Positions 1 to 37,401 of a stretch of DNA of 37,401 bases are shown piece after piece. Every line of letters starts with the position of its first letter. Positions within the stretch are counted from its first letter, which is position 1. The stretch is from positions 1 to 37,401 of IMG/VR virus record IMGVR_UViG_3300009185_000004; one strand, written 5' to 3'. The notes below the pieces were generated by a model. The model searched no databases. It was not told the origin of the DNA and saw only the letters and a list, made by a program, of their open reading frames with translations. The stretch comes from a virus. The position numbers and the translations under genes are program-made.

Positions 1-123
1 AAGAATGAACAAGGGCAAGTACAAGGTAAGAAGCTTATGTCATTCAGTAACCCAACTGTATTCAAGGATATTCAGGGTTATGCTAAGGGTGATCGAGTAG
101 ATGTTCTTACTGTTAAAGAAGGT
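1..123. repeat. Terminal direct repeat, left copy (circular closure)
   Basis: The first 123 bases are identical to the last 123 (37279-37401). The repeat lies inside one reading frame and simply continues the SSB-like gene across the ends. This is what an assembler leaves when it walks round a circle (circular DNA or a circularly permuted linear genome), and it implies a 37,278 bp unit. A true short terminal repeat as in T7 is less likely because the cut falls inside a gene, but this cannot be excluded from sequence alone. Confidence 0.93.
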
Positions 124-402
124 GATTACTGGCAGTGGAAAGCTATTGACAAAGAAGGTGAAGCTCCCCCAAGACCAGCAGCAGCACCTGCTTCAACTGG
201 TGGCGGTGGTAAGGTCATTGGTAGCAACTATGAGACAGCAGAAGAAAGAGCTAGACGACAAGTGTATATCATTCGTCAATCCTCTCTTGGCACTGCAGTG
301 GAATTGTTAGGCAGTGGTGCGGCAGTAGCTGATGTCATTAACACTGCAAAACAGTTCGAGGCTTATGTCTTCTCTAAAGAAGCTGAAGGCGAAGTAGATT
401 AA
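1..402 (+). CDS. Single-stranded-DNA-binding protein-like, 3' part (starts at 37195)
   Basis: This is the continuation of the gene starting at 37195; positions 1-84 of the unit repeat the overlap. After the putative OB fold comes a low-complexity linker (PPRPAAAPAS, then a glycine run), a helical segment, and an acidic end (KEAEGEVD). A folded core, a Pro/Gly/Ala linker and an acidic tail is the usual architecture of bacterial and phage SSBs, where the tail recruits polymerase and helicase. The stop TAA at 400-402 overlaps the ATG of the exonuclease gene by one base, so the two are translationally coupled. Confidence 0.6.
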   Translation, partial: KNEQGQVQGKKLMSFSNPTVFKDIQGYAKGDRVDVLTVKEGDYWQWKAIDKEGEAPPRPAAAPASTGGGGKVIGSNYETAEERARRQVYIIRQSSLGTAVELLGSGAAVADVINTAKQFEAYVFSKEAEGEVD

Positions 403-1076
403 TGGAAGCTTTGATGGATGGCGATATTTACGCATTTCGAGTAGCTTGTACTACAGAGAATGATAACGAAGCTATCGCTGTCTATCGTGTCAATGAGATG
501 ATTGAGAATACTTTAAATGAGGTAGAAGCTACTGAGTATAAATTATTCTTGACATCTCCTGACAATTTCAGGAAGCACATCTATCCTGAATACAAGGCTA
601 ATCGTACTGCAACCAAACCTAAGCACCTACAATTCCTTAGAGACTATCTTGTTGAGAGTTGGCAAGGAACAGTTGCTGAGAAGATGGAAGCAGACGATTA
701 TCTTGGTATCAATCAACATGAATCTAGCATCATCTGTTCTATAGATAAAGACTTGTTGCAAGTGCCTGGAAAGCACTACAACTTCGTTAAAAAAGAATTC
801 TATGAAGTAGATGGGGAAACTGGATCTAGGAACTTCTACACACAACTTCTCACAGGTGATACTTCTGATAACATAAAAGGTATAGCAGGTATTGGACCAG
901 TTAAGGCTAAGAAAGCTTTAGCTGAGGCAACTAATGAATATGAAATGTTTTGTATAGTTAGAGATATGTATAAAAATGATGAATGGATGATAATGAATGG
1001 AAGGTGTTTACACATCCTCAGATCATTAGATGATGATTGGACAAATCATTTTAAAAGATTAACTAATGGCGAATAA
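402..1076 (+). CDS. FEN-type 5'-3' exonuclease (T7 gp6-like)
   Basis: 224 residues. It contains the metal-binding acidic clusters of the flap endonuclease/5' nuclease family: MDGD (D6, D8), EADD (E96, D98, D99), SIDKDL (D115, D117) and GDTSDN (D153, D156), followed by the helix-hairpin-helix GIAGIGPVKAKK (~160-171) that holds duplex DNA. In T7-like phages this enzyme degrades host DNA and removes RNA primers. The ATG at 402 overlaps the SSB stop; a second in-frame ATG at 414 immediately before DGD is an alternative start. It overlaps the HNH gene by 11 bases. Confidence 0.93.
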   Translation: MEALMDGDIYAFRVACTTENDNEAIAVYRVNEMIENTLNEVEATEYKLFLTSPDNFRKHIYPEYKANRTATKPKHLQFLRDYLVESWQGTVAEKMEADDYLGINQHESSIICSIDKDLLQVPGKHYNFVKKEFYEVDGETGSRNFYTQLLTGDTSDNIKGIAGIGPVKAKKALAEATNEYEMFCIVRDMYKNDEWMIMNGRCLHILRSLDDDWTNHFKRLTNGE

Positions 1077-1443
1077 GGACTGGACTGAAGGTCGCTACAA
1101 ATCATTTATAACTTCTACCCTAAGGGGTGGATTTAGAAGGTACCCTCCAAAATATGACTCTCTCAAAGAAGCTCAAGTTGGTAAGAAAATTAACACTAAA
1201 TCTCAACGCTTGGCTATGCACTATGAGTGTAAAGGATGCAAAGGGCAGTTCCCTGCTAAGGAGGTTCAGGTGGATCACATACTTCCTGTGGTCTGCCCTA
1301 AGAAAGGATTCGAGTCGTGGGATATATTTATTACACGCCTCTTTTGCACATCGGATAATTTACAAGTACTCTGCAAAAGTTGTCATGACATCAAAACAAA
1401 AGATGAAAGGGTAAAGCGTGTTAGTAAAAGGACTAAGACCTGA
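1066..1443 (+). CDS. HNH endonuclease
   Basis: 125 residues. Two zinc-binding pairs, CKGC (residues ~55-58) and CKSCH (~106-110), bracket VDHILPV, the beta-beta-alpha metal core of HNH nucleases. The N-terminus is basic. Such a gene beside the gp6-type exonuclease occupies the place where T7 has nucleases for junction resolution and host DNA breakdown. A homing endonuclease is possible, but the gene sits in a tight operon with 11- and 26-base overlaps and no disrupted host gene, so a resident replication nuclease is preferred. Confidence 0.85.
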   Translation: MANKDWTEGRYKSFITSTLRGGFRRYPPKYDSLKEAQVGKKINTKSQRLAMHYECKGCKGQFPAKEVQVDHILPVVCPKKGFESWDIFITRLFCTSDNLQVLCKSCHDIKTKDERVKRVSKRTKT

Positions 1444-1609
1444 TGGCTCTTTTGATAGTGCAGATATAGATGAACAAGAAGAAGAAATATTATTAAAGAT
1501 TGTAACAAGATATATAATTAATAATTGTGTGCTAGAACAAACGGAAGATGGTCATGAGATCTACTTACATTATCTTCCTGATTGGGTATATGAAGGGAAG
1601 ATACAATGA
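1418..1609 (+). CDS. Hypothetical protein, 63 aa
   Basis: No family recognised. GTG start at 1418, preceded by AAAGGG about six bases upstream. The product is acidic, with a DEQEEEI run near residue 20 and an aromatic C-terminus (YLHYLPDWVYEG). It overlaps the HNH gene by 26 bases and the next gene by four (ATGA), so it sits firmly inside the operon. The start is uncertain because no ATG is available. Confidence 0.6.
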   Translation: MLVKGLRPDGSFDSADIDEQEEEILLKIVTRYIINNCVLEQTEDGHEIYLHYLPDWVYEGKIQ

Positions 1610-1794
1610 GTAAGAATGATATAACAGGTGATTCAATTAGAAGTAAACCCCTGTCTAAAGAAGCAGAAGATAACTGGGATCGTATCTTTAAAAAAGATTA
1701 TGAATACGAACTTAATAAAAGTACAGGTGAAGTAGAAAAACGATTTAAAGATGGTATAGATAAACCTAATGGAGAACAGTTTAATGACGAGTAA
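1606..1794 (+). CDS. Hypothetical protein, 62 aa
   Basis: No family recognised. A very hydrophilic, charged small protein (for example KRFKDGIDKPNGEQFNDE at the C-terminus) with no cysteines or membrane segment, probably helical and partly disordered. The start is fixed by an ATGA overlap with the previous gene. Its last codons hold the ribosome binding site (GGAG, 1771-1774) and start codon (1784) of the downstream exonuclease, so the two are translationally coupled. Confidence 0.65.
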   Translation: MSKNDITGDSIRSKPLSKEAEDNWDRIFKKDYEYELNKSTGEVEKRFKDGIDKPNGEQFNDE

Positions 1795-2536
1795 AATACT
1801 GCTACTAGATATTGAGACCAGTCCTAATACGGCTCATGTGTGGGGTATATGGGATCAGAACATTGGGTTAAACCAACTACTTGAATCTTCTTATACTTTA
1901 TGCTATGCTGCTAAATGGCTAGGTAAGAAAGAAGTTATATTTGACTCTGTGAATAAGTCGTCACAAAAGAAGATGCTACAAGGTATCCATAAACTTCTAG
2001 ACGAGGCTGATGCAGTCATTCACTATAATGGTGCTAGGTTTGACATACCAACACTTAATAAGGATTTTATTCTTAATGGACTGACACCACCTGCTCCGTT
2101 TAAACAGATTGACTTACTACAAGTGGCTAAGAGACAGTTTAGATTTGTATCTAACAAACTTGACTATGTTTCTCAAGCCTTAGGACTTGGTAAGAAAACT
2201 GCACACGAGGGACACGAGTTGTGGATTAAATGTATGAACAAAGACCCACAAGCTTGGAAGACAATGGAGAAGTATAATAAGAATGATGTTATACTCTTAG
2301 AGAATATCTATCAACGCTTTAAACCTTGGATTAAGAATCACTTGAATTTATCTGTCTTATCTGAAGATGGTTTAGTCTGCCCTAATTGTGGTGGAAAACA
2401 TCATCAGAAGAGAGGGTATGCACTTACTTCTACTGCTAAGTATCAACGCTTACAGTGTCAAGGATGTGGTAATTGGTTTAGAGGTACTAAGAACCTTAGC
2501 AAAAAAACAGGAGAAAGATATGTCAACATCGCTTAA
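1784..2536 (+). CDS. DnaQ/RNase H-like 3'-5' exonuclease with C-terminal zinc ribbon
   Basis: 250 residues from ATG 1784, chosen over 1769 because GGAG lies nine bases before it. The N-terminus has the DEDD exonuclease signature LLLDIETS (D, E), then VIHYNGARFDIPTL (second Asp) and KYNKNDVILLENIY (last Asp, DEDDy-like with Tyr four before Asp). The C-terminus holds a zinc ribbon, CPNCGGKH and CQGCGNWF, separated by about 30 residues. Stand-alone DEDD nucleases of this type are common in T7-like aquatic phages next to the replication genes. The likely role is trimming or repairing DNA ends; the substrate is not known. Confidence 0.8.
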   Translation: MTSKILLLDIETSPNTAHVWGIWDQNIGLNQLLESSYTLCYAAKWLGKKEVIFDSVNKSSQKKMLQGIHKLLDEADAVIHYNGARFDIPTLNKDFILNGLTPPAPFKQIDLLQVAKRQFRFVSNKLDYVSQALGLGKKTAHEGHELWIKCMNKDPQAWKTMEKYNKNDVILLENIYQRFKPWIKNHLNLSVLSEDGLVCPNCGGKHHQKRGYALTSTAKYQRLQCQGCGNWFRGTKNLSKKTGERYVNIA

Positions 2537-2726
2537 AAAACAAGTAGGAGGTAGTCACTATAGGCAGTTTCCAATACAACCAATTGAATTTATAGTTAAA
2601 AATAATCTTCCCTTTATTGAGGGAAACATAATTAAGTACATCTGTAGGTGGCAAGATAAAGGTGGCATAGAGGATCTTGATAAAGTAATACACTATGCAG
2701 AGTTGCTTAAAGAATTGAAAACATGA
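2520..2726 (+). CDS. DUF3310 family protein
   Basis: 68 residues from ATG 2520, with AGGAGA (2509-2514) upstream. A longer in-frame extension begins inside the upstream gene and lacks a ribosome binding site. The core pattern matches DUF3310, a small phage family of unknown function: QPIEFI near residue 20, GNIIKYICRWQDKGGIEDLDK, then a Tyr-rich helix. These proteins usually sit in phage nucleotide-metabolism or replication clusters, as here just before the ribonucleotide reductase. The stop overlaps the next gene by four bases. Confidence 0.8.
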   Translation: MSTSLKKQVGGSHYRQFPIQPIEFIVKNNLPFIEGNIIKYICRWQDKGGIEDLDKVIHYAELLKELKT

Positions 2727-2902
2727 TAACATTAACAGAATTAGAAGAAAAGATTATTGAACAAGTTTCAGAAGTGGATTTAATTGACCTTCTCGGACTT
2801 ACTACTGAGGATTTAGTCTATGCGTTCCAAGACAAAATTGAAGATAGGTTTGACAAGTTGGTCAGTGAATTGGAACTTGGAAATAGTACTTCCTCCGATT
2901 AA
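2723..2902 (+). CDS. Hypothetical small acidic protein, 59 aa
   Basis: A short gene between DUF3310 and the reductase. The ATG at 2723 overlaps the previous stop (ATGA). The product is acidic and helical, with LTELEEKIIEQVSEVDLIDL and then LLGLTTEDLVYAFQDKI, ending in a Ser-rich tail. No cysteines or membrane segment. The overlap, the continuous frame and the fit into the otherwise empty 208 bases argue that it is real. Function unknown. Confidence 0.65.
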   Translation: MITLTELEEKIIEQVSEVDLIDLLGLTTEDLVYAFQDKIEDRFDKLVSELELGNSTSSD

Positions 2903-2933
2903 TTTATATAACTACGCTATAAGAAAGAAACTA

Positions 2934-4784
2934 ATGGACAAAAGTCAAAAGATTTTAAGTGACATAACTATATTTAATAAATATGCTAAGTATGTCCCTG
3001 AAGCACAACGAAGAGAAACATGGGAAGAGTTAGTCAGTCGTAACATGGTAATGCACATGAAGAAATACCCACAACTGAAAGAGGAAATTAAAGATGTTTA
3101 CAAATATGTTTACAATCGTCAAGTATTGCCTTCAATGCGTAGCCTTCAATTTGGAGGTACTCCTATTGAACTTAGCAATAATCGTATGTTCAATTGTGCT
3201 TATTCCCCTGTCGATCATCCTGCCGTTTTCAGCGAGACCATGTTTAACTTACTTGGCGGAAGTGGCGTGGGCTTCAGCGTTCAACGCAGACACACAGATA
3301 GACTTCCTACTATCCTTGGTCCATCCGCTAAACAACGACGATTCTTGGTAGGAGATTCTATTGAGGGTTGGGCTGATGCTGTTAAAGTAATTATTAAAGC
3401 CTATACGCTTGGTAAATCTGAACCAATGTTTGACTTTAGAGATATTAGACCTAAGGGTGCTAGACTCATTACCTCAGGTGGCAAAGCCCCTGGTCCTGAC
3501 CCATTACGAATATGTTTAGATAAGCTCCGTAGTGTTCTTAACAATGCTGTTGGTCGTAAGTTAGAGCCTATTGAAGTACATGACATGATCTGCCATATTG
3601 CTGATGCTGTGCTATCAGGAGGTATTCGTAGAGCTGCCCTAATCTCTTTATTTGATAAAGATGATATGGATATGATGTCAGCTAAGACTGGTACATGGTA
3701 TGAACTTAACCCACAACGAGGTAGAGCTAACAATTCAGTAGCTTTAAATCGTGATGAGATTACAGAAGAAGAGTGGTTTGCTATTTGGAGACGAGTAGAA
3801 CAATCAGGTGCAGGTGAACCTGGGGTGTTTTGGACTAACAACTATGATGTGGGTACTAACCCATGTGCTGAGATTAGTTTAAGACCTAACTCTTATTGTA
3901 ACTTAGTTGAGGTTAATGTATCAGATGTAACTACACAAGAAGAACTTAATGATCGTGTTAAAGCTGCTACATTCATTGGTACATTACAAGCTGGGTACAC
4001 TGACTTCCATTACCTAAGAAGTGTATGGAAAGAAACTTCAGAAGAAGATGCACTACTTGGTGTTTCTATGACTGGTATTGCTTCAGGTGGTGTTCTTAAA
4101 CTTAACTTAGCAGAGGCTGCCAATGTTACTAAGGAAGAAAATAAACGAGTGGCTAATCTCATTGGCATCAATGAATCTGCCCGAATCACTACAGTTAAGC
4201 CTGCTGGCACTACTTCTCTTGTTCTAGGAAGCAGTAGTGGTATCCATGCTTGGCATAATGATTACTATGTTCGTAGAATGCGTGTAGGTAAGAATGAGCC
4301 ATTATATAGATATATGACTACTACAGTGCCTAGTCTAATAGAAGACTGTGTATGGAAGCCCCACTTAGAAGCTGTGATGAGTTTCCCTCAGAAAGCTCCT
4401 GAAGGTTCTATCCTTCGCACTGAAAGCTATAAAGACATCTTAGAAAGAGTTAAACGCTTTAATATAGAGTGGGTAGCTAATGGTAATAATAGAGGTGATA
4501 ATCAACATAATGTATCATGTACTATCTCTCTAAAGAATGATGAGTGGGATGAGTGTGGTAAGTGGATGTGGGAGAATCGTTATAACTATACTGGTATCTC
4601 TGTACTGCCTTACGATGGAGGAACTTATGTTCAAGCTCCATTTGAAGACTGTACTAAAGAAACCTTTGAGGAAATGTTTAAACATCTTCAAGAGATAGAC
4701 TTAACGAAAGTAATTGAAACTGACGACCATACGGAAGCCAAAGATAATGTTGCTTGTGGTGGTGGTGCTTGTGAAATTAACTAG
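2934..4784 (+). CDS. nrdJ: Adenosylcobalamin-dependent class II ribonucleoside-triphosphate reductase
   Basis: 616 residues from ATG 2934. Longer in-frame extensions overlap the preceding 59-aa gene and lack a ribosome binding site. Reduces ribonucleotides to deoxyribonucleotides with coenzyme B12, supplying phage DNA synthesis. Catalytic residues of the monomeric class II enzyme are in place: C88 in FNCAYSP; N309, C311 and E313 in NPCAEI; C322 exactly 11 residues later (the spacing of Lactobacillus C408/C419); the finger-loop signature PAGTTSLVLG; and a C-terminal redox pair C608-x4-C613. It is shorter than the ~740-aa bacterial enzyme, as usual in phages. No thioredoxin or NrdB is encoded, so the host must supply the reductant and cobalamin. 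Confidence 0.93.
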   Translation: MDKSQKILSDITIFNKYAKYVPEAQRRETWEELVSRNMVMHMKKYPQLKEEIKDVYKYVYNRQVLPSMRSLQFGGTPIELSNNRMFNCAYSPVDHPAVFSETMFNLLGGSGVGFSVQRRHTDRLPTILGPSAKQRRFLVGDSIEGWADAVKVIIKAYTLGKSEPMFDFRDIRPKGARLITSGGKAPGPDPLRICLDKLRSVLNNAVGRKLEPIEVHDMICHIADAVLSGGIRRAALISLFDKDDMDMMSAKTGTWYELNPQRGRANNSVALNRDEITEEEWFAIWRRVEQSGAGEPGVFWTNNYDVGTNPCAEISLRPNSYCNLVEVNVSDVTTQEELNDRVKAATFIGTLQAGYTDFHYLRSVWKETSEEDALLGVSMTGIASGGVLKLNLAEAANVTKEENKRVANLIGINESARITTVKPAGTTSLVLGSSSGIHAWHNDYYVRRMRVGKNEPLYRYMTTTVPSLIEDCVWKPHLEAVMSFPQKAPEGSILRTESYKDILERVKRFNIEWVANGNNRGDNQHNVSCTISLKNDEWDECGKWMWENRYNYTGISVLPYDGGTYVQAPFEDCTKETFEEMFKHLQEIDLTKVIETDDHTEAKDNVACGGGACEIN

Positions 4785-4792
4785 GAGAGAGA

Positions 4793-4948
4793 ATGTTTTA
4801 TTTCGGATCAGAACTAATCAGTGGAGTTAATGTAGGCATTGAACACATGAGTTATAAACAGATTGGCAGGAAAGGTAAAGGATGGATACTCTTGCTTGAT
4901 CTTCTAATCATTCGATTAATGATTGAATGGGATGAAGAAGGAAATTAA
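4793..4948 (+). CDS. Hypothetical protein, 51 aa
   Basis: The last plus-strand gene before the convergent terminator. ATG 4793 follows AGGAGAGAG directly after the reductase stop. The product has a basic middle (KQIGRKGKGW) and then a short hydrophobic run LLLDLLIIRLMI, too short and interrupted by Asp and Arg for a secure transmembrane helix, and an acidic end (EWDEEGN). An amphipathic membrane-associated helix is possible. No family recognised. Confidence 0.6.
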   Translation: MFYFGSELISGVNVGIEHMSYKQIGRKGKGWILLLDLLIIRLMIEWDEEGN

Positions 4949-4953
4949 AATAA

Positions 4954-4976
4954 AGGGGCTTAAGTGCCCCTTTTTT
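4954..4976. terminator. Bidirectional Rho-independent terminator at the convergence point
   Basis: AGGGGC (4954-4959) pairs with GCCCCT (4966-4971) around TTAAGT. The plus side is followed by six T; the minus side reads into TTTATTTTAA. It lies between the last plus-strand gene (stop 4948) and the last minus-strand gene (stop 4978) and so can end both transcription units. Confidence 0.88.
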
Positions 4977-4977
4977 A

Positions 4978-6780
4978 TTATAGAGGCATTACTGGAGCTA
5001 CTTTTAATTTATTTTGTTGAGTAGTTGCTAACCCTGAACTTATACCACTGACAATAGCATCTTTAAGAGCTACACCAGTTAAAGCACCAGCTTTAGCAAA
5101 AGGACTCTTAGCTAAGTTAATACCTTTTTTAATAGCATTAATTTCATCCATTGGAACTATTTTAGTCTTAATAAGAATTGGTTCTAAACGATTAAACTCT
5201 TCAATAAGTTTATTATCAGGAAGAGTTTTAAAATAACTACCTATAGCAATCTTAAAGTCTTGAGTTCCACTTTCGCTTCTTTTAATATTAAACATAGCTC
5301 TTTCAGATACATCAGTAGGAAACCCACCTTTAATTAATGTAGGAATACTATCACGAGCTTCTGCTGTATATCTATCTGCTTCAACTTTCTTTAAAGTAGA
5401 GTATAATGGCTTATTAGTATAAGTCATAAAATAGTTATCTAAATGCTTAGTTAAAAGTTCTTGTGCTCTTTCTCCAAGAGGTATTTTAGAATATGGTCCC
5501 TTAGATTGTTGAGCAATATTTAATAAATCAGAACTAAATCTTGTAGCATCTTCTGCTAAATCTGTAGATTGTGATGAAACAAATTTACGAAGATCTACAT
5601 ACTCTTGACGAGTAACAGATTTATTATCAACTGCTTTTTTTAATTCAAGAAGTAAATCATCTTTTTCTTTACTCTTATAAAAACCAACACCTGCTTTATA
5701 ATAATCATCTACTTCTTTTTTAAGTGTATTACGAACAGCATCAGAAGCAAGTTGATCTTTTTCTACTTGAATACCCATATCACTTAAATATTTTCTATTA
5801 GCTTGTTCAGTACCAATTCTAAATGTATTAGTAGAAGTACCACCTTTAAGTGTTTGAGGACCAAAAGCTATGTTTTTAAGCCATGTCTCAGCTTCCGTAG
5901 CACCACCTGTAACTGTTTTTAAAGCTCCAGTTATCTTAGATACTCCAGGAATAAAGTTAAGCACTGCAGGGGCTCTTTTAGCAGCTTCTATACCTACTGA
6001 TAAACCTCCACTAGCTACTAATTCAACTCCAAGAGCTTCTAAGTCTGTCTCAGCATTTTGAGGTTGACCTACTTTATAAGATTCACCTGCATACGCACCA
6101 AATCCTGAAGTAACACCACCACCAAAAGCTCTTTTAAGGACATTACCAATAACATCTACACCAATTCTACCAGCTCTTAACTCAGGAGCTAAGATAGTTG
6201 TAAGACCAGCACCAATCTCTGTAGCTAAAGCAATTTTATCAGGATCAATTTCACCATAAGTAGAAAGTTTAAATTTATCAGCATCAGAAGCAGTATAACC
6301 ACCTGGTTTAGTTTGGGTAGGTTGCTCTGTTTGAGCAGGTTCTGTAGGAGTTACATTAACTGTAGGAGTATATAAATCACCTAATTTAGATACATAATTA
6401 ATTGTTTCTATAGGAAGAATAGATGTGTCTTTAGATACAGCAAATTTATCTGCAACACCTGGACCAGCATTATAAGCAATAGCAGTAAGATATGGATCTT
6501 TATATTTATCAAAATTCTGCTTAATATACCTAACACCACCAGTAATATTTTGATCTACATCATTAGGATCAACATTAAGGTCTTTAGCAGTTTCAGGCAT
6601 TAATTGCATAACACCAATAGCACCAGCAGGAGAAGTTTTTTTATGACTAAAATCATTTTCAATACTAGCAAAACTTAAAGCAAGGCTAGGATCAACTCCT
6701 TGTTTCTCAGCTTCCATAGCTACTTTTTCAGCTATGTTAAGCTGATCTAAAGTTAATTTAGACCAATCAATTGCAGCCAT
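4978..6780 (-). CDS. Internal virion protein with lytic transglycosylase domain
   Basis: 600 residues; last gene of the late operon. Residues ~12-130 form a soluble lytic transglycosylase (SLT, goose-lysozyme-like) domain: catalytic Glu in FASIENDFS (E41), GAIGVMQLMPETA (~53-65) and AIAYNAGPG (~101-109). A Pro/Thr/Gln-rich linker (~140-160) leads to a long Ala/Gly-rich and helical C-terminal part with no known domain. This is the plan of T7 gp16-type ejection proteins, which open peptidoglycan locally at infection and enter the cell with the DNA. The start overlaps the stop of the previous gene by one base. Confidence 0.85.
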   Translation of the reverse strand: MAAIDWSKLTLDQLNIAEKVAMEAEKQGVDPSLALSFASIENDFSHKKTSPAGAIGVMQLMPETAKDLNVDPNDVDQNITGGVRYIKQNFDKYKDPYLTAIAYNAGPGVADKFAVSKDTSILPIETINYVSKLGDLYTPTVNVTPTEPAQTEQPTQTKPGGYTASDADKFKLSTYGEIDPDKIALATEIGAGLTTILAPELRAGRIGVDVIGNVLKRAFGGGVTSGFGAYAGESYKVGQPQNAETDLEALGVELVASGGLSVGIEAAKRAPAVLNFIPGVSKITGALKTVTGGATEAETWLKNIAFGPQTLKGGTSTNTFRIGTEQANRKYLSDMGIQVEKDQLASDAVRNTLKKEVDDYYKAGVGFYKSKEKDDLLLELKKAVDNKSVTRQEYVDLRKFVSSQSTDLAEDATRFSSDLLNIAQQSKGPYSKIPLGERAQELLTKHLDNYFMTYTNKPLYSTLKKVEADRYTAEARDSIPTLIKGGFPTDVSERAMFNIKRSESGTQDFKIAIGSYFKTLPDNKLIEEFNRLEPILIKTKIVPMDEINAIKKGINLAKSPFAKAGALTGVALKDAIVSGISSGLATTQQNKLKVAPVMPL

Positions 6781-8120
6781 TATAAACCTTCCTTGTTCTT
6801 TTTAGCACCTCTAATAATACTTAAAATATCTGTTCCATCAGAAGGGGCAGTTGTAGGAGCACCTTCTTTAGGAGGGGTAGCTAAAGACTCTTTAGGAGCA
6901 GGAGTTAAGTTAGCTTGTTTACCTTGAGCAGCTTTAAGTTCATCATCAAGAGCATTAATTAATCTTGTATAATGGTCATTAACAGCTTTTAAGTTAGCAA
7001 TAAGTTTTGGACCACCTAAACCTGGTTCAAGAGATGCTAAAGATGATTGTAAGAAGTCAAGCTCTTTTACAGCTACTTGACCTAATGCACCACCTGTAGG
7101 GGACTCTAAACGCATTTTACTAAGTTCATCAAAACCAATTCTAGCTTTAAGTGTTTTAATAGAGTCCTCAGTAAGTGCATAAGCTGTGCTTCCTGGATAA
7201 ATACCAAGTACTTTACCAACAACTCCTGTAGCACCTTTTTCACCTGCTTGACCTATAGCTTTATTAATAACACTTTGAGTCTCTGCTAAAGTACCTTTAC
7301 GAGAAGATATTAAATTAATACCATTATCTAATTTAACTTTACGCTTTTCATATTCAATAGATCCTGGTAATGGTTTAACAACTGTATTACCCTTATCATC
7401 AATTTCAGTAGAATAAGAACCTTGATTAGTTACTTTACCTAATAGCATTCCATATACTTGTTTAGCTTTAGCTTTATCAGGTGCAGTAGCATTAGGATCA
7501 GTAAGTATAGATACAGCTTGAGAGAATTGAGCATCACTAGATAGTTTACTTGCAATTTCATTATTAACTTCTTGAGTAGCTCTTGCAAGTTTATCTATAA
7601 GTACTTTATTTGTAGGATCAGCAGTTAATTCTTTTCTAACTTCATCAAGATATTCTTCTTTAATTTGTAAAGGAGATTTCTTTTCTTTGTTAGCTTTAAT
7701 AACTTCAGCCTTAGCTTGTTCATTAAGTTTATTAATCTCAGCCTGTTGTTTTTCCCAATCACTCATTTTATCATAACCTTCCATCATGACTTTAGAAGCC
7801 ATTTCAGAAAGACCAGCATCAGAGAATCCTTTAGCTAGTGCAGGGTAAAGTTTAGTTGGGTCTTTAATATCAGAGCCTAAATCATTTTGTACCTTTTGTA
7901 TTGTAGCATAAACATCTGTAGCTTGTTTAACTGCAGGGTCTTCTAAACCAAATAGTTTATTAGCTCCTCTAGCAAGAGCAGTGCCAATAGCAGCACCTGT
8001 AGCCCCTTTAGCACCAAAAGTCTGTCCTGCTTGTTGTATAGTTCTATTTTCTTCAGCTCTTTTTAGAGTCATTAACTCTTGTGGAGTTGGTCCAAATAAA
8101 CTAGGTACGATTCCAGCCAT
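6780..8120 (-). CDS. Probable internal virion (DNA ejection) protein, helical
   Basis: 446 residues with no catalytic motif. Gly/Ala-rich N-terminus (GAKGATGAAIGTALARGANK), then a strongly helical, coiled-coil-like stretch (~110-190, many Lys, Glu and Gln), a helical middle, and a low-complexity Pro/Ala/Thr C-terminus. Position immediately upstream of the transglycosylase protein and length resemble the gp14/gp15 class of podoviral ejection proteins. Assignment is by context and composition, not homology I can demonstrate. Confidence 0.6.
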   Translation of the reverse strand: MAGIVPSLFGPTPQELMTLKRAEENRTIQQAGQTFGAKGATGAAIGTALARGANKLFGLEDPAVKQATDVYATIQKVQNDLGSDIKDPTKLYPALAKGFSDAGLSEMASKVMMEGYDKMSDWEKQQAEINKLNEQAKAEVIKANKEKKSPLQIKEEYLDEVRKELTADPTNKVLIDKLARATQEVNNEIASKLSSDAQFSQAVSILTDPNATAPDKAKAKQVYGMLLGKVTNQGSYSTEIDDKGNTVVKPLPGSIEYEKRKVKLDNGINLISSRKGTLAETQSVINKAIGQAGEKGATGVVGKVLGIYPGSTAYALTEDSIKTLKARIGFDELSKMRLESPTGGALGQVAVKELDFLQSSLASLEPGLGGPKLIANLKAVNDHYTRLINALDDELKAAQGKQANLTPAPKESLATPPKEGAPTTAPSDGTDILSIIRGAKKNKEGL

Positions 8121-8129
8121 AATTATTCC

Positions 8130-8990
8130 TTAAAATATACTATGAGTATAAGCACCACCACTAGAAGCAGCAGGAGCAGAACTAAATAAACTACTAAAAC
8201 CTTTAGATGCACTAGCAAATGGGTTAAGAGCATTGACACCAGCACTAATAAGTCCACCCCAAAACCCTGCATCACTTGCATTTTGTTGAGCTTGGTATTG
8301 AGCATTTTGTTGATTAACACCAGTAACATATTGACCACCTTGTAATGATGGGGCAATTAATGGGTTATTAATCTGACCTAGTTGTACACCAGTACCAAAT
8401 AATGATGTAGGAAGGGCATATCCTGCTGTTTTAAGCTCATTACCTAAACCAATAAAGCCTAGACCACCTTTTAATTGTTCTTGTTGAATTTGTCTTGCTC
8501 TATCTTCAGCTGTTAAATAGATACCAGCATTAGCTTGTTCCCTTGCTTTTAATAAAGCAAATTGTTCAGGGTTTACATAACCACCTTGAACACCTGCACC
8601 TGCACCAGTACGACCTTGTGAGAATAGAGTATTAGCTAATGTAGAGTTTTCTGCCTGTCTTTTTGGATCTAATCCAGCTAACACTTGGTTATAATAGTCA
8701 GATGTCATCTTACCAGTATCTAGATTAGCAGCTTGTCCAAACATACTTTGACCATACTGCCCTACTTGATTAGCAAACTGCTGTGATTGAGCTGTAGGCA
8801 TATTAGCCATAGCTGATTTAAGGTAGAAGTCATAGAATTGTTGTAGTTCAGGAGATAGGGAAGTAGTAACTGATCCACCAGGACCACCTACTGCACTACC
8901 TGTAGTTGAATACATATTGGATGCTTGATAAGGTGCTATCTGTGGAGCATCCTGTCCAGTAAATCCAAGTGCATCTGAAATAAAACTCAT
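8130..8990 (-). CDS. Probable internal virion protein, Gln/Gly/Ala-rich
   Basis: 286 residues, rich in Gln, Ala, Gly, Ser and Asn, with helical runs such as QSQQFANQVGQYGQSMFGQ and a Gly/Ala-rich C-terminal region that could insert in membrane (FWGGLISAGVNALNPFASAS). Lies first in the three-gene internal-protein block (8990 to 4978), the place of T7 gp14, the ejection protein that docks in the outer membrane. No signature domain; the role is inferred from order and composition. Confidence 0.55.
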   Translation of the reverse strand: MSFISDALGFTGQDAPQIAPYQASNMYSTTGSAVGGPGGSVTTSLSPELQQFYDFYLKSAMANMPTAQSQQFANQVGQYGQSMFGQAANLDTGKMTSDYYNQVLAGLDPKRQAENSTLANTLFSQGRTGAGAGVQGGYVNPEQFALLKAREQANAGIYLTAEDRARQIQQEQLKGGLGFIGLGNELKTAGYALPTSLFGTGVQLGQINNPLIAPSLQGGQYVTGVNQQNAQYQAQQNASDAGFWGGLISAGVNALNPFASASKGFSSLFSSAPAASSGGAYTHSIF

Positions 8991-8991
8991 A

Positions 8992-9351
8992 TTAAACCTC
9001 TGTCTTTATAAAATTAATAATATTCTCATTCCTGCTTACTTCCTTAAACCCAAGTCTTTCTACAAACTCTTTTGTCTCAGGAAAAGTAGATGTTTCAACT
9101 TTTCCATATTTTAGCACTATATTCTTAACCAATCTCTTATACATCTTCATTGGAAACCACTTGCCTTTGTATTCAGGAAGACATCCACAATGTATTCTAT
9201 TACCTTTTACTACGAATAAAGCCACTGTATCATTATTACGATAGACTGGGTAATATTCCCAAGTCAATGCTTCTTCTAAGAACTTCCTTTTACCTTCTTT
9301 AGGACTTCCATATATTTTATATAGAAGGTTAGCATATTCTACTTTAACCAT
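8992..9351 (-). CDS. Small GNAT-like protein (T7 gp13-like position)
   Basis: 119 residues. The strand/helix pattern resembles a GNAT acetyltransferase core: a strand ending in TVALFVVKGNRIHCGCLP, then a long helix with many Lys and Tyr, and a late strand/loop ETKEFVERLGFKEVSR, where an xxLGF motif is typical of GNAT C-termini. The acetyl-CoA loop (Q/RxxGxG/A) is not evident, so it may be catalytically inactive. Podoviruses carry such a protein between the tail genes and the ejection proteins, where T7 has gp13. Moderate confidence in fold, low in activity. Confidence 0.5.
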   Translation of the reverse strand: MVKVEYANLLYKIYGSPKEGKRKFLEEALTWEYYPVYRNNDTVALFVVKGNRIHCGCLPEYKGKWFPMKMYKRLVKNIVLKYGKVETSTFPETKEFVERLGFKEVSRNENIINFIKTEV

Positions 9352-9454
9352 TAGCTATTTGTTGTTGATCTAAAGTTACTTGGTCTAGTTCTTCTTGTGT
9401 TAAAGGTCTTACTAATACTTCACCTGTCTGTACATCTATAATCATTGTATCCAT
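9344..9454 (-). CDS. Hypothetical peptide, 36 aa
   Basis: A short gene filling the gap between the second fibre and the GNAT-like gene. The ATG (complement of 9452-9454) follows AGGAA, and the stop overlaps the next start by eight bases. The product reads IIDVQTGEVLVRPLTQEELD then a Gln-rich helix: a beta hairpin plus helix. The ribosome binding site, the coupling overlap and the sensible protein-like composition support it. Probably a small tail-associated factor; function unknown. Confidence 0.55.
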   Translation of the reverse strand: MDTMIIDVQTGEVLVRPLTQEELDQVTLDQQQIANG

Positions 9455-9461
9455 ATAATTC

Positions 9462-10643
9462 CTATTCGTATAAAATATTAGCTGTACCAGCTGTAAATAT
9501 ACCTACAAGTTGCAGTTGAGTTAATACACCTGCTAGGGCAATATAACCAGTATTTATATAACTTCTACCATCATCACTAACACCACCAAGTACCCAAGTA
9601 TTTCCAGTTATATTAGAAATTGTACAACTGCATGTACTACCTATATTAACAAAATCTGTAGTAGATGAACTTCTACTTGTTTGATTGCCTGATAAAACAC
9701 CTGAAGCAATTGAAGTATATCCTGTAGAAACTATTCCACCTGATGTTCCTAATCTAATATTAAAACCAATATTTGCACCAGTTACTAAAAGAGTTATTCT
9801 TTTTACCCAAGAAGGTATATTAGAAACAGTTATATTAGTAGTATTCATTGGAGACACTACAGTGCCCCTTGTAATAGTTAAATTACTTGAAGTCACTGCT
9901 CTTAATGTATCAGTTCTAGCAGATAAATCTGTAGAGGTAGCTAGAGCTACAACACCATATCTTGTAGTGATACAAGTACCAGCAGATGTTACAGAACTAC
10001 CATAAGTAATTGTAAAGCTCCCTGCTGAGGCAGTTACAATAGTAAAGTCACCATTAGTTAAAGCACTACCTGATGAATTAGTAAATTGAATAAAGACAGT
10101 TTGTCCCACTGCAAATGTATTAGTAGCTGTAATTGTAATGGTAGCACTAGAAGTCGCAGCGTAAGAACCTGCTACAACAGTATTAGCTGCTGCATTTAAT
10201 GGACTACCTTGTGTTAAATCAGTTGTTACTGCAATAGTACCTGACTTATCAGGAACTGTAAGAGTTCTAGTTGTTGCTGTAGTGATCCCACTAAGTTGTA
10301 GGTTTAATTTCTTAGTAGCATCTGCATCATCTACTACCTCAAACTTATTATCTTTAAATGTTTGTGTGCCAGTAAAAGTATTATCTGTTGCTAAAAAAGT
10401 TGTATTTGCTGAAGTTACAAAAGCAGTAGTAGCTACTTGTGTTGTATTAGTACCTGCACTTGCTGTAGGGGCTGTAGGAGTACCACTTAGTGCTGGAGAA
10501 GCTAAATCAGCTTTAGTATTTACAGCAGTTTGTAAAGCATTAAACTCAGTATCAAACTCTGATCCTTTAATAATCTTACCTGAATCTGCCTCAGGTAAAG
10601 AATCTTTAGCAAGAAAGTTAGTGGTTTTGGTATAGTTAGACAT
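9462..10643 (-). CDS. Tail fibre / receptor-binding protein, 393 aa
   Basis: The N-terminus (YTKTTNFLAKDSLPEADSGK, then a KGSEFDTEFNALQTAVNTKAD helix) is the virion-attachment type seen in podoviral fibres. Next is a Thr/Ala-rich segment (SGTPTAPTAS, QVATTAFVT) as in many phage fibres, then beta-strand repeats. Residues ~160-230 form a beta module similar to one in the tail tube B gene upstream. The C-terminal ~130 residues (Thr, Ser, Gly, Ile rich) are probably the receptor-binding tip. The gene begins at the base where the tube B gene stops. Confidence 0.72.
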   Translation of the reverse strand: MSNYTKTTNFLAKDSLPEADSGKIIKGSEFDTEFNALQTAVNTKADLASPALSGTPTAPTASAGTNTTQVATTAFVTSANTTFLATDNTFTGTQTFKDNKFEVVDDADATKKLNLQLSGITTATTRTLTVPDKSGTIAVTTDLTQGSPLNAAANTVVAGSYAATSSATITITATNTFAVGQTVFIQFTNSSGSALTNGDFTIVTASAGSFTITYGSSVTSAGTCITTRYGVVALATSTDLSARTDTLRAVTSSNLTITRGTVVSPMNTTNITVSNIPSWVKRITLLVTGANIGFNIRLGTSGGIVSTGYTSIASGVLSGNQTSRSSSTTDFVNIGSTCSCTISNITGNTWVLGGVSDDGRSYINTGYIALAGVLTQLQLVGIFTAGTANILYE

Positions 10644-12913
10644 TATAAAATTTTCCCTGTTTTAAGATAGACATCTATTTTTTGTATTGACACTGGATTA
10701 TCATTTACTGTAGCTTCAACTCCAAACTGTAACACTTTTCCTGAGCCTGTTAAAGGAAGACTCACTGTATTAACACCAATCCCAGCTGAGGCATACTTAG
10801 ATACATTATATTTAGGAGTTTTTGTAGTACCACCTATAATAGATGTACTTGATAAAGTAACTGACCTATTAATTGTATAAGTACCTACTCCTCCAGTACC
10901 TGTTCCTAAAGCTGTTATTGTAGTAGCTATAAGATTACCATTCCATAGTAAACTATCCCCAACTGATAAAAATCCATTTGTTACTCCTGATACAGTTAGA
11001 GTTGTTCCTGAAATTGATCCAGTAACTTCTGCAGTTATATTATTATATTTAGAAAATGTTTTAGTTCCTAAATTCTGTATTACATTTACAGATAAAGGAT
11101 TTAGTGTATAGTCATAACCATACTTAAATGCAAAGTCTTGATCTCCACTACCAATTACAGTTAGACTTGCTTTCTTAAGCATCTTATCCTGTGTTGGTGC
11201 ACCTAAGTCTGAGTTAGATGTATAGTAAATAAAAGTATATGAAAGTGTATTATCTAAGTATCCAGTATATTCTGCTATGCCATTTGGCACACCAAAAAGA
11301 AGTTTTCTATCTTCTGTAGCACAGAATGCTTTATAAGTGATACCAGCATTAGTATTCCAAATTGTAGTCCTTGCTGCACCATTAGGAAGAACATTTCTAA
11401 GGTCAAAATAAACCATTAATTTAGAACCTGGGAATGTAATTAGATAGAAAGCATCTCTTTCAAAATAAGCACTCTTAATGTTATTTAATGTTTCAACAGC
11501 TAAGTATCCTACTAAGTCATCTCTAATATTAAGAGAGAGTTCACGAAGAGGCATAGAGTTTTCTTGTATTGTTCTATTAAGACTTCTAATACCACTCTTA
11601 GATAAGAATATTAAATCACTACCTGTATGTTGTACAGAATCTCTAGCAATACATCCAACACCTTTTACAGTGTCAGCTAATGACATTGTTGTAGGATCAT
11701 TAGCACCCTGATAAACTACAATGTTATTCTTACAGAATATAATTAAATATTTATTATGTTGTGCTAAAGCCACAACCTCATCATTATTACCAACTACAGA
11801 AGCAATATCAATAAGTCCTGAACCAGTTCCTGAGAATTGAGCAGGATCAACAAGTCTGCTATAATATATAGTTGATTTATTACTTGTTAAATTAGCAACC
11901 CAAATTCTACCAAAAGCAGAGATAATACAATCAGGGTCAAATGTTGTAACTCCAGTTGGTCTATTACCATATCCAGTAGTTTGATCTACTTTTTGTAAAA
12001 TAAAGTCACCAGTATGTGGGTCTACTGTTCCTTTTCTTCTCCATACTAATAAAGGATTTCCTAATTGTGCAGCAAAACCATAAGAGTTTGCATCAGGACC
12101 CGTTCCTTCAGGAAGGGCAGCCCACTGCCATCTATTACCTGTAAATGTAGGTTGAGGTGATAAATCTGTTGATGGATTTCCACCTGAACTTTTAATAGTC
12201 TCTAATTTTAAAGTACTAGATCCACTGTAAATATTTAAGTTACCTGAAGATAAATAAGTTATGTTTCCAGCAACATCTTTAAACTCAAATAAAGACTCTA
12301 AATAGTTATCTGTGCCTAAAGAATTAGATGCAGTAGTTGGTCTATATATTGTTACATTACCACTAGTAGTTCCACTAGTTCCATGAGTAACTGTAAATGT
12401 ATTCGTTGTTACTGCTGTAATTGCAAAGGCACCATCTGTAGCAGTACCTGATGTAAAGTCTAAATAAACTGTATCACCTACTGCTAAACCATGAGCACTT
12501 GCAGTTACTGTAACAGTTGTTAATGCTCTAGCATATGTACCTGATATACCAGCCCTAGTTTGTGAAGTACTAATAGTATATGTACCAGTACCACCAGTTC
12601 CAGTACCTAATGCAGTAATTGTAGTTCCTGAAGTAATGCCAGTTCCTGACAATACAGTACCAATAGATAGTGTACCTGAGGTTACTGAATAAACAGTCAT
12701 TGTAGTTGTAGTAATAGAAGCTGTAAATATAGCATTAATTGAATTCGTTAAAAGACTATAACCTTTTCTAGCACCTAAACGACCATATTTATCAATGATA
12801 CAGTTCTTAGCTACTGAAGCATATCCACTTTCAAGAGTAACACTAGAGTCTTGAGTGTTTAAACCCATGAATCCAGGAGCTACAATACTAGTAGTTTTTA
12901 AGACTCCAGCCAT
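10643..12913 (-). CDS. Tail tubular protein B / nozzle (T7 gp12-like)
   Basis: 756 residues, close to the 794 of T7 gp12. The N-terminus ([20 protein letters not shown], then [18 protein letters not shown]) matches the usual opening of podoviral nozzle proteins, and the gene directly follows tail tube A. Two Thr/Ser/Gly-rich insertions, at residues ~60-190 and ~630-695, interrupt the core. Both contain the run [12 protein letters not shown] followed by GTYTI, so they are related modules. The nozzle caps the tail and triggers DNA release after receptor binding. Confidence 0.75.
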
Positions 12914-13554
12914 TAGTTAGGATACCAAGTAATTTCATCAGGTCTATTATTAGCTTCAATAGCTATTAGATCAGCTAACATATTTCTATATCTAGCCTCA
13001 ACATCCTGACTACCACCATCTTCACCTCGTTCACTAATAGCCCTAGCTAAAGCACCTTCTACAACTAATTGAGCATTAACTTGTATGACATCACCATCAT
13101 TAACTAACTCAGCTTGTGGTAGAACCACATTAAAGCGTAAATCATAGTTACCATCAGGTATAGGGAATACATCTACTTGTGTATCACCAGTTGCATCTAC
13201 ACCATTAAAGTTATAATAAGCAGGAGGACCTACTTGAGGTGTTGATAATAAGAATTGTTGATTAAACCAAGTTAAACTTCTTTCATCCATAAACCAATTA
13301 GAAGTGTCATTAATAACATCAATAACTTTAAAACGAGTTCCTGCACCATCTAATACATAATTGAATAAATTATTAGATGTAGTTGCAGTTAGAGTTTGAC
13401 GAAGAACACTCCAATTATAAGAGTTTTCTACCTCAGATTTAATTGAGTTTACTAAGTCACCAATTAAAGTAGAATAAGTGTTAGCACTAACTGTGCTTAC
13501 CTCTGCTTCTCTTAATCTTCTTAAAACTCTATTGACAATTTGTAAATAAGTCAT
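12913..13554 (-). CDS. Tail tubular protein A / adaptor (T7 gp11-like)
   Basis: 213 residues (T7 gp11 is 196). Opens [18 protein letters not shown] and ends with a helical bundle ([18 protein letters not shown]) after a beta region giving [17 protein letters not shown], the pattern of gp11-type adaptors that link portal and nozzle. It is the first gene after a strong promoter (13581-13609) and overlaps the nozzle gene by one base. Confidence 0.8.
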
Positions 13555-13580
13555 GTGTTATTTTCCCAGTGTATATAACA

Positions 13581-13609
13581 ATTATACCATAAGAATGGCT
13601 ATTTGTCAA
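13581..13609 (-). promoter_or_regulatory. Late sigma-70 promoter for tail genes
   Basis: On the minus strand: TTGACA (complement of 13604-13609), 17 bp, TATAAT (complement of 13581-13586). The -10 box continues as TATAATTGTTATATA, the extended sequence shared with the promoters at 22595 and 26938. It begins right after the stop of the 98-aa gene and lies 27 bases before the tail tube A start. It re-initiates transcription for the tail and ejection block. Confidence 0.85.
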
Positions 13610-13906
13610 CTACTTCTTTTTGTTTTTATTTCTAGTAGATATTGCTTTAGCCTTAGCCTTTGCATCTGATTTAGAAGAGGCACCCCAAGCTTTAAGAGAT
13701 AGAAGAAGTCTTGTAGGCTCTCCATTAGGTTTCTTCTCAGGTCCAGGCATATTACCCATACGAGCTAAAAAAGATGCTCTACGAGGGTTATCACCAGCTT
13801 TAACAGGTGCTTTTAAAGTACCACCAGTATAACTAGCTCTTCCTTTGGCATTAAGTCCACCTTTAGGGTTTTTACCTTCTTTTCTTGTCCATGCTGGAGT
13901 ACTCAT
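13610..13906 (-). CDS. DUF6321-like small basic phage protein
   Basis: 98 residues, very basic (Lys/Arg rich, few acids). Characteristic runs TPAWTRKEGKNPKGGLNAKG, DNPRRASFLARMGNMPGP and RLLLSLKAWGASSKSDA match a small family, which I recall as DUF6321, that recurs in phage structural regions. The final Lys/Asn-rich tail suggests nucleic-acid binding. Function unknown; possibly packaged with the DNA. Start overlaps the stop of the preceding gene (ATGA). Confidence 0.75.
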   Translation of the reverse strand: MSTPAWTRKEGKNPKGGLNAKGRASYTGGTLKAPVKAGDNPRRASFLARMGNMPGPEKKPNGEPTRLLLSLKAWGASSKSDAKAKAKAISTRNKNKKK

Positions 13907-14076
13907 TTCTTTTTAGACATACCAGCTTGTGAAAGAGCAATAGCAATTGCTTGCTTCTTAGAGGTAACAACAGGACCTTTTTTAGAACCAGTATTTAATG
14001 TACCAGCTTTATATTCACCCATTACTTTACCAATTTTCTTTTGTTTACCCATCTTTGTAGTTGGAACTTTTTTCAT
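13903..14076 (-). CDS. DUF6496-like small basic phage protein, 57 aa
   Basis: Short gene between the M15 peptidase and the 98-aa protein, joined to both by ATGA overlaps. The product is strongly basic: a Lys-rich start, VMGEYKAGTL, then GPVVTSKKQAIAIALSQAG and a KKK end. The KxxQAIAIALSxAG helix is typical of the family I know as DUF6496. It forms a pair of small basic proteins with its neighbour; a DNA-binding virion or host-takeover role is possible but unproven. Confidence 0.72.
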   Translation of the reverse strand: MKKVPTTKMGKQKKIGKVMGEYKAGTLNTGSKKGPVVTSKKQAIAIALSQAGMSKKK

Positions 14077-14507
14077 TTGTATTCTCTCTTTCCTTTATTG
14101 TCTATAATTAAAGCTTGGTTTCTTGGAAGACTACCTTTAATAGTTGGAATTGATATATGAACCCAACTATCAAATTCTAATATAACCTGATCGTAAGGGA
14201 TATTAGCATCGACAATGGCTCTGACCACAGCATCAGGAGACATTCCCTTGACATTAAAGTCAGCTGCACATCCTTCACAATGTTGTGATGTTTTACTTCC
14301 ACCCACTGATTCATTGACTTCCCTCGATCTATATCCTGAACTAATCAGGAATGGTTTATTAAATACTTTTCTAACTTGTTCTAAAAAGAATGCAAGTCTT
14401 TCTAAGTTATCTTTTACTTTAGCAGAGGGTGTGTTATCTATTCCTTTTCTACTTGCTACTTGACTGAAAGTAAGTTCTTCTAAACTAAAGTTAGGACTTA
14501 ACTTCAT
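14073..14507 (-). CDS. M15-family peptidase, probable endolysin
   Basis: 144 residues. Zinc peptidase of the VanY/M15 type, which cuts peptide cross-bridges of peptidoglycan. Motifs in order: FLISSGYRSREVNESVGGS, SQHCEGCAADF (ligands H76 and D83) and SWVHIS (H117). The N-terminal FSLEELTFS is the usual start of phage members. It lies directly after a three-helix holin and before small basic genes, forming a lysis cluster. No signal peptide, so release through the holin is expected. Confidence 0.88.
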   Translation of the reverse strand: MKLSPNFSLEELTFSQVASRKGIDNTPSAKVKDNLERLAFFLEQVRKVFNKPFLISSGYRSREVNESVGGSKTSQHCEGCAADFNVKGMSPDAVVRAIVDANIPYDQVILEFDSWVHISIPTIKGSLPRNQALIIDNKGKREYK

Positions 14508-14869
14508 TTCTTCTTAATGTAGAACAAACTGCGTTCTCCAAATAGGTAGAATCCAACTGCACTAGCAAAGTTATTTACTTCTTCACTAGGGTGTCCACTC
14601 ACTATGGTATATACCCATGTAGAAAGCACAAGAACCCCTATTACAGGTCTCATCAGTCTAACGATGGACTCTACCCATGGATAAGATGGATTACCTGCCC
14701 CAACCTCATTCATTACTCTAAAGAACTCTAAGTCAATAGACTTCATTTGAGTATATTGTTCTATCGTAGCTGGTTTAAATACATCAGGTGCTACAAACCT
14801 ACTAATAAGTGACTTACCTAAATCCATAGCTACTGGTAAGAATGCTGATAATATTGTTATTGGATCCAT
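14504..14869 (-). CDS. Holin, three-TM gene-transfer-agent type
   Basis: 121 residues. Hydrophobic segments at ~4-20 (ILSAFLPVAMDLGKSLI), ~72-90 (RPVIGVLVLSTWVYTIVSG) and ~97-112 (VNNFASAVGFYLFGERS), with a central ExxxxxMRPV region preceded by Trp, as in the holin family described for gene-transfer-agent release. It opens the inner membrane so that the adjacent M15 peptidase (four-base overlap) reaches the wall. Ends with KKK. Confidence 0.78.
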   Translation of the reverse strand: MDPITILSAFLPVAMDLGKSLISRFVAPDVFKPATIEQYTQMKSIDLEFFRVMNEVGAGNPSYPWVESIVRLMRPVIGVLVLSTWVYTIVSGHPSEEVNNFASAVGFYLFGERSLFYIKKK

Positions 14870-15153
14870 TATTTAATCTCCACAGGGTAGAATCTATCTA
14901 CAGGGAATTCACTAAAGTCCCCACCTTCCCATTGAATATGTATTTTATTTTCATTAGTTGACCAACAAGCTTTCATTACTTGTTTATCTAATCTTTGAGC
15001 TACAGCTTTAAATCCAGCTGACTCGCACTTTTCTTTAGAAAGAACAATACGAACATTCTCATTATATTGCATAACCATATATTCAGAGGCTTCTACTTTA
15101 TGAATATAGAGTAAAGTAAGTAGGACTAGTATTAAGAACATTAAATGTTTCAT
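14869..15153 (-). CDS. Exported small protein of the lysis cluster (spanin-like role possible)
   Basis: 94 residues with a clear signal peptide: MKHLMFLILVLLTLLYI then HKVEAS-E, a plausible signal peptidase I site. The mature part has only two cysteines (in KEKCESAG and KACWST), suited to one disulfide, and a conserved-looking IHIQWEGG turn. Exported proteins of this shape are frequent beside holins in aquatic phages. No lipobox and no second membrane anchor, so it is not a classical o- or u-spanin. Confidence 0.55.
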   Translation of the reverse strand: MKHLMFLILVLLTLLYIHKVEASEYMVMQYNENVRIVLSKEKCESAGFKAVAQRLDKQVMKACWSTNENKIHIQWEGGDFSEFPVDRFYPVEIK

Positions 15154-15500
15154 TAAAATGTTTTCCTATTAAATTTATAAAGCTTGCAAATTTCCCCTGC
15201 TAACTGTTCAAAGTCACCATCATGTTCAGCATACTTATTAGTGTACATATTTCTTTTATAAAGTAGTACATGAATCATCTCATGTAGAAGTACCTCAGAC
15301 ATTTTCTTAAAACTATTTTGTCTAGTCTCTATATGAATAGTCATATTACTTGGTGTAAATAACCCATCACAATCATCTGAATCCATCACTTCAAACCTCA
15401 TTTTAAGAGGTGAAGGCATTGGGTATCTATTAAATGGAGGTAATCTTATAAATGAACTATATAAATGCCTAAGGGTCTTTTTATTTAATAGACCAGCCAT
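15153..15500 (-). CDS. SprT-like / zincin metallopeptidase
   Basis: 115 residues with a zinc-binding LLHEMIHVLLY motif (H73, E74, H77) and a third ligand candidate in AEHDGDFEQL (H93), the SprT-like arrangement HExxH...HxxxF. No signal peptide. In phages such small zincins occur near lysis or replication genes; targets are unknown (host DNA-bound proteins, by analogy with SprT/Spartan, or wall peptides). The N-terminus overlaps the upstream holin candidate by 20 bases. Confidence 0.75.
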   Translation of the reverse strand: MAGLLNKKTLRHLYSSFIRLPPFNRYPMPSPLKMRFEVMDSDDCDGLFTPSNMTIHIETRQNSFKKMSEVLLHEMIHVLLYKRNMYTNKYAEHDGDFEQLAGEICKLYKFNRKTF

Positions 15501-15651
15501 GCGACATAGCCCATAAATATACGAGTCCAGCTAACGCAATAGCTACAATGCCTTTTAATGACCACTTACCAAAAGCAGTAAATTGCTTATCAAGCCATTC
15601 TTCTAATGCTTCTTTAATAGCTTGTTTTTGTTGTTCAGGGGTCATGTCCAT
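15481..15651 (-). CDS. Single-TM membrane protein, candidate class II-type holin
   Basis: 56 residues. A charged amphipathic N-terminal half (PEQQKQAIKEALEEWLDKQF) precedes one transmembrane segment (SLKGIVAIALAGLVYLWAM) and a short basic end. This N-in charged helix plus one membrane helix resembles small holins of T7-like phages. The start ATG (complement of 15649-15651) is preceded by AAGGAT; a second ATG lies two codons on. A second membrane protein in the same cluster as the three-TM holin may be an antiholin or an alternative holin. Confidence 0.6.
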   Translation of the reverse strand: MDMTPEQQKQAIKEALEEWLDKQFTAFGKWSLKGIVAIALAGLVYLWAMSHGWSIK

Positions 15652-15655
15652 ATCC

Positions 15656-15811
15656 TTATTCTTCTTCTTTAGGTTTTTCTACTTGTGTTTCTGCTTGTTG
15701 TTTAATCTTTACTACTAAGTTCCATGCACCAGTTTTAGTAGGAAGCTCACCTAAGACATTCAATAAGGCATTCACTTCTTCTATTGTTAAAACTAAGTTG
15801 ATCTCTTGCAT
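15656..15811 (-). CDS. Conserved small phage protein, 51 aa
   Basis: ATG (complement of 15809-15811) with GGAAA upstream; the stop lies four bases before the next gene. The first part reads INLVLTIEEVNALLNVLGEL and then a VVKIKQQAE helix, a pattern I recognise from many small phage proteins beside tail or lysis genes (LxLTxxEVNxxLxxLG). The acidic Glu/Lys tail (VEKPKEEE) is probably flexible. Function unknown; a helical dimer is plausible. Confidence 0.6.
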   Translation of the reverse strand: MQEINLVLTIEEVNALLNVLGELPTKTGAWNLVVKIKQQAETQVEKPKEEE

Positions 15812-15826
15812 TGTATTTCCTTTTAT

Positions 15827-16174
15827 TTAGTTAAGTGCTACCCAAGGGAGAGGTTGTTCGCTAGGTGTTACAGGTGGGTTAGCTTGTGAGTCTATACTTC
15901 CTGCAATCGTAGCTTCATAACTTGCTACACCATCTTCACCTAAAGTTGTTTGTATCCAACCTACGACTTGTTCTTCTGTTAAGTCAGCATAAGGTGTGAA
16001 GTTAGGGTCGTCAGCAGATATAGTGAATTGTGTTGTGTTGCTACCTAATGTTTCTGAGTATGTGCCATCTGTGCCTGATACTGCCCATTGTGCTAATACT
16101 ACGACATCTGTTTCACCTTCTACTTCAGGTAGAGTGTACATAGATGTTACTGACCATGTGTATGTTATTGCCAT
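15827..16174 (-). CDS. Conserved tail-associated protein (DUF7936-like), 115 aa
   Basis: Beta-rich small protein: opens ITYTWSVTSMYTLPEVEG, continues VVLAQWAVSGTDG, and has FTPYADLTEEQVVGWIQTTLG, ending PPVTPSEQPLPW. This matches a phage family of small proteins coded next to long fibres (I recall it as DUF7936; the name needs checking). The DLTEEQVxGW helix and the final PLPW are its marks. It may bind or help fold the fibre coded just upstream; this is inference from position. Confidence 0.62.
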   Translation of the reverse strand: MAITYTWSVTSMYTLPEVEGETDVVVLAQWAVSGTDGTYSETLGSNTTQFTISADDPNFTPYADLTEEQVVGWIQTTLGEDGVASYEATIAGSIDSQANPPVTPSEQPLPWVALN

Positions 16175-16183
16175 GTTATTTCC

Positions 16184-19100
16184 TTAGTAAGATGGATACC
16201 ATTTAGTTGTTGTTGCATCGTAAGTAAGTATAAGAGCTTTACCTACGACTGCTGTAGTTGCTAGTGCTATGTTCCCTGCTGTGCTTGTTGCAAATACTCC
16301 AGTAGGAATAATTGTAATTGAACCGCCACCACCAGTTAATGGTGCAGGAGCTGTAATAGTGTCTATGGTTGTTGTGCCTGATACAAAAGAGATAGGTTTA
16401 GTAGGTGCTATAGTTGCAGCAGAAGCTATTGTAGGTGCAGCAGATGTATAGCCAGTAATAAGTGGAGCTAGTCTTAAACTTGTTATAGAGCTATTACCTA
16501 AAGTAATCTCATTAGACACTGTTGCTGATGATGCAGCAGCGTTATAACCTATGATGATGTTGTTAGAGCCAGTAGTGAGATTGTTAGTGCCTGAATTACC
16601 AGCGTTATATCCTATGCCAGTATTATTTGCTCCTGATGTAACACTTTGTAATGCTGAAAATCCAATAGCTGTATTATTACCACCAGCACCTGAAGAATAT
16701 AATGAACCTTGTCCTACTGCTGTATTAGCACTTCCTGTATTAAGCTGTCCAGCAGAAGCTCCTACATAAGTTGAATAATTAGATGTTGTAGATGTAGTGC
16801 CTGCTAAGTAACCAATAGAAGTATTTTGAACTCCAGTCGTATTACTATAACCTGATTGAAAACCTAAAGCTGTATTTAGATTACCTGTAGTATTAGAATA
16901 TAAAGCACGATAGCCAACTGCTGCATTTGAACTAGCTGTCGTATTAGCATTTAACGCCTGATATCCCACTGCTGTGTTATTACCACCTGTAGCTAGTGTT
17001 GCTACAGGCACTGTGAATCCTGTTACATTACCGATAGATGCTGTAGGTGCTGTAAGTACTGTGGTGGTGTCTTTAAAGCCTACACCAGCAGATGTGATGG
17101 TTACTGTAGTTACTGCTCCACCTGCAACGACTATGGTAGCTGTAGGGTAAGTTACTGCTGTAGAGCCACTAGATAATGTCATTACGACACCAGTGTAAGT
17201 TCCGTCTGTACCACCAGTGCCGCCAGTGATAGCACCAAGTGTTGCTACTGCTGTTGTATTGTTAAATAATGCTTGAAAGCCTAAAGCTGAATTGTTAGAG
17301 CCTATTGTGCAATTATAATTAGCTGCTTCACCAACTATAGTATTACTAGCTCCTGTAGTATTATAATATGAAACATAAGCACCAATAGCTGTGTTATTAC
17401 TGCTAGTAGTTGCACTATTTAATGCTGATATACCTATAGCTACATTTTGAGAACCTGTAGTTAATGAACCATTAGCAAAGTATCCAACAGCAGTATTGCT
17501 TGATGCTGTATTGAGATACAAAGCTCTGTAACCCACTGCTGTATTTTGTGATGTTGTTGTATTTGAATATAAAGCCTGAAATCCTAATGCTGTATTTTGT
17601 TGACCTGAAGTAAGAGCAGTTAAAGCAGAATTACCTACACCTGTATTTTGCAATCCTGTAGCAGTTGCCGCTAATGCAGAAACTCCCAATGCAGTATTAG
17701 TAGTAATATTACCACCACCTAAACCAATAGTTAGTAAGGAAATAGTAGAATTACTTGTACCAAATGTAGCTGCTATGCCTGGTACTCTTAGTGATGTTAC
17801 AGATGCGTTGCCTAGTGTTATTTCGTTAGATACAGTGGCAGAAGATGCTGCTGCGTTGTATCCGATAATAGTGTTGTTAGAACCTGTGGTTAGGTTGTTA
17901 GTTCCTGAGTAGCCTGATTGAAAACCTAGTAAAGTGTTATTAGTTCCTGAAGTAATAGCAGCACCAGCAGTATGACCTAAAGATGAGTTTCCACCTCCTG
18001 TAATAGCACCAGATAATGCAGAGTTACCTACAGCAGTGTTATTAGAAGTTGTAGTGTTTTGGTATAAAGCATATATACCCATGGCTGTGTTACCTGAGCC
18101 TGTTGTATTACCATTTAATGCTATATAACCTATTGCTGTATTACTTCCACCTGTTGTGTTAGCTTTTAATGTTTGATTACCAATTGCTACATTGTTTGCA
18201 CCTGTAGTATTTAATTGTAACGCTTGATAACCAAAAGCATCATTAATGCCTGTAGTATTAGTCGTAAGAGCTTGGTAACCTACCGCAGTATTGTTACTTG
18301 TATTACTTGCAGCAGTACCTGTTCCTGTACCCACTCCTGTTGCAGTAAATGTGAGTCCTACTGTGTTAGATGCTGCACCTATGAGAGTAAAGTCTGTAGT
18401 GCCGATAGAGATAATAGTGTATGCAACACCTACTACGAATACTCCAGCAGTTACAGTTTTGCCTGAGTTAGCAAGTGCTGATGTACCTACTGCTGTGTTA
18501 TAGTTACCTGTGACATTTAAATATAAAGTTTGATAGCCAAATCCTGAATTAGAACCACCAGTGGTATTTGAATAAATAGCATTATGACCAAACCCTGAGT
18601 TATTTGCTCCAGTAGTATTTAAAGCTAAAGTATTTACACCAAATGCAGAGTTTAAATTACCTGTAGTAGTAGAAAATAAAGCCTGATAGCCAACTCCTGT
18701 ATTATTACCTGCTGTTGCTAAATTTAATGCTCTGACACCTACTGCTACACTATTAGTACCTGTTACATTAGTATATAAAGCTGCATAACCAACAGAAGTA
18801 TTATTACTACCAGATGTATTTAAAAATGATGCTTGATAACCCAAAGCAGTATTTTGACCAGTTCCGCTATTAGAACCACCTAAAGCACTTGAACCAATAG
18901 CAGTGTTAGTAGCTACAGCACCACCACCCTTACCTACTGTTAATCCTGATATAGATGCGTCATTAGCTGTGGTAACTGTTGTGCCGTTAAAGGTAAAGTT
19001 AGCAGAGCCAGCAAAAGCTCCTGCATTGTTATATTGTACTTGTGTGGTAGAACCAGCAACATTAGCAGTAAAAGCAGCTGTAGTCCATGCTGATCCACTC

Positions 19101-20038
19101 CATGCAAATAATTGATTTGATGTTGAATTCCAATATAATGCACCAGTTATTAGAGCATTTCCATCATTGTCTAAAGTTGGGGCTGAAGATTTAGCTCCTA
19201 AATATCTATCATCAAAAGAATCATAGCTATTTGCAGCATCTGTTGCACTTGTTGCTGCGTTAGAGGCACTTGTAGAAGCATTACTAGCTTGTGTAGTTGC
19301 TATACCAGCTTGAGTAGTGGCAGTGGATGCTCCAGTTGAAGCAGTTCCAGCACTTACAGCAGCATTAGATTCTGATGTTGCTGCATTAGTAGCTGATGTT
19401 GAGGCATTTGATGCTTGTGTAGTGGCTGTTGAAGCTGATGTTGAAGCTGAAGATGCCGAGGTAGAGGCATTACTTGCAGAAGTAGCAGCGTTTGATGCTG
19501 AGGTTGTAGCACTACTAGCTTGAGTTGAAGCTGTAGAAGCACTATTAGCAGCGTTAGTAGCTGAAGTGGCTGCATTAGATTCACTTGTTGCAGCAGCAGC
19601 TGCAGAAGCAGCGGCACTTGTTGATGTTGCAGTATTAGATACAGAAGTCCACGCAGATCCAGTCCACACGAACATAGTATTAGAAGTAGAATTGAAGTAT
19701 AAAGCCCCTGTTAAAAGACTATTGCCATCATTATCTACACTAGGTGCTGTTGCTTTTTGACCAAGGTATCTGTCATCAAAGTTATCGTATGTTGTAGCAG
19801 CATTGGACTCAGAAACAGCAGCTGCAGATTGAGATGCAGTGGCAGAGGTAGCTGAATTAGTTGCAGATGTTGCAGAGTTTGCTGCATTTGTAGCAGATGT
19901 AGCAGCATTAGTAGCACTAGTAGCTGCAGCAGTTTCACTTACTAAGGCAGCAGCAGCTGCGTCAGAAGCAACTGAAGCTTGATTGGTTGCATCTGTAGTA
20001 GCATCGCCTGAGCCACCAGCTCCACGAAAAATTGCCAT
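16184..20038 (-). CDS. Giant repeat-rich tail fibre / adhesin, 1284 aa
   Basis: The longest gene. Residues ~12-85 and ~135-265 are Ala/Ser/Thr/Asn repeats (SATNAANSATSATNS type) that should form a trimeric coiled coil. Two copies of a ~50-residue module (FDDRYLG ... TGALYFNSTSN ... WTGSAW) follow them. From ~370 on come dozens of NTAVGYQAL / NNTAIG / GSNNTxIGY repeats like the left-handed roll of YadA-type head domains. Two unrelated beta modules interrupt them (~510-560 and ~930-1020). The C-terminus ends KALILTYDATTTKWYPSY; no S74 chaperone peptidase is visible. Likely host receptor binding. Confidence 0.8.
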   Translation of the reverse strand: MAIFRGAGGSGDATTDATNQASVASDAAAAALVSETAAATSATNAATSATNAANSATSATNSATSATASQSAAAVSESNAATTYDNFDDRYLGQKATAPSVDNDGNSLLTGALYFNSTSNTMFVWTGSAWTSVSNTATSTSAAASAAAAATSESNAATSATNAANSASTASTQASSATTSASNAATSASNASTSASSASTSASTATTQASNASTSATNAATSESNAAVSAGTASTGASTATTQAGIATTQASNASTSASNAATSATDAANSYDSFDDRYLGAKSSAPTLDNDGNALITGALYWNSTSNQLFAWSGSAWTTAAFTANVAGSTTQVQYNNAGAFAGSANFTFNGTTVTTANDASISGLTVGKGGGAVATNTAIGSSALGGSNSGTGQNTALGYQASFLNTSGSNNTSVGYAALYTNVTGTNSVAVGVRALNLATAGNNTGVGYQALFSTTTGNLNSAFGVNTLALNTTGANNSGFGHNAIYSNTTGGSNSGFGYQTLYLNVTGNYNTAVGTSALANSGKTVTAGVFVVGVAYTIISIGTTDFTLIGAASNTVGLTFTATGVGTGTGTAASNTSNNTAVGYQALTTNTTGINDAFGYQALQLNTTGANNVAIGNQTLKANTTGGSNTAIGYIALNGNTTGSGNTAMGIYALYQNTTTSNNTAVGNSALSGAITGGGNSSLGHTAGAAITSGTNNTLLGFQSGYSGTNNLTTGSNNTIIGYNAAASSATVSNEITLGNASVTSLRVPGIAATFGTSNSTISLLTIGLGGGNITTNTALGVSALAATATGLQNTGVGNSALTALTSGQQNTALGFQALYSNTTTSQNTAVGYRALYLNTASSNTAVGYFANGSLTTGSQNVAIGISALNSATTSSNNTAIGAYVSYYNTTGASNTIVGEAANYNCTIGSNNSALGFQALFNNTTAVATLGAITGGTGGTDGTYTGVVMTLSSGSTAVTYPTATIVVAGGAVTTVTITSAGVGFKDTTTVLTAPTASIGNVTGFTVPVATLATGGNNTAVGYQALNANTTASSNAAVGYRALYSNTTGNLNTALGFQSGYSNTTGVQNTSIGYLAGTTSTTSNYSTYVGASAGQLNTGSANTAVGQGSLYSSGAGGNNTAIGFSALQSVTSGANNTGIGYNAGNSGTNNLTTGSNNIIIGYNAAASSATVSNEITLGNSSITSLRLAPLITGYTSAAPTIASAATIAPTKPISFVSGTTTIDTITAPAPLTGGGGSITIIPTGVFATSTAGNIALATTAVVGKALILTYDATTTKWYPSY
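16540..18890 (-). repeat. YadA-like AVG/AIG repeat array inside the fibre gene
   Basis: Dozens of degenerate repeats of about 14 or more codons of the type NTAVGYQAL-x-NTTG-x-N. Because many codons recur (for example words encoding NTA, GYQAL and NTTG on the minus strand), the DNA itself is repetitive and could recombine or be misassembled. Period and phase are interrupted by inserted modules near 18320-18480 and 17000-17245. Confidence 0.75.
19070..19790 (-). repeat. Duplicated ~50-codon module in the fibre shaft
   Basis: Two copies (about 19630-19790 and 19070-19229 on the plus scale) encode YDNFDDRYLG-x-KA-x-AP-x-xDNDGN-x-L-x-TGALYFNSTSN and the closely similar SYDSFDDRYLG version. The copies are diverged at DNA level, so the duplication is old. 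They separate coiled-coil Ala/Ser/Thr segments, giving a shaft of alternating rods and knobs. Confidence 0.7.
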
Positions 20039-20046
20039 GATATTCC

Positions 20047-20238
20047 TTAATTAAAGAGTTTGTTTAAAAGACTTTCTTTCTTCTCTTTAGTAACTTTTGG
20101 TTTTTCTGTCACTTCCTCTTTAGGAGTTTTAACAGTTTCCTTTACAGCTTCCCAAGCTTGAGATGCTTCGTATGATTTTACTTCATCTTTTGTTAAAGCT
20201 GAATAGATTTCACCTGATGTTTTATTGATAAATTGCAT
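20047..20238 (-). CDS. Hypothetical small protein, 63 aa
   Basis: No family recognised. The N-terminal half (INKTSGEIYSALTKDEVKSY) may form a small fold; the rest is Lys/Glu/Val/Pro-rich and probably disordered, with a short amphipathic end (ESLLNKLFN). TAGGAG lies upstream of the start (complement of 20236-20238). It follows the capsid terminator, so its level should be lower than capsid. It lies between capsid and fibre; a minor virion or assembly role is possible. Confidence 0.6.
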   Translation of the reverse strand: MQFINKTSGEIYSALTKDEVKSYEASQAWEAVKETVKTPKEEVTEKPKVTKEKKESLLNKLFN

Positions 20239-20281
20239 TGTGGTCTCCTAAGTTATATTTATGGATACTAAATAATACCCA

Positions 20282-20308
20282 TAAAAATAGCCCCTCTTGC
20301 GAAGGGCT
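20282..20308 (-). terminator. Terminator/attenuator after the capsid gene
   Basis: On the minus strand AGCCCTT (complement of 20302-20308) pairs with AGGGGCT (complement of 20289-20295; one G-T pair) around a six-base loop, followed by ATTTTTA. It lies nine bases downstream of the capsid stop codon. No clear promoter follows, so it probably works as a partial terminator that lets capsid mRNA exceed the fibre mRNA. Confidence 0.75.
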
Positions 20309-20316
20309 AAGTTGCA

Positions 20317-21228
20317 TTACGCAGGAACTGCTAATGGAATACAAGCACCATCTCTAAGTTCTTTAACACCATAGAGAGTATCTGCAGTGTATAGAGTACC
20401 TAAATATTCTTGTTTGTATTGTGTTTGTGAACGAACACCTACTTGTTCAACTAACACAGCAGCGTCTTTATGACCCATAAGGGCAATACGAGCAGCACCA
20501 GTTGCAGTATCCACATTTGAAGAGACAAATACTGGAATACCATAAAGATTACCAATTTCACCATTACGGATTGTGTTACCAGCACCAACTTCACCTACGA
20601 AGGATTGTGCTACATATTCACTAATACCCATTAATGTGTTTCTTGCTGAAGGAGGAATCAAGAAGAAACGACCTTCCATTGGAACATCATTGTCATCTAA
20701 GCGTTGTACAGTTCTACGGATACCAGCAGATGTTAATGCAGAAGCATTAGGAGAACCTGATGTATATGCAGTAGTACCATCACCACCGATGTATGCGTTA
20801 CCATAAGTTACAGCTGATCCACCATTAAATCCACGACCTAATTGGATTAGTGATGTGTCAACTTGTTTAGCTAAAGCATAACCAGCGTCATCTGTATAGA
20901 AACGACGGAGTGATGATAGAGCTTGTACTTCAACCATGTCTTCAATCATTCTTGAATATTCATAGTGTTTGTCAATTAAAACAGCAATATCTGTTTCAGT
21001 TGCTGCTTGAAGAGTTACTTGTGTATTGATTGCTTTAACAGCTGCAACACCTCTTGCTGGTACAGGAATACGAACTGTATCACCCTTTTTACCAACGAAA
21101 GACATTTTTTTAAATAGATTTGCTGCAACTAAGTTCTTTTTGTACGCAGCTACAATCTCGTCACTCCAAATTTCGGGAATAAAGGTTGCTGCTGTGGTAA
21201 TACTTACTTGATCGGTACCTAAAGCCAT
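20317..21228 (-). CDS. Major capsid protein (HK97 fold, P22 coat-like group)
   Basis: 303 residues. Opens with FIPEIWSDEIVAAYKKNLVAANLFKKMSF, the typical N-arm of this capsid group, then GDTVRIPVPARG and a spine helix. Mid-protein RFFLIPPSARNTLM and the closing GTLYTADTLYGVKELRDGACIPL are also typical of podoviral coat proteins. It follows the scaffold gene and is followed by a terminator, consistent with high expression. AAGGAT lies upstream of the start. Confidence 0.88.
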   Translation of the reverse strand: MALGTDQVSITTAATFIPEIWSDEIVAAYKKNLVAANLFKKMSFVGKKGDTVRIPVPARGVAAVKAINTQVTLQAATETDIAVLIDKHYEYSRMIEDMVEVQALSSLRRFYTDDAGYALAKQVDTSLIQLGRGFNGGSAVTYGNAYIGGDGTTAYTSGSPNASALTSAGIRRTVQRLDDNDVPMEGRFFLIPPSARNTLMGISEYVAQSFVGEVGAGNTIRNGEIGNLYGIPVFVSSNVDTATGAARIALMGHKDAAVLVEQVGVRSQTQYKQEYLGTLYTADTLYGVKELRDGACIPLAVPA

Positions 21229-21251
21229 GATAAAAATCCTTTTCTAAAAAG

Positions 21252-22049
21252 TTAAATTACACGACCCTCTCGATATGCTGACATAATCTCTTCAGACATA
21301 GCATCATATTTATCAGGATCGGACTGCATGAGTTTAATAATATCGCTTCGACGATATTTCTTCTTTGCAACAGATTCTGTAGCTCCTTGGCTTCCAACAT
21401 CAGCAGCTTTTAATTGCTGGTCTCGGTCAACCTTAGATGTTTCTGCTACTTTTTTAGTGATAGACTGTTTATCATTCCATGTAGAGAGAAGTTCTTTAGC
21501 AGAATCATAGTCAAACTGTGTCTCTGCTCTAGCAAATAACTCTGTACGGACTCTTGAATTCTTAATCCACTCAGCAAACTCAGGAGATTGAACAACTTCA
21601 CCTACATTAGGGAACTCAGATTTAAGCTGAGAAAGAGTTTGTTCTCTCTTCATCATTAATGCTTGATTCTGTGCTTCTTTAATTGCAGGGTGATTGTCAA
21701 TAGCCCTCTTTACTGCGGTTTTAGGTTCAATGAAAAAATCATCATCACTTTCTGTTACTTCTTGTGTCTTGGATTCCTTAGCTGTTTGAGTCTTAATAAA
21801 GTTGTCCACTACTTGTCGCAGTTCACCAACTTCACTGCCTTGACGACCTATTAGCCTTTCAGCTTCTTGGTGCATACCGACAATATCTTTTAGTGATTTA
21901 CCACGATACTTTTCAGGGACATCATCTACTGGTTTAGTTTCTACTTTCTCTTCAACTTTGGGTTCTTCGACTGGTAAGTCTTGAGCCTTGTCTGTGAGAT
22001 TAGAAGCTTCCAAATCATTTACTAACACTTCATCTATTAATCCTGCCAT
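21252..22049 (-). CDS. Capsid scaffolding protein
   Basis: 265 residues, highly charged and helical, lacking cysteines, rich in Glu, Lys, Asp and Gln. Features include YRGKSLKDIVGMHQEAERLI GRQ near residue 50 (a helix seen in podoviral scaffolds), a coiled-coil middle, and a basic C-terminal helix (KKKYRRSDIIKLM) suited to binding coat protein. Position immediately before the coat gene is diagnostic. AGGAG lies upstream of the start. Confidence 0.82.
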   Translation of the reverse strand: MAGLIDEVLVNDLEASNLTDKAQDLPVEEPKVEEKVETKPVDDVPEKYRGKSLKDIVGMHQEAERLIGRQGSEVGELRQVVDNFIKTQTAKESKTQEVTESDDDFFIEPKTAVKRAIDNHPAIKEAQNQALMMKREQTLSQLKSEFPNVGEVVQSPEFAEWIKNSRVRTELFARAETQFDYDSAKELLSTWNDKQSITKKVAETSKVDRDQQLKAADVGSQGATESVAKKKYRRSDIIKLMQSDPDKYDAMSEEIMSAYREGRVI

Positions 22050-22088
22050 ATTATTTCTCCTGTGCGTTTAGCATTTTAGGAAAGAATT

Positions 22089-22322
22089 TCAAGCGGCATT
22101 CTGCTTTTGTTCTTCAGCCAATTTTTGTTTACGCTTTTTATCCCAAGCATCAGCTGCACCTGGAAAGCTTCCTGACCAACCCTCTAAACTAACTCTAGGT
22201 GCACTGATAATTTTATCAGCGTTAGAGTTGCATTTAGGGCATGGAAAAGTTTGTGTGTACTCCGTTAGTTCCTCAAAGTGATTATCACAAGTGGAACAAT
22301 GGAACTCAAACAACTTCTTCAT
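22089..22322 (-). CDS. FmdB-like zinc-ribbon protein
   Basis: 77 residues with two knuckles, FHCSTCDNHFEEL and FPCPKCNSNADKI, forming a zinc ribbon of the FmdB/CxxC_CxxC regulator type, then a Trp-containing linker and a Lys/Glu/Gln-rich tail. Such proteins are often coded between portal and scaffold genes in podoviruses. It could bind nucleic acid or regulate; no role is proven. Its start overlaps the preceding gene by 17 bases. Confidence 0.75.
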   Translation of the reverse strand: MKKLFEFHCSTCDNHFEELTEYTQTFPCPKCNSNADKIISAPRVSLEGWSGSFPGAADAWDKKRKQKLAEEQKQNAA

Positions 22323-22548
22323 TCTTTAACTCCTCGTAAGATTGTTCTGAAGCACTTTTAAGCGACAGAATCCATTGAAGTATATCTATTTGACCTTTTC
22401 GTTTATGAAACTCTTCAAACGAATCAGCTGTATTAATTTTATTGTATGTATCAAATAGGTTTTGAGTGTCTTCTATGAAGTCTTCCCAACCTTTTGTAGC
22501 CATAGTACTAAATCTATTTTCATAATATTCTTGTAATTCTCGTTCCAT
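22306..22548 (-). CDS. Conserved phage protein of the head operon, 80 aa
   Basis: Acidic and helical: ELQEYYENRFSTMATKGWEDF, then a middle helix and FHKRKGQIDILQWILSL, a pattern recurrent in small podoviral proteins coded between portal and scaffold (YYE...GW..F...RKGQ.D.L.W). Start at the complement of 22546-22548, first gene after the promoter at 22595. Function unknown; perhaps a portal or terminase accessory factor. Confidence 0.65.
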   Translation of the reverse strand: MERELQEYYENRFSTMATKGWEDFIEDTQNLFDTYNKINTADSFEEFHKRKGQIDILQWILSLKSASEQSYEELKNEEVV

Positions 22549-22594
22549 CTATTGCCTTTTTAATAAAAGTAGTGTATAATGAGAGTATATAACA

Positions 22595-22623
22595 ATTATA
22601 GCATAGAAATCTTAGTTTGTCAA
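22595..22623 (-). promoter_or_regulatory. Late sigma-70 promoter for scaffold/capsid genes
   Basis: On the minus strand TTGACA (complement of 22618-22623), 17 bp, TATAAT (complement of 22595-22600), continuing TATAATTGTTATATA as in the other late promoters. It overlaps the last codons of the portal gene and lies about 45 bases before the 80-aa gene, giving capsid genes their own transcript. Confidence 0.87.
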
Positions 22624-24567
22624 GGGTTTGTTACTAGATTGCATTTGTTGCTTGACAATCTCTAAGTTTTGATCCATATCAGCTTCTTTTAGCATTAATT
22701 CAGCTATTTTTACTCTTCTATCAAACTCAGCAGCAATCTTATCATCCTCATTTGGTAGGTTTGTAGAGATAGCAGTCATAAGCTTAGCTTGTGTTTCTTG
22801 TGGTTTAGTCTGTATATCAACCACATTCTTAGCTGCAATAGTCTTGTTAACCTGTACTTCTGACATAGTTTTCTCAACTTTAGACTGTGCATCTTGCATT
22901 TGAAGTTGAATTGCCATTTGTTGCATTTGTTGTTGTTGTGGATTAGGAGCAGTTGCTTGAGCAATTTGCTGTAGCAATCCATTCTTATTAGGAAGGCTTG
23001 AGTTAGCAATAACACCTTGGATAAGGATTGGTGTAATTGGATTGTCTGAGCCAAGAGTTTTAAGTAGGTTAATAATTTGAAGTTGTTCTACTTCTCTTGC
23101 TAACATACCTAATGTTGATGATGGAATAAATTTCCAATCTTTAACTGGGAACTCTTCAGGATTAAATTGCATAAATCTCCAAGCTGCCTTCTCAATAAAT
23201 GGGATAAGGAACTGGTCTTGGAAGTTTACTAGTGTGCGTTTATTTTTCTTGAGGATGCTAGAAAGCGTTACAGATAGTTCACCACCCGCAGGTTGTGTTT
23301 GCATAGCTGCTGAATCAAGTGTACCTGTAGCTTGTAATAACATAGTTTCAAATGCTTGAGCAGTTTGAATGTTCCCACCATCTGTTTGACCAAATTTAAA
23401 TGGCATTAAGATTTCAGCAGGATTACCATTTGTTAATATACTCTTACCTGGTTTAATTTCAAACTTAGCCCCACGAGGAAGGCGAGTTGCATCCATACCC
23501 ATCATAGGTACAGTAGTAAGTGCTAGTGAGTCAAGATGACTACGGAGTTGAGCATCAATAGCTTTTTGCATATTGTAGCCCTTCTCTGCAACACCCCTAC
23601 CCCAAAATCTATTAGGCACTGTATCATCTTGATAAGCGATAACAGGGCGGTCTTTCATCATATAAGGACTGCGTTCAGCTTTTAATAGTTTACTGTCATT
23701 ACCAATAACAACAATAGCTTCTACTAAATCACCATACTCTTCCATAAGGTCAGACTTCTCATCTTCACCTTCACCTAAGATGTCAACAATCTCATCTTCT
23801 TTAGCATCAAGTAAGTAAGCTGGTACTAAACCATAGTAACGAATAATTTTAATCTTATCATCATTGTATTCTTCATCTAAGAAGGATGCTTCTAAATCAG
23901 GATCAGGTGTTGAATCATCTTCAATGTCGGTGTCTTTATAGATACCAGCTTTAACACCTTCAGCTACTTTATGTGCTGATACAAACTCTTCAATAGCTAC
24001 ACCAAGTGCATCATCAATAGATGTTGCTGTTGGGTCAATAAGAAAGTTTTGTGGACTAATTGGTTTTAATGAAACAACTACAGTTTCTTTTTCTTCTACG
24101 CCAACTGCTACGGCATCTACTTCAGGCATCTGTCTTGTTGCAGGGACAAGTTCTTTAATTTTCTTAGTAGTAATCTCACCAATGCCAGTACCATAGATAG
24201 AAGCTAAAAGAGTAATGTCTCCAACTGCTTTACGGATCTTATTCTTTTTAAATTTCTCTTTCATGTAAGCTTTAAGATACTCTACATCACGAGGATCTTT
24301 ATCCATCATGTCGTCATCAATATCAAATAGATGGTCACCTTGACCAAAGATAGCTTCTTCAATATCAGCTGTATGGTTTTCAATGGCTTGTTGAAGAGCA
24401 GGGGATGTTATACGGCTTCTTTCTGAATCTCTTAGACGATCTTCAGCAGCCCACTCGCCTCTCCAAAGTCTTTCGAACTCTTTCCAGTCAGTAAGATAAT
24501 TAGTATCTCTATGGAGTCTCCAATCCTCAACATATTCCATTACCCAATCAACTAATTTATTTGCCAT
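22612..24567 (-). CDS. Portal protein (head-tail connector)
   Basis: 651 residues. The N-terminus (WRLHRDTNYLTDWKEFERLW, then RSRITSPALQQAIENHTADIEE) matches the opening of large podoviral portals. Other marks are PISPQNFLIDPTATSIDDAL in the clip/wing region, RFWGRGVAEKGYNMQKAIDAQ, and a Gln-rich helical C-terminus (QQQQMQQMAIQLQMQ), likely part of a barrel. Forms the dodecameric ring through which terminase packages DNA. It directly follows the large terminase gene with 11 bases between. Confidence 0.88.
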   Translation of the reverse strand: MANKLVDWVMEYVEDWRLHRDTNYLTDWKEFERLWRGEWAAEDRLRDSERSRITSPALQQAIENHTADIEEAIFGQGDHLFDIDDDMMDKDPRDVEYLKAYMKEKFKKNKIRKAVGDITLLASIYGTGIGEITTKKIKELVPATRQMPEVDAVAVGVEEKETVVVSLKPISPQNFLIDPTATSIDDALGVAIEEFVSAHKVAEGVKAGIYKDTDIEDDSTPDPDLEASFLDEEYNDDKIKIIRYYGLVPAYLLDAKEDEIVDILGEGEDEKSDLMEEYGDLVEAIVVIGNDSKLLKAERSPYMMKDRPVIAYQDDTVPNRFWGRGVAEKGYNMQKAIDAQLRSHLDSLALTTVPMMGMDATRLPRGAKFEIKPGKSILTNGNPAEILMPFKFGQTDGGNIQTAQAFETMLLQATGTLDSAAMQTQPAGGELSVTLSSILKKNKRTLVNFQDQFLIPFIEKAAWRFMQFNPEEFPVKDWKFIPSSTLGMLAREVEQLQIINLLKTLGSDNPITPILIQGVIANSSLPNKNGLLQQIAQATAPNPQQQQMQQMAIQLQMQDAQSKVEKTMSEVQVNKTIAAKNVVDIQTKPQETQAKLMTAISTNLPNEDDKIAAEFDRRVKIAELMLKEADMDQNLEIVKQQMQSSNKPLTN

Positions 24568-24578
24568 TTGGTTTCCTT

Positions 24579-25835
24579 TTAATAGCCAGTTATTTTGTCT
24601 AAAACTTGATATTCTTCATCTTCATAATCTTGGAAATACTCTACTACTTGAATTTGGTCTATGTATGCTAAAGCATCCACCAAGTCATCATGAAGCAAAT
24701 GATTAGGAAAATTAACGAGCTGATCAATAAACTCATTGTTCCATTCTCCCATATTAAGTGTTACCTTACCATGTTCAAATCTACCTTGTAAAGCCCACAC
24801 TATACGATCAGTCTTCTTTTGGTTTCCATGAGTAACATCATCTATTCTAAAATAGTGATTGTTCCTTCTCATTAAATCCATAAGGTAGGGTAGTGCAGCA
24901 TTCTTTAAGCTACCCTTTTCAATACCTACAGCAACTGGTTCATACTTAATAACTGTTCTAATAATCTGTTCGCAAGTCTCTTTAATATCCCAGCGACCAT
25001 GAATAATATCTGCTACCCACCAGCCACCTTCATGCACTTTAACTACGGCTATAGCTGTTTCATCCAGTTTACTATTTTTATTGCCCGACTCTTTATCGAC
25101 ATTAATAAAACCAGCCAAGTCAACTGTGATAAAATAACGACCATCATCAGGTTCTTCTTCATCAATCTTTATCCAATCTTCTTTAAAAATATCTCTGCTG
25201 GCAGCTTCAAATGATGCTAGAAACTCTTGCCTAAAAGCAAAACTGGACATTGATTGTTTAGCAGCTTCAATTTCTTTTGCAGGGATAAGTGGGTTATCAT
25301 AGGATGAATAATGGAATCCTTTCCACTCTACATCTTTAACACTCTCTGCATATTTATATAATTCGTAAAAGTGATTACGCCCTTTAGGAGTTCCTATGAA
25401 CATAGCTCCACCTTGCACATCGGCAAGGGCTGGTCTTAAAATCTGTTCCCAAACATTTGGTTTAATGTCTGCGTACTCATCAATTACTACGAAGGCTAGT
25501 CCAACACCCCGAAGTGTGTCAGGTCTATCTGCACCTTTTAAGAAAATCTTTCTTCCATTTACCAGTGTAAGAATAGAAGTGTTTTCATGTGCAGCAGCAA
25601 TTACTTCATGCCCTAGTTCTTTTAGTAACCCCCAAAGAATATCTTTAGCTTGTTGGTAGGTTGGAGCAACATAGAACACATCTTTACTTTTACTCTTTAA
25701 CGCTTCAATGAGAAGCATCCATGCAGCTAATCGACTCTTACCAAATCGTCTTCCTGCTGCAACCACTTTAAAACGAGTCTTATCATTAAAGACCTCGAGT
25801 TGTTTATCATGTAGTTTTACTTGTAAGGTTGACAA
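24579..25835 (-). CDS. terL: Terminase large subunit
   Basis: 418 residues, a full-length packaging ATPase/nuclease. Walker A VVAAGRRFGKSR (~24-35), Walker B AFVVIDEYAD (D119, E120), coupling region IGTPKGRNHFY (~148-157), RNase H-fold nuclease acidic residues at FITVDLAG (D239) and HDDLVDALAY near the C-terminus. It pumps DNA through the portal and cuts the concatemer. A complete nuclease site is present, so headful or site-specific cutting cannot be told apart here. Confidence 0.95.
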   Translation of the reverse strand: MSTLQVKLHDKQLEVFNDKTRFKVVAAGRRFGKSRLAAWMLLIEALKSKSKDVFYVAPTYQQAKDILWGLLKELGHEVIAAAHENTSILTLVNGRKIFLKGADRPDTLRGVGLAFVVIDEYADIKPNVWEQILRPALADVQGGAMFIGTPKGRNHFYELYKYAESVKDVEWKGFHYSSYDNPLIPAKEIEAAKQSMSSFAFRQEFLASFEAASRDIFKEDWIKIDEEEPDDGRYFITVDLAGFINVDKESGNKNSKLDETAIAVVKVHEGGWWVADIIHGRWDIKETCEQIIRTVIKYEPVAVGIEKGSLKNAALPYLMDLMRRNNHYFRIDDVTHGNQKKTDRIVWALQGRFEHGKVTLNMGEWNNEFIDQLVNFPNHLLHDDLVDALAYIDQIQVVEYFQDYEDEEYQVLDKITGY

Positions 25836-26372
25836 TTAGAACGAGTAATTTCCTTGTAACATTATTTGATAGCCTTGAGGTGTTAAGTTTCCATTAACAT
25901 CAATCATACCATTTTCAAACATTTTTCTATAATTAGCATTTAGTGCTGGACCAGCTTGTTTAGAATAGGATCCACTAGCTGTAAAGTTTCCTACATTAAC
26001 TCCTGCTTGAATATCTTTTGGTGTTGCTTCTAAATTAAGCATACCATCATTGTAATTGTAATATGGGGTTTTATTTCTACCACTATAACCAACCTCTCCT
26101 GGAATGCCTGGTACAGAAGTTGTAACATCATAACCATACTTGTCTAAGTTAGCCCTTGTATTCCCCATAGCAATATCTACACCTACAGGGTTCATAAGGT
26201 CTTTATTAATACCAGCAGTTATATCTTGGTTAGAATATTCTAGTCTTCCACCTAAGTTTCTATTTTCAGGATCAACATATCCTGATGCGTAGACTGGACC
26301 AATCTCTGCTCCAAAGTTTTGGGAAGCTTTTGGTATAATTGCATAAGGGGTAAATTTATCTATCTCATCCAT
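25836..26372 (-). CDS. Hypothetical beta-rich protein between the terminase genes
   Basis: 178 residues from ATG 26372 (GAGGAAA upstream; overlaps the small terminase stop). A GTG start at 26420 would add 16 basic residues and is less likely. The sequence is rich in Gly, Asn, Tyr and Thr with alternating polar/hydrophobic strands (GGRLEYSNQDITAGI, IQAGVNVGNFTASGSYSKQ) and ends MLQGNYSF, a terminal aromatic as in outer-membrane beta barrels. There is no signal peptide. Possibly a minor virion or tail component; no family recognised. Confidence 0.65.
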   Translation of the reverse strand: MDEIDKFTPYAIIPKASQNFGAEIGPVYASGYVDPENRNLGGRLEYSNQDITAGINKDLMNPVGVDIAMGNTRANLDKYGYDVTTSVPGIPGEVGYSGRNKTPYYNYNDGMLNLEATPKDIQAGVNVGNFTASGSYSKQAGPALNANYRKMFENGMIDVNGNLTPQGYQIMLQGNYSF

Positions 26373-26889
26373 TGTCTTCTTTGATTTCCTCGTAGTCGGC
26401 TTCTTGAATTTCTTCTTCACTAGAATGTATCACTGTCTCACCCACACCCATAATCTGAATGCTGATGTGGTTACTCTTACCTTTTACTTTTTCTAAATAG
26501 TCAGCTGGGAGGATACGATCCATCACAATCTTTAAGCAAGCCATTTGGTCATCATCTGTATCATCGAGTGCTTTGAACAGCACCTTCTCAACAATGTACT
26601 TACTCTCACGACCAAGCATCTCTGCTAAGATTTCTTGTGCCCTAGCTTTTTTAGAAACTGGGAGAATGGCATCACTCTTCCGTTTCTTGATAATCTTATT
26701 CTTTTTGTATTCGATGGGTTCTAAACCCTGTTCCATCCGTTCTTTGTTCAAACGAACTAAGGCTGGTCGTCCAGCACCTGGACGGCGTCCTCCTCTACGG
26801 CGGACTTGTGCAGCCACCCCGTCTTTATTCTCGGGAGTAGCTTCGGCTACGACAATCTCTATGTCTACTGGTTTAAACTCTTCGGTCAT
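26365..26889 (-). CDS. terS: Terminase small subunit (probable)
   Basis: 174 residues from ATG 26889, chosen because AAGGA precedes it; the upstream ATG (26913) has no ribosome binding site. Contains an AT-hook-like GGRRPGAGRPALVR at ~35-50, a basic stretch (KKNKIIKKRKSD), a helical oligomerisation region (ARAQEILAEMLGRESKYIVEK) and an acidic tail. This is the plan of DNA-recognising small terminases. First gene of the late minus-strand operon, two genes before the large subunit. Confidence 0.72.
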   Translation of the reverse strand: MTEEFKPVDIEIVVAEATPENKDGVAAQVRRRGGRRPGAGRPALVRLNKERMEQGLEPIEYKKNKIIKKRKSDAILPVSKKARAQEILAEMLGRESKYIVEKVLFKALDDTDDDQMACLKIVMDRILPADYLEKVKGKSNHISIQIMGVGETVIHSSEEEIQEADYEEIKEDNG

Positions 26890-26937
26890 CTTTATCCTTA
26901 AAGGAGACGGCATCTATAATTAGATGCTCATATAACA

Positions 26938-26966
26938 ATTATACCACAACTTTTTAAGAATGTCAA
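26938..26966 (-). promoter_or_regulatory. Late sigma-70 promoter for terminase/portal operon, with leader hairpin
   Basis: On the minus strand TTGACA (complement of 26961-26966), 17 bp, TATAAT (complement of 26938-26943), extended as TATAATTGTTATATG. Just downstream, GCATCTA and TAGATGC (26910-26927) form a 7-bp stem near the 5' end of the mRNA. This is the head of the whole virion operon. Confidence 0.87.
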
Positions 26967-27053
26967 TAGATATTTGAAGAAGAAGCTAGATTAGCTATTT
27001 TTAAGAAGAGGATAGAAGACTTTCGGTTTTTGAACCTCAAGTGAAAAAACTAC

Positions 27054-27082
27054 TTGACAGAATAGAATACTTCTGTTATAAT
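27054..27082 (+). promoter_or_regulatory. Consensus sigma-70 promoter feeding the A/T tract (candidate origin promoter)
   Basis: TTGACA (27054-27059), 17 bp, TATAAT (27077-27082), a perfect match to consensus, pointing right. No plus-strand gene follows within 900 bases. The transcript would enter the pure A/T tract and then run antisense to pqqA. The lack of a target gene suggests it primes replication or makes a small or antisense RNA. Confidence 0.82.
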
Positions 27083-27088
27083 AAGATC

Positions 27089-27160
27089 TTTAATATATAT
27101 ATATATAATAATATATATAATATATAATATAATAATAATATATTAATATAATATAAATAA
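27089..27160. other. 72-bp pure A/T tract, candidate DNA-unwinding element
   Basis: Every base from 27089 to 27160 is A or T, in short TA/TAA repeats. It starts about where the promoter at 27054 would start transcription. Promoter plus AT-rich block is the layout of the primary T7 origin, and T7-type primase, helicase and polymerase are encoded here. No DnaA boxes or iterons were noticed. The origin role is inference. Confidence 0.5.
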
Positions 27161-27162
27161 CA

Positions 27163-27184
27163 AAGCCAGGAACAAACCTGGCTT
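27163..27184 (-). terminator. Terminator hairpin downstream of pqqA
   Basis: AAGCCAGG (27163-27170) pairs with CCTGGCTT (27177-27184), an 8-bp perfect stem with a six-base loop. Read on the minus strand it lies 18 bases after the pqqA stop and is followed by TGTTATTTATATT, a T-rich if imperfect tail. On the plus strand no T run follows, so it serves pqqA better than the opposing promoter. Confidence 0.65.
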
Positions 27185-27202
27185 AGTCATGTTTCTTTAA
27201 AT

Positions 27203-27277
27203 CTATCGATTCATAACATACATTGTCACTTCGAAACCGAAGCGTAACTCGGTGACGCTAGGTTGAGTCCATTTCAT
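27203..27277 (-). CDS. pqqA: PqqA, pyrroloquinoline quinone precursor peptide
   Basis: A 24-residue ORF: opens MKWTQPSVTELRFG, then GFEVTMY, ending NR. It matches the PqqA family along its whole length (M-x-W-x-x-P-x-x-T-x-LR-x-G-x-EVT-x-Y-x-x-NR), including Glu16 and Tyr20 spaced E-x3-Y, the two residues that PqqE cross-links and that become PQQ. Full ribosome binding site AAAGGAG (complement of 27284-27290) six bases upstream, its own promoter (27312-27340) and a terminator (27163-27184): a complete monocistronic unit. No pqqB, C, D or E is in the genome, so the peptide must be processed by host enzymes. PQQ serves periplasmic dehydrogenases such as methanol dehydrogenase; boosting them during infection is inferred. 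Confidence 0.93.
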   Translation of the reverse strand: MKWTQPSVTELRFGFEVTMYVMNR

Positions 27278-27311
27278 ATTATACTCCTTTCATTTTCTAG
27301 TTTATATAATA

Positions 27312-27340
27312 ATTATACTCCATTCTTAAGAATATGTCTT
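27312..27340 (-). promoter_or_regulatory. pqqA promoter with operator-like palindrome
   Basis: On the minus strand AAGACA (complement of 27335-27340), 17 bp, TATAAT (complement of 27312-27317), extended as TATAATTATTATATA, nearly the late-promoter extension. The spacer contains a perfect 12-bp palindrome ATTCTTAAGAAT (27322-27333), a possible repressor or activator site. The -35 is the weakest of the set, consistent with an extra control layer. Confidence 0.75.
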
Positions 27341-27906
27341 GCGTATTATCATTAACTTCTAGTAAGCGAGGAATGCCCTTAAAGGCATTTCGAGCTACCT
27401 TCGTATCAAATCTAAAAGAAAATCGTTCCTAGACCCCTTCCTGTGATTCCTAGGGCTATTATTATAACCAGTTCCCTATGCCATATATCACTTATTTTTA
27501 ATTTATAGTTGTCGATGTTTGATAAGGTCCCTTTTTTCCTTCTGATATATTTGGTGTGTACCTATAAAAATATTCCAGTAGCCAACCAATACCCCCCCCC
27601 TATACTTTACATCTGATTAAAAAGTAATCAGTTGTTAATTAACAAGTGATTAAACTTTAAGCACTCATTAAAGCTCTTATGATTGAGCTCATACTCATGG
27701 TCATAATAGTTGAGTAATTATGTCGGGTAATTTGGAGATTTTTTAAGTTGAGTGAGTGAAAGTCTTTTTACTGGTACACATAGCACCATGATAAGCACCA
27801 CTTATCACACCATAAGAACTGATATATAAAACATATAAGACATTGAGACCATTAAGAATATGCACAAAAATTGAGCACAAAAAGAAAATTTGAATAATTC
27901 AAAGCA
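27341..27906. other. Non-coding control region with palindromes and a C9 tract
   Basis: No credible gene on either strand. Visible elements: a small stem AATGCC/GGCATT (27371-27388); three TTCCT-x-x words (27426, 27438, 27447); a run of nine C (27592-27600); a 28-bp near-perfect palindrome (27625-27652, TAATCA-G-TTGTTAATTAACAA-G-TGATTA, one mismatched pair); a hairpin TGATAAG/CTTATCA (27789-27807); and TTTGAATAATTCAAA (27889-27903). The last three lie 20 to 310 bases before the sigma-54 start, where activators bind. Composition changes near 27600 toward that of the next genes. Confidence 0.6.
27625..27652. repeat. 28-bp palindrome, candidate activator/operator site
   Basis: Two 14-base arms, TAATCAGTTGTTAA and TTAACAAGTGATTA, are reverse complements except for one symmetric G-G position. 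The flanks extend weakly (TTAAA ... TTTAA). Its length and symmetry fit a dimeric or tetrameric DNA-binding protein. It lies about 300 bp upstream of the sigma-54 start site. Confidence 0.6.
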
Positions 27907-27923
27907 TTGGCACGATTATTGCT
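27907..27923 (+). promoter_or_regulatory. Sigma-54 (RpoN) -24/-12 promoter
   Basis: TTGGCACG-ATTA-TTGCT reproduces the sigma-54 consensus TGGCACG-N4-TTGC(A/T) in every fixed position, with exactly 10 bases between GG and GC. Expected start near 27934, about 86 bases before the small membrane peptide gene. No comparably good sigma-70 promoter is seen for the 28020-30632 genes (a TATAAT at 27977 lacks a -35). Sigma-54 promoters need an ATP-driven activator, not visible in this genome. Confidence 0.78.
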
Positions 27924-28019
27924 TTGACTTTGAAATATATTTGATTAATCGTGTATTTTTATTGATTGTTTTGAATTATAATCGGGGAGTGCACATTCGC
28001 ACATATATAGGGACAAAAA

Positions 28020-28100
28020 ATGAAAGCTCAATATGTAATTGGTTTCATACTTAGCGCAGTGACATTCTATGGTTTTATTTTTTTATTACTTTCACTATAA
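28020..28100 (+). CDS. Small single-TM peptide, 26 aa
   Basis: ATG 28020 preceded by AGGGACA. The product is almost all membrane helix (VIGFILSAVTFYGFIFLLLSL) after a short MKAQY start. It ends 11 bases before the next gene, whose leader carries the similar GGGGACA. Such peptides often act as membrane-tethering or toxic/holin-like factors; here none can be assigned. Short, so confidence rests on the leader, spacing and sensible hydrophobic pattern. Confidence 0.5.
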   Translation: MKAQYVIGFILSAVTFYGFIFLLLSL

Positions 28101-28111
28101 GGGGACACATC

Positions 28112-29665
28112 ATGCACGGACTTATTAAACTTAACGGACTCTATGGGGTCAGTCGAATTGACTTAAAAGAGTTTATTTATATGAATTTAATCTCATTCAA
28201 TTTGAGAGTCAGGACTCACTCATTACAGCAAATAAAAATTGCTACTCTTAAGAGTGGTCGAAAGTTGTCAAAGTATGTCGCATCAATAAAGCGAAATAAC
28301 ACACCGACAGAGGTCGTCTGTGATTATTTAAAGCATCTTAGAAGTAATGTCATAGCACCGACAGTCAATAAAATTGAGCCCTGTATTTTTAGAGTTGAGA
28401 GACTTTGGACTGACAATGGGTGGGAGTACATTGACCCGATAAAACTCGGTATGTCTGAAAATTCAAATAAACTTTTCGGACATTTTCAACCTCTGCACAA
28501 TCTACACAGGTCAGTCACAGAGCCGTCAATGGTCGCATATTATCCGAGTTTAAGACACATGAGAGAGAGTCGGGAGGTCAAAACTCGTCTCGGTAAGTAC
28601 CTCACCACATATAAAAATGAATTCAATCTCTCTGAAAGTGACATTAAAACAGTGGTCGAGGGCTTTAACGGATTTTTAAATTCACAATCGGGGTGGGTGG
28701 TCTCATTCATTGACCATGATGACCCGACAGGGTGGGTCAATGCTTATGCAGATGTGAGTGCTTTGAGGACTTGTATGTCAGGGGAAAAGGCTGTCAGAGT
28801 GTATGCACATAGTAAGTCAGTCTTAAAACTTGCTGTTTTAAAAAATGCTGAGGGCTCTATTATTGCTCGGTCGATTGTCAGAGATGATGACAGAAAAGGT
28901 TATTTAAGAGTGTACCCAGCTCCCGACAATGCACCTGAGGGCAGATTTTTAAGAGACCACTTATGCGCTGTAGGCTATAAGAATGAAATTGACCTCGACG
29001 GGTGTCTCTTACAGGCTATTGAGTCAGGGCATGGGGGATATGTCGCACCATATATTGACTCGGGTCGGACTGGTACTCAAAAAGGTGAGCTCATTACCAT
29101 TGACGGGGTGTCTTATATTGAGGTGGGGTCAGGTTATCTCGACTTAGCTATGACGGGAGGTCACACAGATGAGATGAGTACCTGTGCTGACTGTGGTGAG
29201 GGTATGACAGATGATGACTCCACTTATATTGAGTACTGCGACCACTCTGTATGTCAGAGCTGTCTCGACGATAATTATACTTATGCCTATACTCGACACG
29301 GACAAAATGACATACCAAGTGACAGGGCTGTAAGATGTCAGACTGACTCTGAGTACTATGACATTGATTATCTCTCTGAGTATGATATTTATCAGTGTGA
29401 CCATGATGAGCTTTTCTATCATATTGATGAGTTGATTGAGTGTGACGGGGGTACCTACTATGTCGGGCACTGTGTACGCCTCGACCATGAGCATGAGGAC
29501 GACAATTATTGTTTTAATGAGTTCGCACATACCTTGTCAGACGGGTCAATATGTCACAGTGATGACGCTGAGACACTTCAAAATGAGCTTAATGACTCTT
29601 ATGAGGCTGAGTGTCCTGACCATAACCCACAATTAAACAATGAAAGTGAGACAGAAAATGAATAA
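28112..29665 (+). CDS. Uncharacterised 517-aa protein with RING-like zinc ligands
   Basis: No function recognised. Residues ~1-190 are basic and helical; ~195-320 form a mixed domain with GWVNAYADVSALRTCMSGE and GYLRVYPAPDN; from ~358 come zinc ligands C358-x2-C361-x14-C376-x-H378-x2-C381-x2-C384, the first six positions of a RING/treble-clef pattern, followed by an extremely acidic, Tyr- and Cys/His-rich tail (many D-x-D, Y and C). Codon use (many TCG, GTC, CTC, GAC) is unlike the rest of the genome. Leader GGGGACA; probably transcribed from the sigma-54 promoter together with the peptidase, whose start it overlaps by eight bases. Confidence 0.8.
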   Translation: MHGLIKLNGLYGVSRIDLKEFIYMNLISFNLRVRTHSLQQIKIATLKSGRKLSKYVASIKRNNTPTEVVCDYLKHLRSNVIAPTVNKIEPCIFRVERLWTDNGWEYIDPIKLGMSENSNKLFGHFQPLHNLHRSVTEPSMVAYYPSLRHMRESREVKTRLGKYLTTYKNEFNLSESDIKTVVEGFNGFLNSQSGWVVSFIDHDDPTGWVNAYADVSALRTCMSGEKAVRVYAHSKSVLKLAVLKNAEGSIIARSIVRDDDRKGYLRVYPAPDNAPEGRFLRDHLCAVGYKNEIDLDGCLLQAIESGHGGYVAPYIDSGRTGTQKGELITIDGVSYIEVGSGYLDLAMTGGHTDEMSTCADCGEGMTDDDSTYIEYCDHSVCQSCLDDNYTYAYTRHGQNDIPSDRAVRCQTDSEYYDIDYLSEYDIYQCDHDELFYHIDELIECDGGTYYVGHCVRLDHEHEDDNYCFNEFAHTLSDGSICHSDDAETLQNELNDSYEAECPDHNPQLNNESETENE

Positions 29666-30632
29666 AAAAAGACTGCTCGACATTTTGACATACAGACGAG
29701 GACACAATTCAAAGGGTGAAAGTGCTTTCATTAAAAAGTATATGAGCAATTTTGACCCTCTCAAAAATGACAAAGGTGAAGTCCTCGCTTATGTGTATGA
29801 CAATCACAATGACAAAAAGGGTCATAAGGTTATGTGGTCGAGTCACATTGACACCATGCACAAAAAAGACCCTCACAAAATAAAACAGCAAGTATTTTTA
29901 GACACCTTTGACACAGCCTTTGTGGACGATGAGTCCGACTGTCTCGGTGCTGATAATGGTGCAGGGGTCGCACTTATGCTCGACATGATTGACGCTGACA
30001 TTGAGGGTGTGTATGTATTTCACAGAGGTGAAGAGATTGGACTGTGGGGGTCGTCTCAGATTGTCGAGACTCACCTCGATTTTATCAAGTCATTCACACA
30101 CTCGATAGCCTTTGACAGACGAGCTGAAACCTCTGTTATCACTCACCAATCGGGTAGGCAGGGCATAAGTGAGTCATTCACAGCTCAGCTCTGTAACCTA
30201 TTGTCACTCGGTTATATTGCTGACCCTACGGGTGCTTACACTGATACATACACCTATTTTGACTATGTATCCGAGTGCACCAATGTCAGCATAGGATATA
30301 TGTCAGAGCACTCAAAAAGTGAGACCCTCAATGTGTCTCATGTCGAAAAGTTGTCAGATAGATTGTGCTCGATTGACTGGAGTACTATTGACCTCATACA
30401 TGAGAGAGTGGCAGAGCCCGAGACCTTTTATAAAAAGTCCTACTATGGGTCTTATTATGATGTCCCTATGATTGATGAGCTCATGTCTTATGACACCCGA
30501 GCTCTGACAGCATGGGTCAAAAATGCTGAGCTCTCTGACATTGTGTCAGTCATTCAAAATCTGACAGACGAGGTCGCTTATTCTTATGAGTCAGACCCAC
30601 TCCCACACCTACACTCGAGGGCGTACACTTAG
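29658..30632 (+). CDS. M20/M28/M42-like zinc aminopeptidase
   Basis: 324 residues from ATG 29658 (AAAGTGAG upstream; an ATG at 29640 has none). Co-catalytic zinc-peptidase motifs in order: SSHIDTMH (H63, D65), LGADNGAGVALML (D99), FHRGEEIGLWGS (E125 general base, E126) and SIAFDRRAE (D153), with later His candidates in SEHSKSETLNVSHVE. These are the di-metal peptidases that trim peptides. No signal peptide, so it acts in the cytoplasm. Same odd codon use as its partner; followed by a strong terminator. Substrate unknown: it may process host peptides, recycle amino acids, or act with the RING-like partner. Confidence 0.85.
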   Translation: MNKKRLLDILTYRRGHNSKGESAFIKKYMSNFDPLKNDKGEVLAYVYDNHNDKKGHKVMWSSHIDTMHKKDPHKIKQQVFLDTFDTAFVDDESDCLGADNGAGVALMLDMIDADIEGVYVFHRGEEIGLWGSSQIVETHLDFIKSFTHSIAFDRRAETSVITHQSGRQGISESFTAQLCNLLSLGYIADPTGAYTDTYTYFDYVSECTNVSIGYMSEHSKSETLNVSHVEKLSDRLCSIDWSTIDLIHERVAEPETFYKKSYYGSYYDVPMIDELMSYDTRALTAWVKNAELSDIVSVIQNLTDEVAYSYESDPLPHLHSRAYT

Positions 30633-30653
30633 AGACATTTTTTAAATGCTCAT

Positions 30654-30682
30654 AAGCCCTCACTTTCGAGGGCTTTTTTTTT
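30654..30682 (+). terminator. Rho-independent terminator of the sigma-54 module
   Basis: AAGCCCTC (30654-30661) pairs with GAGGGCTT (30668-30675), loop of six, followed by an unbroken run of T to 30682. Lies 22 bases after the peptidase stop and closes the 28.0-30.6 kb unit. Confidence 0.92.
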
Positions 30683-30990
30683 GTCGGTGAGTATTTAAAA
30701 GACTTTTCTTAACTGTGGTCTCAATGACTCACAAAAAGTCTCATTAAAGGCATTTTTAAGCTCTTAAATAAACTTTTTTTATTTGATAGGGGGTAAGTAT
30801 AGGGGACACAAAAATAATGCGACATAGCTCGATTGTGTAGCTCATTCTTTTATAATTTCAGTCAAAAAGCCTGATTTTATAGGGTGTGAGAGGTATTTTT
30901 TAAAATCACGGATACTCTGTGAGGGTCGAGTCTTGTCTGAAAAAATAGAAATATGATACAAACTGTTACAAAGTTTTTGTTAAAAACATC
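30683..30990. other. Non-coding stretch with module-edge repeat
   Basis: No credible gene. GTAAGTATAGGGG (30793-30805) is the near reverse complement of CCCCTATACTTTAC (27597-27610), so the foreign block is bounded by imperfect inverted repeats. After it, TAGGGGACACAAAAATAATG looks like the leader of a module gene, but the frame closes after seven codons, perhaps a decayed gene start. Word use returns to the phage norm near 30960. Confidence 0.55.
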
Positions 30991-31019
30991 TTGACAAAAA
31001 CCAATTTTACATGGAAAAT
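30991..31019 (+). promoter_or_regulatory. Sigma-70 promoter for the hydrolase/primase/helicase genes
   Basis: TTGACA (30991-30996), 17 bp, GAAAAT (31014-31019, four of six). Expected start near 31026, leaving a short leader with AAAGGAG (31047-31053) before ATG 31059. The -35 is perfect and the -10 weak, so it may need an activator or be early and moderate. Confidence 0.6.
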
Positions 31020-31058
31020 TTTAAACAAATGGGTTTTCCATTTTTAAAGGAGAAACAA

Positions 31059-31208
31059 ATGAAATATACTTTCTATAAAGTATTATATAATAATGGTGCA
31101 ATTGCAGGATATGTTTTTGGAAAAGATTATGAAGATGCTTTACAAAAAGCAAAAACTCTTTATAATAATTTTATTATTTTAGAAATTATAGAAGATGGAG
31201 ATTTATAA
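31059..31208 (+). CDS. Hypothetical protein, 49 aa
   Basis: ATG 31059 follows AAAGGAG; a longer frame from 31011 would begin inside the promoter. Product: KYTFYKVLYNNGAIAGYVFG, then KDYEDALQKAKTLYNNFIIL and an acidic end: a strand-strand-helix-strand mini-fold with a DALxKA helix, similar to small phage proteins that place an amino-acid pair of strands around an A-x-x-x-A helix. Function unknown. The stop overlaps the hydrolase start by one base. Confidence 0.65.
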   Translation: MKYTFYKVLYNNGAIAGYVFGKDYEDALQKAKTLYNNFIILEIIEDGDL

Positions 31209-31606
31209 TGATACTAGATATAGACCAGGCTAACGCTGACTTGAATTGTATGGCTATGGCTATATATGCAGAGGCTCACACGCAAAGCATAGAAGCCAAA
31301 CATGGGGTTGCACAAGTAATCTTAAATCGCTTTAGAAATGGACATTATGGGAATACAATTTGCGAGGTAATTCTAAAAAAAGGTCAATTTCATGGAGTAT
31401 GGGATATTTTAAGTGAGAAACACGAATATCCAAGCCAGGAGGACTTATTAAAAGAAAAACTTATAGCTCATGAAGTCTATTTTCATAAAGTGCCAAACAT
31501 AATAGGGAATACGACTTATTATTTTCATGATGATTCAATAAAAAAGCCGCATTCATGGGGAATAAAGACTAAAAAGACAAAACTTGACAATTTATTATTT
31601 TATTAG
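31208..31606 (+). CDS. SleB-type cell-wall hydrolase (Hydrolase_2)
   Basis: 132 residues. Motifs of the SleB/CwlJ family: MAMAIYAEAHTQSIEAKHGV (catalytic E22), AQVILNRFRNGHYGNTICEV, KKGQFHGVWD, and TTYYFHDDSIKKPHSWG at the C-terminus. The family hydrolyses the glycan strand (transglycosylase-type). No signal peptide. It lies in the replication strand, far from the M15 peptidase and holins of the late strand, so it may be an early wall-modifying enzyme or a second endolysin used with the following membrane peptide. Confidence 0.88.
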   Translation: MILDIDQANADLNCMAMAIYAEAHTQSIEAKHGVAQVILNRFRNGHYGNTICEVILKKGQFHGVWDILSEKHEYPSQEDLLKEKLIAHEVYFHKVPNIIGNTTYYFHDDSIKKPHSWGIKTKKTKLDNLLFY

Positions 31607-31615
31607 GAGAAAGAA

Positions 31616-31714
31616 ATGCTTTTAACTATTATAGTTTTTGTGGTAGGATTTATTTTCGGGTTCATATTAGGAAACCGAGAAAAGAACAACGAAACATATT
31701 TTGGAGATTATTAA
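31616..31714 (+). CDS. Single-TM small protein, 32 aa (holin/antiholin candidate)
   Basis: ATG 31616 with AGGAGAAAG upstream, ten bases after the hydrolase stop. One membrane helix (LLTIIVFVVGFIFGFILG) and a short charged tail (NREKNNETYFGDY). The GxxxG-like spacing of glycines could promote helix packing. Adjacency to a wall hydrolase suggests a pinholin-like role. Equally it could be an unrelated membrane peptide. Confidence 0.6.
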   Translation: MLLTIIVFVVGFIFGFILGNREKNNETYFGDY

Positions 31715-31715
31715 A

Positions 31716-31889
31716 ATGAAAACAAGAAAAGAAATGATTGAAAGATTAGTAGAACATAGGATTGATTGTTGGTATGAATGGAAACCTTATGAAATTGCTG
31801 ATTTATTTAGAAGTGGTATGACAGGTTATGACAAGATGTCAGATGAAGAACTAAAAGATGAATATGAACTTTACTTCGAGGAGAACTAA
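31716..31889 (+). CDS. Hypothetical protein, 57 aa
   Basis: ATG 31716 directly after the previous stop, with GGAG (31703-31706) at nine bases. Product: KTRKEMIERLVEHRIDCWYE, WKPYEIADLFRSGMTGYDKM, then an acidic helix. Helical with a Trp/Tyr cluster and one Cys. Small proteins with a RxEMIERLVxHxxxCWYEW-like start are common in aquatic phage early regions; function unknown. Confidence 0.7.
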   Translation: MKTRKEMIERLVEHRIDCWYEWKPYEIADLFRSGMTGYDKMSDEELKDEYELYFEEN

Positions 31890-31890
31890 C

Positions 31891-32202
31891 ATGAAAACTT
31901 TTAAAGTTTATGCAGAGGCAATCGTGCCATATTACAAGGTTATAGAGGCAGAAAACAAAACAGAGGCTTATCTAAAGGCAGTTAAAATACCTAAAGAAGA
32001 GTTTAGTTATGCTTATGAAATGAAACATGAGGAATGGCATACGACAATTAACGACATGGTTGAAATTATGGACTTTCCAACATGGATAATGGAACATCAT
32101 AACAATAGATTTACTGCTGATTTAACAGATGCTATAGAAGACACTGATTTACAAGATGATTATATTAATTTTTATGGACTAACTGAAAGGGATGTGTTAT
32201 AA
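31891..32202 (+). CDS. Hypothetical protein, 103 aa
   Basis: ATG 31891 after GAGGAG; an earlier in-frame ATG lies in the previous gene. N-terminal ~40 residues KTFKVYAEAIVPYYKVIEAE then NKTEAYLKAVKIP: strand, strand, helix with an EAENKTEAYLKA motif, as in many small phage proteins that convert side-chain or RNA contacts; the rest is acidic and rich in Trp, Asp and Tyr. No known domain can be claimed. Confidence 0.65.
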   Translation: MKTFKVYAEAIVPYYKVIEAENKTEAYLKAVKIPKEEFSYAYEMKHEEWHTTINDMVEIMDFPTWIMEHHNNRFTADLTDAIEDTDLQDDYINFYGLTERDVL

Positions 32203-32291
32203 TGTTAAGAGATACCATGCTTTATTATCGTAATGCAAAAAGATATTTAAAACTTTTGGAGAAACAAAATGATAACAAAAAACTTTGGTGA
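32202..32291 (+). CDS. Possible very small gene, 29 aa
   Basis: ATG 32202 overlaps the previous stop by one base (TAATG) and the frame runs to TGA at 32291, overlapping the next gene by 23 bases. Product LRDTMLYYRNAKRYLKLLEK is a basic amphipathic helix. It may only serve to carry ribosomes to the next start, whose ribosome binding site (TTTGGAG) lies within it. Weak candidate. Confidence 0.38.
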   Translation: MLRDTMLYYRNAKRYLKLLEKQNDNKKLW

Positions 32292-32463
32292 GTATAAAAT
32301 AATTTACTTAACTAAAAATACTTTTAATTTCTTTTGGGGATATGGTTGGGATTCACAAGCGAAGTTTAAACGAGATGGAAAAAGCTTTACTTTACTTCAA
32401 CGACCTACACGAAGTTTACCACGAGATGTTAATGTAATACTTTCTAAAATGATTGGGGTATAA
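32269..32463 (+). CDS. Hypothetical protein, 64 aa
   Basis: ATG 32269 preceded by TTGGAG. Product: ITKNFGEYKIIYLTKNTFNF, FWGYGWDSQAKFKRDGKSF, TLLQRPTRSLPRDVNVILSK: beta-rich N-terminal half with an aromatic FFWGYGW cluster, then a basic loop and helix. Net basic, so nucleic-acid contact is possible. No family recognised. Stops just before the zinc-finger gene. Confidence 0.65.
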   Translation: MITKNFGEYKIIYLTKNTFNFFWGYGWDSQAKFKRDGKSFTLLQRPTRSLPRDVNVILSKMIGV

Positions 32464-32464
32464 A

Positions 32465-32671
32465 ATGAGATGTGTCGCCTGTAATGCTTTATTATCAGAT
32501 TATGAATCAACACGAAAAAGCCAAACGACAGGGGAATATTTAGATCTATGTAATTACTGTTTAAACGACATTAAAAATGATTTACTTTACATGGAACGAG
32601 AAGACCTAGCTACAAAAGAAACACCCTCAGATGAAGAACACCATGACTTTTTAGAATGGAAAGACCTATGA
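32465..32671 (+). CDS. Small zinc-finger protein conserved in phages, 68 aa
   Basis: ATG 32465 (GGGG shortly upstream; a TTG at 32453 is a poorer start). The N-terminus MRCVACNALLSDYESTRKS and DLCNYCLNDI place two CxxC pairs 30 residues apart, a treble-clef or ribbon finger. The phrase C-x2-C-x-x-LSDxE-x-TRKSxxTGEYLDLC recurs in T7-like phages near the primase. The tail is acidic (PSDEEHHDFLEWKDL). Function unknown. Overlaps the next start (ATGA). Confidence 0.75.
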   Translation: MRCVACNALLSDYESTRKSQTTGEYLDLCNYCLNDIKNDLLYMEREDLATKETPSDEEHHDFLEWKDL

Positions 32672-32898
32672 AAAAACCTGATGCGTGGCGTTATGAAGAG
32701 TTTGATACGAATGGGGATTTACGATCAAGTCAGACATGGACTTTTTTACCCTCAGACATACAACAAACGATAAAGCTTAAAGATGTTCATCATGTAGAAC
32801 TTACCCCAATGTATTTAGACTTAAAAGAAAAGCAAGTGTATAATAAGCAAAATAAGTTTGATTCTAAAAAACTAGTAGAGGCATATTGTGGTCTATGA
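32668..32898 (+). CDS. Hypothetical protein, 76 aa
   Basis: ATG 32668 overlaps the previous stop by four bases. Product: KKPDAWRYEEFDTNGDLRSS, LPSDIQQTIKLKDVHHVELT, PMYLDLKEKQVY then a Lys-rich helix. The opening PDAWxYE and closing VxPLY/PMYL-like phrase occur in phage proteins of unknown role coded beside replication genes. Its stop overlaps the primase start (ATGA), so it is made in step with primase. Confidence 0.68.
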   Translation: MKKPDAWRYEEFDTNGDLRSSQTWTFLPSDIQQTIKLKDVHHVELTPMYLDLKEKQVYNKQNKFDSKKLVEAYCGL

Positions 32899-33617
32899 GT
32901 CATTTTCTATACAATGAGAGATGCCCTAAATGCAGTGCCAATGGTGCTGACAAGTCAGGAAACAATCTAGCAGTCTATTCTGATACACATAAGTATTGTT
33001 TTGCTTGTGGTTATCACGATAGGGGTGACATTGTAGAGAAATATAAGGATCGTTTAAACACAGTATTAGAAAAGAAATCTTTTATGTCATTTAATAAGGC
33101 TCAGTTTATGGACGCTAAAGGAATGACCTACCTTAAAAAATATGGACTAACAAACGATGAAATCAATAAAAATTATTTTTGGGATAGTGATGGTTATTTG
33201 GTCTTTGATGGTGGTAGTTATCAAAACGCTAGAAACTTCACAGGATTAGGTGCTAAGTATATGACTAGGGGAGTTATTCGTAATAATGAGCCAATTATGC
33301 AGAATACGCAAAATGACTCTATAATTATTGTAGAAGATGCAATTTCTGCTATAAAAGTTAGTAGAGTGCTACCAAGTGTTCCAATACATAACTCAATTAT
33401 ACCCCTAGAACTCATTTTAAGGCTATCTAAACGCTTTAAAAAACTTTTTGTATGGCTCGATAAGGATAAAAGTTTATCGGCTCTTAAACAGGCAGGAAAT
33501 GCGAAATTACTTTTTGATGAAGTAAGAACAATTTGGACTGATCTCGATCCAAAATGTTATTCTGAAACAGAGATAAAGAAATATTTAAATGTAGTTGACA
33601 TGGAGAAAGAAGTATGA
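32895..33617 (+). CDS. DNA primase (T7 gp4 N-terminal type)
   Basis: 240 residues from ATG 32895 (ATGA overlap; a TTG at 32886 is not needed). Zinc finger C10-x2-C13 ... C35-x2-C38 (ERCPKC, CFACGYH), then a TOPRIM core: IIIVEDAISAIK (E147) and FVWLDKDKS (D189, D191). Synthesises RNA primers. It ends at the helicase start with a four-base overlap, so the bifunctional T7 gp4 is here two polypeptides, as in several aquatic podoviruses. Confidence 0.9.
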   Translation: MSHFLYNERCPKCSANGADKSGNNLAVYSDTHKYCFACGYHDRGDIVEKYKDRLNTVLEKKSFMSFNKAQFMDAKGMTYLKKYGLTNDEINKNYFWDSDGYLVFDGGSYQNARNFTGLGAKYMTRGVIRNNEPIMQNTQNDSIIIVEDAISAIKVSRVLPSVPIHNSIIPLELILRLSKRFKKLFVWLDKDKSLSALKQAGNAKLLFDEVRTIWTDLDPKCYSETEIKKYLNVVDMEKEV

Positions 33618-34834
33618 TAGAATTAATTATTATTAAATATATATTAAATAATATAATATATAATAAATATATAAATAATATTATAATAACAAATAAAGAA
33701 CTTGTCAAGCTTCTTTATTGTGTTAAATCTTTACAGGAATCTTCTGATAAAGAGCAATACACCATTGACGACCTAGAACTAAAATTCTTCTCAGATTATC
33801 CATTCTTGAAAGATGTTGAAAAGGAAATGTTCAATACAATCTTCGACAAGCTTCGTGGATTGGAAGTTGATGACACTCGCATTGAGGAATATCTCGACAA
33901 ACAACGATCTGCGGTTATGGCTCGTGAAGTTGCAGAGATGGCTCTTGAAGTCACAGAGGGCAGAAAAGACTTTAACGAGATTCTTGACAAAATCTCTAAG
34001 ATGGATATTGACAGACCAAACGAGGAAGAGATTACATTCGTCACTGATGACCTAGAGGAGTTGTATGAATCTCAAGTAACGACTAAGGGACTTAGGTGGC
34101 GTTTAAACTGTCTCAATCAATCTTTGGGCAGTCTTAGACAAGGTGATTTTGGGTTTCTGTTTGCTAGACCTGAAACAGGGAAGACAACATTCTTGGCTAG
34201 TGAAGTCACACACATGGCTACACAAGCTGAGGGCAATATTCTTTGGTTCAACAACGAGGAACAAGGTAGCAAGGTTATGATGAGATGTATTCAAGCCTCA
34301 CTTGGCTTATCTCTACCTGAACTCTATCGAGATATCAAGGCTAACAAAGAGAAGTTTATTGAGAAGACGCAACATAAGATTAAAATCTTTGACCAAGCTT
34401 CAATCAGCTACAAAGATGTAAATAAGATTTGTGAGCAGATTAAACCTAGCTTAATTATATTCGACCAGATAGACAAGATTAAAGGGTTCGAGCAAGATAG
34501 GAATGATTTGATGCTAGGGTCTATTTACCAATGGGCTAGAGAACTTGCTAAAGACTTTGCACCAGTGATTGCAGTGTGTCAAGCTGACGGATCAGGTGAA
34601 GGAGTTAAGTGGCTTAACATGGGTAATGTTGCTAATGCTAAGACATCTAAACAAGCGGAGGCAGATTGGATACTAGGCATTGGTAAGACAAATGACGAGG
34701 GCTTAGAGTATATGCGTCACTTCTGTATCTCTAAGAACAAACTTGTAGGAGACAATGATTCAATCCCTGACATGAGACATGGGAAATTTGATTGTGTTAT
34801 TAAACCTGATGTTGCAAGATATGTAGATGTGTGA
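33614..34834 (+). CDS. Replicative DNA helicase (DnaB/gp4-type)
   Basis: 406 residues. Walker A in FARPETGKTTF (~183-193), Walker B SLIIFDQIDK (~285-295), and later GNVANAKTSKQAEADWILGIG, the helicase H4 region with arginine-finger neighbours. RecA-like fold of replicative helicases. Residues 4-25 (LIIIKYILNNIIYNKYINNI) are coded by 69 bases of pure A/T (33621-33689). The N-terminal region resembles that of related phage helicases in pattern, so this is coding sequence despite its composition. Coupled to primase by ATGA. Confidence 0.9.
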   Translation: MIELIIIKYILNNIIYNKYINNIIITNKELVKLLYCVKSLQESSDKEQYTIDDLELKFFSDYPFLKDVEKEMFNTIFDKLRGLEVDDTRIEEYLDKQRSAVMAREVAEMALEVTEGRKDFNEILDKISKMDIDRPNEEEITFVTDDLEELYESQVTTKGLRWRLNCLNQSLGSLRQGDFGFLFARPETGKTTFLASEVTHMATQAEGNILWFNNEEQGSKVMMRCIQASLGLSLPELYRDIKANKEKFIEKTQHKIKIFDQASISYKDVNKICEQIKPSLIIFDQIDKIKGFEQDRNDLMLGSIYQWARELAKDFAPVIAVCQADGSGEGVKWLNMGNVANAKTSKQAEADWILGIGKTNDEGLEYMRHFCISKNKLVGDNDSIPDMRHGKFDCVIKPDVARYVDV

Positions 34835-34840
34835 TAGAAT
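34812..34840 (+). promoter_or_regulatory. Possible internal promoter before the polymerase genes
   Basis: TTGCAA (34812-34817), 17 bp, TAGAAT (34835-34840): four and five of six matches. The expected start falls on or beside the ATG at 34847, and no ribosome binding site precedes that ATG, so a leaderless mRNA is conceivable. Weak evidence. Confidence 0.35.
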
Positions 34841-34846
34841 ATAGAT

Positions 34847-36004
34847 ATGAACACAATAATTTTAGATGTAGAAACAACGATTCACGCTAATGGAAATCCA
34901 TTCTCTGAAAGGAATAAACTTTGCTATGTCGGACTTCATCATAATAATGTTTCTAGTATATTTGATATTGAATATAGTGGAAATCCGTACAGGGAACAAC
35001 TTAACGCTATACAGAATGTCCTTGACAATGACGCTATTCTTGTTGGCTTTAACATTAAGTTTGACCTGCACTGGATAAGAAAATATGGAATATCTTTTAT
35101 GGATAGGCGTATTTGGGATTGTCAGTTGGTACATTTTATTCTCACTAACCAACAGAATCCCTATCCGTCACTTAATGGTGTCGCTGAGTACTATGGTTTG
35201 GGTAGTAAGCTTGATGTTGTTGCTACTGAGTATTGGGGGAATGGGATAGACACACCTGATGTTCCTAAAGACATTCTTGAGGACTACCTAAAGCAAGACC
35301 TCGTTTTAACAGAGGCAGTGTTTAAACGGCAGTATGAGGAAGTAATGGCTCTTCCACAAGAACGACAACGATTGATTAGTTTACACAATCAGGACTTGCT
35401 TGTTTTAGAAGAGATGGAATATAATGGAATTTTATTTGATGAGGATAGGAGTTTAGAACTTGGTGCGGAACTGGAAAAGGAAGTCGGACTATTGGACGAA
35501 GAATTGGCTAAGACTTTTAATATTAGTGGTTTTAACTTTAATAGCAAAGATCATCTTAGTTGTTTGTTGTATGGTGGAAGGATTACTATACCCAAAAAAG
35601 AAGTTATCGGAACTTACAAAACTGGTGAAAGAAAAGGTCAAGTCAAAGAAGGGTGGATAGATTACACTCATGATATGCCTAGATTAATTGAGCCACTAAA
35701 AGGGAGTGAATTAAAAAAAGATGGGTACTATAGCACAGATGAACAGACGCTTAGAAGCCTTAGGGGCACAGGAGTTTCTAAAGGAATTATTCAACTTATC
35801 CTTAAACGGAGTGGACTTGAAAAGCGTAGAGGGACTTACTATTCAGGACTCCCTGAACTCAGAGAGAATCAAGGTTGGAGTAAAGGTACGCTACATGGAC
35901 AACTCAACCAGTGCGTTGCTAGAACTGGTCGCCTTAGTTCCTCAAAGCCGAATCTACAAAATTTTGATGGAGAAATAAAAGAGTTATTTTACTCAAGATA
36001 TTAA
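34847..36004 (+). CDS. DNA polymerase A, exonuclease and thumb part (split gene, first piece)
   Basis: 385 residues. A complete 3'-5' proofreading site: ILDVETT (D7, E9), GFNIKFDLHW (D73) and YLKQDLVLT (Y147, D151). Then thumb-like helices and the family A entry motif QCVARTGRLSSSKPNLQNF, ending IKELFYSRY and a stop, just before motif A. The catalytic palm and fingers are in the ORF at 36189. Together 626 residues, close to T7 polymerase (704). No ribosome binding site upstream of the ATG. The two parts must assemble; that the split is native is likely, since both ends are clean. Confidence 0.9.
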   Translation: MNTIILDVETTIHANGNPFSERNKLCYVGLHHNNVSSIFDIEYSGNPYREQLNAIQNVLDNDAILVGFNIKFDLHWIRKYGISFMDRRIWDCQLVHFILTNQQNPYPSLNGVAEYYGLGSKLDVVATEYWGNGIDTPDVPKDILEDYLKQDLVLTEAVFKRQYEEVMALPQERQRLISLHNQDLLVLEEMEYNGILFDEDRSLELGAELEKEVGLLDEELAKTFNISGFNFNSKDHLSCLLYGGRITIPKKEVIGTYKTGERKGQVKEGWIDYTHDMPRLIEPLKGSELKKDGYYSTDEQTLRSLRGTGVSKGIIQLILKRSGLEKRRGTYYSGLPELRENQGWSKGTLHGQLNQCVARTGRLSSSKPNLQNFDGEIKELFYSRY

Positions 36005-36015
36005 AGGAGAAACTT

Positions 36016-36195
36016 ATGAATGATGATTACGATTATGAAGTACCTGATATGAACCCTTCAGAAGATGAAGCATACTTCTATCACACTCTTGGAGACTTTG
36101 AGAGTTATGTTAAAGACTTAGGTGCTAAGTATATTATAACTGAGATGAGTAGTGATGTTAGGAAGTTACTAGAAGATGCGTTTAAACAATGCTAA
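36016..36195 (+). CDS. Small ORF inserted between polymerase halves, 59 aa
   Basis: ATG 36016 with a full AAAGGAG upstream; the stop overlaps the start of the polymerase piece by seven bases. Product is acidic: NDDYDYEVPDMNPSEDEAYF then a helix YVKDLGAKYIITEMSSDVRK. No nuclease (HNH, GIY-YIG) or intein motif, so it is not an obvious homing element. Its position and coupling suggest that it either bridges the two polymerase parts or is an insertion that caused the split. Confidence 0.75.
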   Translation: MNDDYDYEVPDMNPSEDEAYFYHTLGDFESYVKDLGAKYIITEMSSDVRKLLEDAFKQC

Positions 36196-36914
36196 TTCAG
36201 GGAGATGCCTCTGCACTTGAGTGGAGGTGTGCCGCCTTCCTAAGTAAAGACAAGGTAGCCTATGAAGAGATTTGGAACAATGTAGATCAACACACTGACA
36301 ACCAAACTCGCTTTGGTTTACCAAGTCGTCTTATTGCTAAGACATTTGTATTTAGACTTATCTATGGTGGCAGTGCTTACTCTTACGCAAATGATCCTAA
36401 CTTTGCTGAGGTAAGTAAGAGTGAGAAGTTTTGGCAAGGGGTCATTGACGAGTTCTATAGTAAGTATAAAGGACTTCATAAGTGGCATATTAAACTTATG
36501 CAAGAAGCTACAACGACTAAGATGGTTAAACTTCCTACTGGTAGAATCTATCAGTTTGAACCTGAATTAAGACGAGGGGAGAAAGTGTTCCCTCGCACCA
36601 CAATCTTGAACTACCCTGTGCAAGGACTTGGGGCAGACTTGATGACATTGGCAAGAGTATCTTTATATAACCGAATGAGGAAATTAAACTATGAAAAGGC
36701 GAGACTTGTTAATACAGTTCATGATTCCATTATTATTGATTGTGATAATGGCTTTACTAATACTTTAGCTAAGACAATGTTAAATGTATTTGAAGATGTT
36801 CCTAAGAACTTTCAGAAGATGTTTGGGACTGAGTTTGACCTCCCAATGAAGGCAGAAGTACAGGTTGGAAATAATTGGAAAGACATGGAGGTATGGAACG
36901 ATGTGGAATTATAG
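36189..36914 (+). CDS. DNA polymerase A, palm/fingers part (split gene, second piece)
   Basis: 241 residues. Motif A QGDASALEWR (D6), motif B RLIAKTFVFRLIYGG (R47, K51, F55, Y59), motif C VNTVHDSIIID (H178, D179, with Ser instead of the common Glu at 180). Begins exactly where motif A's strand begins. F55 corresponds to E. coli Phe762, which phage surveys associate with virulent phages. Start ATG 36189 overlaps the 59-aa ORF by seven bases, with no independent strong ribosome binding site, so translation is probably coupled. Confidence 0.92.
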   Translation: MLIQGDASALEWRCAAFLSKDKVAYEEIWNNVDQHTDNQTRFGLPSRLIAKTFVFRLIYGGSAYSYANDPNFAEVSKSEKFWQGVIDEFYSKYKGLHKWHIKLMQEATTTKMVKLPTGRIYQFEPELRRGEKVFPRTTILNYPVQGLGADLMTLARVSLYNRMRKLNYEKARLVNTVHDSIIIDCDNGFTNTLAKTMLNVFEDVPKNFQKMFGTEFDLPMKAEVQVGNNWKDMEVWNDVEL

Positions 36915-37134
36915 AATAATGAAACGAAAATGCCCTGAGACTGGTGAGATTTACTATGCTTTAAATGAAGTCTTTTATCAAGAAAAAGGCAAACCTATGG
37001 CTTATAGTGAACGAGACGACATTGTAGGTAGTTCTGCAAAAGAGATTATAGAAACTCTAGAGATGATGTTAATTGATGCTAAGAAAGATGCCCCTGTTTT
37101 AACAGAAGAAGATTTTAAAGTAGTTGACAAGTAG
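36901..37134 (+). CDS. Conserved small phage protein, 77 aa
   Basis: ATG 36901 with GGAGG (36887-36891) at nine bases; it overlaps the polymerase end by 14. Product: WNYRIMKRKCPETGEIYYAL, NEVFYQEKGKPMAYSERDD, then SAKEIIETLEMMLIDAK. A beta hairpin of the type YRxxKR...GEIxYAxxEVxY followed by a long helix ending with PVL; similar proteins occur widely in phages, role unknown. Its last codons overlap the -35 box of the next operon's promoter. Confidence 0.72.
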   Translation: MWNYRIMKRKCPETGEIYYALNEVFYQEKGKPMAYSERDDIVGSSAKEIIETLEMMLIDAKKDAPVLTEEDFKVVDK

Positions 37135-37151
37135 TATGGATGTGGTATAAT
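37124..37151 (+). promoter_or_regulatory. Sigma-70 promoter of the SSB/exonuclease/RNR operon
   Basis: TTGACA (37124-37129), 16 bp spacer, TATAAT (37146-37151): both boxes match the consensus fully. The predicted start is near 37158, about 37 nt before the SSB start codon. The -35 box overlaps the end of the upstream gene (stop at 37134). It should drive the run of plus-strand genes that continues across the contig ends to the terminator at 4954. Confidence 0.85.
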
Positions 37152-37158
37152 ATATGTA

Positions 37159-37177
37159 TAGTCTTAGTAAAAGACTA
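37159..37177 (+). promoter_or_regulatory. 5' leader stem-loop of the SSB operon mRNA
   Basis: TAGTCTT (37159-37165) pairs with AAGACTA (37171-37177) around a five-base loop. The hairpin begins at about the first transcribed base and is followed by ATTTT and then the ribosome binding site AAAGGAG (37183-37189). A hairpin at the extreme 5' end fits an mRNA-stabilising element. An attenuator is less likely because the T run is short. Confidence 0.5.
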
Positions 37178-37194
37178 ATTTTAAAGGAGTATTT

Positions 37195-37401
37195 ATGATT
37201 ATAGAAATTATTGATGTAGGTTCACCTGAGTCAGTGAAAACTGGTAAAGGACAATATCAGACATTACAAGTGAGTTTTAAGAATGAACAAGGGCAAGTAC
37301 AAGGTAAGAAGCTTATGTCATTCAGTAACCCAACTGTATTCAAGGATATTCAGGGTTATGCTAAGGGTGATCGAGTAGATGTTCTTACTGTTAAAGAAGG
37401 T
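37195..37401 (+). CDS. Single-stranded-DNA-binding protein-like, 5' part (continues at position 1)
   Basis: Start ATG at 37195 with AAAGGAG six bases upstream. The frame runs off the end of the window and continues at position 1; across the circle it codes 161 residues. The N-terminal ~75 residues alternate hydrophobic and polar positions with a conserved-looking YWQWKAI strand, as in a small OB fold. Its place directly before the FEN exonuclease in a replication operon supports an SSB role, equivalent to T7 gp2.5. The identification is by pattern and context, not by a diagnostic motif. Confidence 0.6.
   Translation, partial: MIIEIIDVGSPESVKTGKGQYQTLQVSFKNEQGQVQGKKLMSFSNPTVFKDIQGYAKGDRVDVLTVKEG
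37279..37401. repeat. Terminal direct repeat, right copy (circular closure)
   Basis: Second copy of the 123-base end overlap, identical to positions 1-123. Joining the ends restores an uninterrupted 161-codon gene that starts at 37195 and stops at 402. Confidence 0.93.

Follow-up and report, generated by a model that had tools for sequence, protein, structure and literature searches.

Is the short motif at 27907-27923 of this phage genome a promoter for host RNA polymerase carrying sigma-54 (RpoN), and if so, which genes would it serve? The window, meaning the whole 37,401-nt stretch that was analysed, begins with 123 bases (1-123) that recur as its last 123 (37279-37401), though IMG/VR classes the record as linear; the genome is probably complete, circularly assembled and 37,278 bp long. 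The terminase, portal and major capsid genes lie on the - strand, and the genes for a helicase, a split DNA polymerase A, exonucleases and a B12-type ribonucleotide reductase lie on the + strand. These structural and replication sets diverge from a mostly non-coding region at about 26.9-28.0 kb, and a 12/12 sigma-70 promoter at 26966 precedes the leftward structural genes. Between 26938 and 27082 there are two divergent 12/12 sigma-70 promoters, each with TG ahead of the -10; the rightward one (27054) is followed about 100 bp on by an AT-rich repeat and a two-way terminator (27163-27184) and may give a short RNA. An Rfam search returned no match, no RNA-polymerase gene was noticed in a non-exhaustive scan of the proteins, and no close relative of the phage was found among isolated phages. 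The features on which the argument turns are these.

27789..27807, no strand: palindrome TGATAAG-CACCA-CTTATCA, a candidate activator (enhancer) site by prediction
27907..27923, +: putative sigma-54 (-24/-12) promoter element TTGGCACG-ATTA-TTGCT, recognised by consensus match, matrix score and conservation in relatives
27934..28019, +: predicted 86-nt leader; its TATAAT (27977-27982) and a short GTGC-N6-GCAC hairpin, which is conserved, are both retained in the related contig L027
28020..28100, +: gene 1, encoding a 26-aa hydrophobic peptide, MKAQYVIGFILSAVTFYGFIFLLLSL, from the ATG at 28020
28112..29665, +: gene 2, encoding a 517-aa protein that weakly matches a RING-type zinc finger, under the cut-off
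29640..30632, +: gene 3, encoding an M28-type zinc peptidase (Pfam PF04389; PHROG 4191 peptidase)
30654..30675, +: intrinsic terminator ending the cassette, an 8-bp stem followed by 8 T
30991..31019, +: TTGACA-17-GAAAAT, a sigma-70-like promoter for the replication unit that follows, also present in L014 and L015

The + strand at 27907-27923 reads TTGGCACGATTATTGCT. As the original prediction had it, every fixed position of the RpoN -24/-12 element is matched, with GG at 27909-27910 (-25/-24), GC at 27921-27922 (-13/-12) and exactly 10 bases between them; these positions put the predicted +1 at 27934. TGGCAYRN4TTGCW has one exact match in the 37.4-kb record on both strands, which is this site, and 100 dinucleotide shuffles gave a mean of 0.03 strict matches. 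We also scanned with a position matrix derived from 28 sigma-54 ChIP sites in intergenic DNA of Salmonella LT2, as given in PMC3844500, with the spacer left unscored. On this Salmonella matrix the element scored 22.7 bits, where 22.9 is the maximum, and so tied with the best training site, and the second-best position in the window scored 15.3 bits, about 7 bits lower and under all 28 training sites. No score equalled it in 80 Mb of sequence simulated at the window's composition by a first-order Markov model, a figure that, like the shuffle mean, concerns one motif picked by the reader out of many noticeable ones. The matrix scan and chance calculation that had been suggested both favored the sigma-54 assignment, and the comparative evidence given below is independent of that choice among motifs. 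A dyad around the element, CAAAGCA..TGCTTTG, was rejected as the real signal: it is present in the window and lost in the related contig L028 while the -24/-12 sequence stays.

The element was also said to be non-coding, correctly oriented and close before a three-gene operon, and this description held: its stretch is non-coding, it points toward a gene with an unremarkable 86 nt of predicted leader to the ATG at 28020, and the three genes at 28020, 28112-29665 and 29640-30632 are followed by the terminator at 30654-30675. Because of that terminator and the separate promoters for replication (30991) and structural genes (26966), the putative sigma-54 unit is, as read from the sequence, a closed cassette. 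Cassette genes 28112-30632 have 42-43% G+C, compared with 35% in the replication genes, and relative to the latter they are rich in GAC, GTC, CTC and TCA and poor in GAA, GTT, AAC and GGA, a composition that looks as if the cassette had been acquired from elsewhere. The close relatives L008, L014 and L015 have other genes at its place, and in L002 and L027 an unrelated 54-aa hydrophobic peptide occupies the position of gene 1. Homologues of the 517-aa protein and the zinc peptidase are adjacent and in the same order in Klebsiella phage KPV811, where the pair precedes a primase/helicase, and in Rhizobium phage Pasto, where it adjoins an ArdA-like antirestriction gene; both phages are Autographiviridae by record taxonomy. 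A structure model of the 517-aa protein had a mean pLDDT of 30 and was unusable.

Four contigs carry the cassette, namely, the window, L002, L027 and L028; in L029 and L182 the sequence surrounding the element is that of L028. L002 has the window's element unchanged, and L028 has it with one substitution, a T for the C at position Y, which tolerates it, with the bases after the element diverging. In L027 the flanks align and about 21 bases spanning the element are missing. The block at 27941-28000, which includes the TATAAT at 27977, is conserved in L027 as well as in the other three carriers. Beyond the carriers, the corresponding intergenic region of L037, whose terminase is 87% identical, contains TTGGCATGATTATTGCA ahead of other genes; the TTGGCA there also has a TATAAT 18 bp on, so this site is ambiguous. 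Of the 29 close-family loci in which the junction is present, only 4, two of them duplicates, carry the element, and five have a TTGACA sigma-70 promoter at that place instead.

The motif is not confined to this family. At least 120 viral stretches carry TTGGCAYGATTATTGCW, compared with 13 for the reversed pattern. Among the matches listed, loci fetched with the motif held 275 TGGCAYRN4TTGCW sites (124 of them the bait itself) versus 1 for the reversed pattern; other spacer lengths gave 0-1 sites versus 275 for the 4-base spacer, and the sites varied at Y, R, N4 and W, the very positions that the sigma-54 consensus leaves free. About 26 of the loci so listed are distant relatives of the window phage, nearly all of which have sites in the divergent junction upstream of terminase. 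Because the motif had been the bait in this set, we built a second one from terminase only, comprising 57 relatives of L108 fetched without the motif and including L232 and L233, the seed contig and its near-copy. Sixteen of these 57 loci have junction sites, 1-4 copies each; 36 of the 38 copies point away from terminase, and the reversed-pattern control gave 0 in 488 kb. With the Salmonella matrix at ≥16 bits, the junctions of the same relatives gave 38 sites pointing away from terminase and 5 toward it, and gene bodies gave 2 in 250 kb. Conservation of the element, its specific spacing, its bias to one strand and its location in relatives therefore give good comparative support to the sigma-54 reading.

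In the distant relatives the elements form tandem arrays of 1-5 copies, 25-65 bp apart, and inverted copies also occur. An additional observation comes from L312 (G040:C1:1-20000; from the 115,947-bp contig of L125), where 19 kb contain twenty TGGCAYRN4TTGCW elements, all on one strand and in 17 cases 48-85 nt upstream of an ORF start, with the extended consensus TTTGGCAYR-N4-TTGCATATA; here an entire phage region looks to be run from sigma-54-type promoters. On a terminase tree of 73 rows, in which motif-selected and unselected rows are mixed so that the share of positives has no meaning, presence of the element switches at least 14-16 times. L305 and L306 have identical terminases, and L305 lacks the element while L306 has three. 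About 1.25-1.6 kb upstream of its terminase, where L306 has the array, L305 has DnaA-box-like repeats (TTATCCACA). The switches on the tree, together with the difference between L305 and L306, imply that the elements move with exchangeable junction segments.

Next, we considered what would activate such a promoter. Sigma-54 needs an activator. In domain searches the window's proteins contained neither a Sigma54_activat domain nor a sigma-54 DNA-binding domain, and a phage-encoded activator or sigma-54 was ruled out for that reason, which bears out the earlier statement that no phage enhancer-binding protein is seen and extends it to sigma-54 itself. Across 30 other records there were four marginal PF00158 matches, in three records only, and no PF04552 match in the 26 of those 30 that were scanned. 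Because sigma-54 requires an activator and the phage encodes none, the element would depend on host RpoN holoenzyme together with a host activator; a phage with neither protein would borrow those of its host. The candidate site for the activator is the palindrome, whose center lies 111 bp upstream of the -24 GG, compared with a range of about 70-150 bp for sigma-54 enhancers. It is retained in L002 and L028 (where the loop differs), and its arms are broken in the element-less L027. An activator site kept in step with a sigma-54 promoter would be expected to show this pattern, which, as a single loss event, is only suggestive. No IHF sites were found with a simple consensus. The original prediction had placed the module under host nitrogen, flagellar or stress activators. 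The part of this that calls for a host activator agrees with the lack of a phage one, but the sequence separates none of the three classes and offers only the candidate palindrome. Since PspF governs the E. coli response to phage infection (PMC3844500), a stress-type activator triggered by infection is an attractive candidate by analogy.

Given these data, we think it likely that the element is a genuine host sigma-54 promoter of the accessory cassette. Host RpoN-RNA polymerase would bind TTGGCACG-N4-TTGCT as a closed complex, which a host enhancer-binding ATPase, perhaps acting from the palindrome 111 bp upstream, would open so that transcription begins near 27934. The transcript would cover a self-contained accessory cassette (a small membrane peptide, the 517-aa protein and the zinc peptidase) and end at the 30654 terminator; the function of the cassette and the timing of its expression we infer. 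With sigma-70 promoters on the core units (structural leftward and replication rightward), only the cassette would be tied to the state of a host activator, and in a host without a matching activator it would be silent or reliant on the downstream TATAAT region.

That region is the basis of the main alternative, that the operative cassette promoter is of the sigma-70 type (TATAAT at 27977 or TTGAAA-N18-TATTTT at 27930-27959) and that the -24/-12 element is secondary or conditional. The 27941-28000 block with its TATAAT persists in all four carriers, even in L027 where the element is gone, and this conservation, like the small number of close-family loci that have the element, counts against our preferred explanation; relatives also use TTGACA promoters at the corresponding position, and 27930-27959 is a weak sigma-70 match. 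However, the TATAAT lacks both a recognisable -35 at 16-18 bp and a preceding TG, and the 27930-27959 match is 9/12, the level of shuffled sequence. The TTGGCA at 27907 was likewise rejected as a sigma-70 -35, since neither the window nor L028 has a suitable -10: in the window, only TTGAAA or TGAAAT lies 17-18 bp downstream, and nothing resembling TATAAT at 16-18 bp. Because a sigma-70 promoter would also leave the conservation of the -24/-12 sequence in L028 and its recurrence in distant relatives unexplained, we regard this alternative as unlikely. Sigma-54 promoters do not usually stand in tandem at 25-65 bp, and the tandem and inverted copies, along with the DnaA-box-like repeats that L305 has in place of an array, would fit a site for another host or phage protein of like preference, for example at a replication origin, with no promoter involved. 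Such a protein would have to follow the sigma-54 consensus at fixed and free positions alike, share its strong strand bias toward early genes and produce the fixed distance to ORF starts in L312, and we consider it distinctly improbable. A chance match was rejected on the shuffle (0.03) and Markov/matrix figures. That the element is accidental or a non-functional relic, as its single copy in the genome and its absence from most close relatives might indicate, is scarcely credible against an expectation of at most 0.03 per genome, its retention in L028, its presence in L037 and its recurrence at the corresponding place in relatives.

Leads to the host came from an unlisted gene at 27203-27277 (-) for PqqA, the pyrroloquinoline quinone precursor peptide (MKWTQPSVTELRFGFEVTMYVMNR; NCBIfam TIGR02107, 1.8e-10), homologues of which occur in the corresponding region of over 25 loci of the close family. 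A phage that has been assigned to Methylophilaceae is also reported to encode PqqA (PMC7678222). These data hint at a host that makes PQQ and is perhaps a methylotroph, which we treat as a lead and not as a result. In Methylophilaceae, sigma factors are fewer in pelagic members than in those from sediment (PMC6794327), from which one may hypothesize a link between host rpoN and the type of promoter that a phage carries. A first scan of genome bins for the host gave no match, and a second gave distant contigs whose bins disagreed with one another (Acidimicrobiaceae, Planctomycetaceae, Flavobacteriales and others) and was unusable.

The element resembles those of the Salmonella LT2 regulon (PMC3844500) in having TGGCAYR-N4-TTGCW with GG-N10-GC in an intergenic position ahead of a gene, with the palindrome as a candidate enhancer site at a customary distance; it differs in lying on a phage and in the tandem copies of its distant relatives. 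Among phages, PMC5053324 calls sigma-54 use rare, names Pseudomonas phage YuA as the precedent and, citing Ceyssens et al. 2008, describes YuA as strictly dependent on host sigma-54. Like the window phage, YuA has no sigma-54 of its own; it is reported to use host RpoN, as the window phage would, and its record has three high-activity promoters labelled '-24/-12 consensus sequence'. In contrast to the window's element, which precedes an exchangeable accessory cassette, the YuA promoters sit among structural genes, and no position in the YuA genome reaches 12.2 bits on the Salmonella matrix, versus 22.0 for the window's element. What would be new relative to YuA is that, in a different group of phages, an element of consensus grade by sequence stands before a cassette that is exchangeable. 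The rarity asserted in the original prediction appears doubtful, with sigma-54-like elements common in environmental phage contigs and YuA dependence already reported (PMC5053324). Our literature search, mostly outside subscription papers, found no paper on sigma-54 elements across environmental phages.

Taken together, the presence of this putative switch at the corresponding place in related phages, often in tandem, suggests that some genes are tied to host RpoN across an entire phage group. More tentatively, a widespread phage group and unrelated environmental phages might place early or accessory cassettes that are exchangeable under host sigma-54, through consensus -24/-12 elements in one copy or in tandem, with no activator of their own. 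Because presence of the element differs between phages with identical terminases, sigma-54 use would be an exchangeable trait that is testable with natural pairs. If the reading is true, expression of the cassette would be gated by the state of a host activator or by an activator that infection triggers. If the elements work, sigma-54 use would be a recurrent strategy in environmental phages, and part of the infection program would be coupled to the host signals that enhancer-binding proteins read.
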